A stretch of 45,770 bases of DNA from Mariprofundaceae bacterium (GTDB taxonomy: Bacteria > Pseudomonadota > Zetaproteobacteria > Mariprofundales > Mariprofundaceae). Each line of letters opens with the position of its first letter. The stretch's first letter is position 1. Position numbers and translations under genes: made by a program. Positions 1-45,770 of the stretch are shown here, piece after piece. Below the pieces are notes generated by a model. That model saw only the letters and a list, made by a program, of their open reading frames with translations. It did no database searches and was not told the origin of the DNA. The stretch lies in NCBI GenBank assembly GCA_030950745.1, contig JAUZQZ010000117.1, positions 1 through 45,770 of the forward strand, in the 5' to 3' direction.

Positions 1-146
1 GAATGAATAGCTGGCGTCCAGCATTCCCAATAGCTGCGTTACCAAGCACTCGCAATAGCCCTGCTATTACAAGCGCTTGGCGCCTTGCTCTTGAAAACGC
101 TGAATCACAATCTATTTCACCCAGACTTATTCAGAGGTTCCCTAAC
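1..146. mobile_element. Possible end of an IS/MITE element running off the left edge
   Basis: No gene is supported here. The sequence at 131-145 reads, on the minus strand, GGAACCTCTGAATAAG, which resembles the terminal inverted repeats of IS5-like elements and their small non-autonomous derivatives as I remember them. The A+T-rich sequence to its left has no recognisable coding content. Only one end lies inside the window, so the partner repeat and target duplication cannot be seen. Low confidence. Confidence 0.3.
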
Positions 147-150
147 AGTA

Positions 151-1590
151 TCAACCGGAGGGTACGAGCAGGACAATATCAATGCGCCGGTTACGCTCGC
201 GTCCTTCAGCTGTTTCATTGTTGGCAATGGGTTTGTCCTCACCAAAACCGACGCCTGAGATGTCAACATGGATGAATTCCATGCGGCCTCGCAGATAATC
301 CTGTACTGCCAGCGCCCGTCTCTCGGATAAGTCCTGATTGTACAGATTGGCACCTACGGAATCGGTATGGCCTTCAACACGCACATTGCGATTATTGAAA
401 ATAGTGATGGATTCCATCACATGGTCCAGAATTGAGTAGGTATTGGGTGGAATCACAGCGCTACCGCTACGGAAATTCAGCTTTTTCAGACGCAGAATGA
501 CATTGGCATCCGGCGTTAGCAGAATTTCAACATTGGCGGGATCGAACAGTTTGATTAAACGCTTGATTTTGGCTTCAGCTTCACGTTTAAGCTGCAATTT
601 CCGCCGGATTTCTCCCATGGCAGCCATATCAGTCTTGTATTTCGTTTCATATTTCGAAAGTTTTTCCGAGAGTTCACGAATTTGTCCATCGGCATCGGCA
701 AGTTGTGCGGCATTATTTTGCTGCATTTCCTGTACAGCCTGTTTCAGCAATTCAAGCTGTTCTTCTGGTGTCTGACCACGGTTTAAATCCACATTAAGTG
801 CTTTTCCCAGCATACGCATACGCCCATCCTGAGCATCTATCCAACTCTCAACCGCTGAGGATTTCTTATCAAATTTCTGTCCCAGTCTTGAAATTCGCAT
901 CGCACGCCGGGCTTGTATTTCACCACGCTTGGCAATGGAGTAGGCACGCGTTTGTTCATTGGGGCTTTCCTTGATGATGCGTTCGACGGTGCTGTGGGCT
1001 TTTGCTGCCGTGGTCAGTGCTTTTGGTGCATATTTTCTGGCTTTAACCCTGCGTGCGCCGGCGATGGCACGGCCCAGTGGTTTGGATATTTGCTCACGGG
1101 CTGCAACCACTTCAGCCGCATGAACAGTATTTCGGGCCATTTTAGCAACATTACGTGCTTTTCGTTCGTACCCGTTCTCGAAAGCCTCGACGACGCGGGA
1201 AAAATCTTCTTCCGCCCGTTTGGCCAGATCGGCGCGGAATTTCTTGCTGTCGGATAGCTGCATACGGTCGCGGCTTTCCACCAGATGATGAAATTTCTGA
1301 CTAAAGGATTGTGAAATACTGGAGGCTTCCTGTGCATTGATTTGCGCCTCGTCCAGGCTCTGGCGTATGGATTCGACGGACTTTCTGCGATTCAGCATAT
1401 CTTCAGCATCCGCCAATGCTTCCCGGGCATCTGCGAAATGTTCCGGTGCAAACTCGGCAGCACGTAGTTGTTTGGCGTCCGCAATCGATTTTTTTGCTTC
1501 ATCCAGTGTGGCAGCATGTGCCGCTGGTAGAAAAAAGATGGTGGTTAAAACAAATACTACCCTGATAGAATGAATAGGCGTCCGCATCAT
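151..1590 (-). CDS. OmpA-family outer-membrane protein with DUF4398 N-terminal region
   Basis: Predicted periplasmic or outer-membrane-associated protein of 479 residues that should anchor the envelope to peptidoglycan. A signal peptide (about residues 1-27, ending PAAHA) is followed by a DUF4398-like alanine/glutamate-rich helical region (about 30-100), a long charged helical stretch with coiled-coil character to about 360, and a C-terminal OmpA domain (about 370-475). The OmpA domain shows FRSGSAVI, VEGHTDSVG, the peptidoglycan-binding LSERRA motif and ERNRRIDI. I chose the ATG at 1590 because AGAGGA lies 6-8 nt upstream. An ATG at 1620 would add ten residues and bury the signal peptide. 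It is the last gene of the minus-strand group, 144 bp beyond orn, so it may have its own promoter. Family assignment is firm; the exact role is not known. Confidence 0.85.
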   Translation of the reverse strand: MMRTPIHSIRVVFVLTTIFFLPAAHAATLDEAKKSIADAKQLRAAEFAPEHFADAREALADAEDMLNRRKSVESIRQSLDEAQINAQEASSISQSFSQKFHHLVESRDRMQLSDSKKFRADLAKRAEEDFSRVVEAFENGYERKARNVAKMARNTVHAAEVVAAREQISKPLGRAIAGARRVKARKYAPKALTTAAKAHSTVERIIKESPNEQTRAYSIAKRGEIQARRAMRISRLGQKFDKKSSAVESWIDAQDGRMRMLGKALNVDLNRGQTPEEQLELLKQAVQEMQQNNAAQLADADGQIRELSEKLSKYETKYKTDMAAMGEIRRKLQLKREAEAKIKRLIKLFDPANVEILLTPDANVILRLKKLNFRSGSAVIPPNTYSILDHVMESITIFNNRNVRVEGHTDSVGANLYNQDLSERRALAVQDYLRGRMEFIHVDISGVGFGEDKPIANNETAEGRERNRRIDIVLLVPSG

Positions 1591-1678
1591 AATTATCCTC
1601 TTTAACCGGAACGATTCCATGTTCAGCTCCGATAATATTTCGTTTGCGCTGCAGCTTGGTTAAAGCCATTGCAATCGA

Positions 1679-1696
1679 AAGTGACCCACATCACTT
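1679..1696. promoter_or_regulatory. Palindrome resembling a CRP-family binding site
   Basis: AAGTGACCCACATCACTT contains GTGA-N6-TCAC half-sites, the core spacing of CRP-type operators. It lies about 90 bp upstream of the OmpA-like start and downstream of orn. The flanking bases differ from the E. coli consensus and no convincing -35/-10 pair was found nearby, so this is only a suggestion. Confidence 0.3.
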
Positions 1697-1734
1697 CCTG
1701 ATAATGCTAGCAGACCAGTACGGAAAACAGAATA

Positions 1735-2280
1735 TTATTTCGCTGTGAACAATCGCTCACGATAATAACGTAGTTCCGCGATGGATTCCCGTACGTCATC
1801 CATGGCCAGATGCATTCCTTTTTTGGCTGGCGGTTTGATGTCCGGATACCAGCGGCTTGCCAGTTCTTTGATCGTACTGACATCAACAATGCGATAATGG
1901 AGATATGCTTCCATCTGCGGCATATAACGAGCCAGAAAACGCCGGTCCTGATGAATCGAGTTGCCGCACAGGGGAACGGTACGTTCGGTGGTATATTGCC
2001 GGATAAAGGCCAGTGTTTCGGTTTCAGCCTGTACCAGCGAAATCTTCGAGACCAGTACCCGGTTGGAGAGTCCCGATCCTGCATGCTGTTTTTTGCACCA
2101 TTCGTTCATGTTGTCCAGCACCTGTTTATCATGATGGATAGCGATGCTCGGCCCTTCACCGAGGACGTTGAGGTTCTTGTCCGTAACAATGGTGGCAATT
2201 TCCAGAATGGTGTCAGTTTCAGGGTCGAGTCCGGTCATTTCAAGGTCCATCCAGACCAGATTATCTTTTGAGACGCTCAT
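1735..2280 (-). CDS. orn: Oligoribonuclease (3'-5' exoribonuclease for nanoRNA)
   Basis: Degrades 2-5 nt RNAs and linear di-GMP to mononucleotides in the cytoplasm. The 181-residue length is typical of Orn. DEDDh exonuclease motifs are visible: DLEMTGLD near residue 12 (Exo I), [11 protein letters not shown] near 106 (Exo II), and H-x4-DDVRESI near 155 (Exo III, catalytic His and Asp). It starts with ATG 9 bp after the pdxB stop and is probably co-transcribed with it. Nothing unusual is seen; the call is secure. Confidence 0.95.
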
Positions 2281-2289
2281 TTCCGAATG

Positions 2290-3474
2290 TTATACAATAT
2301 TCATGCCCAGCGCCTGTGCCAGTTGCCGGAGGGTCTGATCGACATATACCGGAGAAGCTTTGATAAAATGGACGGGAATATGTTCCCACGCCCGGCGTAC
2401 CGGATAATGGCGGCGCCAGGCGGTAAAGGCTTCGGGGAGTGCGGAATCGGGCAAATATCCCCATGTATGCATCGCTTCGTAATCAGCGCCTATGGGATAC
2501 AGTCTGGTTGCTGCCGTGTGCAGGTCATGCCATGGATTATCCGTACAAGTAATTTCAACAGGCGTACCGGGTGGCGGCAGGTGATCTTGCATATTCCATT
2601 CAGGCACGATTTTCAGCCAGCGACACAGAGCGTTATATGCATATTGCGTATTGGCTGCTTTCCCATCAAGCGAATGCCCGGCGATGTGCGGTGTACCAAT
2701 CACGAGTTGCGGATGCATCAAAAGCCGATGCAGAGGGGCGGGTTCGTTCTCCCAGCAATCCAGTACGGCAAAGCGTCCCGCATCATCATCCAGCCAGTCT
2801 ACCAATGCGGTATTATCCACACAGGTGCCACGTCCGGCATTGATAATGCCTTTACCCCGGAAATCGGATAGCCGTGCTGCATTGAGCAGGTGTACGGTAC
2901 AATCCTCCCCATCATGGATAAGTGGTGTGTGTAGCGTCAATACATCAGCCTGTTCCAGCAATTCGTTCAGAGAACAGAACCCTGTGTCACCTTCGGCGCG
3001 TGCCCTTGGCGGGTCATTGATCAATGTTCGTATCCCCAGTGCTTTGCAAACCTTTGCCAGCGCTCCTCCGATACGACCTGCGCCGATGATGCCGATAGTT
3101 GTGCCGGGAAGGGTAATCAGGTTGCGGGCATGCAGATCCAGCAGGACCGTGACCATGTATTCGATGACTGAACCGGTGGAACTTCCAGCGGCATTGGCGA
3201 AGGCAATACCATGGTTTGTCAGCCAGTTTTTGTCGAAGTGGTCATCGCCGATGGTGGCAGTTGCGGCAAAGCGAACAGGCGTTCCTTCCAGCAGGTTAGC
3301 GTTGGCCCTGGTCGAGGAGCGTGTCAATAGAATCTCGGCATCCTGTAGCGCCTCACGGCAAATATCCCCGTGTTCCAGCACACGCAATGTCACACCGAAC
3401 CCGGGCAGTGTGGAAAAAGCGCTTTCCACACCCCAGATATGTCGATCGGCAACGATATGTAGTGACGCAGTCAT
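2290..3474 (-). CDS. pdxB: Erythronate-4-phosphate dehydrogenase
   Basis: Oxidises 4-phosphoerythronate in the DXP-dependent pathway to pyridoxal 5'-phosphate. The 394-residue protein belongs to the D-2-hydroxyacid dehydrogenase family. A Rossmann NAD site (GIIGAGRIGG) lies near residue 130, and the Arg (NAGRGT), Glu (CWENEP) and His (TPHIAGHS) catalytic residues follow in order. The IAGHSLDGKAAN signature and a C-terminal extension of about 110 residues separate PdxB from phosphoglycerate dehydrogenase (SerA). It sits between rfaE2 (85 bp upstream) and orn (9 bp downstream). The N-terminal start at ATG 3474 has no strong Shine-Dalgarno sequence. Confidence 0.92.
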   Translation of the reverse strand: MTASLHIVADRHIWGVESAFSTLPGFGVTLRVLEHGDICREALQDAEILLTRSSTRANANLLEGTPVRFAATATIGDDHFDKNWLTNHGIAFANAAGSSTGSVIEYMVTVLLDLHARNLITLPGTTIGIIGAGRIGGALAKVCKALGIRTLINDPPRARAEGDTGFCSLNELLEQADVLTLHTPLIHDGEDCTVHLLNAARLSDFRGKGIINAGRGTCVDNTALVDWLDDDAGRFAVLDCWENEPAPLHRLLMHPQLVIGTPHIAGHSLDGKAANTQYAYNALCRWLKIVPEWNMQDHLPPPGTPVEITCTDNPWHDLHTAATRLYPIGADYEAMHTWGYLPDSALPEAFTAWRRHYPVRRAWEHIPVHFIKASPVYVDQTLRQLAQALGMNIV

Positions 3475-3558
3475 TTCATTTCGGCAATCCGGAATTTAAT
3501 TACCAGCAAGTCACCACTGACAGTTTCCGATCTGTATTTAAATGGGGGAAAGGAGTCT

Positions 3559-4041
3559 TCATGCATCCAACCTCCGAATACGGGCAATCAATGTCGAACT
3601 GGAATGACCATTCACAAACGGTATAACGATAACTTTCCCGCCATTTTCGCGCACCTCTTTGGCACCGACAATACTGTCCGGTTCGTAATCACCGCCCTTG
3701 ACCAGCATATCCGGTATCAGTGATTTGATGAGATCCAGTGGCGTGTCTTCCGGGAAGGGGACGACCATATCCACGGACTTGAGTGCTGTTAACATGATGG
3801 CGCGGTCGGGCAAAGGATTGATGGGGCGGGTGGCGCCTTTGAGCCGACGTATGGAATCGTCGTCATTCAGACCGACAATCAGTACATCGCCGAGCGCTCT
3901 GGCTTTTTGGAGATAGTCAATATGGCCCGGATGCAGCAGGTCGAAGCAGCCGTTGGTGAATACGATGCGTTTGCCCTGTGAACGCCATTCTTCAAGTTTT
4001 TTCTGAGCCTCAGGTCGTGGCGTGCAGGCACTGCTCACCAT
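3559..4041 (-). CDS. rfaE2: D-glycero-beta-D-manno-heptose 1-phosphate adenylyltransferase
   Basis: Transfers AMP from ATP to heptose 1-phosphate to give ADP-heptose for the LPS inner core. At 160 residues it matches the stand-alone C-terminal half of HldE; no kinase domain is attached or nearby. The cytidylyltransferase-like motifs are present: FTNGCFDLLHPGH near residue 28 (nucleotide-binding HxGH) and the GHSSSTLIARIR C-terminus. Its start overlaps the dolP stop by one base. With gmhA a few genes upstream, this supplies two of the heptose pathway steps. The kinase (rfaE1/hldA) and phosphatase (gmhB) are not in the window. Confidence 0.92.
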   Translation of the reverse strand: MVSSACTPRPEAQKKLEEWRSQGKRIVFTNGCFDLLHPGHIDYLQKARALGDVLIVGLNDDDSIRRLKGATRPINPLPDRAIMLTALKSVDMVVPFPEDTPLDLIKSLIPDMLVKGGDYEPDSIVGAKEVRENGGKVIVIPFVNGHSSSTLIARIRRLDA

Positions 4042-4616
4042 TAGTTTTTTATGTGCAACAAATTGACGATACTGGTTACACCCTTGACGGAATTTGCCAG
4101 GGTGGCAGCGCGCTGGCGCTGCAGGCTGTTTCCAACGATGCCTTGCAGATACACTTTGCCATCCACGGTTTCCACGTGTACGGAAAACCCCGATACTTCC
4201 TCATCGTTGAACAGTTCCCGTTTAACCTTGGTTGTAATCCAGGTATCTGAGAGTAATTCTCCAGTGGGGGGTTCTCCCAGCTTGATTTCCGAGCGCACTG
4301 AACGCACACCACTGATGTGGCGACAGATGTAAATGGCACGATCAATCTGTTCCTGACGTGGCAGGTAGCCGGTGAGCAGGACTTTACCGGCAATGACCTC
4401 TGCACTGATCCAGCGTGATGGCATGTCTTTCTCGGCGATCAGGCGTGCATCAATTTTGGAGGAAATCGCAGCATCGTCGAAATGTTCACCAAGCGAACGT
4501 TTATCGTTAGCGGCACTGCTTGCTGCCGTACCGCCACCAACCAGCATGGTGGCAAAACAGCCCGAAAGACCGCAGATGCTAATAAGAAGAGTGCCGTATA
4601 AAACAAGACGATTCAT
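4041..4616 (-). CDS. dolP: DolP-like outer-membrane lipoprotein with two BON domains
   Basis: A 191-residue lipoprotein. The signal peptide ends in a lipobox (LSGC, Cys near residue 19), followed by two BON domains at about 45-115 and 120-190. In E. coli, DolP (YraP) binds anionic lipids at the division site and supports envelope integrity. The assignment rests on the double BON architecture and on synteny: rsmI, lpoA, yraN and a SIS protein lie next to dolP in E. coli and all are present just upstream here. I chose the ATG at 4616, which follows GGAGG and begins directly with the signal peptide; an ATG at 4661 would add 15 polar residues. It overlaps rfaE2 by one base. Confidence 0.82.
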   Translation of the reverse strand: MNRLVLYGTLLISICGLSGCFATMLVGGGTAASSAANDKRSLGEHFDDAAISSKIDARLIAEKDMPSRWISAEVIAGKVLLTGYLPRQEQIDRAIYICRHISGVRSVRSEIKLGEPPTGELLSDTWITTKVKRELFNDEEVSGFSVHVETVDGKVYLQGIVGNSLQRQRAATLANSVKGVTSIVNLLHIKN

Positions 4617-4644
4617 CGTGGAGGTCCTCCGGGGATTCCGATTT

Positions 4645-4776
4645 TCAGTCTGCCGTACCACTAAGGAGATACGCCAGAATAGCGCAAAGCAGTGCCAGAA
4701 AAATAAATTGCAGAACCGGGGGGGTGTTCTCCCGCTGATTCCAGTGATGGTTGTTGTCCGGATTAGTCAATATCAT
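4645..4776 (-). CDS. Possible 43-residue single-span membrane protein
   Basis: A small reading frame between the unknown 317-residue gene and dolP. Its ATG at 4776 overlaps the end of the upstream gene by 14 nt, which would allow translational coupling. The product has a polar N-terminal half rich in Asn and His, then one hydrophobic helix (LQFIFLALLCAILAYLL) close to the C-terminus. This is the shape of a small tail-anchored or regulatory membrane protein. AGGA lies 12-13 nt upstream of the ATG and a run of G residues directly abuts it, so the ribosome-binding site is imperfect. I do not recognise a family. Without conservation data it could be chance. Confidence 0.42.
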   Translation of the reverse strand: MILTNPDNNHHWNQRENTPPVLQFIFLALLCAILAYLLSGTAD

Positions 4777-5716
4777 CCCCCAGGGTGTCCTGCACTGCGG
4801 CGAATAACAGCGGCAACAACAGTTCATCCGGTCCCGGCAGCCAGATACCGCGTCCCCCCGGTTGGGAGAGGTGTCCTGTCACATCTGCTACGGTAGTGGC
4901 GCTGGCAGATGGATCGATAACCACGCACGTCAGTTTCTCTATTTTCTTGCCAAGATTCCGTGCCGCATCTACAGCCTGCATGAACACCCGTGGCAGGATG
5001 ACACTGGAAGCAACATTGAGGATAATACCACCGCTGGCTTCGGCCATCATTGCTGCCAGCAAGCGAAAATCGATGAATCCGGTAGCGCCCAGCGATTCAC
5101 CATGCGCCGACGGATGAAGGTTGAAAGCGTCGGCACCAATAGCCGGGTGTACGCTGACTGGAATGTCATAGCGCGATGCAGTGGCCAGAACGCTGTGGTC
5201 AAGATGGTTCGGCGCCGCATCAATGATCTTTTCTCCTACGCTTTTACCAATTCCCCATCCCTCAATCGCGCCAAAATTGATTGCCTCATTAATCAACCGG
5301 CTTGTTTCTTCGGTGACACGGCAGGCGCCATCCACCATATCTCTATCGTATGACCGTAGCGTATGGCCGGACAATGCGATTTCCACGTCCTGTAGCAGGG
5401 CGGCACCAGTCAGGACAAGGCCGGAAATAATCCGCTGCTCCAATAGACGAACGAGTAGAGGACTCAATCCCGAATCCATCACATGACCGCCACAGCCAAG
5501 AATAATACTTTTCTTCCGCCGGTGAGCGGATGTGATGGCATCACGTAACTCCATCAGATCATGCGCTGCACCGATGCCGGGAAGGCTGCATAGAAAGTCC
5601 GAGAAGCTTCCGTTTGCCCGGTATGGTGCGCCAAAGTCTTCATCTTCGGCATCGGGCTTGCGTTTGGCCAGCGGAATTGTTTTCAGTTTGCTGAAGGAGA
5701 GTGGTTTCAGGTTCAT
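4763..5716 (-). CDS. Conserved protein of unknown function, possibly deoxyhypusine synthase-like fold
   Basis: A 317-residue cytoplasmic protein with no signal peptide or membrane span. Visible conserved-looking segments are NGSFSDFLCSLPGI (near residue 35), ILGCGGHVMDSGLSP (72), TGAALLQDVEIALSGHT (100), SVHPAIGADAFNLHPSAHG (188), TGFIDFRLLA (212), GGIILNVASSVILP (228) and a C-terminal TGHLSQPGGRG. Glycine-rich loops between hydrophobic strands suggest a nucleotide-binding alpha/beta fold. I recall bacterial proteins of unknown function with this pattern, sometimes annotated as deoxyhypusine synthase-like, near heptose genes; that recollection is not proof. The start overlaps the gmhA stop by 4 nt (ATGA), so it is tightly coupled to a heptose-pathway enzyme. 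No function is assigned. Confidence 0.75.
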   Translation of the reverse strand: MNLKPLSFSKLKTIPLAKRKPDAEDEDFGAPYRANGSFSDFLCSLPGIGAAHDLMELRDAITSAHRRKKSIILGCGGHVMDSGLSPLLVRLLEQRIISGLVLTGAALLQDVEIALSGHTLRSYDRDMVDGACRVTEETSRLINEAINFGAIEGWGIGKSVGEKIIDAAPNHLDHSVLATASRYDIPVSVHPAIGADAFNLHPSAHGESLGATGFIDFRLLAAMMAEASGGIILNVASSVILPRVFMQAVDAARNLGKKIEKLTCVVIDPSASATTVADVTGHLSQPGGRGIWLPGPDELLLPLLFAAVQDTLGDDID

Positions 5717-6312
5717 GATATTTCCCTATTCTTTAAGTGATGATCAATCAGGCTGCACAGAATGTGCAGGCAGGTGATATGCATTTCCTGAATACGTGGC
5801 GTGGAGCTGTGCGGGATATTCAGGAGCGCGGATATGCTGGAAAGGCGGCCCAGACGGCCTCCGTCTTTTCCGGTCAGGGCTATAACCGGCATTCCCTGCC
5901 TTGCGGCAGCTTCAGCCGCAGCAATAACATTGGCCGAATTGCCACTGGTTGATATGGCGAGTAATACGTCACCCTGATTTCCGAGTGCTTCGACCTGACG
6001 CGCAAACACCTGATCAAAGGAGATGTCATTGGCGATACTGGTAATCACCGATGCGTCATGGGTCAGAGCAACGGACGCAAGTCCCGGACGATCCGTTTCA
6101 AAGCGATTGACCAGTTCACCGGCGAAGTGTTGTGCATCCGCGGCAGATCCCCCGTTACCACATGCCAGGATTTTCCCTTTCTGCTTCAGGCAGTCCAGCA
6201 TCAGCATGGCAGCTTTGAGTAAAGGCTCGGATAGCAATTCGCCACACTGTTGCCGTAACTGAATGCCATCCCCGATAGCCTGTTGGATGATCTGACTGGT
6301 CGTGTTTTGCAT
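5713..6312 (-). CDS. gmhA: SIS-domain phosphoheptose isomerase (GmhA/DiaA family)
   Basis: A 199-residue sugar-isomerase-domain protein. GmhA converts sedoheptulose 7-phosphate to D-glycero-D-manno-heptose 7-phosphate, the first step towards ADP-heptose. The family motifs are clear: CGNGGSAADAQHFAGEL near residue 51, STSGNS near 118, ALTGKDGG near 144, and RIQEMHI near 173. The catalytic Glu (in GELVNRF) and His (in QEMHI) of GmhA are both kept. Its position beside yraN matches diaA (yraO), a DnaA-binding paralogue in E. coli, so DiaA function is an alternative. The rfaE2 gene in the same run favours GmhA. It is separated from yraN by 175 bp of palindromes. Confidence 0.85.
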   Translation of the reverse strand: MQNTTSQIIQQAIGDGIQLRQQCGELLSEPLLKAAMLMLDCLKQKGKILACGNGGSAADAQHFAGELVNRFETDRPGLASVALTHDASVITSIANDISFDQVFARQVEALGNQGDVLLAISTSGNSANVIAAAEAAARQGMPVIALTGKDGGRLGRLSSISALLNIPHSSTPRIQEMHITCLHILCSLIDHHLKNREIS

Positions 6313-6337
6313 GGCTCATATCCTATCTAAAGAAGGT

Positions 6338-6483
6338 CCGGAAAACTACGTCCCTGTAGTTTTCCGGTACGCAAAGATAAAAGCGCAGTTTTATCTTTGC
6401 TCACAAAATCAAGCACCTGCGCGCATGATTTTGGCAGGCCATGGGTGGCCTGCACGGATGCTCTGACTTTTTCAGAGCATCCG
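6338..6483. repeat. Array of five consecutive hairpins in the yraN-gmhA gap
   Basis: Five inverted repeats follow one another almost without spacers. They are 6338-6349/6356-6367 (12-bp stem, 6-nt loop), 6371-6382/6389-6400 (12-bp, 6-nt loop), 6405-6411/6426-6432 (7-bp, extendable by an inner GC pair), 6434-6441/6446-6453 (8-bp, 4-nt loop) and 6455-6466/6472-6483 (12-bp, 5-nt loop). All stems given are perfect. The array fills nearly all the space between the yraN stop and the gmhA start. It could be a repetitive palindromic element, an RNA-stabilising or attenuating structure, or a composite terminator. Confidence 0.85.
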
Positions 6484-6487
6484 TACA

Positions 6488-6835
6488 TTACCGGAACACG
6501 TCCCGCAAATGTTCAATCCGCGGGATCAATTTTCCGGGCGTGATAATGATTAAATCAAAACGGCATTGCAATTGCGTAAGCTCAGGATGCCGGGCAAGCC
6601 ATGCGGTGGCAGCCGAACGCAACCGTGTTTGTTTATCCGCATGTACTGCCAGCAGACCGTCTTCCCGACGGGGGCGGCGCTTCACCTCCACAAAAGCGAG
6701 TACATCGGCCTTGCGCGCCACAATATCCAGTTCACCACGTCCTCCACGGGCATTGCGGTCAAGCATGGTATATCCATGCCAGCGCAGATGGCGGGCTGCT
6801 TTCTCCTCTGCTTCCTGACCCTTCTTCGTACTCAT
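6488..6835 (-). CDS. yraN: YraN/UPF0102 family endonuclease-like protein
   Basis: A 115-residue member of UPF0102, a family with a Holliday-junction-resolvase-like PD-(D/E)XK fold and no firmly settled role. The core motif is visible: GQEAEEKAARHL near residue 6, then GELDIVARKADVLAFVEVKRR near 32-53, holding the Asp and Glu-x-Lys of the nuclease site. The ATG at 6835 overlaps the rsmI stop by 4 nt (ATGA), so I prefer it to more upstream starts that would lie inside rsmI. The position after rsmI matches the E. coli rsmI/yraN neighbourhood. Confidence 0.9.
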   Translation of the reverse strand: MSTKKGQEAEEKAARHLRWHGYTMLDRNARGGRGELDIVARKADVLAFVEVKRRPRREDGLLAVHADKQTRLRSAATAWLARHPELTQLQCRFDLIIITPGKLIPRIEHLRDVFR

Positions 6836-7692
6836 GATTTCCTGGCATTCATCAACAGGGTATAAACCCGCGAGCGAGGAATGTTTAATATATTGGCAAC
6901 CTGTCTGGCACGGGCGGAAGGAGGCAGTTCTTTTATGTTTTCTTGCTCCAGCATCAGGACAATTTCTTCGTCGCTGATAATCTTTTTGCCCTCGCAAGGG
7001 CCGATGACGACGATAATTTCACCACGCACGGTTGTTGCGCCCAGCTTGCTTCTTATTTCATCCAGTGAGCCGCAGATAAAGGTTTCATACAGTTTGGTGA
7101 TTTCACGCGCCACACATGCCTGCCGTTCGGGACCGCACTGATCAATCAGATCATCCAGTGTATTCAACAGTCGTTTGGGTGATTCAAGAAAAACATGCGT
7201 CATGTCAGCACCGGCAATTTCGTTGAGGCGTTGCCGCCGTGTTTTGCCCGAACGTGGAAGAAAACCTGAAAAAACGAAACGATCCGTGGGCAGACCACAG
7301 GCTGAAAGAGCGGCGATGGGGCTGCATGGCCCCGGAACGGGCGTAATGCGAATGTCGTGGCGGCGCAGTTTGCGTACCAGAGTAAAGCCGGGATCGCTGA
7401 TGAGTGGCGTACCGGCATCGGAAATCAGTGCAATATTTTTTCCCGCTTCCAACAGGAGCAACAGCTTTTGAGCCATGGCGGATTCATTATGCTCGTGACA
7501 GGCAATCATTGGTGTTTTGATGTCATAATGCCTGCACAGGCGATGACTGGTGCGCGTATCTTCGGCAGCAATTATATCAGCACTTTTCAGCGTATCTATA
7601 GCTCTGTAAGTCATGTCGGCCAAGTTACCGATGGGGGTGGCGACAACGAACAGTTGGCCGGGACCCTGCTTATCATTAGGCTGCGAGCTCAT
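6832..7692 (-). CDS. rsmI: 16S rRNA (cytidine-1402-2'-O)-methyltransferase
   Basis: SAM-dependent methyltransferase that 2'-O-methylates C1402 in the ribosomal P site. The 286-residue length and tetrapyrrole-methylase fold fit RsmI. Motifs include LFVVATPIGNLADM near residue 14, AAEDTRTSHRL near 43, LISDAGTPLISDPGF near 90, PVPGPCSPIAALSACG near 119 and FSGFLPRSGK. The predicted ATG at 7692 overlaps the candidate lpoA ATG on the other strand: both start codons share the palindrome CATG. No in-frame alternative start lies between this ATG and the first conserved motif. Confidence 0.95.
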   Translation of the reverse strand: MSSQPNDKQGPGQLFVVATPIGNLADMTYRAIDTLKSADIIAAEDTRTSHRLCRHYDIKTPMIACHEHNESAMAQKLLLLLEAGKNIALISDAGTPLISDPGFTLVRKLRRHDIRITPVPGPCSPIAALSACGLPTDRFVFSGFLPRSGKTRRQRLNEIAGADMTHVFLESPKRLLNTLDDLIDQCGPERQACVAREITKLYETFICGSLDEIRSKLGATTVRGEIIVVIGPCEGKKIISDEEIVLMLEQENIKELPPSARARQVANILNIPRSRVYTLLMNARKS

Positions 7693-9634
7693 GTTGAGGA
7701 CACGTTATCCCGCTTGTCACATGGCCGCAATGGCCATGCTTTGTTTTGTACTGTTACTGGTTGCGGGCTGCGGTACCAAAAAGCCTCAGGCAATAACGCG
7801 CGGCAAGCCGCCGGTGGTACCGCCGATAGCCCAACTGGCGTCGGCACCAAAAACATCAGCCTCTATTCAGGGCCTGATGAGCCTTGCGCTTGAGGAAGGA
7901 AATGTGGAGGGGGCTTTGGCCAGCCTCGAACGTCTGGCGAATGAGGCACAACCACCCCTGAATGAGGAAGCCCGCTTCCGCCGGGTGCAATTGCTGCTGC
8001 TTATAAATGATGAGCAGGCCATGACAGAAGCCGAAAAATTATTGGCTACTTACCCCGAGCATGCTCTGGTTCCTTATTTACACATGTGGATGGCCCAGTG
8101 GGCGGAGGGACATCAGGATGACACTCTGGTGCTGGCCCATACCGCCGCAGCGCTGTCGCATCCCAGGTTAACACTGGAAATTGCCAACCGTGCTGCGGGC
8201 TTGGGTGCGGCGGCTGCCAGGCGGAGCCCCGACTGGGAGGCTGTGCAATGGTTTTTGAACATTGCCCGTTCCGCAGCCTTTTCTGCGAGGGGACGGCGTG
8301 ACGGCTGGTTGAGGGAAGCGGCTAACCGGGCCTCCATGTCCATGGTTGGCAGGTTACGGGATGAAGGCAGGTTGCACGGTAAAGTGGGTAAAGCTTTCTA
8401 TTTGCATGTGGCACGAGCGCATCTGATTACAGGCGATATGGCTGCCGTGCAGACCTTGTCCACATGGCTGGAGCTTGATTTTCCTCACACGGATGAGGCG
8501 TTCCAGGTCTCCACATGGGTGGCTGGAATCACACATCCGGTGAACATCGGTGTTTTGTTGCCATTGACGGGAGAATACGCGCGTTTCGGTAGACAAGCGT
8601 TGCGTGGTATGCGTCTGGCCCTTGACTCATTGCAGGACAGCGGGCAGATCACGCTGCATATTGCCGATACGGAGGGTGATGCCAATCAGTGCGTCAGTGC
8701 ATATCAGCAGTTGGCGAATGAAGGTGTAAATATCATTCTCGGGCCGTTGCTCAGTGATTGTGCGGCAGTATTGACGCCATATCTTCAAGATCGTGTTCCG
8801 GTTCTCAGTCTGAGCAGCCGCTTAGGTCTGGCATCACAATCACCCATGCTGTTTGTGCATACGCTGGCACTGGCCATGCAGGCCCGCTTTATGGCTGCTC
8901 GCGCATGGCAGCAGGGAGAGCATCGCATGGTTGTCATTGGTACGGGTAGCCTGTCATCAGAGCAAGAGGCGGATGCCTTTGCCCGGATGTTCGAAGAACT
9001 GGGCGGCGAGGTGGTGGATCGTTTCGATTTGCCACGGAAAGGTATTGATTTTCGCCCGGATTTGCGTGCCATGCGTATGCGCACCGACGATGAATCATTA
9101 TTGGCCGAACTGGATGAAGAACTGGCGCTATCCATTGAGCCGAATCAGGAAATACGTATGCCAGTTAATTTTGATGCCGTGTATCTGGCCTTGCCGGGGA
9201 AGCAGGTTGCCTTACTGGCCGGACAGTTGGCCTATGTGGATGTGAATGAAGTCCGCCTGTACGGCAGTGGCCGCTGGCAGGACGGGAACCTGCTGTCGGA
9301 CAAGGGTCGCTATCTTGGGCGGGCACAATTCTCCGATGTGGCATTTCCAAACGGCACATCACCGGATTTACGCCGTTTCATGCTTGTATGGCGTGACATT
9401 TGGGGTGTGGGTAAACCGGGGAAGCTTGTGGGTCTGGCTTATGATTCAACATTAATCGCTGCCTTGCTGACCAGCCGCTTGGGTCTTTCGGGACATTCCC
9501 TGTTGACGGGGCTCCATGATATATCCGGATTTCCGGGGTTAACCGGGCATGTTCGCTTTGATAAAGATGGCGTGGGGTACAAGGATTTTGAACTGTTTCG
9601 TGTCCGCCGCGGGCATATCGTTCCGGCGGGATAA
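7691..9634 (+). CDS. lpoA: LpoA-like outer-membrane lipoprotein, activator of PBP1A
   Basis: Outer-membrane lipoprotein that in E. coli reaches through the periplasm to stimulate PBP1A. From the ATG at 7691 the 647-residue product has a basic n-region, a hydrophobic core and a lipobox (LVAGC, Cys27). The N-terminal part (about 60-270) is alpha-helical and TPR-like. The C-terminal part (about 283-647) begins VNIGVLLPLTGEYARFG and has the periplasmic-binding-protein fold typical of LpoA. Starts at 7721 or 7736 would still include the lipobox, so the exact start is uncertain. It is divergent from rsmI, as in E. coli, and convergent with mrcA, the gene of its presumed partner. Confidence 0.9.
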   Translation: MLRTRYPACHMAAMAMLCFVLLLVAGCGTKKPQAITRGKPPVVPPIAQLASAPKTSASIQGLMSLALEEGNVEGALASLERLANEAQPPLNEEARFRRVQLLLLINDEQAMTEAEKLLATYPEHALVPYLHMWMAQWAEGHQDDTLVLAHTAAALSHPRLTLEIANRAAGLGAAAARRSPDWEAVQWFLNIARSAAFSARGRRDGWLREAANRASMSMVGRLRDEGRLHGKVGKAFYLHVARAHLITGDMAAVQTLSTWLELDFPHTDEAFQVSTWVAGITHPVNIGVLLPLTGEYARFGRQALRGMRLALDSLQDSGQITLHIADTEGDANQCVSAYQQLANEGVNIILGPLLSDCAAVLTPYLQDRVPVLSLSSRLGLASQSPMLFVHTLALAMQARFMAARAWQQGEHRMVVIGTGSLSSEQEADAFARMFEELGGEVVDRFDLPRKGIDFRPDLRAMRMRTDDESLLAELDEELALSIEPNQEIRMPVNFDAVYLALPGKQVALLAGQLAYVDVNEVRLYGSGRWQDGNLLSDKGRYLGRAQFSDVAFPNGTSPDLRRFMLVWRDIWGVGKPGKLVGLAYDSTLIAALLTSRLGLSGHSLLTGLHDISGFPGLTGHVRFDKDGVGYKDFELFRVRRGHIVPAG

Positions 9635-9643
9635 CGTCAGTTG

Positions 9644-9688
9644 GCAGTTATCAGTAGGTAGTTTTTTTTACTGACCACTGATAACTGC
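9644..9688. terminator. Inverted repeat between convergent lpoA and mrcA
   Basis: A 12-bp perfect inverted repeat (GCAGTTATCAGT at 9644-9655 and its complement at 9677-9688) encloses a T-rich loop. Extra partial pairing inside the loop can lengthen the stem. It fills the 63-bp gap between the two stop codons and could act as a bidirectional terminator. There is no canonical T-run directly after the stem on the plus strand. Confidence 0.5.
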
Positions 9689-9697
9689 TGGCTGCTT

Positions 9698-12112
9698 TTA
9701 CAGATTAAGTTCAAAGAATCCTTTCTTTTGAGGTGCCGGTGACGATGGGGTCTGTTGGTTGCCCTCATCCGTGGTTGTTGGTGCGGTGCCGGTACGGAAG
9801 GCTTCAAGAAACGGTTTTTTGGTATCCGGGCCCGGCAGTTTGCCGGTTTTGGGGTCAATAACCACCCATTCAATGCCATCCGGCGGTACGAAGTTCTCTT
9901 TCGGTTTACCGCGCTGGAAGGTTTTCATGGCCGAAAGCCAGATGGGCAGGGCCGCTTTTGCACCTGTTTCATGCTTACCCATACTGGTAGGTGTGTCTCG
10001 ACCGGCCCATACACCGGTCAGGATTTGTGGTGTGAATCCCATGAACCATGCATCCACCTGTTTATTGGTGGTGCCGGTTTTACCGGCGGCCACGCGTCCC
10101 AGTGCCCGCGCCCGCCATCCGGTGCCATGCTGAATGACACCATGCATGATATTGGTTACCAGAAAAGCGCTGACCGGATCCAGAGTTTGCTCGGCGGGCT
10201 GCATGGAATCGTTAACGGCCAGCACCGGATCGGCATGGCATACCTGACAACGGTTCCCGGCGACGGAACGATGCAGAGTCTGTCCATTGCGATCTTGAAC
10301 TTGTTGTACGGCAACCGGCTGCCATCGTTTGCCGCCGGAAGCAATCACAGCATACGATTCCGTTAGTTCCCTGAGCGTAACTTCCGTAACACCGAGCGCC
10401 AGCGCCAGTTGTGGCGGAAAATCACGTTGGAACTGGTAATTACCCAGCGCACGCCTAAAACGATTGATGCCAACATCCTGCAACAATTTGATGGTAGCCA
10501 GGTTGCGCGAGTGCTCCAGCGCATTGCGCAAGGTAACGGGTCCGGCGAAGCGGTTTCTATAGTTTTCCGGTCGCCAGAATTCGTCCTGTTTCAGGTTTTC
10601 GAATACCACGGGAGAATCCACGATGATACTGGCCGGAGTAAAGCCCGCATCCATCGCCGTGGCATAGAGGAATGGTTTGAAAGCAGAGCCTGGCTGGCGC
10701 ATGGCTTTGGCAACACGGTCAAAGTCCCCCATTTTATAGGCAAAGCCGCCCACCTGCGCCAGTACCGTTCCGTGTTGCAGGTCAATGGCATACAGCGAGG
10801 CTTCCACCGAAGGTTGTTGTGTCAGACGCACACCTCCTTTGCCGTCGCCTTGCAGCCATATTTCATCGCCGAGAATCCATGTGCGTGGCCGTTGTGGTGT
10901 TTCGGGTACAACAAGCTTACTGGTGTCTTGCGCCAATCTTTCGGGCCTGGGTTTGGGGTAATCCTGCCATTGCCATTTGGGTTTGGAGAGTTGCCAGCGG
11001 TGGATACCATCGTTCACACTTAATCCACCTTCAGGCAAAATCTCTTCAATCAGTGCCGGAATGATCTGGTCTTCAGATAGAGGTGTTTCTGTTTCATTCT
11101 TACGCTTCTCAGCCCATGCAGCGAGCATATCCGGCCATGTTTCTTCCGGGTGATGCACAGGGAAGCGGTAAAGCTGACGTTGCTCAATAGCCAGCACGCC
11201 TTTACGTACGGCATGGATAGCAGCGGTTTCGGCTGTCGTATCGTAGGGAACGATGATGGTCAGTCCTTGCCGGCGCAGTGTTTTAGCACCAAAACGGGCG
11301 GTGAGTTCCTGATAGACCCGGTTGGCATACGCATTGGTGAGTTTCTGTCTGGGCAGGGGTGTGATGTTCAATGGCTCAGCAAGCGCCTGCTGCACGGCGG
11401 CTTTCGTGGCAAAGCCACTTTTTTGCATCATGTGCAGCACGATTCTGCGTCTGACAATTGCCCGTTCGGGGTGCAGGTGCGGGGCATAACGCGCGGGCGC
11501 TTTGGGCAGTCCCGCCAACATGGCGGATTCGGCCAGCGTCAGTTCATCCAGGCGTTTGTGGAAATAGCGCCATGCCGCACTAGCCACACCATAGGCGCCA
11601 CGGCCCAGGTAAATCTGGTTCAGGTAGAGGTACAGAATATCATCTTTGCTGAACTGTTCCTCAATGCGGTGGGCGAGGATGATTTCGCGGATTTTCCGGG
11701 CGTAGGTACGTTCCGACGTGAGCAGGAAATTCTTGGCAACCTGCTGGGTGATGGTGGAGCCACCCTGCACCGTATGTCCGGCGCGGAGATTGGCAATGGC
11801 GGCGGAAAGGATGCGGGCGGGATTGATGCCCGGATGCTGGTAGAAATGCTCGTCTTCCGCGGCCAGAAAGGCGTTCCTGAGTTGTTGGGGAATATCCGCA
11901 AGGGGCGTAAGGATGCGATGTTCATCGGCGTATTCGGCCAACAGCTCTCCGCTTGTGTTATAAACGCGGGAGACCAGCGGTGGCTGATAGGCCGAAAGGC
12001 TGCTAAGTTTAGGCAAGCCGCTTGAAAAATAGAGGTAAATACCTGTGATGCCAATCACAGAAATAATAGCGAATGTGAGGCCTAATTTGAGGATGAGGGA
12101 AATTTTGCGCAT
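9698..12112 (-). CDS. mrcA: Penicillin-binding protein 1A (bifunctional class A PBP)
   Basis: Polymerises and crosslinks peptidoglycan at the inner membrane. The 804-residue protein has an N-terminal membrane anchor (about 8-30), then a GT51 glycosyltransferase domain (about 55-230) with AEDEHFYQHPG, GGSTITQQVAKN and the RKIREI segment. An intervening OB-like region and a transpeptidase domain follow, with the catalytic SxxK as GSAFKPF, SRN as the SxN motif, and KTGTT. The length and long linker fit PBP1A. It converges with lpoA, which encodes the known PBP1A activator in E. coli. The start lies 37 bp from the divergent fimT start, so the two may share a small regulatory region. Confidence 0.95.
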   Translation of the reverse strand: MRKISLILKLGLTFAIISVIGITGIYLYFSSGLPKLSSLSAYQPPLVSRVYNTSGELLAEYADEHRILTPLADIPQQLRNAFLAAEDEHFYQHPGINPARILSAAIANLRAGHTVQGGSTITQQVAKNFLLTSERTYARKIREIILAHRIEEQFSKDDILYLYLNQIYLGRGAYGVASAAWRYFHKRLDELTLAESAMLAGLPKAPARYAPHLHPERAIVRRRIVLHMMQKSGFATKAAVQQALAEPLNITPLPRQKLTNAYANRVYQELTARFGAKTLRRQGLTIIVPYDTTAETAAIHAVRKGVLAIEQRQLYRFPVHHPEETWPDMLAAWAEKRKNETETPLSEDQIIPALIEEILPEGGLSVNDGIHRWQLSKPKWQWQDYPKPRPERLAQDTSKLVVPETPQRPRTWILGDEIWLQGDGKGGVRLTQQPSVEASLYAIDLQHGTVLAQVGGFAYKMGDFDRVAKAMRQPGSAFKPFLYATAMDAGFTPASIIVDSPVVFENLKQDEFWRPENYRNRFAGPVTLRNALEHSRNLATIKLLQDVGINRFRRALGNYQFQRDFPPQLALALGVTEVTLRELTESYAVIASGGKRWQPVAVQQVQDRNGQTLHRSVAGNRCQVCHADPVLAVNDSMQPAEQTLDPVSAFLVTNIMHGVIQHGTGWRARALGRVAAGKTGTTNKQVDAWFMGFTPQILTGVWAGRDTPTSMGKHETGAKAALPIWLSAMKTFQRGKPKENFVPPDGIEWVVIDPKTGKLPGPDTKKPFLEAFRTGTAPTTTDEGNQQTPSSPAPQKKGFFELNL

Positions 12113-12149
12113 CGACCGAAGCCTACGGTTTTACCCGGTTGTCCGGCAA

Positions 12150-12644
12150 GTGTCTGTCCGCCAGGAACGGGAAGCAGGCTTCAGCCTTATCGAACTGATG
12201 GTCGTTATCGGGATTATGGCGATCGTTATGGCCATTGCCGGAGGTGCATATTCCAGTTGGCGGGAAAGTACGCGTGTGGATTCAGCCAAAGAGAAGATCG
12301 TCAGCATTTTGCAACAGGCCAGGCTGGCGGCGCTTTCCAGGCGGACAGCTCAGACCGTGACGTTTAATTATGCCGGAGCGGGAGCAAATCCAAATACCGT
12401 CACAGACGTGCTTGGGCAACTGCATCGGTTTCAGGGTGTGACATTACTGGATTTTGTGTGCGGCGGTTGTAATCTTGGCGCTAACAATACCGAAAATATT
12501 ATTTTTACCCCTCGTGGAACTGCGACTCAGCTAACCGTGCAGGTATCTTCTCCCACTGCTAACAAGGTATTTTTTATACAGGCAAATAGCACTACGAGTA
12601 GAGTGGCAATCCGGCGCACATGCGTTGCCCCCAATTGCATATGA
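12150..12644 (+). CDS. fimT: FimT/GspH-type minor pseudopilin
   Basis: Minor type IV pilin thought to help prime pilus assembly. The prepilin signature EAG|FSLIELMVVIG gives a PilD cleavage site after Gly and retains Glu5, followed by a hydrophobic helix and a GspH-like domain with C-terminal cysteines (CGGC, and C-x4-C near the end). The start is uncertain. I chose the GTG at 12150, giving a normal ten-residue leader, although its Shine-Dalgarno sequence is weak. ATGs at 12093 and 12045 lie inside the divergent mrcA gene and would give leaders of 29 or 45 residues. It is the first gene of a minor-pilin operon; the stop overlaps the pilV start by 4 nt. Confidence 0.82.
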   Translation: MSVRQEREAGFSLIELMVVIGIMAIVMAIAGGAYSSWRESTRVDSAKEKIVSILQQARLAALSRRTAQTVTFNYAGAGANPNTVTDVLGQLHRFQGVTLLDFVCGGCNLGANNTENIIFTPRGTATQLTVQVSSPTANKVFFIQANSTTSRVAIRRTCVAPNCI

Positions 12645-13063
12645 AAACCTTCGTTGTGAACACCAGAGAAAAGCAGCAGGGCTTCACCCTGATTGAGTTG
12701 ATGGTCTCGGTGCTGATTGCATCTGTAGTGATGCTGGCTTTGGGGGGGATGTTGATTATAGGGATACGTTCCAATCAGACCAGCGAGCACCGTATGGATG
12801 CGGTGGGTCTTGCACAGTCGCTGATGATTGACGCGACCACCCAGTCCCTGGGTAGTGTGAGCACGCCTCCGGCAGGGAATCAGCCCACTGCCATTCCCAA
12901 CGTTACCTCCAATATTGTCATTGTGCCGGACAACATTCCAGTTGGCTGGGCGCAACCTCTCCCCTTGAGTGGCACAGGGGGGGTGACGATTTCTGTAACG
13001 ATTAACTGGAATGAGCACAATATTCCAAAAAATGTGACTCTGAATTCACGGACGGTTCGGTGA
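12641..13063 (+). CDS. pilV: PilV-like minor pilin
   Basis: A 140-residue minor pilin. A 14-residue leader precedes the cleavage motif QQG|FTLIELMVSVLIASVVM, and the body resembles the type IV pilus modification protein PilV. The body is short and has an HRMDAVGLAQSLMIDA segment soon after the helix, typical of PilV and PilI-type pilins. The ATG at 12641 overlaps the fimT stop (ATGA), and the stop overlaps the pilW start by one base (TGATG). The operon order fimT-pilV-pilW-pilX supports the call. Confidence 0.8.
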   Translation: MKTFVVNTREKQQGFTLIELMVSVLIASVVMLALGGMLIIGIRSNQTSEHRMDAVGLAQSLMIDATTQSLGSVSTPPAGNQPTAIPNVTSNIVIVPDNIPVGWAQPLPLSGTGGVTISVTINWNEHNIPKNVTLNSRTVR

Positions 13064-13833
13064 TGAGTGTGCATATCAGGCAAACATTCGTAGCCCGGCG
13101 CGGCGAGGCCGGTTTTACGCTGATTGAATTGATGGTGGCGATGCTTATTGCCTTGATTATTATGGCAGGTCTTTACGCCAGCTTTTCAAAACAGAGTACT
13201 GAATACAGTTACCAGAACCGGCGCATTGATGCCGTGCAGGATCTGGAATTTGCCATCAAATTTATTACTGATGATTTGCGTGCAAGTTTGGTTATCGGGG
13301 GTGTGTCATCAGTTGTGACAACCGACGATGTTGTTGGCCGGACGACGGATTTACAGATGACCGTTTGGGATCAAAACGTTGCCTCTTGGGCGGCACCGCC
13401 AAATGATGGGCCAACAAAAAACTTCCGCGCGGTGCGGCGCTATGTTCTGGTCGTTGATCCTAACAATGCTGCCCAGTTTGTATTGCGCTATGAACGCAAC
13501 TTGAATGATGGAAATAATAATCCTGTAGAGATTCTCCCCAATATCACCTATTTCAAGGTGTTTGTAGATGGCGTGACGCCGCGTGTTGTACCTGCGGGAA
13601 ATCCCAACGCAGGCCTTCCGTATCCGGGGATTCCGGCAGCATTGCCAGTGACCAGCTTGCAGGATTCGGGCGGTCTCCCGGTAAATGGCATTCGTGGTTA
13701 CACGGTTCTGGTAGAGATGGCCGTGCAGGCCGGATACAACCAGGGTTTGATGCAGGATGTGCTGGGTAACCCGACGACGAACAAGCGGGTGTGGCGCTAT
13801 ATTCAGGTGTATCCGCAGTCATCAGCGAATTAA
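13063..13833 (+). CDS. pilW: PilW-like minor pilin
   Basis: A 256-residue minor pilin. A leader of about 17 residues ends EAG|FTLIELMVAMLIALIIM, followed by QNRRIDAVQDLEFAIKFITDDLR, which matches the early region of PilW. The rest is a beta-rich domain ending in a Trp-Arg-Tyr segment. The ATG at 13063 overlaps the pilV stop by one base; a GTG immediately before it would add one residue. The minor pilins PilV, PilW and PilX normally form the tip-priming complex together with PilY1, but no PilY1 gene is found here. Confidence 0.82.
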   Translation: MSVHIRQTFVARRGEAGFTLIELMVAMLIALIIMAGLYASFSKQSTEYSYQNRRIDAVQDLEFAIKFITDDLRASLVIGGVSSVVTTDDVVGRTTDLQMTVWDQNVASWAAPPNDGPTKNFRAVRRYVLVVDPNNAAQFVLRYERNLNDGNNNPVEILPNITYFKVFVDGVTPRVVPAGNPNAGLPYPGIPAALPVTSLQDSGGLPVNGIRGYTVLVEMAVQAGYNQGLMQDVLGNPTTNKRVWRYIQVYPQSSAN

Positions 13834-13853
13834 GCGTATTTCAGGAGTCGAAC

Positions 13854-16712
13854 ATGAAGACAAACATACATTCAGAGCAAATGCATGACAAAAATGAACG
13901 ATCCGGAGAGCGGGGGTTTATCCTTGTTTCCGTGATTGTGCTGCTAGTGATTCTTACCATTATTGGTGCGGCTGCCATGATGAAATCGACCGTTGAAGTG
14001 AAGGTTTCCGCAGGATCAGTGCTATCAGGGCAGGCATTGGCGGCAGCCAATGCCGGTCTGGCGGAGAATTATGCCTACTGGTCCTATAATGCGGCAGGGC
14101 AGACTGAAAGAGGCAATGTCGTGACTGATGTTGGCAATGGAACGGCCACATCCGGGATTGGTTTTATTCAGAATACGGGTGGTGCAGTCGATTTTCCTAC
14201 GCCATCCATGATGTCTGATCTGGGGGCGGGATTTGATGCCGTTATTCAGGGCAGCGACCTTGATTTTCTGCCGCCCGGGACACCGGGTATCCGTGTGTAC
14301 AAGATTACCGCTGCTGGCGCCACAAAGGTTCCCAATGGCACATGGGCAACGGTGAACACGCCGCAGGTTGCAGTCTGGGCTACCAGCTTCGCGAAGCAGA
14401 CAGGCTCCGCTTTCCCTTATGTCACGCCCAATACGGTTGCCTGCCCGGATTGTAGCATTGCGATATATGCGCTGGGCCGGGCAGGCACTCCCGGTCAGGA
14501 TGCGCGCAGCCTAGTGCGGGAGATCCAGGTGACAATTAAACAGGATTTGGAAGGTGCGAGCGCACTGACCAATGCGCCTTCGTACGGTAATTTCAACGAG
14601 TTCTGCTCCGAGGCGGCGGCCAAGGCCAATCTGGGCAACGCATCGGGATGGATGGCAACCCTGAACAATACTGTCATTGAAGTGACGCAGAATCCTTATC
14701 TTCGTGATACTGCGAACGACAAAAGCGCACCGTCCGGGGTCGCGATCAAGTCCAATACCAAGCTTGGCGGTGGTGGTAAAGGATTCAGGAAGAAAGCGGC
14801 CAGCACGACAGGTGCGACGTTCGAACGAGTCCCCTTGCTTGTCTATTCCGGCCACGGTCCGGCAGGGGCGCCTAACGAGTCACGGGCCAATTATGCCGGC
14901 ACCGGCGCTTCCAATCCGGATAATACGGTTCCTTACGATAACCTCGATTTGTTGGCGCCCAACGAAACGCCACATAACCTGATGATGGCTCCGACGATGA
15001 ATACGGCTGACGAGGTTAAGTATTTTCCGAATGGTGTGTCACAATTGTTCAACTTGGACGCCTATCGCTGGGCGGCCGAAGAGTTTGTTTGCCAGGATAC
15101 AAGCAAGGCGGACGGAGTGGACGGCAATGGTCGCTATTGCAGCAAGGCGGAGGCCCTGCGGCTTGCCGCCGGGAGCGCCGCGCCGGTGACCGGACGTCTG
15201 ACCGTCGCCGAGTTCGAATACAACGCCAATTATGGTATTCCGATGTTCGGCATGGTTCGGGTCATGATGCCGACAACGGGTAGTGGTACAACATTTAGCT
15301 GTACCGTCAATGGAGCTGCTTTTAACAGCCAATTCTATAATATCTCCGGCAGCGTATCTACAATGTCGACGGATGCCTCCGGTGGCGCATCCGGACTCTA
15401 TGATGGGTCGCCAACCGCAGTGGATTCTGATGGTGAGATGGACGGCACCGCGCGCGTGCTGGTGTACGGGGCGCTGTTTTTCGATTTTTTCACGGACGAC
15501 AACAACAACAATGTGTTTGACCCCGCGGCAGGCGAGCGCCTGCTTGAGCCGCTGGAAGCGACCGATTCCTACATGAAAATTGAATTTCCGATTCTGGTTA
15601 ATCCGGCAATGCCCCATGGACCACTGGGCGCTTTTCCTACCGCGGCAGCGGGCGGCGTCATTGCAACAGGGGTTTCCACCAACCCAATCAATCTGGCGTC
15701 ACCCACCGGAGGCTATTACCCTGTCAGTGAAGGCCTGGTGCTGCAAAATGACAGTACAACCTACGACAAGGGACTTACCGGAATTATGCGGCTGATGAGT
15801 AATGGTTTGAGCCCGCTCATGCCGGCGAGTGGCCTGACTGCAATATCTGAAGCAATGATTGCATCGTCTGGGACATTCCCTCCAGCCGGGGCAAGTGCAT
15901 TGTTTGCGGCGCATCAGACGGAGCTTAAGTATTATTTTGACTTAATGCGCTTGAATGCCAAACAGTCCGATCCATTTTCATGGCCGATCAGTACGACGTT
16001 CCCGGCCAATATGGGAGCGAATTTCTATATTGGTAATGAGGATTCAGTGGCCGGGAATAATAATGGCGATATGTTCCATTTGCTGTTTCCAAGCGGCTAT
16101 ATGCATGGCTGGAAGGTGGCCCTGGCCGCGCTCAATCTGAAAGCAGTGGACTGGAATGGCATATTCACCAATCTTGAAACCGGGCTGGCGGCGCAGAGTA
16201 ATGTTCCAAAAGACTATGGCGATGCTACCAGGCTTAAAGGATCGCCGTTTAACAGCGTGGCGGATGTCCCGGCGACTTGTGGTGCGGGTGGAACGCCCCA
16301 GTGTACCTGGGCGGAATGGGTGCAGAAGCTGGAAGCGAATGTAGATAAATATTTTTATGTGGATGATACGGATCCCTCGGGTTATGGGCTGTTGACCGAC
16401 CAGTGGCGGGATATTCCGGGCGAAATGTATGTGGGCGGCTTGCTGGATATGCATGCGCATGCCAACATCAACGGCTTGGTCTATACGCCGGGACCGCTGG
16501 AATGGGAGCCGGGAAATTCGAATTACGGAGGCAACAGTAATCATATGGCCTACATCAATGGCGCGATTATTACCGGCTTCGGCGCCTATGTGAAAAATAA
16601 GGTAACCAACGGGCGCTATGTGCTGGTGTATAGCAATGATGCCGTGGATAACATTAATACGAACACGGCAGTCAGTACGTCACTGCGATTTGCCCGGCAA
16701 CTATTGAAATAG
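13854..16712 (+). CDS. Giant PilX-like minor pilin with a large unknown C-terminal region
   Basis: A 952-residue protein with the N-terminus of PilX: a 21-residue leader, the site ERG|FILVSVIVLLVILTII, then GAAAMMKSTVEVKVSAG and a QALAAANAGLA helix. Position +5 after cleavage is Ser, not Glu, as in other non-canonical pilins such as GspK. Ordinary PilX proteins are about 200 residues, so roughly 750 residues are extra. This extra part is rich in Gly, Asn and Asp, has scattered cysteines and an acidic loop (TDDNNNNVFD near residue 545) that could bind calcium. The start has a strong AGGAG 7 nt upstream. It takes the place usually held by pilX and pilY1, so it may be a tip protein. The C-terminal domain is not recognised. 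Confidence 0.8.
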   Translation: MKTNIHSEQMHDKNERSGERGFILVSVIVLLVILTIIGAAAMMKSTVEVKVSAGSVLSGQALAAANAGLAENYAYWSYNAAGQTERGNVVTDVGNGTATSGIGFIQNTGGAVDFPTPSMMSDLGAGFDAVIQGSDLDFLPPGTPGIRVYKITAAGATKVPNGTWATVNTPQVAVWATSFAKQTGSAFPYVTPNTVACPDCSIAIYALGRAGTPGQDARSLVREIQVTIKQDLEGASALTNAPSYGNFNEFCSEAAAKANLGNASGWMATLNNTVIEVTQNPYLRDTANDKSAPSGVAIKSNTKLGGGGKGFRKKAASTTGATFERVPLLVYSGHGPAGAPNESRANYAGTGASNPDNTVPYDNLDLLAPNETPHNLMMAPTMNTADEVKYFPNGVSQLFNLDAYRWAAEEFVCQDTSKADGVDGNGRYCSKAEALRLAAGSAAPVTGRLTVAEFEYNANYGIPMFGMVRVMMPTTGSGTTFSCTVNGAAFNSQFYNISGSVSTMSTDASGGASGLYDGSPTAVDSDGEMDGTARVLVYGALFFDFFTDDNNNNVFDPAAGERLLEPLEATDSYMKIEFPILVNPAMPHGPLGAFPTAAAGGVIATGVSTNPINLASPTGGYYPVSEGLVLQNDSTTYDKGLTGIMRLMSNGLSPLMPASGLTAISEAMIASSGTFPPAGASALFAAHQTELKYYFDLMRLNAKQSDPFSWPISTTFPANMGANFYIGNEDSVAGNNNGDMFHLLFPSGYMHGWKVALAALNLKAVDWNGIFTNLETGLAAQSNVPKDYGDATRLKGSPFNSVADVPATCGAGGTPQCTWAEWVQKLEANVDKYFYVDDTDPSGYGLLTDQWRDIPGEMYVGGLLDMHAHANINGLVYTPGPLEWEPGNSNYGGNSNHMAYINGAIITGFGAYVKNKVTNGRYVLVYSNDAVDNINTNTAVSTSLRFARQLLK

Positions 16713-16714
16713 GC

Positions 16715-17191
16715 ATGAAGGCGTTGTTTTTTAATCTCATTGCAGGCTTTGCTATCACTTTGTTGATGGGAATGCCGGTTTCGGCAGCTTCTTTCTATCA
16801 GTGGAAGGATGATGCCGGGGTGACACATTTTACTGACAATCCAGATATGGTTCCGCCTAAATATCGTAACAAAGTCCCGCAGAGGTTGTCGTCTTTTCCG
16901 ACATTGAAAAGCAATGTCAGCGAATCTACCGCTCGAGTGCCAGCAAGATACAAGGTCTGGAGTAAAAAATGTGCCCGTTGCCATCATGTCGGTGAAGGGA
17001 AGCGAGGTGGCTTGATTGGGCTTGGGCCGATAACAATTAATTCAGACACCCGATTTCCCGAAACAGCAAAAGACTTAACTAAAAAACTCAGATTCGCGGC
17101 CAGTGGTCGCTACAGTGATATGCCCAAGGTGGATGTAACGGATGATGAATTACGTACTATTGCTGACTATTTGATGGAAAAGCAGAAGTAG
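16715..17191 (+). CDS. Secreted c-type cytochrome with N-terminal DUF4124
   Basis: A 158-residue predicted periplasmic protein. A signal peptide (about 1-24, ending VSA) is followed by a DUF4124-like segment (FYQWKDDAGVTHFTDNP, residues 27-43) and a small class I cytochrome c domain. The domain holds CARCH (Cys86, Cys89, His90) for covalent haem and a likely axial Met136 in SDMPK. The ATG lies 2 nt after the stop of the giant pilin gene, so the two are almost certainly co-transcribed. Cytochrome c genes are not normal members of pilin operons. The role is unknown; electron transfer near the pilus machinery is an inference only. Confidence 0.85.
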   Translation: MKALFFNLIAGFAITLLMGMPVSAASFYQWKDDAGVTHFTDNPDMVPPKYRNKVPQRLSSFPTLKSNVSESTARVPARYKVWSKKCARCHHVGEGKRGGLIGLGPITINSDTRFPETAKDLTKKLRFAASGRYSDMPKVDVTDDELRTIADYLMEKQK

Positions 17192-17224
17192 CGCATTTTT
17201 TTCTCCAGGCCGAAATTACACCCA

Positions 17225-17251
17225 CATGTATTGACTTTTTCTTTATACATG
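17225..17251. promoter_or_regulatory. Inverted repeat and possible promoter upstream of pilM
   Basis: CATGTAT at 17225-17231 and ATACATG at 17245-17251 form a 7-bp inverted repeat 50 bp upstream of pilM. TTGACT at 17231-17236 is a good -35 match, but the best -10 at 17-bp spacing (TAAGTT, 17254-17259) is weak. The palindrome could be an operator overlapping a promoter for pilMNOQ. Confidence 0.35.
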
Positions 17252-17300
17252 GGTAAGTTGCATCATTAAGTGCGAGTAGAACTTAAACAAAGGGGTGGAA

Positions 17301-18383
17301 GTGGGACTATTTTCCGGCAAGTCTGAGGCTCTGATGGGTGTGGACATCAGCTCGACCGGTATCAAACTGGTGGAGTTGGGGCGTGTGCGTGGTGGCTTTG
17401 AGCTGAAGTCCATGGCCGTGGTGCCGTTGCCGCGCGATGCCATTGTGGAAAACACTATTATTGACTCTATGGCCGTGTCGCAGGCATTGCTGGATGCGAT
17501 GGAGATGGCTCGTCCCTCGACCCGCAATGTGGCATTCGTTGTTTCGGGCAATGCCGTGATTATCCGCACTGTAACTATGCCGACCATGACCGAATTTGAA
17601 CTGGAAGCACAGATTGAATTTGAAGCGGATCAACACATTCCTTACGATATTGATGATGTGTATCTGGATTTCCAGATACTGGGTAAAGTAGCGGAAGATG
17701 AGACACAAATGGATGTGGTTCTGGCTGCCTGTAAACGCGAGGTTATTGAGGACTATCAACTGGTACTGAATGAAGCGGGACTAACACCAACATGCGTGGA
17801 TTGCGCGGTGTTTACTCTGGAAAATGCTGCGGAACTGCTACCGGATGAGACCGGACAAGATGCATCAGAAGCGTTGGCGGATCACAGGGATGTGCGTACG
17901 CATGCGCTGATAAATATCGGTGCGAATCTGATTAACATTAATATCCTGCAAAATGGGCAAATGGCTTTTGTGCGCGACCAGTTCTATGGAGGCAACAATC
18001 TGACGGAAGAAATCCAGAAAGCGCATGGCATCAGTTACCAGGCCGCGGATCAGATGAAGCAGGAGAATTTTTCGGGGATCAAGACGGAAGCGCTGGAGGG
18101 GTTTTACGTGGGGTTAACCAGTGAACTGGTGCGATCGCTGGATTTTTATACCGCCAGCCATGCCGAGCATCCCGTGCAGAAGCTTCTCTTGAGCGGCGGT
18201 TCATCGCTTATTCCGGGTCTTGCAAACGAGTTGGAGCAACGGTTAGGTATTGAAGCACAAGTATTGAATCCACTTTCTGCAATCAAGGCGTCCAACCGCA
18301 AATTCGATCAGGAGTATCTGGATCGTGTCGGCCCTATGATGATGGTGCCGGTAGGGCTTGCGCTCAGGAGCTTTAACGAATGA
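17301..18383 (+). CDS. pilM: Type IV pilus inner-membrane platform protein PilM
   Basis: Cytoplasmic actin-like ATPase-fold protein that binds the PilN N-terminus and couples the pilus platform to the motors. The 360-residue product begins MGLFSGKSEALMGVDISSTG, with the FtsA-like phosphate-binding loop near residue 13. It continues with NIGANLININ near 208, and a C-terminal LLSGGSSLIPGL phosphate-2/adenosine region near 300. I chose the GTG at 17301, which follows AGGGG by 5 nt and gives the usual short PilM N-terminus; a GTG at 17295 would add two residues. It is the first gene of pilM-pilN-pilO-pilQ, and its stop overlaps pilN by 4 nt. Confidence 0.93.
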   Translation: MGLFSGKSEALMGVDISSTGIKLVELGRVRGGFELKSMAVVPLPRDAIVENTIIDSMAVSQALLDAMEMARPSTRNVAFVVSGNAVIIRTVTMPTMTEFELEAQIEFEADQHIPYDIDDVYLDFQILGKVAEDETQMDVVLAACKREVIEDYQLVLNEAGLTPTCVDCAVFTLENAAELLPDETGQDASEALADHRDVRTHALINIGANLININILQNGQMAFVRDQFYGGNNLTEEIQKAHGISYQAADQMKQENFSGIKTEALEGFYVGLTSELVRSLDFYTASHAEHPVQKLLLSGGSSLIPGLANELEQRLGIEAQVLNPLSAIKASNRKFDQEYLDRVGPMMMVPVGLALRSFNE

Positions 18384-18961
18384 TTCGCATTAATCTCATT
18401 CCCTACCGTGGTGTTCGCCGTCAGCGCCAGATATTGCAGCATATTGCAGCGGCGCTGGGTGTGGTGGGGCTGGCGGTGGTCATTAGTCTGGGACTTCATA
18501 TCTATGGTTCATCCACACTTTCCGGCTTACAGGATAACCTGGCATCGCTACGTGCACAGAATAAAACCCTGAATCTGAAGATCGGTAAAATAAGGGATCT
18601 CGATAAACTACGAAAGGATGTGCAGCGCAAGCTGGCTCTGGTGGATGAGTTGCAGGATGGACGTTTTCGCAGTCTGGAAACATTATTGGCGTTATCCCAT
18701 GCGATTCCAGAAAATGTGTGGCTGTTGGATGCCAAGGATTCGGGTGGTAATCTTCAATTGAACGGTTTGGGTGAAAGCAATAAAGCTGTGGCTAATTTTA
18801 TGCGTGCACTGGATCAGGAGCCGGTATTTTCCAGAGTAAATCTGAAAGTTATTGAACGGAAGACCATTGGTTCTGTTCCGGTTAGGAAATTTTCCCTGAA
18901 AATGCGACGAGTGACCCCTCCGGCTCGGGCCGCCAAATCGGGCAAGGGTAAACAGTCGTAA
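18380..18961 (+). CDS. pilN: Type IV pilus platform protein PilN
   Basis: Bitopic inner-membrane protein that forms the PilN-PilO dimer of the alignment complex. The 193-residue protein starts with the PilM-binding motif INLIPYR (residues 4-10), followed by a transmembrane helix (about 22-45), a coiled coil and a periplasmic ferredoxin-like domain. It ends in a basic tail. The ATG overlaps the pilM stop (ATGA) and the stop overlaps the pilO start (TAATG). Confidence 0.93.
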   Translation: MIRINLIPYRGVRRQRQILQHIAAALGVVGLAVVISLGLHIYGSSTLSGLQDNLASLRAQNKTLNLKIGKIRDLDKLRKDVQRKLALVDELQDGRFRSLETLLALSHAIPENVWLLDAKDSGGNLQLNGLGESNKAVANFMRALDQEPVFSRVNLKVIERKTIGSVPVRKFSLKMRRVTPPARAAKSGKGKQS

Positions 18962-19581
18962 TGTTTGGTTCATTGAATCTTAGCCAACTTGAGTTGTTGC
19001 GCCCCATCCTGCCGTTTCCGTTATGGCAGAAGGCGGTTGTTCTGGCAGCAAGTTTTGTCCTGATTCTTGTGGTCTACATATATTTAGGCTGGATGCCATT
19101 ACAGGATAATATCACCCGGGTTCAGAGGAATGTGGATGGGGAGCAGATGCTTCTCACAAGAAACCTCAGAATTGCCAAGGATTTACCACGTAAGAAAAAA
19201 GAATTCGCCAAGCTGGAAAAACAGTTGAAGGTAGCACTTAATATGTTACCCAAGAAATCCCAGATTCCCGATTTGCTGGAAGGGGTGACCCGTGCCGGAA
19301 CAAATTCCGGTTTGGAATTTTCAATATTTAAACCATTGGGAGAAATAAACAAGCAGTTTTATGCCGAAGTACCGGTAGACCTCAGCGTTACGGGGACCTA
19401 TCGGCAGCTGGCAACGTTTCTTAAACGTGTGGGTCAAATGCCACGTATTGTGGATGTAAAGAATCTGTCATTGAAGCAAGCCAAGATTGGAGGCCCTCTG
19501 ACCGTGGTGGGGCAGGCTGTGACCTACCGCTTTATTGAGAAGGGAACCGGAAAGAAAAAACCCCGCAAGGGCAGGCGTTAG
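18961..19581 (+). CDS. pilO: Type IV pilus platform protein PilO
   Basis: Partner of PilN in the inner-membrane alignment complex. The 206-residue protein has one transmembrane helix (about 24-43), a coiled coil with the basic LPRKKKEFAKLEKQLK segment, and a periplasmic domain with PLGEINKQFYAEVPVDLSV. This is the conserved PilO core. It ends in a very basic tail (KKKPRKGRR). In most type IVa systems pilP follows; here the next gene is pilQ, 37 bp away. Confidence 0.93.
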   Translation: MFGSLNLSQLELLRPILPFPLWQKAVVLAASFVLILVVYIYLGWMPLQDNITRVQRNVDGEQMLLTRNLRIAKDLPRKKKEFAKLEKQLKVALNMLPKKSQIPDLLEGVTRAGTNSGLEFSIFKPLGEINKQFYAEVPVDLSVTGTYRQLATFLKRVGQMPRIVDVKNLSLKQAKIGGPLTVVGQAVTYRFIEKGTGKKKPRKGRR

Positions 19582-19618
19582 TGGCCTCTTACACACTAAC
19601 AATGCCGGGAGGCAAATT

Positions 19619-22150
19619 ATGCGAATCAACATGCAAATAAACGGGTGGAACACTATGTATAAAGAGTTTCTTACAAGAGGTTCTAAGCGCTATGCAATAA
19701 TGACGGCGTTATTCACCTTGTTTCTTTCTCTGTCAGTACCTTCTGCACAGGCTGTTCAGGTGAATGACATCAATCTGCAAAAGTCACCAGGTGGTGATGT
19801 AGTGACGATTCTGGCGGATGAGCCAATGACCTATGAGTTGTTTGACCTCAAGGCACCCGCACGGTTAGTGGTGAACATTCCCGGAGCTTCGTTGAAGAAA
19901 GGTCTGGAGCCATTGCATGACGATCACCCGGGTGTGAACAGCGTATTCCCAGTCGTTTCCGGTGACGGTGTGCGGCTTGAAATCGGGATGGACCGCGTGC
20001 TTGCCTATCAGGTGGATGAAAAGGGCAAAAAGCTTGTTGTGCGTTTTGCTGCGACAGTCGTAACGGGTAAAAAAAGCGGGGCGGGCTCTGCGGCAGTATT
20101 AAAGGATATCGATATTCGTGATCGTGGATCGGTGACCGAACTTATTTTACGCGGCGATCATATGAATGCCAATCATGATGCATTTATTACTAACAAAGGA
20201 CGCACGCTCATTCTGGATTTCTGGGGTGCGACTTCAATGCTACCCAAGGAGCATTATGCCGTTTCGACTCAAAAAGTGAGTGGCATAACGGTAGGCCAGG
20301 CCGAGGGGCGTGTACGCCTGGTCGTGAATCTAATCAAGGGTGGACAGCAAAATCATCAGATCGATGCCGGTGCTCAGCAGATGGTGGTGCGATTTGGTGG
20401 TGTGGCAGCCAAACGAAGAGCGGCTGTATTGAAGGTTGAAGAGGTTCATTTTCAGCCGGATGACCGTGTGGCACATCTGCAAATTCGTACAGATGCGACC
20501 AATCCCATTGTGAATATTTATGAGAAACAGGGCAATGTGGTGCTGGATATCAAGAAAGCAGCATTGGCTTCCGGGCAGCAGCGTACGCAGGATGTACGGG
20601 ATTTTCCTGGCCCTATTAAACAGGTGGATGCCTATACGGTGGGTGATCAGGTACGCATCGTTGCTCGTTTGCGTGAAAAGGTTGATGTTTCCAGTTTTCA
20701 GCAGGGCAATGTGTTGACGCTGACCCTGGTGCCGAAGGGTCTCGCGGCGGCACGCCGGGGTGTGAAGGGTGGTGAGAAGTTCGCTTATACAGGCCAGAAG
20801 GTTACGTTTGATTTCAAGGATATTGATATTCGTAATGCGTTGAAACTGATCGCGGAAATGAGTGACCTGAACATTATCATGTCCGATGACGTTAGCGGTA
20901 AAATGACCATGCGTCTGGTGGACGTGCCTTGGGACCAGGCGCTGGACCTGATTTTATCCGCGCGTGGTTTGGGCAAGGAACGGCAGGGTAACGTCATGCG
21001 TATTGCACCGACCAAAGTGCTGGTGGAGGAACGCCAGAATCGGTTGGAGGCGCTTCAGGGCTCTGAACAACTGGAGCCATTGGTGACGGAGTTCATCACC
21101 CTGAGTTATGCCCGCGTCAAGGATGTGAAGAAGATGTTATCCGGAGCCTCAGCCAATTCAACCAAGGGGGGTGGTGCATCCGGTGGTAGTACGGGTGGAG
21201 CGGCACCTGCGGGGGCTTCCTCGTCACAAACAACTATCGGGATCCTCTCTCCACGCGGTAGTTTCCTGGTGGATGAGCGGACCAACACCCTGATTATCAA
21301 GGATACCAAAGATTCCGTGAACAATATCAAGCGGCTGATTGCCACCATCGACAAGCCGGTGGAACAGGTGTTGATTACAGCCCGTATTGTGGAAGCAACG
21401 GATAATTTCTCGCGCGAACTTGGTGTAAGCTGGGGTGGTCAGGTGACTGGCCGGGGTGGTAATGTTAAGCATACATTAGGCAGCCGAGTCCAGGATCCTC
21501 TGGTCCCGAATACAGGTATAAATCCGGGCGGATTCCTGGTGGATTTACCGGCTGTCGTTGGCACAGGTGCCGGTGGTATAATCGGTTTTAGTATTGGCGC
21601 ACTGAACAATGCTTTTAACCTTGATTTAGAATTGTCGGCTGCTGAAGCAGACAAGAAAATCAAGATTCTTTCCAATCCGCGCGTGGTGACGACGAATCTC
21701 AAAACAGCCACCATTGATTCGGGCAAAGACGTGCCGTTTGAAACGGTCAGTCAGAATGGTACGCAGGTGCAGTTCAAGAAGGCGACGCTGGGATTGGAGG
21801 TGACGCCGCAGATCACGGCGGACAAGCGGGTGATCCTGCATGTCGTGGTGACCAAGGATAGCGTCCTGGCGCCTGTCGGAACCAGCACTAATCCAGTTCT
21901 AAGCACGAAGAAAGTTGATACGGAAATCTTCATGGATAATGGTGAGACTATTGTGATTGGCGGCGTTTACACGCGTGACCGGCAGGTTACAACCAATGGT
22001 ATCCCGGGATTAAGCAAGATTCCGGTTCTTGGCTGGTTATTCAAAAAGAAGTTTAGGCAGGATAACAAAACAGAATTGCTGATTTTCCTGACACCGAAAA
22101 TTCTGGAAAGCCGCCCGGGCCAGGGAACGTCATTGGCTGAGTCCAGCTGA
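19619..22150 (+). CDS. pilQ: Type IV pilus outer-membrane secretin PilQ
   Basis: Forms the multimeric outer-membrane pore for the pilus. From the ATG at 19619 (GGGAGG 7 nt upstream) the product is 843 residues: a signal peptide (to about 45), two AMIN domains (about 50-140 and 160-255) and a further beta domain. It continues with an STN/N0 domain (FKDIDIRNALKLIAEMS, about 405), NolW repeats with a Gly/Ser-rich insert (about 525-545), and the C-terminal secretin domain. The latter includes VPFETVSQNGTQVQFKKA and the VIGGVYTRD and LGWLFKKK signatures. AMIN domains are expected to bind peptidoglycan. The first 13 residues ahead of MYKEF may instead be untranslated. Confidence 0.94.
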   Translation: MRINMQINGWNTMYKEFLTRGSKRYAIMTALFTLFLSLSVPSAQAVQVNDINLQKSPGGDVVTILADEPMTYELFDLKAPARLVVNIPGASLKKGLEPLHDDHPGVNSVFPVVSGDGVRLEIGMDRVLAYQVDEKGKKLVVRFAATVVTGKKSGAGSAAVLKDIDIRDRGSVTELILRGDHMNANHDAFITNKGRTLILDFWGATSMLPKEHYAVSTQKVSGITVGQAEGRVRLVVNLIKGGQQNHQIDAGAQQMVVRFGGVAAKRRAAVLKVEEVHFQPDDRVAHLQIRTDATNPIVNIYEKQGNVVLDIKKAALASGQQRTQDVRDFPGPIKQVDAYTVGDQVRIVARLREKVDVSSFQQGNVLTLTLVPKGLAAARRGVKGGEKFAYTGQKVTFDFKDIDIRNALKLIAEMSDLNIIMSDDVSGKMTMRLVDVPWDQALDLILSARGLGKERQGNVMRIAPTKVLVEERQNRLEALQGSEQLEPLVTEFITLSYARVKDVKKMLSGASANSTKGGGASGGSTGGAAPAGASSSQTTIGILSPRGSFLVDERTNTLIIKDTKDSVNNIKRLIATIDKPVEQVLITARIVEATDNFSRELGVSWGGQVTGRGGNVKHTLGSRVQDPLVPNTGINPGGFLVDLPAVVGTGAGGIIGFSIGALNNAFNLDLELSAAEADKKIKILSNPRVVTTNLKTATIDSGKDVPFETVSQNGTQVQFKKATLGLEVTPQITADKRVILHVVVTKDSVLAPVGTSTNPVLSTKKVDTEIFMDNGETIVIGGVYTRDRQVTTNGIPGLSKIPVLGWLFKKKFRQDNKTELLIFLTPKILESRPGQGTSLAESS

Positions 22151-22174
22151 CGCAACTTATTGCGCACGGTATAC

Positions 22175-22203
22175 CGGGCGGCCCTGTGGTCGCCCGATTT
22201 TCT
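22175..22203 (+). terminator. Rho-independent-like terminator after pilQ
   Basis: CGGGCGGCC, a CTGT loop and GGTCGCCCG form a 9-bp stem with one G-T pair, followed by ATTTTCT. It lies 24 bp after the pilQ stop and may separate pilMNOQ from aroB, at least partly. Confidence 0.6.
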
Positions 22204-22257
22204 AGAGAGATAAATTTTGGATGGATGTTATCACCCTCTTTCTGACAGGATAGCCGC

Positions 22258-23364
22258 ATGAATACTGGAAAATCCACAAGCCACGTCTACCCCGTTGACC
22301 TTGGTGCACGCTCTTATGACATTCATATTGAATCTGGTTGCCTGGATGGCATAGGTACGATTATGCGTGGCCAGTTTCCCATTACCGGGCGTTGCCTGAT
22401 TGTCAGCAACGATGTGGTTGCACCACTCTATATGGAACAGGTGAAACAAAGCTTGCTGGCGAACGGTTGGCATGTATCCGAATGTATCCTTGCCGACGGC
22501 GAACAGTACAAAAATATTGCATCGTGGAGTGCCATACTGGATACCTTGATGCAAGCGCGCTTGTCACGTAACGAGCCTGTAATAGCACTGGGTGGCGGCG
22601 TGGTGGGTGATATGGCCGGTTTCGCTGCTGCTTGCTACCGGCGCGGCGTACCTTATGTACAGGTGCCGACCACGTTACTGGCACAGGTGGATTCCAGTGT
22701 CGGTGGCAAGACGGCGGTGAACCACCCGCATGGGAAGAATATGATTGGTGCGTTCTATCAACCTTGTCTGGTCTGGGTTGATCCCAGTGTGTTGCAAACG
22801 TTGAAACCACGTGAATACCGGGCGGGAATTGCTGAAGCCATCAAGTATGGCCTGATTCGGGACGCAGCTTTTTTCGATGTGCTGGATCACGGTATGGAAT
22901 CCCTGCTGGAACTGGATGCAGCCACGGTGTCGGAAGTCATCCTCACCTCATGCCGACATAAGGCTGAGGTGGTTATGGCGGATGAGACGGAGCAGGGGAT
23001 GCGCGCGCTGCTTAATCTTGGTCATACATTTGGCCATGCGATTGAAACCATGACGCACTACACACAATATCTGCATGGCGAGGGCGTAGCGCTGGGGACG
23101 TTGATGGCAGCACGCCTGTCCGAACAGCTAGAGCACACAGCGCAAGGGCTGGAGGACCAGATCCGGACCCTGTATGAGAAGGCAGGTCTTCCCGTTGAGG
23201 TTCCTGTATTTTCACCCGACGCGTGGCTGGATGCGATGGGGCACGACAAGAAGAATATAGGTAGCCATATCCGCTTTGTGCTGCTACGCGGTATCGGCGA
23301 TGCGTTTATCGCCGAGGATGTACAGGAGCATGACATTCGGCAACTGATTGAGTCCTACGAGTAG
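22258..23364 (+). CDS. aroB: 3-dehydroquinate synthase
   Basis: Second step of the shikimate pathway: converts DAHP to 3-dehydroquinate using NAD and a divalent metal. The 368-residue length is typical. Motifs are the NAD-binding GGGVVGDMAGFAAACYRRG near residue 112, PTTLLAQVDSSVGGKTAVN near 139, and metal ligands in the EAIKYG Glu (near 199), NLGHTFGHAIE (near 253) and YLHGEGVALG (near 273). AGGA lies about 7 nt upstream of the ATG. aroB commonly follows pilQ and aroK in proteobacteria, but aroK is missing here; aroE lies at the far right of the window. Confidence 0.95.
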   Translation: MNTGKSTSHVYPVDLGARSYDIHIESGCLDGIGTIMRGQFPITGRCLIVSNDVVAPLYMEQVKQSLLANGWHVSECILADGEQYKNIASWSAILDTLMQARLSRNEPVIALGGGVVGDMAGFAAACYRRGVPYVQVPTTLLAQVDSSVGGKTAVNHPHGKNMIGAFYQPCLVWVDPSVLQTLKPREYRAGIAEAIKYGLIRDAAFFDVLDHGMESLLELDAATVSEVILTSCRHKAEVVMADETEQGMRALLNLGHTFGHAIETMTHYTQYLHGEGVALGTLMAARLSEQLEHTAQGLEDQIRTLYEKAGLPVEVPVFSPDAWLDAMGHDKKNIGSHIRFVLLRGIGDAFIAEDVQEHDIRQLIESYE

Positions 23365-23389
23365 TTCTCTTTTGCGGTGAAAAGATTTC

Positions 23390-23512
23390 GTTCATTCTTT
23401 GCACGCGCAAAGAACGAACCAAGAAACGCGCCCGGCGTCTGACTGCCTTTCGGGTTCCCTCGACTGCGCGGGAAAACGGGCGCGACTACGCTGCTTCTCC
23501 CCGTTTTCCCGC
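23390..23512. repeat. Palindromic intergenic repeat between aroB and yccA
   Basis: Two hairpins lie in the 230-bp gap between these convergent genes. The first is 23390-23402/23407-23419, 13 bp with one mismatch and a 4-nt loop. The second is 23468-23480/23500-23512, a perfect 13-bp stem. The following sequence to 23594 includes CTTTGTGCCTTTGTGGTGAA, a word I recall as common in intergenic repeats of unrelated bacteria. No gene is supported. The hairpins may also terminate both converging transcripts. Confidence 0.65.
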
Positions 23513-23594
23513 TTGCCTCGGCAGCCAGCCAATCGGGAGAAGGTCAAAACCCAGTTCGTATTTCTTTGTGCCTTTGTGGTGAAATCCCCTGATT

Positions 23595-24251
23595 TTAGTC
23601 GTCACCCAACACGCCGAACAGCACCAGCAGATTTTCGAACAGCAGAAATACGTCCAGATACAGTGTGAGTGCAGCGGAGATATATTCATCATTCGGATAT
23701 TCACGCAGTACGCTGGATGTGTCGTACAGAATAAAGGCGGAGAACACCAACACGCCGATACCCGAAGTGGCAAGCGCGAGGGTTCCGGATTCAAAGAAGA
23801 AATAATTCGATAGCCCCAGCACGATCATGGCCACGAGACCCGTCCAGACAAATCCTTTGAGAAAGGAAAAGTCTTTCTTTGACATAAAGGTATAAGCCGT
23901 TAGCGCCACAAAAGCCACAGCAGTGGTCATGAAAGCCTGTGCCACCAGCATACCTGATTTGGCAGTGACAATACTGACCAGTGGCGCAATACTCATGCCG
24001 GTGATGGCGCCGAAGCCCAGCAGGGCAACCACATTGATAATCGGAGTATGACGCAACTTTTGCACGGCGAAGATGCCGCCCACCATGATGAACAGCATTA
24101 TCCACGGGTGCTGATAGGGAAAAGCCATTCCCAGGCTGGCGTAGGCGCCAATACTTCCACTGGCAATACATAGCGCCAGCATGCCGTAAGTACGGCCCAG
24201 AAAACCGATGCGGGCATCGGCCCGGTTGATGGATTGGATATGTGTTTGCAT
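23595..24251 (-). CDS. Bax inhibitor-1/YccA family membrane protein
   Basis: A 218-residue integral inner-membrane protein with seven hydrophobic spans, matching the BI-1/YccA family. YccA in E. coli interacts with FtsH; relatives act as pH-sensitive calcium channels. Visible features are the N-terminal LGRTYGMLALCI span, FGAITGMSIAP near residue 80, and the C-terminal ALTLYLDVFLLFENLL. Aspartates sit in the last loops, as in the di-aspartyl sensor of BsYetJ. AAGGAG lies 6-8 nt upstream of the ATG. It is the last gene of the long minus-strand run, 71 bp after fxsA. Confidence 0.88.
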   Translation of the reverse strand: MQTHIQSINRADARIGFLGRTYGMLALCIASGSIGAYASLGMAFPYQHPWIMLFIMVGGIFAVQKLRHTPIINVVALLGFGAITGMSIAPLVSIVTAKSGMLVAQAFMTTAVAFVALTAYTFMSKKDFSFLKGFVWTGLVAMIVLGLSNYFFFESGTLALATSGIGVLVFSAFILYDTSSVLREYPNDEYISAALTLYLDVFLLFENLLVLFGVLGDD

Positions 24252-24322
24252 GTTGTCTCCTTTTTAATTCGAATGGGAACGTTTCAAAGTATCTGGATGC
24301 TGCCGAAAACGGCTAACATCCG

Positions 24323-24766
24323 TCAAGTCAGGTGGTTATCACTCTTTCCGGGGTCGATAATTTTCACATCAATGATGTCCGGTCTTTTTTGGCCGGTCTG
24401 AATGCCTGTTTGAATGGAACCGGCGGGAAGGAAACGATGAATCAGCCATCGTCTCAGTGGCGGAAACAGTAGCAGAAACCCCACAGAATCGGTGATAAAT
24501 CCCGGTGTAAAGAGCAGCATGCCCGCCATCGCCAGAAGGATGCCATGAAAAGCATGCTCGGCGGGGAGGTCGCCCGCAGCCATGCGTTTTTTGGCATCCA
24601 TCAGGGTCATCAGCCCCTGCCAACGAATCAGCATGCCACCGATAAAAGCGGTCAACAGGCACAGGACAATGGTGTTCAGGCCGCCAATGTCGGACCCAAC
24701 CTGAATGAGTACATACAATTCCAGTAATGGAAGGGTGATAAACAGAATAAAAAACAAACGTAGCAT
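24323..24766 (-). CDS. fxsA: FxsA family membrane protein
   Basis: A 147-residue membrane protein. Two N-terminal spans (LFFILFITLPLLELYVLIQVG and NTIVLCLLTAFIGGMLI) are followed by a conserved RWQGLMTL amphipathic segment, LLAMAGMLLFTPGFITDSVG (another span) and a polar tail. This is the FxsA/DUF255-like pattern named after the E. coli suppressor of F exclusion of phage T7. The cellular role is not defined. The gene lies just downstream of the 268-bp inverted-repeat element. Confidence 0.88.
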   Translation of the reverse strand: MLRLFFILFITLPLLELYVLIQVGSDIGGLNTIVLCLLTAFIGGMLIRWQGLMTLMDAKKRMAAGDLPAEHAFHGILLAMAGMLLFTPGFITDSVGFLLLFPPLRRWLIHRFLPAGSIQTGIQTGQKRPDIIDVKIIDPGKSDNHLT

Positions 24767-24771
24767 AGGTT

Positions 24772-25039
24772 AGGGTCTGTCCACACGAATTCTGGCCGTA
24801 TCGACGAAGCCATGTTTGTATCCATGCAAGGCATGTTGAGCGTGGCGTGCTTGGTGCACGCGAGCGAAACATAACGCCGCAGGGTACAAACATGGCCCGT
24901 CCCGGAGGGCAGCGCCCCAAATGCGGCCATTTTGCGTTGCTCGTCGTTCATTTGAATTTGCCAAACATCTCTCCTCGCGCCTTGACTGGCCGCATTTGGG
25001 ACGCAGCGCTACGGCCATAATTTGTGTGGACAGACCCTT
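24772..25039. mobile_element. 268-bp MITE-like element with about 29-bp terminal inverted repeats
   Basis: The ends (24772-24800 and 25010-25039) are imperfect inverted repeats. The outer 15 bp, AGGGTCTGTCCACAC, are identical, and the next 14 differ at two sites. Inside are nested palindromes: 24909-24929 pairs with 24987-25009, and 24808-24821 pairs with a segment around 24892-24905. No transposase is encoded. It fills the 329-bp gap between the M20 peptidase gene and fxsA. A TA next to both ends may be the target duplication. Confidence 0.8.
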
Positions 25040-25095
25040 ATATGGGGTCCGGCGCAGTTCAATACAAGGCCCGATGCAAGAGGGCCTGAAATGAT

Positions 25096-26250
25096 CTACT
25101 CCAGGCACAGGCATGCGAGTGTGGCCACGCCTGTGGCCAGAGCAGATTCGTCTACATCAAAACAGGGGTGATGCAGGGGATAGCGTGTGGCCGGGCTACC
25201 ACCTGTTCCCAGACGCAGAAGCGTACCCGGTATCTGTTCCATAAATTCGGCGAAATCCTCTCCACCCATGGAAGGATTCTCAAGTTCAACGATGGGCGTA
25301 TCCGGTAGATATTGCGCCAGTCTGGAGCGCACTGTTTGCATGGTTTCCACGTCATTGTTCAATACGGGGATGGCCTGACGCATGTGGAATCGGGCTGTGG
25401 CGCCCCATGTTTCCGCTGTCTGGCGGATGATCCGATCCATGCGCAGGCGGATTTCCTCATGGGTTTCCGGGTGCAGTGAGCGCACCGTGCCGGAAAAGCG
25501 GGCGCAACCGGGGATGACATTGGCAGCGCTCCCCGCATGAATCTGGGCAATGGTCAATACAGCCGGATTCAAAGGATCCACGCGGCGGCTGACAATGTGG
25601 TTCAAAGCCTGAATGATATGGCTGGCGATCAGGATGACGTCGATGCATTCGTGCGGACGCGCGGCATGACCGCCCCGGCCTTCGATTTCCACATCAAACA
25701 TATCCGCTGCGGCGCACATGGTGCCATCCTTCAGTCCAAGACTCCCGGCTGGCAGATAGGGATAAACGTGCAATGCGTGAATTCGTTCAGGATGGATGAC
25801 GTTAAATATACCATCGTCCAGCATCATGCGGGCGCCCGACGCACTTTCTTCCGCCGGCTGGAAAATACAGGCGACATTAAACGGCAAATTTTCTCGCATG
25901 CCTTGCAGGATGCTGGCAGCACCATACAGCATGGCCGTGTGCGCATCGTGGCCGCAGGCATGCGTTACTTCCGCCACCGTTGAAGCGTAATCGCACGCTT
26001 TTTTACCGTCGCCAATGGGCAGGGCATCCATGTCTGCCCTGAGCGCAATCCAGGGTTTGTCTTCTGAGGCCCTGATGGATGCAAGCAACCCATGGCCGCC
26101 GATGCCGGAGCGCACGGCCATGCCTTTGCTTTCGAGCAGTCCAGCGACATGGGCGGCGGTCTTTTCTTCCTGGCCGGAGAGTTCGGGGTGGGCGTGCAAA
26201 TGGCGTCTTAAGGCAATGACATCCGGCATCACTGTTGCGACCTGGTTCAT
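25096..26250 (-). CDS. M20D-family amidohydrolase (hippurate/N-acyl-amino-acid hydrolase type)
   Basis: Zinc-dependent cytoplasmic hydrolase expected to remove acyl groups from N-acyl amino acids or similar amides. The 384-residue product shows the family order: RRHLHAHPELSGQE near residue 17, LRADMDALPI near 72, HACGHDAHTAML near 97, FQPAEESASGARMM near 130, GRGGHAARPH near 180 and MGGEDFAEFM near 345. The metal-binding Cys/His/Glu residues are intact. I chose the ATG at 26250, which gives the usual 15-residue lead to the HAHPE motif. ATGs at 26313 and 26310 overlap the end of ybdK and are alternatives. The substrate cannot be named. Confidence 0.88.
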   Translation of the reverse strand: MNQVATVMPDVIALRRHLHAHPELSGQEEKTAAHVAGLLESKGMAVRSGIGGHGLLASIRASEDKPWIALRADMDALPIGDGKKACDYASTVAEVTHACGHDAHTAMLYGAASILQGMRENLPFNVACIFQPAEESASGARMMLDDGIFNVIHPERIHALHVYPYLPAGSLGLKDGTMCAAADMFDVEIEGRGGHAARPHECIDVILIASHIIQALNHIVSRRVDPLNPAVLTIAQIHAGSAANVIPGCARFSGTVRSLHPETHEEIRLRMDRIIRQTAETWGATARFHMRQAIPVLNNDVETMQTVRSRLAQYLPDTPIVELENPSMGGEDFAEFMEQIPGTLLRLGTGGSPATRYPLHHPCFDVDESALATGVATLACLCLE

Positions 26251-26293
26251 CAGGTCTTCACCATGCTCTGAAGGTCTATTTCCTGAAGAAACC

Positions 26294-27415
26294 TTATGCT
26301 GAAGCAACATCATTCCATCCATCCTGACGCATCTGTCCAATCATGTCATCCCAGTCCGGGTACTCTTGCCGGATGCGGCGCTGGCGGTCAGCTCCATCTC
26401 CGCAGGAACGCCAATATGCCAGCCGTTCCCGGACTATCGCAATATCCTCCGTTTCGGCGCCTTGTCCGGGAAGGATATCCAGGCGTTTTTCAACCCAGTC
26501 CAGTACTGGCACAAGTTCTTCTGATTCCGGTGCAATAATGGTTGCGTTTATGCCATGACGGCATGCGCGCCAGCGGTTCTCCCGAATCAACGATGGATGT
26601 ACGCGGGGACGTGTTTCCGCATGTGCCGCCGCCATGGCTTCGGCGCGTACATAAGCAACATAGGCCACGGTATCGGCTTTCGTCGCAGGCATATCGCCGA
26701 TCCGGATTTCCAGGGTTCCGAAGTCCGGGTGCGGGCGCATTTCCCACCAGATGTCGCGTACCGAATCAATGCTTCCGGTTGTCATCAGGCGGTGCGTACA
26801 ATGTTCAAAATCCTTCCAGTCTTCAAAATAGAACGGCATTCCCCCCTGACTTAATCCCTCGAATACCTTGATGCGGCAGGATGACAACCCCGTATCATGT
26901 CTCGTCCAGTATGGCGAGTTGGCCGAGAGCGCAAGAAAGACAGGCATGACAGGCAGTAAATGGTTGAGTGCGGCAATGCAATCATCGCCACTCGGCATGC
27001 CGATATGCGCATGGATACCAAAAATATTGAAACGCCGGGCTATCCAACACAGGCGATCGACTAGACGGTGATAACGCGCATCGTCACTGACCGTCTGATC
27101 CTGCCAGCGGGAGAATGGATGGGTGCCGCTGGAAAGCAGGGCCGCATGTTGCCCTGCCAGCAGGTCGCTGACTCTTTTGTGCAATGCCTCCAGTTCGGCA
27201 ATGCAGCTTGCTGTTCCGGTATGGATTTCCGTGTTGATTTCAATGGTGGAGGTGAACAGTTCCGGTTTAATGCGTGGGGTTGCTTCAATTTGTGAGAACA
27301 GCTGCGGTGCGGCCGGAACCTGTGCGCCACTGCCAGCATCCACGGTGATCCATTCCATTTCTACACCAAGCGAGCCCAATGCAGAGGTGTGAAATGGCAG
27401 CGTAGCCGGACTCAT
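26294..27415 (-). CDS. ybdK: YbdK-type carboxylate-amine ligase (glutamate-cysteine ligase 2 family)
   Basis: A 373-residue GCS2-family ATP-dependent ligase, matching E. coli YbdK in length. YbdK has weak glutamate-cysteine ligase activity; its physiological role is uncertain. Motifs: SLGVEMEWITVD near residue 15, PELFTSTIEINTEIHTG near 50, SGTHPFSRWQDQ near 95, FGIHAHIGMPSGDD near 135 (metal/ATP His residues) and MRPHPDFGTLEIRIGD near 230. The start overlaps the TPR gene stop by 4 nt. It is co-oriented with the downstream amidohydrolase, so the two could act on related amide-linked substrates. Confidence 0.88.
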   Translation of the reverse strand: MSPATLPFHTSALGSLGVEMEWITVDAGSGAQVPAAPQLFSQIEATPRIKPELFTSTIEINTEIHTGTASCIAELEALHKRVSDLLAGQHAALLSSGTHPFSRWQDQTVSDDARYHRLVDRLCWIARRFNIFGIHAHIGMPSGDDCIAALNHLLPVMPVFLALSANSPYWTRHDTGLSSCRIKVFEGLSQGGMPFYFEDWKDFEHCTHRLMTTGSIDSVRDIWWEMRPHPDFGTLEIRIGDMPATKADTVAYVAYVRAEAMAAAHAETRPRVHPSLIRENRWRACRHGINATIIAPESEELVPVLDWVEKRLDILPGQGAETEDIAIVRERLAYWRSCGDGADRQRRIRQEYPDWDDMIGQMRQDGWNDVASA

Positions 27416-28206
27416 AGGACAGGCTCTTTCTGTTCGGCTTTTATGGTCTGCTTCATCAGGCTGGCGCGCTGATGTTTGCCAAGTGCATCCAGCATGGCAA
27501 TGATTTTTAATCGGATGGAGCGATTGATGGTACGATCTGACGACATGGATATGGCTTTCTGGTAGGCGGCCAGTGCCTGTTTTTCCTCATGGTTCTGACG
27601 CAGGATATCGCCTTCGATGTTCAGGCATGGCGCACATTCGGGTAACAGGCGTACGCCGTGTTCGGCATGGGTGACGGCGAGCCGCAGACGATGTCGGCTT
27701 GCCAGGAACCGGGCATAACGGATGTGGGCAAAGCCATTTTTACGATCTGCCTTGAGTGACCTTTGATAATATTTATCTGCTTTTTTGAATTGTTTTTGTT
27801 GTTCAGCAATGGAGGCCAGCAGGTACCAGGGAACGGCCTCTGAACGGAATTTCCGGGTGGCTTTCTCAAGCAATTGGATGGCGGATTTGCGCTTTCCCTG
27901 CTTAAGATAAATAGCACTCAGATTGGCAACGGTAGGCAGATGCCAGCCACGCTTCATATTTTCCTGATACAGGCGGATGGTCTCTTCCCGATGGCCGATG
28001 CGCATGAGCAGTATAGCAAGGTCGTAACGCGCTTCCAGATTCCTGGGGCGAATTTTTATCTCCAGTTCCAGTGACCGCCGCGCTTCGGTTTCAAAACCGG
28101 ACTCGAGAAGACGTTGTGCTGCTTCAAAGTGCGTTTCAGCCCATACCGCCGCCGGAATCAGACACAGGCAGACGAAAAGAATTGTCTTAGCGGCGTGCGG
28201 GAGCAA
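27412..28206 (-). CDS. Secreted TPR-repeat protein
   Basis: A 264-residue protein with a signal peptide (about 1-23, ending VWA) and about five to six tetratricopeptide repeats (about 25-255), seen as repeated A-x6-G/Y-x3-A helical patterns such as YDLAILLMRIG, LSAIYLKQGK and YARFLASRHR. It is likely periplasmic and a protein-protein adaptor. It overlaps mlaD by 20 nt and ybdK by 4 nt. Its place after mlaE-mlaF-mlaD, where mlaC and mlaB occur in many proteobacteria, suggests a link to lipid transport, but nothing in the sequence proves this. Confidence 0.8.
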   Translation of the reverse strand: MLPHAAKTILFVCLCLIPAAVWAETHFEAAQRLLESGFETEARRSLELEIKIRPRNLEARYDLAILLMRIGHREETIRLYQENMKRGWHLPTVANLSAIYLKQGKRKSAIQLLEKATRKFRSEAVPWYLLASIAEQQKQFKKADKYYQRSLKADRKNGFAHIRYARFLASRHRLRLAVTHAEHGVRLLPECAPCLNIEGDILRQNHEEKQALAAYQKAISMSSDRTINRSIRLKIIAMLDALGKHQRASLMKQTIKAEQKEPVL

Positions 28207-29080
28207 GGCCCATCTGGCCGGTTGAAAGCATCATTTCTTCCATTTTTCTCTGCCTGGCACGGGGAGAAGGTGGCACTTCCTTTTGTTTGTTCATCAGTTT
28301 CCACGGATTACGGCGCAGGTCATCGGACAACGCCTCCAGATTTTCGGCAGTCTTGCGGAATTCGAAAATCATACGATAAATATTTTCACGGTTGCCCACA
28401 AGAAGGCCATCAAGATCATGGAAGGATTTCTCCCCTGCGCTGAAGAAGCCCTCGCTCGCTTTCACCGCTTTGGGCAGGCGTTTGAAGGCATGCTGAACGT
28501 CTGCCAGTGTGCCCGGCAATTGTTTCTTCATGGAATTACTGACATCACTCAGGTTACGAAGGGTATTGTGAAGATTACCGCGATTCTCATCCAGTATGAC
28601 AGCGAGCGTATTAACGGCTCGTTTGCCAACTATGGTGAGTTGGTGAATATCATCGGCAATGGAGCCAGCTCTGGCAATCAGAACATCCAGATTTCCGCTT
28701 GGTACTGTAGGGATTCGTTTTCCCGGTGGCAGCGGCTTCGTATCCTTCGGATCGGCGTTCAGGGCAATAAACTTTTCACCCATAAGCCCCCCGCCAGCAA
28801 GTGATGCGCGTGTGGAAGCGGGAAGCGTGATGCCCTGGTTCAGGTGCATGCGCACAAGAGCGCGGTTGTCCTCCAGCGTAATCGATGCCACGCTGCCGAC
28901 CCGGACGCCCGCCAGACGTACCGGTGTTTGCTCTTCCAGACCGCTCACGTCGCTAAACATAGCCTCTACGATTGTCCCGTCATTGCCGAACATGTGAATC
29001 CGGCCAATCTTGGCGCTCAACAGACCCAGTACCAGCACGCTAATCAGGACAAAAGCCCCCAGTCTGGCTTGTGCGTTCAT
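28187..29080 (-). CDS. mlaD: MlaD-like MCE-domain lipid-transport protein
   Basis: Inner-membrane-anchored periplasmic protein that forms the lipid-conducting MCE ring on the MlaFE transporter. The 297-residue protein has an N-terminal transmembrane helix (about 6-25), an MCE domain (about 36-115) with FSDVSGLEEQTPVRLAGVRVG and GLMGEKFIAL, and a long helical C-terminal part (about 140-285). It is longer than E. coli MlaD (about 183 residues), closer to MCE proteins that form helical tunnels. It lies 19 bp after mlaF and overlaps the TPR gene. No MlaC or MlaB is present. Confidence 0.87.
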   Translation of the reverse strand: MNAQARLGAFVLISVLVLGLLSAKIGRIHMFGNDGTIVEAMFSDVSGLEEQTPVRLAGVRVGSVASITLEDNRALVRMHLNQGITLPASTRASLAGGGLMGEKFIALNADPKDTKPLPPGKRIPTVPSGNLDVLIARAGSIADDIHQLTIVGKRAVNTLAVILDENRGNLHNTLRNLSDVSNSMKKQLPGTLADVQHAFKRLPKAVKASEGFFSAGEKSFHDLDGLLVGNRENIYRMIFEFRKTAENLEALSDDLRRNPWKLMNKQKEVPPSPRARQRKMEEMMLSTGQMGLAPARR

Positions 29081-29099
29081 GACGATATCTCTTTATACA

Positions 29100-29861
29100 T
29101 CATCCCTCCAGCACATGAATCGGACCATCGGCCCGGCCTTCGACAAACTGCCGAACCGCAGGATCCTGACACGAGTCTAGTTCATTTGGCGATAAAATCC
29201 GATGAATCTTACCATCCATCAGCATGGCAATGCGGTCACCAAAGCGCCGGGCCAGTGTCATGTTGTGTGCAATGGTAAATGAGGTGACCTGGAATTCCTT
29301 ATGTAGTCGCAGCATAAGCTGGGTGATGGCATCGGACATAATGGGGTCCAGGCCTGCCAGGGGCTCATCGTAAAATACCATTTCCGGTTTGTGACAGATG
29401 GCACGTGCAAATCCTGCTCGCTTGGTCATGCCGCCGGAAAGTTCAGCTGGCATGACATCCTCCGTGCCTGGAAGCCCGACCATCTCCAGTACATGACTGG
29501 CCCGCTTTCTCGCTTCTTTTTTGCTTATGCCTTGCCGTAGCAGAGCAAACGCGACATTTTCCCATACAGGCAATGAGTCAAACATGGCGGAGCCCTGAAA
29601 TACCATACCGATACGCCGCATACGCTCCAGTTGTTCTCTTTCGGGCAGGGTGCACCAGTCTTCTCCATCCACCAGTATCTGACCTTCATCCGGTTTGAGC
29701 AGCCCGAGCATGCATTTCATCAGTACGCTCTTGCCAGTGCCGGAAAGCCCGATAATTACCATGGATTCACCCGGCATGACATCCAGACTCACGTTATCAA
29801 GCACTACCTTGCTATTGAAGCACTTCCTTACACCGCAGACCTGAATTTTTGGTGTATTCAT
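29100..29861 (-). CDS. mlaF: MlaF-type ABC transporter ATP-binding protein
   Basis: ATPase of the Mla/Mkl-type phospholipid transporter. The 253-residue protein has Walker A GLSGTGKS near residue 41, the signature LSGGMTKRAGFARAI near 142, Walker B MVFYDEPLAGLDP near 163, and a switch His in IAHNM. The ATG at 29861 overlaps the mlaE stop by 4 nt (ATGA), so I prefer it to upstream in-frame ATGs at 29873 and 29969 that lie inside mlaE. The FVEGRADGPI C-terminus is typical of MlaF. Confidence 0.93.
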   Translation of the reverse strand: MNTPKIQVCGVRKCFNSKVVLDNVSLDVMPGESMVIIGLSGTGKSVLMKCMLGLLKPDEGQILVDGEDWCTLPEREQLERMRRIGMVFQGSAMFDSLPVWENVAFALLRQGISKKEARKRASHVLEMVGLPGTEDVMPAELSGGMTKRAGFARAICHKPEMVFYDEPLAGLDPIMSDAITQLMLRLHKEFQVTSFTIAHNMTLARRFGDRIAMLMDGKIHRILSPNELDSCQDPAVRQFVEGRADGPIHVLEG

Positions 29862-30628
29862 CGGAACATCCATGCCGTAAGGATATAGTCGAAAACCAGA
29901 ATACTCATGGCGCTGACCACCACAGCTCTTGTGGTTGCGCGTCCCACACCCTGCGCGCCACCACTGCAATTAAATCCTTCTGAACAGCTTACAATACCGA
30001 TAATGCCGCCAAAAACCGCTGCTTTTATGAGTCCCGAATACAGATCGTTCAATTTAAGAAATGTGGTTGAATTCTCGATATATACGGCAGGTGTCTGGTC
30101 AAGAAAAGACACGCTGATGATATATCCGCCGAACATACCAATGGCATCCGCCAGCGCCACCAGCAAAGGCATCATGAGTACGACCGCAAAAAAGCGGGGC
30201 ATGATGAGGTAACGGAAGGGATCCGTGGAAAGTGTCCACAAGGCATCAATCTGTTCGGAAACACGCATGGTTCCCAGTTCGGCGGCAAACGAAGCGCCAA
30301 CCCGGCCAGCGACCATCAGACCCACCAGCACAGGCCCCAGTTCCCGCAGCATGGACAGGGATACGACCGTCGCCACCATACTTTCCGCACCAAAACGGTG
30401 GAATCCAACATAGGATTGCAGGGCCAGCACCATGCCGGTGAACAGGGCGGTCAACAATACGACCGGCAGTGATTGTACGCCGACTTCTTCGGCCTGCTGC
30501 AAAAACAGTTTCGGATACCACGGCGGGGAAGCCATGCTGCGAACCACTTTTAACAGAGTACTGGCATACGCGCCGGAGTGCATGAATGCAGCTTCCAGCA
30601 AACAACCAATACTCTGAAGGAATTTCAC
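29858..30628 (-). CDS. mlaE: MlaE-type ABC transporter permease
   Basis: Inner-membrane permease of the Mla lipid-transport system. The 256-residue protein has about five to six hydrophobic segments and the family motifs FTGMVLALQSYVGFHRFGAE near residue 63, RELGPVLVGLMVAGRVGASFAAELGTM near 94, and EQIDALWTLSTDP near 123. Its start overlaps the alr stop by 4 nt and its end overlaps mlaF by 4 nt, so all three are translationally linked. Together with MlaF and MlaD it forms the core transporter. Confidence 0.94.
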   Translation of the reverse strand: MKFLQSIGCLLEAAFMHSGAYASTLLKVVRSMASPPWYPKLFLQQAEEVGVQSLPVVLLTALFTGMVLALQSYVGFHRFGAESMVATVVSLSMLRELGPVLVGLMVAGRVGASFAAELGTMRVSEQIDALWTLSTDPFRYLIMPRFFAVVLMMPLLVALADAIGMFGGYIISVSFLDQTPAVYIENSTTFLKLNDLYSGLIKAAVFGGIIGIVSCSEGFNCSGGAQGVGRATTRAVVVSAMSILVFDYILTAWMFR

Positions 30629-31704
30629 ATTACCGCCTTACGCATGACACGTTCCCCCACGCCGGTAAATAACTCATATGCAATCGTTCCAGCTTGCCGC
30701 GCCACATCCACGACAGGTATGGCCTCTCCCCAGAATTCAACTGTATCGTTGGAGGCAAGAGAGACATGACTGGCATCCAGAAGACAGTAATCCATGCATA
30801 TGCGGCCTACGACAGGGAGTATAGCATTTTTATCCTGTGTGTTCGTGGGCATGGCCATGCCACGATTGGAGAGGCTACGTGGCAGACCATCGGCATAACC
30901 CAGCGCGGCAACAGCGATGCGCATATCCTTCGATGCGGTATAGTCCGCACCATACGAGATACTTTCCCCTTTGCGCACCGTGCGCACTTGCATGATCCGG
31001 CTGGTTAGCTGCATAACGGGTTGTAGGCCGAGCGGATAGTTTCTTACCGGCTCCGCGCCATACAGCGCAATGCCGGGGCGTACGGTGTTCATGGTATATT
31101 CCGGCATTGTTATCAACCCGGCGCTGTTCAGGAGCGAAGCAGGCATGGGTTCGGGCAGGGCCGCCAGATATTGCTGAAAGGCTTTAACCTGTTGATGGTT
31201 GAGTGGATGATCCGGTATATCGGCGCAGGCCAGGTGACTCATGATACCTGCAATAGCAATGTCTTGCTTCCGGCAGGTTGCGAACATTTGCATCACATCC
31301 TCGCAGCCCAGCCTTTTCATGCCCGTATCCACCTTCAGCCAGACTTGGCCCGTGAATGATGCGTTTCTGAGTGCATTAATCTGCCATGCTTCGGCCACAA
31401 CCGGAGTAAGGGCGAATTCCAAGCATAAAGCAGCATCTTCGGCATCGAATATGCCTGAAAGAACCACGATGTCGGGCCTGCTCCCGAGGATGCGTCGCAG
31501 TCGAAAGCCTTCTCCGGCATCGGTGACGGCAAAGGACTGACAGCCTTCATCCAGCAAGGTTGGCGCAATTAAATCAAGTCCGTGACCGTAGGCATTGGCC
31601 TTAATTACGGCCATGACTGCCGCATTCCCTGCTTTTTCTTTCAGTACACGGTAGTTATGGCGCAGGTGATTAAGATGGATGTTGGCAATGGCGGGACGGC
31701 TCAT
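30625..31704 (-). CDS. alr: Alanine racemase
   Basis: PLP enzyme that interconverts L- and D-alanine for peptidoglycan synthesis. The 359-residue protein carries the PLP Lys in AVIKANAYGHG (near residue 34) and the catalytic Tyr in ESISYGADYTA (near 248). Other family motifs are KVDTGMKRLG and RICMDYCLLD. It starts 24 bp after the dnaB stop and overlaps mlaE by 4 nt. The dnaB-alr order is common in proteobacteria. Confidence 0.95.
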   Translation of the reverse strand: MSRPAIANIHLNHLRHNYRVLKEKAGNAAVMAVIKANAYGHGLDLIAPTLLDEGCQSFAVTDAGEGFRLRRILGSRPDIVVLSGIFDAEDAALCLEFALTPVVAEAWQINALRNASFTGQVWLKVDTGMKRLGCEDVMQMFATCRKQDIAIAGIMSHLACADIPDHPLNHQQVKAFQQYLAALPEPMPASLLNSAGLITMPEYTMNTVRPGIALYGAEPVRNYPLGLQPVMQLTSRIMQVRTVRKGESISYGADYTASKDMRIAVAALGYADGLPRSLSNRGMAMPTNTQDKNAILPVVGRICMDYCLLDASHVSLASNDTVEFWGEAIPVVDVARQAGTIAYELFTGVGERVMRKAVM

Positions 31705-31728
31705 TCCCCCAGTGTCGCCTACGGTTGG

Positions 31729-33021
31729 CTAATCGTCAAAACCCGCACGCGAAGCGTGGCTCTCAAAACGGGTATATTCGTGCAGGAATGTGAGGCTTAC
31801 GGCACCTGTAGGACCGTTGCGTTGCTTGGCAATAATGAGTTCAGCCAAGCCTTCATTTTCCGGTTTTTTATTGTACACCTCATCTCGGTAAATAAATGCA
31901 ATGACATCCGCATCCTGTTCAATGGCGCCGGACTCACGCAGGTCAGACATCATGGGCCGTTTATCAGCGCGTGATTCCAGTGAACGGTTGAGCTGGGACA
32001 GGGCAATGACCGGTACCTCCAGTTCCTTGGCCAGCCCCTTGAGTGACCGTGTAATTTCGCTAATCTCCTGTTCACGCCGTTCGGCATTACGGCGTCCGCT
32101 CATCAACTGCAGATAATCGATAATAATCAAATCAAGGCCGCCCGCCTCTTTTTTCAGGCGGCGGCATTTGGATCGCAATTCAAGCACGGAAATGGCAGGC
32201 GTGTCGTCAATGAAAATTGGTGATTCGGCCAGAGCGCCAGAATGCGCGGCGAGCTTGCGCCAGTCCTCGGCGGAGAATCGTCCTGTGCGTAGCAGTTTCA
32301 TGTTGACGCGGGCTTCACTTGCCAGCATGCGCAGGGCGATCTGTTGGCAGGACATTTCCAGTGAGAATACCGCAACCGCCCTGGCATCTTCGGTTTCCAT
32401 GGCTGCATTACGGGCAAGATTCATAGCAAATGCAGTTTTACCCATGCTGGGGCGTCCGGCAATAATGATGAGATCGTTTCGCTGCATTCCGGATGTGATT
32501 TCGTCCAGGTCGGAAAAGCCGGTGGGGATGCCTGTAATAGCCTTCTTTTCGGCATAGCGCTTTTCCAGCTGATGGTAGCCTTCCACCATCAGATCGCTCA
32601 TTTTACTGAAGGTGGGGCGCGAACGGCTGAATTTTTCTGCTACGGCCAGCACGTCCATTTCTGCCTTATCCAGATGTTCGCCGACATCCAGCCCCGGTTG
32701 TTCGTAAACATTCTGTGAAACACCGGAACATACATTCAGCAATTCACGCAGCACGGCGCGTTCCCGCACGATATGGCCATAATGATTGACATTGGCAGCG
32801 GTAGGAATGGCGCTGATCAACTCGCCGAGATAACCCTCGCCGCCACAAGCGTCCAGTTGGCTGCGTTGCTCCAGATAATCCTTGACGGTGAGCGCATCCA
32901 CCGGTTGGCCCTTGCCTGCCAGTTCCTGCATGGCGTTGAAAATTAAACGATGGCGTTCTGCGTAGAAATGTTCAGGCAGAAGGCTTCCTTCCAACCGTTC
33001 CAGCGCTTCGGGGTCGAGCAT
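31729..33021 (-). CDS. dnaB: Replicative DNA helicase DnaB, 5' end disrupted
   Basis: Hexameric 5'-3' helicase of the replication fork. The 430-residue frame from ATG 33021 holds the end of the N-terminal collar domain, Walker A (AGRPSMGKTAF, near residue 186), Walker B (IIDYLQLM, near 298), SQLNRSLE and the DLRESGAIEQDAD motif. It lacks about 30 expected N-terminal residues. These are encoded just upstream in the same frame (HVPPHALDAELAVLG) but are cut off by a TGA at 33025-33027, where DnaB has a conserved Gly. Further upstream a 95-bp inverted-repeat element interrupts the original start region. GGGGTG lies about 6 nt before the ATG at 33021, so internal initiation is plausible. No other stop interrupts the gene. 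Confidence 0.9.
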   Translation of the reverse strand: MLDPEALERLEGSLLPEHFYAERHRLIFNAMQELAGKGQPVDALTVKDYLEQRSQLDACGGEGYLGELISAIPTAANVNHYGHIVRERAVLRELLNVCSGVSQNVYEQPGLDVGEHLDKAEMDVLAVAEKFSRSRPTFSKMSDLMVEGYHQLEKRYAEKKAITGIPTGFSDLDEITSGMQRNDLIIIAGRPSMGKTAFAMNLARNAAMETEDARAVAVFSLEMSCQQIALRMLASEARVNMKLLRTGRFSAEDWRKLAAHSGALAESPIFIDDTPAISVLELRSKCRRLKKEAGGLDLIIIDYLQLMSGRRNAERREQEISEITRSLKGLAKELEVPVIALSQLNRSLESRADKRPMMSDLRESGAIEQDADVIAFIYRDEVYNKKPENEGLAELIIAKQRNGPTGAVSLTFLHEYTRFESHASRAGFDD

Positions 33022-33027
33022 GATTCA

Positions 33028-33102
33028 CCCCAGCACCGCAAGCTCGGCATCGAGCGCATGCGGCGGAACGTGCTCCCGGATGGAGGTAGGGCTCAATCCC
33101 AT
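33028..33102 (-). pseudogene. dnaB: Detached N-terminal codons of dnaB, started from a MITE-borne ATG
   Basis: In the dnaB frame, an ATG at 33102 inside the inverted-repeat element begins a 25-codon frame: MGLSPT, then SIREHVPPHALDAELAVLG, then TGA. The part from SIRE onward matches the first helix of the DnaB N-terminal domain (PPHSIEAEQSVLGG in E. coli, from memory). A GAGGAG sequence 10-15 nt upstream of the ATG, also in the element, could serve as ribosome-binding site. Reading through or re-initiating past the TGA would give nearly full-length DnaB. Confidence 0.75.
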
Positions 33103-33182
33103 AAATTCGTTACTCCTCAGCGAGGCTGGACGGGATGTGTGGCAAGGCTCTGAGAAGCAACGAATTTATGGGATTGAGCCCT
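33088..33182. mobile_element. 95-bp MITE-like element inside the 5' end of dnaB
   Basis: Perfect 24-bp terminal inverted repeats (33088-33111 and 33159-33182; AGGGCTCAATCCCATAAATT is the outer part) continue inward with mismatches. GGT flanks both ends (33085-33087 and 33183-33185), a likely 3-bp target duplication. Removing the element and one GGT joins a GTG at 33212, which overlaps the rplI stop as GTGA, in frame to the dnaB N-terminus. No protein is encoded. Confidence 0.85.
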
Positions 33183-33212
33183 GGTTCGGAGGGGGGTTAT
33201 CTTTTGGGTCAC
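33183..33212 (-). pseudogene. dnaB: Original dnaB start codon and first ten codons, separated by the element
   Basis: GTG at 33212 overlaps the rplI stop (GTGA), the same coupling style seen across this operon. It is followed by codons for TQKITPLRT up to the GGT duplication. In the reconstructed empty site these join directly to TSIREHVPPHALDAE. This supports insertion of the 95-bp element into a coding dnaB rather than into a spacer. Confidence 0.65.
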
Positions 33213-33658
33213 ACGTTTTCGGATTCGACCATCAGGGTGAGATCGGCGGTAACATCCGGGTGTAAACGTACGCGGAAAGGATGTTCGCCCACCATCTTGA
33301 TAGCATCATCAAGGATAACTTGCCGTCGCTCCACTTCATGGCCGGCTTCACCCAGCAGGTCAGCCAGTTCATGCGTGGAAACTGAACCGTACAGGTGTTC
33401 ACCATCCGAGGTGGCGCGGGTAATGGAAAGGCTTAAGCCCGCAAGTTTTTTGGCCAATACCTGCGCATGCCCCAGCGCATCGAGCTGTTGCTCTTCAAGT
33501 TGTTTGCGGCGGCGTTCAAACACCTTGCGGTTGGCTGCATTTGCCAGTGTCGCCTTTCCCCTCGGTAACAGGAAGTTACGTCCATAGCCAGACTTAACGG
33601 TGACTTCATCGCCAACATTTCCAAGTCTTTCCACACGTTCCAGAAGAATTAATTGCAT
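33209..33658 (-). CDS. rplI: 50S ribosomal protein L9
   Basis: Large-subunit protein at the base of the L1 stalk. The 149-residue product has the N-terminal MQLILLERVERLGNVGDEVTVKSGYGRNFLLP domain signature (residues 1-32), a long connecting helix (about 40-75) and the C-terminal domain with GEHLYGSVSTHELA. Two ATGs stand in tandem; I chose the second (33658), 6 nt from GGAGG and overlapping the upstream stop by one base. The stop overlaps the reconstructed original dnaB GTG. Confidence 0.96.
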   Translation of the reverse strand: MQLILLERVERLGNVGDEVTVKSGYGRNFLLPRGKATLANAANRKVFERRRKQLEEQQLDALGHAQVLAKKLAGLSLSITRATSDGEHLYGSVSTHELADLLGEAGHEVERRQVILDDAIKMVGEHPFRVRLHPDVTADLTLMVESENV

Positions 33659-34620
33659 CATTGTCCTCCATTTGCCGGTGTCATATTCCGGCGGTAATCA
33701 AACCAAGTATCAAACAATCCTATCACGGTGAAGGGTAATACCATCACCGGCTGTATCAACAATACAATATACACCAGCACCGCAAGCATCTGCATCCGCC
33801 GCATCTGCAACCATGTATGCACGACAGCCAGTCCTTGCGCAGACAACAGACCGGCGATCAATATGTCTACATTAACTGCAAAGTACCGCACCGTCTCCTG
33901 TGTTATCGCACCCGCAGCAGCGATCGCCAAAAACAGATACGCAATTTTCGGATTCAACCGTAAGGCGTTGACAGGCTGCACATCGCCTCGGAAAAATCCA
34001 TAATACGTGGCAATATTACGTGCCAGAAGCACATTGCTCCACCAGACAAACCACAGGCTTAGCGCCATGAGGCCGGGGAATATCCATACGGTTATGTTTC
34101 GGATGCGATCAAACATTGCCACATCCATTTCCCGTTGGCCCTGCATGGCGTCAAACAGGGGCGATAATCCTTGTCCGACAAACTCTCTGACCGTTATCCC
34201 CTGACTTGATGCACCCGCAATCAGGGTGGCCAGCATGGCCATTCCCAAGCCGATGGCCAAATGTTGCGCGCTTTTGGACATGCCTCCCGGCCTGTTCAGG
34301 CTGGTTGCCGCCAAAATAGGCAGAAGACCATACAGCATCAACAACATAAGCCCCGGCTCCAGCGATGCATGTGCGGCAAGGCTCATCAATGCGGCGGCCA
34401 GAAATGCCACCTGTACTCCGAACGTTATGCCGCCTCCCAGCGTAATCAGGGCGAACAGCGCCGGTGTCAGCAGATGTAACGCCAGCAGCGGGATAGATAG
34501 TGCCGTTCCTGCAAACCATAATACCATGCCAAACGTCAGCATAGCCAACAACGCACACGGCAGTCGATGGGTTAGCATCCATTTAGTTGCCGGTGGCATA
34601 GAGTGCATGTCCTGTGTCAT
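33658..34620 (-). CDS. DUF2232 family membrane protein
   Basis: A 320-residue integral membrane protein with about eight hydrophobic spans, of the DUF2232 type often found between rpsR and rplI. Its function is unknown. The only notable hydrophilic stretch (about residues 145-178, ASSQGITVREFVGQGLSPLF...) separates two membrane blocks. The stop overlaps the L9 start by one base. The call rests on membrane topology and on this conserved position; sequence motifs alone would be weak. Confidence 0.82.
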   Translation of the reverse strand: MTQDMHSMPPATKWMLTHRLPCALLAMLTFGMVLWFAGTALSIPLLALHLLTPALFALITLGGGITFGVQVAFLAAALMSLAAHASLEPGLMLLMLYGLLPILAATSLNRPGGMSKSAQHLAIGLGMAMLATLIAGASSQGITVREFVGQGLSPLFDAMQGQREMDVAMFDRIRNITVWIFPGLMALSLWFVWWSNVLLARNIATYYGFFRGDVQPVNALRLNPKIAYLFLAIAAAGAITQETVRYFAVNVDILIAGLLSAQGLAVVHTWLQMRRMQMLAVLVYIVLLIQPVMVLPFTVIGLFDTWFDYRRNMTPANGGQ

Positions 34621-34675
34621 TTTATTCCGCCCGTATCACGGTCTGATAGCTCAAACCGGTAAACCGGTCGCATCA

Positions 34676-35044
34676 TTAATCGTGATGCAATGGCGTAAAC
34701 GGAATTAAAGCCAGATTGCGGGCGCGTTTTATTGCCGTCGTCAATGCACGTTGATGTTTGGCGCAGGTTCCGGTGACGCGCGATGGCAGAATTTTATAGC
34801 GGTCCGTAATAAACTGCTTCAATAAATCCGGGTTCTTGTGGTCAATGTGCATACTGGTATCGGCACAAAATTTACAGAATTTACGGCTGCGCGGATAGCG
34901 GGGACGGCGTGCCGGTGGGCGGCGGGTATCGCTACGTGTTCCTCCTGTACGTGCAGGTGCAGGGCGGTTGCCGCTCTGCGGTGCCGGCCTGCTTTCAGTT
35001 GTTGCCGTAGTTGTTTTGGTTGTCTTTACAGGCTCTTCGGCCAT
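34676..35044 (-). CDS. rpsR: 30S ribosomal protein S18 with long basic N-terminal extension
   Basis: Small-subunit platform protein that binds S6. The conserved core lies at about residues 53-122: [26 protein letters not shown], the [13 protein letters not shown] motif and the RNLALIPF C-terminus. About 50 residues precede it, low in complexity and rich in Thr, Pro, Arg and Lys ([19 protein letters not shown]). Typical S18 is about 75 residues. The two-Cys pair FCKFC and CAKH fit a zinc-binding form. It starts 2 bp after priB ends. Confidence 0.95.
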
Positions 35045-35046
35045 TT

Positions 35047-35379
35047 CTATACCTCCTGACTTATTGGTTGGCAGCGGTCTACCCAGACCTCCACCTGACC
35101 CCAGCGGGATTCACCTTCGCGGTTGTAATAACGCCGCCGAAGCCTTCCCTCTATGGCCACTGTGTGGCCGTCGTGCTGCGCAAGTTGCCGCGCTTCATTA
35201 CCTGTCGCTCGCAAAGGAATCGGCTGGCTCGGTTCGCTTGTGGCTCTTGCCGCGCCCAGATTGGGTCTGGAAATCACCAGAGATGCAATTGCGGCTGGAC
35301 TTCCATCAGGCGTCCATCGTTCATGTATATCCGCCAGCACACCCTTTAAGCAAACCTGATTTTCTTCAGGTTGTGGCAT
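35047..35379 (-). CDS. priB: PriB-like primosomal replication protein N (OB fold)
   Basis: Single-stranded-DNA-binding OB-fold protein expected to assist PriA-dependent replication restart. The 110-residue product sits between rpsF and rpsR, the standard position of priB. It has the pattern of a short SSB-like barrel: [37 protein letters not shown] and [19 protein letters not shown]. The ATG at 35379 overlaps the rpsF end by 14 nt; an ATG at 35403 would add eight residues. Sequence identity to E. coli PriB looks modest, so synteny carries much of the call. Confidence 0.83.
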
Positions 35380-35881
35380 CCCCTGCCGCCTCTGTTGCCA
35401 CATCCTTTTCGGCAGGCTTTGTTTCTACCTGCTCCGGTGTTGTTGCAACGTCATCCTTCACAACAGCGGCTGTGGGTTCAGTTTTTTCTTCTACAGCCTT
35501 TTCTCCCGCCGGTTTCTCTTCTGCTGGTTTTTCTTCACTCTTGGTAGCTTCGGCACTCTTGGTCTGACGGCGCAGTAGTGGTGACGGTTCGTCGGAAAGT
35601 TCCTGCAAGCGGGTGGTCAGAAAACGCAGGACACGCTCCTCTAAACGCAGGCCTTCTTCCAGCGACTGTACGGCGGAGACCTCACCATCGGTGACCAACA
35701 GCACATAATGGCCTCGTTTGCGTTTGGCAATCTGATAGGCCAGCGGACGCGAACCCCAGTATTCACGCTTGACGATACGGCCGCTCGCTTTTTCAACACG
35801 CTTGACCAGAGCATCGGTTAATTCTTCGGTGTTTTCTTTGGAAACGTCAGGGTTGACGATAAAAACGGTTTCGTAATACAC
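35366..35881 (-). CDS. rpsF: 30S ribosomal protein S6 with acidic C-terminal tail
   Basis: Small-subunit platform protein that pairs with S18. The S6 domain covers about residues 1-95: YYETVFIVNPDVS, REYWGSRPLAYQIAKRKRGHYVLL, and LRFLTTRLQEL. It is followed by about 70 residues of low-complexity Glu/Lys/Ala/Thr sequence (SEEKPAEEKPAGEKAVEEK) that is net acidic towards its end. The start codon is GTG at 35881, with GAGAGG just upstream. It is the first gene of the long operon and has a good promoter at 35977-36005. E. coli S6 also has a glutamate tail, but a much shorter one. Confidence 0.95.
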   Translation of the reverse strand: MYYETVFIVNPDVSKENTEELTDALVKRVEKASGRIVKREYWGSRPLAYQIAKRKRGHYVLLVTDGEVSAVQSLEEGLRLEERVLRFLTTRLQELSDEPSPLLRRQTKSAEATKSEEKPAEEKPAGEKAVEEKTEPTAAVVKDDVATTPEQVETKPAEKDVATEAAGDATT

Positions 35882-35976
35882 GGCGCCTCTCTCGGTATTT
35901 CTGCCCCGGAATCAATGCGCATCCGAAGCGAGTGTGTTTGCTGCGGACGGTTGCTTATCCCGGCAGCGAGCGCGGC

Positions 35977-36005
35977 ACTATACGGAGGGGGTGGTTTGTT
36001 TGCAA
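35977..36005 (-). promoter_or_regulatory. Sigma70-type promoter for the rpsF operon
   Basis: On the minus strand, TTGCAA (36005-36000) and TATAGT (35982-35977) are separated by exactly 17 bp. Transcription would start near 35970, about 90 bp upstream of the rpsF GTG. That leaves a leader which could hold S6/S18 autoregulation, though I could not identify a known motif. The IS element end begins only about 16 bp upstream of the -35 box, replacing any upstream activating sequence. Confidence 0.7.
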
Positions 36006-36021
36006 GAGCTTGCCGAGAATT

Positions 36022-37018
36022 TGTCAGGAACACATAACCTGTCCGGTTCAGTAGCACAAGAGTTGTCCGGTCTGAAGATTGCCCGAGAGGTAATCAGAGA
36101 TGAGACGAACAAGATTGTTACAGGAGGTCAGGCGGATGAGGTTTGATGAAGCGTATGTGGGCTGGCAGGGAGGTCAGCTCACGCAGGCAGAGGCAGGCTG
36201 TCTGCTGGGCATGAGTGAACGCAATTTCCGGCGTTATGTGGATCGTTATCGGATGGAGGGAGAAACAGGTTTGCTGGACAAGCGTTTGACGCAAGCCTCC
36301 AATCGCTGTGCCCCAGTGGACGAAGTGCTGCAACTGACCGACCTGTACGACAGTCGTTACAACGGCTGGAATGTCAAACACTTCTACAGCTTTTACAGGC
36401 GTGAACATGACGGGCAACGCAGCTACACATGGGTGAAGACGGCATTACAAAGCGCGGGGATGGTGCGCAAAGCCAAAGGCAAAGGCAAACACCGAAAGCA
36501 GCGTCAGCGCGCGCCGATGGAAGGCATGATGCTGCATCAGGAGCGCCTGCCAAAGGAGCTTGCAGCAGCAGGTATTGCCGACATGGATGAAGCCAACGCC
36601 TACCTGAAGCATGTGTACATGCCAGCCTTCAACGCCGAGTTCACAGTGCAAGCGGCCATGCAGGCCTCGGCATTCGTGCAGTGGTTTGGTGGTTCACTTG
36701 ACGACATTCTCTGTGAACAGCAGGAGCGCACCGTCAATAAGGACAACACGGTTAGCTTTGAGGGAAGAGTCCTGCAAATCCCTGCGAATGAATACCGCCA
36801 TCACTACGTCAAGGCCAGGGTGCGTATCCATCGCTACATCAATGGCAGTCTGGCCATCTTTCACGGACCAAGAAGGAGCGCTGAATTTCCAGCTGTTACA
36901 AAATCCGAAATCAGCAAGCCGGAACTTCCACCACAAGACATAAAGGCAACAAAATGAATGCAAACACAACCGGACAACCCTTGCGCTCTAAAACCGGACA
37001 ACTCTATTTGTTGCTAAC
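36022..37018. mobile_element. ISNCY-type insertion sequence, internally deleted
   Basis: Imperfect terminal inverted repeats bound the element: 36022-36071 on the left and 36969-37018 on the right. Each end holds two copies of TTGTCCGGT-like words separated by about 20 bp. The outermost parts pair as GTCAGGAACACATA and GTTAGCAACAAATA (reverse complement of the right end). The single gene inside is a transposase missing its catalytic core. About 1.0 kb remains; intact relatives, from memory, are about 1.4-1.6 kb. No clear target duplication was found. Confidence 0.8.
36100..36957 (+). pseudogene. ISNCY-family transposase with in-frame loss of the DDE core
   Basis: A 285-residue frame. The N-terminal part (about 1-150) has the helix-turn-helix of ISNCY-type transposases: RRMRFDEAYVGW, LTQAEAGCLLGMSERNFRRYV and NGWNVKHFYSFYRRE. 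Residues from about 151 (ERLPKELAAAGI, YMPAFNAEF, DDILCEQQERTV, KARVRIHRY) match the C-terminal part. At GMMLHQ|ERLPKEL the reading jumps over the region that holds the three catalytic acidic residues. I estimate 130-150 missing residues from memory of intact homologues. Two starts are possible; ATG 36136 has the better ribosome-binding site (GGAGGT 7 nt upstream). The product should bind ends but not cut. Confidence 0.78.
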
Positions 37019-37038
37019 ATCATTCATTTAGGACCTGT

Positions 37039-37638
37039 TCACATTTGCGAATATTTTCCCATGAGTTGATGATGAAGTGTGTTAATTTTTGTATGCAAGA
37101 CGGATTTCTCAGCATTATTCCAGATCACATAATCTGCTGTTGCACATCTGATATCATCATTGCACTGCCGTTGAACAATAGCATCAAAAGACGCTGCATC
37201 CATATCTCTACTGGCCAGCACGCGTTCACGGCGAATACTTTCGTCGGCCACGACTACCACCACATCATCCATTCGGGATACGCCACCGGATTCAATCAGC
37301 ACGGATGCCTCAATCAATGCATAGCACGCATGCTGGCGGGCGAGCCAGGCCTCTGCTTCATCCCAAATAGGCGGATGCATAATCTGATTCAGATGCTTTG
37401 TTTTTTCGGCATCGGAAAAACAAATACGCGCCAGCTCATGCCGATCCAGACTTCCATTCCCGCGTAATATCCTGTCGCCGAATGCATTGACCAGCATCGA
37501 AAGGTGATCCGGCTGCGATGTCAGGCACTTGCCAACTTCATCCAGATCCAGAACCGGAATTTTAAATTCTGAAAATATGTTTGCCACAGTCGATTTTCCA
37601 CTACCGATACCACCGGTCAGTCCGACCCGCGCTATCAT
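37039..37638 (-). CDS. coaE: Dephospho-CoA kinase
   Basis: Last step of coenzyme A synthesis: phosphorylates the 3'-hydroxyl of dephospho-CoA. The 199-residue protein has the P-loop GLTGGIGSGKS (residues 6-16), DLDEVGK near 31, HPPIWDEAEAW near 86 and the CoaE-type RERVLASRDMD lid near 133. The ATG overlaps the pilD stop by 4 nt. coaE downstream of pilD is the classic arrangement in Pseudomonas and relatives. Confidence 0.95.
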   Translation of the reverse strand: MIARVGLTGGIGSGKSTVANIFSEFKIPVLDLDEVGKCLTSQPDHLSMLVNAFGDRILRGNGSLDRHELARICFSDAEKTKHLNQIMHPPIWDEAEAWLARQHACYALIEASVLIESGGVSRMDDVVVVVADESIRRERVLASRDMDAASFDAIVQRQCNDDIRCATADYVIWNNAEKSVLHTKINTLHHQLMGKYSQM

Positions 37639-38402
37639 GCAGGCTTGATCACATCAAGATACCATCTTAATAAATCGGAACCCCACAACAACCAGATCAT
37701 GCCTGATGCTGCCAGATATGGCCCGAAAGGAATTTGCGCTCGCACATGTTTGCGTGTCAGCAATAAATAAATACTTCCAATAACCGCACCACAGAATGAC
37801 GAAATAAAGATGACAAAGGGAAGCGCTTGCCAACCCAGAAAAGCCCCCAACATCGCCAATAGTTTAAAATCACCGTAACCCAACCCTTCACGGCCAGTCA
37901 AAAGAAGAAACACCCTGGCAACCAGCCAGAACAAGCTGTAGCCCGCTACGGCTCCAATCACGCTATCCTGTAAATGCCCCAGAACCATGCCAAAAACAAT
38001 TCCGATAGCGATACCGGGGAGAGTTATGACATCAGGCAACAACCCGGTCTCAAGATCGATCCATGTCAACACCCATAACATCATACTGAAAATCAGGGCC
38101 GTCACGAGTTCCATCTCCCAGCCAAAATGCCAGGCCATATACCCCCATGTTAAGCCAAGACATAGTTCCAACAGAGGATAACGTATGGAAATCGCTTCAT
38201 CGCAATGACGACAATGCCCCCGTAATACCAGCCAGGAGGCAAGTGGAATATTTTCGTACCATGAAAGCGCGTGTCCGCAGGACGGACAACGGCTACCGGG
38301 AGAGACAATGGATTCCCCTCTTGGCAGGCGATATACCAACACATTGGCAAAACTCCCGAAAACCAACCCCAATAACACACATCCAGCCACCAGAAAAATC
38401 AC
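37635..38402 (-). CDS. pilD: Prepilin peptidase and N-methyltransferase PilD
   Basis: Cleaves the leaders of type IV prepilins and methylates the new N-terminus; it should process the pilins encoded at 12150-16712. The 255-residue membrane protein has [15 protein letters not shown] (residues 15-29), two CxxC pairs (CPSC near 38, CRHC near 63), about seven spans, and the catalytic aspartates in [11 protein letters not shown] (near 115) and GYGDFK (near 174). It overlaps pilR by 4 nt at its start and coaE by 4 nt at its end. Confidence 0.95.
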
Positions 38403-39322
38403 GATGCCTTGAGTCCCAACTTGCGCAAACGGTAGCGCAATGAACGAAAACTAACGCCAAGAAGTTCCGCACCTCTGGTAATATTGCCATGACTTTCATC
38501 CAGCGCCTGCCGTACCAGACGACGTTCCACATCTTCCAGTGCATCATCCAGATTTACGCCATCCTCCTGCAACTGCCGTAGAGACAATTCTTTACCCGGT
38601 GCTTCCTCTATGCGTAATTCATTCAGAATGGACGGGGTGAGCACAGAATCATCCGTAAGAGCAATCATACGCTGTAAGAGATTCTCCAGTTCCCGGACAT
38701 TCCCCGGTAAGGGAAGACTGGCCAATTTCTTCATGGTCTCAGGCGCAAGACGAAGCCGCTCCTCTCCCTGTGACCAGCGCATCAGAAGGTGATCCACCAA
38801 TAGCGGAATATCTTCCTGCCGCTGCCGCAGGGGCGGCATATGCACCGGCACTACATTCAGGCGGTAAAAAAGATCCTGCCGAAAGTTCCCGCGCTCAACC
38901 TCTGCCGCGAGATCACGATTGCTTGCGGCAACCACGCGCACATCTATCTTTCGTTCTTCCTCCGCACCGACCCGGCGAACCCAGTGATCCTGTAGCACAC
39001 GCAACAGCTTGACCTGAATAGCCAAAGGCATATCGCCAATTTCGTCGAGAAACAGCGTGCCTCCATTCGCCGACTCCATCAAGCCGCCGCGATTGTGCTC
39101 AGCGCCCGTAAACGCTCCCCGAACATGTCCGAATAGCTCAGATTCAAAAAGATCGGCAGGAATTGCACCACAATGTACCGGCACAAAGGAACCTCGGCTC
39201 CTGCTGGAATGTGCATGGACAAATCGGGCGGCCACCTCTTTCCCCGTGCCGGACTCACCGGAAATAAGTACCGTAAAATCCCTTCTAGCCACGCGTAAAA
39301 GCCTTTCCCGGACACGCCGCAT
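38399..39322 (-). CDS. pilR: PilR, AAA+ and DNA-binding part (frame broken from receiver)
   Basis: Sigma54-dependent activator of pilin transcription. This 307-residue frame has Walker A GESGTGKE (near residue 22), the sigma54-contacting GAFTGA loop (near 70), Walker [10 protein letters not shown] (near 92) and the arginine-finger region. A C-terminal Fis-type helix-turn-helix follows ([20 protein letters not shown]). The frame remains open upstream of ATG 39322 ([11 protein letters not shown]), the normal PilR linker sequence, and reaches the heptamer repeats at 39354-39472. It is shifted relative to the receiver frame. No Shine-Dalgarno sequence precedes ATG 39322, so separate translation looks poor. 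Confidence 0.88.
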
Positions 39323-39339
39323 GGCAATGGATTGTCCGA

Positions 39340-39840
39340 TTAAGCCTTCATTCTCTGTCTTCCGCCTTCTGTCTTCCGTCCTCTGTTTTCTGTCTTCCGT
39401 CCTCTGTTTTCCACCCTCCGTCCTCTGTCTCCTGTCCTCTTTCCTTCGCCTTCTGTCCCCTGTCCCCTGTTTTCTTCAATATCAGCCAAAGCACATTCCA
39501 CAGCCTGAGCGAGATCTTCACCTGAAACCGGTTTGGTCAGATAATCAAACGCACCATGCTTCAAGGCTTCCACCGCCGTTTCGGCACTGGCATACGCGGT
39601 CACAAGCAATACGCGAGCCTCCGGTTGTTCGCGCACGCTCATTTGCACCACGTCCAGGCCGGCATCCCTGCCTTCCATGCGCAGGTCAGTCAACACAACT
39701 TCGAACTGATCTTGTGTTAGCGCCGTTTTGGCTTCATCGGGACTCGCACAGATGGTCACATTATGGCCCTTCCCTTCCAACCCAAGAGCCATCAAACGAC
39801 GAGCATTCTTGTCATCTTCAACCAGTAATATGCTGGCCAA
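39340..39840 (-). CDS. pilR: PilR receiver domain ending in repeat-encoded tail
   Basis: Response-regulator receiver of the PilS-PilR system. Residues 1-120 have the acidic pocket (VEDDKNARR), the phospho-acceptor Asp in LTDLRMEG, the TAYAS Thr and the KPV Lys. Residues from about 122 to 166 are encoded by heptamer repeats ([17 protein letters not shown] and similar), and the frame ends at a TAA just past the tract. Gaining one 7-bp unit, or losing two, would join this domain in frame to the AAA+ domain. The start overlaps the pilS end by 23 nt. As it stands this is a truncated receiver. Confidence 0.88.
39354..39472. repeat. Degenerate heptanucleotide tandem repeat in pilR (17 units)
   Basis: Seventeen 7-bp units with consensus near TCTGTCC on the plus strand (variants TCTGTCT, TCCGTCC, TCTGTTT, CCTGTCC). 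Read on the coding (minus) strand the tract is almost pure purine plus C; its single T cannot form a stop in any frame. Changing the unit number therefore shifts the frame without introducing stops within the tract. Confidence 0.92.
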
Positions 39841-41464
39841 ACTCTTCTCCTCCAGGTCTATTTCCTGTGGCGTAAAGTGGCCCCGTCACAGTAAATTTAG
39901 CACCTTTTTTTCCACTTTTTCCGTTCGAATCATCCACCATAATTTCCCACCCATTGGACTGGCACACCTGCCACACGGTAGCCAAGCCCAATCCCGCACC
40001 ATCCACTTTGCCGCTGACAAAGGGTTCAAATACATGCTGCTTCATTGCCTCGGGCACACCACCGCCTTCATCTTCCACTTCGAGCTTCCATTGTCCATCA
40101 CCCGTCATGCGAACACGAATACTGCCCACCACCGGGCTTGCATGCATTGCGTTACGCAGTAAATTGTCGAGCACCAACCGTAAGTGACTGGTGTCAATTT
40201 CAAGCTCACTGATCGTACAGTCCAGGTGGATGTCCATATTTCCCTGTGCATCTACTTGTTTGATCGCTGCGTGGATCACATCGGATATGGCAACAGGTTC
40301 CGGCTTGGGATACAAAGGTTTCGCATAGTCCAGCATGTCCGATACCAGGTGATCAAGACGCTGAACTTCTTCCCGCATAATATTGCCTACTTCCTGCCGT
40401 TGATGATTCTGCCCACCTGAAAGGATTTCAACGGCCTGTCCAATGCTTTGCAGAGGATTACGAATCTCATGCGCCAGCATAGCGGCCATGCGTCCCATTG
40501 CCGCCAGTCTTTCCTGACCTGCCAGTTTTTGTTCAAGTTGACGAAAGTCCGTTATGTCTACCAGAGACAATAACCATTTGGCCTGTTCATTACCTTCCGG
40601 CATTTGTATGGCCATGACCAACAATATCCGCCCCTGTTTTTCATATTCGCATCGGCAAGCATGCCTGTTCCCATCTTCAAAAAAATGATGCAGTTGCACC
40701 GGCAACTGCATCACTCTGGACAAAAGCTGTCCCTGGATATCGCCACCTGCAGCCAGCATGGAACGAGCAGCCCGATTACAGTCTGATACATAACAAGCTT
40801 CATCCAGAACAAGCACCCCATCATGCATGGTCTCCATCACCTGTCCATGCAGTGCCTTCAGTTTGCGATGCATGCGGACAACCTGCGAGCCCTCCACGAG
40901 CAGCCATTGTTGGCGGCGCGCAATATAGCCCATGACGCCACCAACAAGCAGTAAAGCGGATACCTGCATCAAAACAGACAGAGACTCATTGACCGAAAGC
41001 ACATGCTGACCATGCCATGCAGCTATGTAGACACTTCCCAGATAGCACCCGCTTGCAGCAAGAGCCACTGTAAGCGATAGCATCGCCTGCATCTGGGTTC
41101 CAGCCGCAATAATGAGCAGGCCGAACAGCAAAACAAAGGGGCTGGCCAGCCCATCCGTAACAAATACCAGCACCGATACCAAAAACATGTCACCCAGAAG
41201 CTGGAAGCCAATCTGTACACCCTGAGAAACATGTGTGTTCGTCAACTTCCATTGCACCATGAGCAAAAGGGCCTGAAGCAGTACTGCAGTTACCAGCATG
41301 CTGCGCTGCATTCTGGGTAAAGGATAAAAATAAAAGTAAGCGATGGTGAGCATTAGCAGTGCCGCAATAATGGCCCTGGCAATTAGCAGATGCTTTATCT
41401 GATCCCCGGCTTTACTGCTTATTTCTGATTGTAAACCGGAAGGCTTATCCGTGTCCTGTCCCAT
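39818..41464 (-). CDS. pilS: Sensor histidine kinase PilS
   Basis: Membrane sensor kinase that phosphorylates PilR. The 548-residue protein has about six N-terminal membrane spans (about 25-200, in the LLIARAIIAALLMLTI to LLLVGGVMGYIAR region), a PAS-like domain (about 220-330), and the H-box MLAHEIRNPLQS (His near residue 346). The ATPase domain carries N (LDNLLRNAMHAS), G1 (VEDEGGGVPE) and G2 (GAGLGL) boxes. The ATG at 41464 lies inside the 56-bp palindromic element, with AGGGG 10 nt upstream; the first six residues come from the element. An upstream GTG at 41506 would add 14 residues. Confidence 0.92.
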   Translation of the reverse strand: MGQDTDKPSGLQSEISSKAGDQIKHLLIARAIIAALLMLTIAYFYFYPLPRMQRSMLVTAVLLQALLLMVQWKLTNTHVSQGVQIGFQLLGDMFLVSVLVFVTDGLASPFVLLFGLLIIAAGTQMQAMLSLTVALAASGCYLGSVYIAAWHGQHVLSVNESLSVLMQVSALLLVGGVMGYIARRQQWLLVEGSQVVRMHRKLKALHGQVMETMHDGVLVLDEACYVSDCNRAARSMLAAGGDIQGQLLSRVMQLPVQLHHFFEDGNRHACRCEYEKQGRILLVMAIQMPEGNEQAKWLLSLVDITDFRQLEQKLAGQERLAAMGRMAAMLAHEIRNPLQSIGQAVEILSGGQNHQRQEVGNIMREEVQRLDHLVSDMLDYAKPLYPKPEPVAISDVIHAAIKQVDAQGNMDIHLDCTISELEIDTSHLRLVLDNLLRNAMHASPVVGSIRVRMTGDGQWKLEVEDEGGGVPEAMKQHVFEPFVSGKVDGAGLGLATVWQVCQSNGWEIMVDDSNGKSGKKGAKFTVTGPLYATGNRPGGEEFGQHITG

Positions 41465-41506
41465 AAATCCGTTACCCCTCAAAGTCCCGGCCATGGGACA
41501 GGGCAC
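41451..41506. mobile_element. 56-bp palindromic element related to the dnaB MITE
   Basis: Arms at 41451-41464 and 41493-41506 are inverted repeats (13 of 14 match; GTGTCCTGTCCCAT). The block TCCCATAAATCCGTTACCCCTCA matches 20 of 23 bases of the dnaB element end (TCCCATAAATTCGTTACTCC and onward). It is probably a shorter derivative of the same family. It contains the pilS start codon and ribosome-binding site. Confidence 0.65.
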
Positions 41507-41580
41507 TGACTGTTTCCGTCAGGTGAATCAATGAAGGACAAGTTTGGAGATCAGTCTGAATTTTCCACGAATAACCTGAA

Positions 41581-41924
41581 TTAACCTGAACTATTCATGG
41601 ATCGCTGTGATGATTGATTCGGGCCGCTGGCCCTCAGGGCTTCGCCCCGCCCTTGCGGGCGTCCAAATGGCCTTTGACTTTTTTGTACGTCGGGCCTTTG
41701 TTCGCAACGGACAGTGTGGCCCCGAAGCGGCCATTCCGAAGAAGAAGTGCGTAGCCATGCATATGGACGCCCGATCAGGTGAATTGCGGCAAGGTGAATT
41801 GCGCTTGCGCAAGAGAGGGCGCCCTGGGGTGTTGCGCAAGAAGGTATCCCCTGGGGGACGAGGGATTCGTTGCGAACAAAGGAACAAGCAAGGGCGAACA
41901 GTATTCATGAATAGTTCGGGTTAA
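41581..41924. mobile_element. 344-bp MITE-like element between pilC and pilS
   Basis: Terminal inverted repeats at 41581-41599 and 41906-41924 match at 18 of 19 positions (TTAACCTGAACTATTCATG). The element fills most of the 456-bp gap between pilC and pilS. Open frames of about 105 codons exist on both strands, but neither looks like a protein family. Its right end provides the TAA stop of pilC. An AACCTGAA word is repeated just outside and inside the left end. Confidence 0.8.
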
Positions 41925-43114
41925 ACCACCGAAGCCATCTGGAAGATGGGCAAATACATCGAAATAACAAGCCCGCCAATCACGACGCCCAGAAAAGCCA
42001 TGATAAGGGGTTCCATCAATGCCGTCATATTATCCACCGCGGTATCCACTTCTTCTTCATAGAAGTCCGCGATTTTGGCCAGCATATCCTCCAGGCTGCC
42101 CGTTTCCTCACCAATGCTGATCATTTGCGTCACCATCACGGGGAAAACGCCACTTTGCTCAAGTGGCATGGCCAGTGTCTGCCCTTGGCTGATCGATTCC
42201 TTGGCCGCAAGCACCGCTTCTTCGATAATCATGTTGCCCGCGGTTTCCGCCACGGTGTCCATCGCCTCGAGAATCGGCACACCTGCGGCGGCCAGCGTTG
42301 AAAATGTCCGGCAGAAACGTGCCACAGCCCCCTTGCGTAGAACATCACCCATGACGGGAAGATTCAGCAATAATTTATCAATCTGATAACGCCCCTGTGG
42401 CGTCTGGTAGAGATACCGCACACCGAAAACAAGGGCAATGGGAGCCCCCACCACCACATACCAGTATGTAACAAAAGCATCGGAGATCGCCATAGCGATT
42501 TTGGTTGGTCCGGGAAGATCCGCACCAAAACCCGCAAACATCTCTCCAAACACCGGAATCACAAAAATCATTAAAATCGACGTGACAATAAACGAAACCG
42601 TAATAATAGCTGCCGGATATACCATGGCCGATTTGATCTTGGCTTTAAGTGAGAGCGCCTTTTCCTTATAGGTGCAAAGCCTGAGAAGAATGGTATCCAG
42701 GATACCGCCTTGCTCACCGGCTTCAATCAGCGAACAGGTCAGGCGATCAAAGTCCTTGGGGAACTGGCGCATAGTTTCTCCCAAGGGGGTACCGCTTTCC
42801 AGCCCGGTGCGCACGTCTTTCAATAATTTTCCCATAGATTTTTTTTCTGTACCGCGCTCGGCCAGTTCAAAGCACTGAACCAGAGGAAGACCCGCATTGA
42901 TCATAGTGGATAACTGGCGAAAAAACACCGTAATGTCCTTTTCCGTCACTTTTTCGGGAAAAAGAATAATTTCAGTCGGTTTTTTCTTGACCTTAACATC
43001 AACCATTCCCTGACGCCGCAAAGTAGCCACCGCAATATCACGGTTAGCTACCTCCATTTCACCGGAGCGTTCCTGGCCCGACCGCGTTTTCCCCTGCCAA
43101 CGATAAATTGCCAT
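41921..43114 (-). CDS. pilC: Type IV pilus platform protein PilC
   Basis: Inner-membrane platform protein on which the assembly motor acts. The 397-residue protein has the T2SF/PilC layout: an N-terminal cytoplasmic domain with YRWQGKTRSG, FFRQLSTMINAGLPLVQ (near residue 80), the first membrane segment near 170, a second near 220, and a duplicated cytoplasmic domain (RFCRTFSTLAAAGVPILEAM). A C-terminal span follows (EPLIMAFLGVVIGGLVISMYLP). The ATG at 43114 overlaps the pilB stop by one base (TAATG). The TAA stop is formed by the end of the 344-bp element, after a normal-looking C-terminus (IFQMASVV). Confidence 0.95.
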   Translation of the reverse strand: MAIYRWQGKTRSGQERSGEMEVANRDIAVATLRRQGMVDVKVKKKPTEIILFPEKVTEKDITVFFRQLSTMINAGLPLVQCFELAERGTEKKSMGKLLKDVRTGLESGTPLGETMRQFPKDFDRLTCSLIEAGEQGGILDTILLRLCTYKEKALSLKAKIKSAMVYPAAIITVSFIVTSILMIFVIPVFGEMFAGFGADLPGPTKIAMAISDAFVTYWYVVVGAPIALVFGVRYLYQTPQGRYQIDKLLLNLPVMGDVLRKGAVARFCRTFSTLAAAGVPILEAMDTVAETAGNMIIEEAVLAAKESISQGQTLAMPLEQSGVFPVMVTQMISIGEETGSLEDMLAKIADFYEEEVDTAVDNMTALMEPLIMAFLGVVIGGLVISMYLPIFQMASVV

Positions 43115-44811
43115 TAGTCCGTCACCGTTACCCTTAAGCATTCCTCGAGAGAAACAACCCCTTCTTTCACCTTGGAGAGCGCCGCCATACGCAGCGTTTT
43201 GACTCCCTTACTGACTGCAATTTCGTTAATTTTATCCGCATTCTCTCCTGCATATACTGCATCCCGGATTTCCTGAAAAATCGGCATCACCTGATAAATA
43301 CCCACACGACCTTTGTAACCCGTCCCATTGCATACGGGACACCCTTTCCCCTGTTTCGGATGAAAATCGCCGACTTCACTTTCAGGAACACCGGCATCGA
43401 TCAGCGCTTCTGCTGGAACCTCAACTATCTCTGCACATTCCGCGCATGTGCGCCGGGCCAAGCGTTGTGCCGAAACAAGATTAACTGCGGATCCCACAAG
43501 AAAATTCTCCATGCCCATATTCACCAGACGATTCATGGTGGATGGCGCATCATTGGTATGCAGGGTTGCCAGCACCAGATGACCGGTCAGTGCCGCCTTG
43601 ATACCAATAGCAGCCGTTTCGTGATCACGGATCTCACCAATCAGGATGATATCCGGATCCTGCCGCAGAAAAGAGCGCAAAGCACGGGGAAAATCAAGAC
43701 CAATCTCCGGATGCACATTCACCTGGTTGATCCCCATGAAGTTAAACTCCACCGGATCTTCGGCCGTTGAGATATTCACACCCGGCTGGTTCAGCTCCGC
43801 CACGGCCGAATAAAGGCTCACCGTCTTGCCCGATCCCGTGGGGCCTGTCACCAGGATCATGCCATAGGGTTGATGAATCATCTCCTTGAACCAGCGCAAT
43901 GATTGCTCTTCATAACCCAGCTTGGTCATATCCAGTTGCAGGCTGGAAGGATCAAGAAGACGCATCACGACTTTCTCTCCAAACAGGGTCGGCAGCACGG
44001 ACACACGAAAATCCACCGTCTTTGCCCTGGATAAACGCAGCTTGATACGGCCATCCTGTGGCAAGCGCCGCTCTGAAATATCCAGCCGCGCCAGAATCTT
44101 GATACGGGATACAAGCGCATCGCGCAACTTCATGGGCGGCCGCATGATCTCATGTAGCACGCCATCAATTCGGTAACGCACCCGCAGCACTTTCTCGTAA
44201 GGCTCAAGATGAATATCCGATGCGCCGCGTTTGATCGCATCAAGCAAAACAAGATTCACCAGCTTGACAACCGGTGCCGCCTCCGTTTCCGTCGCCAACG
44301 TATGTTCATCCAGCTCATCCTCACTGGTATCCACAATTTCCATATCACTGGCGCCCATATCGGACATTAAATCGTCCAGATGCTCCTCGGCGGCGCCTAC
44401 CTCATCCAGTTGTTGCAGCAGCTGACGCTCAGGAGCAATTACCACCTCAACTTGACAGCCGCTAATGAAGGCCATTTCGTCCAAAGCATTGATATCATAA
44501 GGGTCAGCCACAGCCAGCGTCAGTACATTCCCCGCCCGCTTGATTGGCATAGCCATATTCTTACGCATGATATCCATGGAAATTTTGGTAATATCCGATT
44601 CTACTTCAATCTTTTCCAGATCAACAATGGGACGGCCAAAACTCTTGGCGATAAATTTGGTGATTTCTTCTTCGGCAAACAGATTCTGCTTGACCAGCTG
44701 CGATACCAGCGTATCGCCATTGAGATTCATCTCACGAATAATATTATCCAGTTGTTCACGGGTAATTCGTTTCTGACGCAGCAGAATATCGCCCAGCCGT
44801 GTAGACTTCAT
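43114..44811 (-). CDS. pilB: Type IV pilus assembly ATPase PilB
   Basis: Hexameric motor that drives pilus extension. The 565-residue protein has a MshEN-type N-terminal domain (LGDILLRQKRITREQLDNII, about 5-150), a central arginine-containing domain (DIHLEPYEKVLRVRYRIDG), Walker A TGPTGSGKT (near residue 325), the Asp box (STAEDPVEF), Walker B IILIGEIRD and the His box LATLHTNDA. A tetracysteine zinc motif (CAEC with CPVC, near 455 and 495) is present, as in PilB. The ATG at 44811 overlaps the aroE stop (ATGA) and follows GGGGGA; an ATG at 44826 is possible. Confidence 0.95.
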   Translation of the reverse strand: MKSTRLGDILLRQKRITREQLDNIIREMNLNGDTLVSQLVKQNLFAEEEITKFIAKSFGRPIVDLEKIEVESDITKISMDIMRKNMAMPIKRAGNVLTLAVADPYDINALDEMAFISGCQVEVVIAPERQLLQQLDEVGAAEEHLDDLMSDMGASDMEIVDTSEDELDEHTLATETEAAPVVKLVNLVLLDAIKRGASDIHLEPYEKVLRVRYRIDGVLHEIMRPPMKLRDALVSRIKILARLDISERRLPQDGRIKLRLSRAKTVDFRVSVLPTLFGEKVVMRLLDPSSLQLDMTKLGYEEQSLRWFKEMIHQPYGMILVTGPTGSGKTVSLYSAVAELNQPGVNISTAEDPVEFNFMGINQVNVHPEIGLDFPRALRSFLRQDPDIILIGEIRDHETAAIGIKAALTGHLVLATLHTNDAPSTMNRLVNMGMENFLVGSAVNLVSAQRLARRTCAECAEIVEVPAEALIDAGVPESEVGDFHPKQGKGCPVCNGTGYKGRVGIYQVMPIFQEIRDAVYAGENADKINEIAVSKGVKTLRMAALSKVKEGVVSLEECLRVTVTD

Positions 44812-45695
44812 ACTGCATTCCCCCATCCTGGAAGGTCAGTGGATTCTCTCCCAAGCCTTGCTTCCAGCCAGCGCAGGGCAGGTACCCGCGCAGGTTCGAT
44901 TTGATGCCAATAATAGAAGGACGCCACGCCTTGCGCCAGTAACATGGGTAGTCCATCAACCGCTTTATGCCCGGATTGTTCCGCCGCGCATACAAATGCA
45001 GTATTGCCATCCTGTGCATAAACCGCATCCAGCGCCACACCGTTCCCCGGGAGTTGAAACGGGAAACGTTCCGCCTTGTCCTTCAAACCAATACTGGTCG
45101 TATTCACCATCAGCACCGCCCTTTCACATGCTTCACCAACATCCTGCTGATTCCAGGCCACTGCTTCAACAGCCAATTCTGGCCAGGTTTCACTGGCGTA
45201 CCCAATGAAGGTATGAAGCCGATCCTGCCCTCGATTACAAACACTGACTTTCGCAACCTTTTCCTGCGCCAGAGCATACAACACCGCCCGCGCGGTACCG
45301 CCCGCACCAAACAGAAACACTTCAGCCCCGCTGACATCAATCTCCATGCCGTGCAACACATCCTGGAAACCTTGCCAATCAGTATTGGTCCCCTGCCATC
45401 CGGCAGCATGGCGTCTGACCGTATTCACCGCACCAATACATTGCGCGGCTGCATCAGCCTCAACCATAGGCAACACTACCTCCTTATGGGGTACGGTCAC
45501 ATTGAACCCCTCAACGCCTGCGGCCCACAAGCCCTCTAACGCTCTGGCCACATCGCCCCTCCCGGTACGGAACGGCACATACACGGCATCCACTCCGCAC
45601 TGCTCCAGAAATCGGTTCTGGAACAATGGCGACAACGAATGCGAGACCGGGTCGCCAATGATTCCAAACACCTTTGTTTTCCCGCTTATGTTCAC
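44808..45695 (-). CDS. aroE: Shikimate dehydrogenase
   Basis: Reduces 3-dehydroshikimate to shikimate with NADPH. The 295-residue protein has the substrate-binding SHSLSP (residues 18-23) and NVTVPHKE (near 65, catalytic Lys), GTNTDWQGF near 103, the NADP loop GAGGTARAV near 130 and VNTTSIG near 210. The start codon is GTG at 45695 with a poor Shine-Dalgarno sequence. It is the first gene of the pilus run and overlaps pilB by 4 nt, an uncommon partnership; aroB sits beside pilQ in the other pilus cluster. Confidence 0.94.
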   Translation of the reverse strand: MNISGKTKVFGIIGDPVSHSLSPLFQNRFLEQCGVDAVYVPFRTGRGDVARALEGLWAAGVEGFNVTVPHKEVVLPMVEADAAAQCIGAVNTVRRHAAGWQGTNTDWQGFQDVLHGMEIDVSGAEVFLFGAGGTARAVLYALAQEKVAKVSVCNRGQDRLHTFIGYASETWPELAVEAVAWNQQDVGEACERAVLMVNTTSIGLKDKAERFPFQLPGNGVALDAVYAQDGNTAFVCAAEQSGHKAVDGLPMLLAQGVASFYYWHQIEPARVPALRWLEARLGRESTDLPGWGNAV

Positions 45696-45770
45696 TTCTG
45701 GACTAGCGTAGGGCCTGATATCACAGGTGTAAAGTGTCAGACGGTGGTCTTTGCATCACTCAACCGTAAC

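Follow-up and report, generated by a model that had tools for sequence, protein, structure and literature searches.

The window, the whole 45,770-nucleotide stretch of Mariprofundaceae DNA that was analysed, encodes a 952-residue protein that unites, in one chain, a PilX minor pilin and a tip-slot protein from a family without a name. On homology, residues 1 to ~231 are a PilX pilin, and most of the ~700 residues after ~231 are homologous to secreted proteins encoded separately after pilX in gammaproteobacteria. The fusion is real and conserved, and it lies in an exchanged tip cassette. In function, the protein is probably a minor pilin of the PilX/GspK class with a large tip module built into its chain, and it would prime and cap the pilus. 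A literature search that covered few subscription papers or preprints found no PilX-tip module fusion.

The long PilX and its locus

The open reading frame (13854..16712, + strand) is uninterrupted and lies on a contig (C21) that is complete in the window and comes from a fragmented metagenome-assembled genome of 1.89 Mb (88.6% complete). PilX_N (PF14341) matches residues 20-70 significantly (E 8.3e-07, 29.3 bits, cut-off 25.5) and is found at E <= 0.1 in 13 of the 15 aligned long homologues, bearing out the original prediction of a PilX-like pilin of ~950 residues. The relatives with names are mostly Mariprofundus, Ghiorsea and other Zetaproteobacteria. The pilin part (residues 1-231, 13854..14546) comprises the prepilin leader, the helix (13-95 in the model) and the pilin sheet up to the penultimate strand (model strands 147-152, 171-179, 201-212 and 215-231). 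The prepilin processing site falls between ERG and FILVS. The Ser at +5 that had been singled out as unusual is present, but it is no special clue, since all nine aligned long homologues have S or T at this position and the absence of Glu5 is thus the rule in this group. The PilX C-terminal domain (PF13681) showed no match in the protein at E <= 1 in the Pfam profile search; the same profile library does pick it up in the classical PilX of G789, a genome described below. The NCBIfam search returned no family for the protein. The PDB sequence search with the single protein returned two chance-level topoisomerase rows and nothing else, and that with the long-form profile had no match at E <= 10. 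A plasmid origin of the gene was rejected, as tblastn of the protein against plasmids gave no match.

The locus reads fimT-pilV-pilW-[long pilX]-cytochrome-pilMNOQ, in which the pil names beyond fimT were assigned by position or recall. The long gene is the fourth of the fimT-pilV-pilW-pilX operon, where pilX normally lies, as predicted. Upstream, on the opposite strand, is a penicillin-binding protein gene (9698..12112, - strand) that we take, from its sequence, to be mrcA-like and that a custom-built HMM traced across the loci. It is followed on the + strand by a fimT/GspH-like minor pilin (12045..12644; GspH PF12019 with 23.2 bits over a cut-off of 21, and N_methyl), a pilV-position minor pilin (12620..13063; N_methyl PF07963, and TIGR02523 PilV with 28.5 bits, under its cut-off) and a pilW-position minor pilin (13060..13833; N_methyl PF07963) of the long-cassette type, which groups on the tree with other long cassettes with one label change. 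Downstream, also on the + strand, are open reading frames that are presumably pilM, pilN and pilO (17295..19581) and a secretin gene that is presumably pilQ (19535..22150), the true start of which is probably later. No pilP lies between pilO and pilQ (18961-22150). Loss of pilP was rejected, because PilP was found on contig C81 of the same genome.

A gene for a DUF4124 domain and a single-heme cytochrome c (16715..17191, + strand; PF13511 37.2 bits, PF13442 27.4 bits) lies directly 3' of the long pilX and was missing from the original prediction. Such a gene adjoins 10 of the 16 distinct long loci (in 4 on the opposite strand), is absent from 5 and is cut off from view by a contig edge in 1; at the short loci defined below it was found in 0 of 21, 18 of which have at least 500 nt downstream.

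The inserted module and its stand-alone relatives

The module (residues 233-936, 14550..16661) is beta-solenoid-like in the structure model. Its relatives were recognised through a gammaproteobacterial locus (L065) that came up in a genome-collection scan. At this locus, a 246-residue PilX-like pilin ends at a stop codon, and 3 nt further on a GTG-started gene encodes a 598-residue protein with a Sec-like N-terminus, which the long-form profile matches with 131.9 bits over profile positions 360-880. A search of 185 relatives and of 369 genomes of its class brought the total to eight stand-alone module genes in six genomes (two each in G098 and G789, one each in G146, G100, G101 and G102). Each of the eight stands directly behind a pilin gene. 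In seven cases the pilin is complete and matches a PilX profile; in the remaining one a contig edge truncates it, and there is no match. By eye, the N-termini of the stand-alone proteins resemble Sec signals. Fourteen of the 185 relatives matched, of which five were counted as hosts and eight were set aside, seven (G193, G209, G236, G248, G263, G272 and G274) with a match limited to the low-complexity tail region and one (G141) with a match in a frame with four stops. The remaining genome, G104, was counted neither way and has a short match in a contig-edge open reading frame (35.3 bits with profile A4; phmmer 21.5 bits). A phylum sample of 397 genomes gave 15 matches, namely G098 and 14 with the coordinates of Zetaproteobacteria in the census below. 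Neither the module nor any of the eight stand-alone proteins reached the cut-off of a Pfam family.

The direct succession of pilin and module genes is the main support for viewing the window protein as PilX fused to the partner from the pilY1 slot. A merger of tip pilin and second tip protein in a single chain is backed by the separate module behind the pilin gene at all eight gammaproteobacterial loci in six genomes.

The acidic loop of the module (residues 544-561, DFFTDDNNNNVFDPAAGE; 15483..15536) is present as predicted and is conserved in the long homologues, with D544 and D548 invariant in 15 of 15 and E561 nearly so. The stand-alone relatives lack it, which means that the loop cannot form the core of module function. 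On these alignments, a calcium role of the loop, specific to the fused form, is possible.

PilY1 and the exchange of the tip cassette

The slot directly after pilX is usually filled by pilY1, and PilY1 sits at the tip of T4a pili. The original observation that PilY1 is absent is confirmed by the searches for its beta-propeller domain (PF05567), which had no match in the host genome (0 of 1, at 88.6% completeness), in any of the 78 genomes of the host order, with long or short PilX alike, or in the 952-residue protein and its 15 aligned long homologues. The same search matched 7 of 61 genomes in another set, all outside the host order; these serve as the positive control, because the 14 standard control genomes gave no match every time. 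The stand-alone proteins themselves have no PF05567 match either. The proposal that the long form replaces a PilY1 kept by relatives with a short PilX fails, however, as PilY1 is missing throughout the order, and a strict replacement reading was rejected. Direct replacement does not follow when PilY1 is also absent with a short PilX; rather, the pili of the order need neither PilY1 nor the module. The stand-alone forms lie in the slot that pilY1 usually fills. In G789 (L166 and L168) a classical set is present as well, one of the two stand-alone sets being directly succeeded by fimT-pilV-pilW-pilX-pilY1 (PF05567 159 bits). PF05567 was found in one of the five other stand-alone host genomes.

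A census of the host order with the long-form profile gave matches in 65 of 78 genomes. The long form is present in 14, with open frames of 846-1058 codons except in G076, where a contig edge cuts the gene, and in G008. The G008 gene (L041, 7332-10425) is split by a frameshift, which is either true breakage or a sequencing error. One genome (G064) has only a 71-codon fragment. In the other 50, the match covers roughly the first 60-130 profile positions, in open frames of 84-450 codons, most of them PilX_N-like frames of ~260-450. The long form is thus a minority alternative at the locus, found in 14 of 78 genomes against a short PilX in most others. One genome (G002) has three minor-pilin cassettes with a long PilX (L038, L043 and L045), two of them away from pilM.

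Where upstream sequence is available, most cassettes begin next to the divergent mrcA-like gene, and on contigs that extend far enough pilM forms the other border. In the long cassette, the long PilX is accompanied by a PilW of the long type, which scores 171-364 bits on a profile from long cassettes. The short cassette has a short PilX, a different PilW (29-48 bits on the same profile) and small secreted low-complexity proteins behind. On quick trees, with rows for the three minor pilins chosen by profiles built from long cassettes, the long/short label changes once each for pilW (36 rows), fimT (34 rows) and pilV (32 rows). On the mrcA quick tree (31 rows) it changes eight times, compared with a mean of 9.3 and a minimum of 6 in 200 shuffles. 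The nearest mrcA and pilM rows to the window (75% and 80% identity) belong to G011, a short-cassette genome. The single change on each minor-pilin tree versus eight for mrcA indicates that relatives swap fimT-pilV-pilW-pilX as one cassette between mrcA and pilM.

Architecture and function of the putative tip protein

The model of the window protein, from a 15-row alignment, has a mean pLDDT of 64.8 and a pTM of 0.69. In the VIA-align comparison, ComZ (6qvi_C; Z 7.3 with 329 residues aligned at rmsd 11.8 over model 55..952) shared first place with ice-binding beta-solenoids (Z 6.6-7.3, rmsd 3.4-4.5, 160-187 aligned, within model 232-945). The model of a Ghiorsea homologue (L062, mean pLDDT 58.1) aligned to Streptococcus sanguinis PilA (7o5y_D; Z 8.6, 123 of 131 aligned, rmsd 3.9, model 42..842) and second to ComZ (Z 6.4). 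A Z below 8 can reflect a common arrangement. Foldseek gave no match at E <= 0.001, with ComZ at rank 11 (E 2.4). Both models align to ComZ through the C-terminus. Since these alignments start in the pilin and extend through to the final residue, the C-terminal strand of the model (residues 939-951, 16668..16706), in which L951 is invariant in 15 of 15, likely lies in the pilin sheet; the placement is only likely because the pLDDT is below 50 over most of the strand and Foldseek returned no significant match.

ComZ of Thermus thermophilus (PDB 6QVI) is described as a large minor pilin of GspK type that carries a beta-solenoid inserted ahead of its final strand and is proposed to sit at the tip (PMC6561018). 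It is a known precedent for a pilin with a large insert, and the window protein may resemble it, according to its low-confidence model, as a large pilin with a solenoid-like insert before the last strand. In contrast, ComZ is about half as long and binds DNA, and no sequence match between the two was found. ComZ is not known to have an acidic loop or to be paired with a cytochrome. The tip adhesins PilB and PilC of S. sanguinis are likewise modular pilins; however, they carry unrelated vWA or Ig/lectin modules and belong to a Gram-positive pilus (PMC9934059).

In the proposed mechanism, the prepilin peptidase would cut the leader after G21, and the pilin helix would join FimT, PilV and PilW in the priming complex, with PilX probably uppermost. 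Pilus growth would push this complex outward and display the module at the tip, the place of PilY1 in other T4a pili, where it probably binds a surface or ligand, binding that the acidic loop may make calcium-dependent. The extreme C-terminus might return to the pilin and add the last strand of its sheet, as in the ComZ topology. Published models predict that the PilY1 C-terminus adds a strand to the PilX sheet (PMC11046646, PMC13190605), and the fused last strand might be a covalent version of this addition. The likeness to the PilX-PilY1 pair extends to the operon slot (fimT-pilV-pilW-pilX-next gene). The module differs, however, in having no PilY1 beta-propeller (PF05567), and in the window protein both parts are in one chain.

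The C-terminal motifs bear on the same strand. All eight stand-alone proteins have a W-x-E-I-x-P-like stretch in the last 25 residues, mostly after a variable linker; those of L065 and L135 are without the Trp, and in L134 and L138 Ala replaces the Pro. The short PilX proteins of the order stop at the penultimate-strand motif that precedes the module in the long form, a register for which the profile support is weak (the last ~25 columns align in 5 of 15 long proteins with a low score). Behind the short PilX in L046-L050 and L066-L081 lie small, secreted-looking low-complexity proteins with Lys/Ser/Asp repeats, CxC, ICHxPPGNPxN and the C-terminus R-E-I-x-G-Q. A small open reading frame ending in R[EST][IVL]xG[QREK] follows the short PilX in 14 of 18 loci. 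Such ends occur in 18 of the 1779 open reading frames of those loci, and the count downstream of PilX is likewise 18, a result that is partly circular, as the pattern was written after most sequences were seen and also allowed Q at the second place. These small proteins may donate a strand to the short PilX. A wider scheme is conceivable, although somewhat less likely than not. The module would be an unnamed tip-protein family unrelated to PilY1, free after pilX in some gammaproteobacteria and fused to PilX in Zetaproteobacteria. PilX would be one strand short, the strand being supplied, depending on the lineage, by the C-terminus of PilY1, of the free module (W-x-E-I-x-P) or of the fused one, or by the small R-E-I-x-G-Q proteins, and the tip set would be swapped between species as one cassette at a fixed locus.

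A possible role of the cytochrome c in maturation of the tip protein is suggested by analogy to TfcP, a cytochrome c of the Myxococcus xanthus pilY1.1 cluster that stimulates calcium binding by PilY1.1 (PMC8833165). A c-type cytochrome gene lies beside a tip-protein gene in both cases; however, TfcP has a Cys distal ligand (PMC8833165), whereas the window cytochrome has CARCH with Met (SDMP) at the usual distal-ligand position and a DUF4124 domain. The Met is shared by L051, L054, L058 and L060, and L053 is without it. The detached G002 copy L043 carries the cytochrome although it is away from pilM. The parallel is suggestive only, and the absence of the cytochrome from 5 of the 15 judgeable long loci was counted against the explanation.

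The resemblance to ComZ also allows that the solenoid is a receptor that binds DNA at the tip for natural transformation and has no adhesion role. ComZ itself binds DNA (PMC6561018), and in the structural comparison it came joint first for the window protein and second for its homologue. This function seems unlikely, however, as the Z scores reach only 6.4-7.3 and the partner genes are T4a fimT, pilV and pilW beside pilMNOQ. It is improbable, too, that the added residues merely enlarge the structure, serving to stabilise or prime the pilus and having no receptor function. In favour of this, most relatives manage with a short PilX (~260-450 codons) at this locus, and Gly, Pro, Trp and Tyr account for many of the residues that are invariant in the long form, as would be typical of a structural core; yet the module persists in other bacteria as a secreted protein of its own, the acidic loop is present in the fused form only, and every free or fused form identified in this analysis belongs to a pilin operon. 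An assembly artefact or a chimera of a short pilX with an unrelated gene, which the fragmented source genome and the frameshifted G008 homologue might invite, is refuted by independent long homologues of 31-51% identity in 14 of 78 genomes with residues conserved along the whole length, and is scarcely credible.

If the window protein is a minor pilin with a tip module in the same chain, a protein family unrelated to PilY1 can occupy its place at the pilus tip, whether as a separate partner of the tip pilin or as part of it. Nature would then offer, in the two versions, a test of the way in which PilX is joined to its tip partner. If iron-oxidising bacteria exchange whole tip cassettes, selection for surface choice or phage escape would seem to act on the tip.
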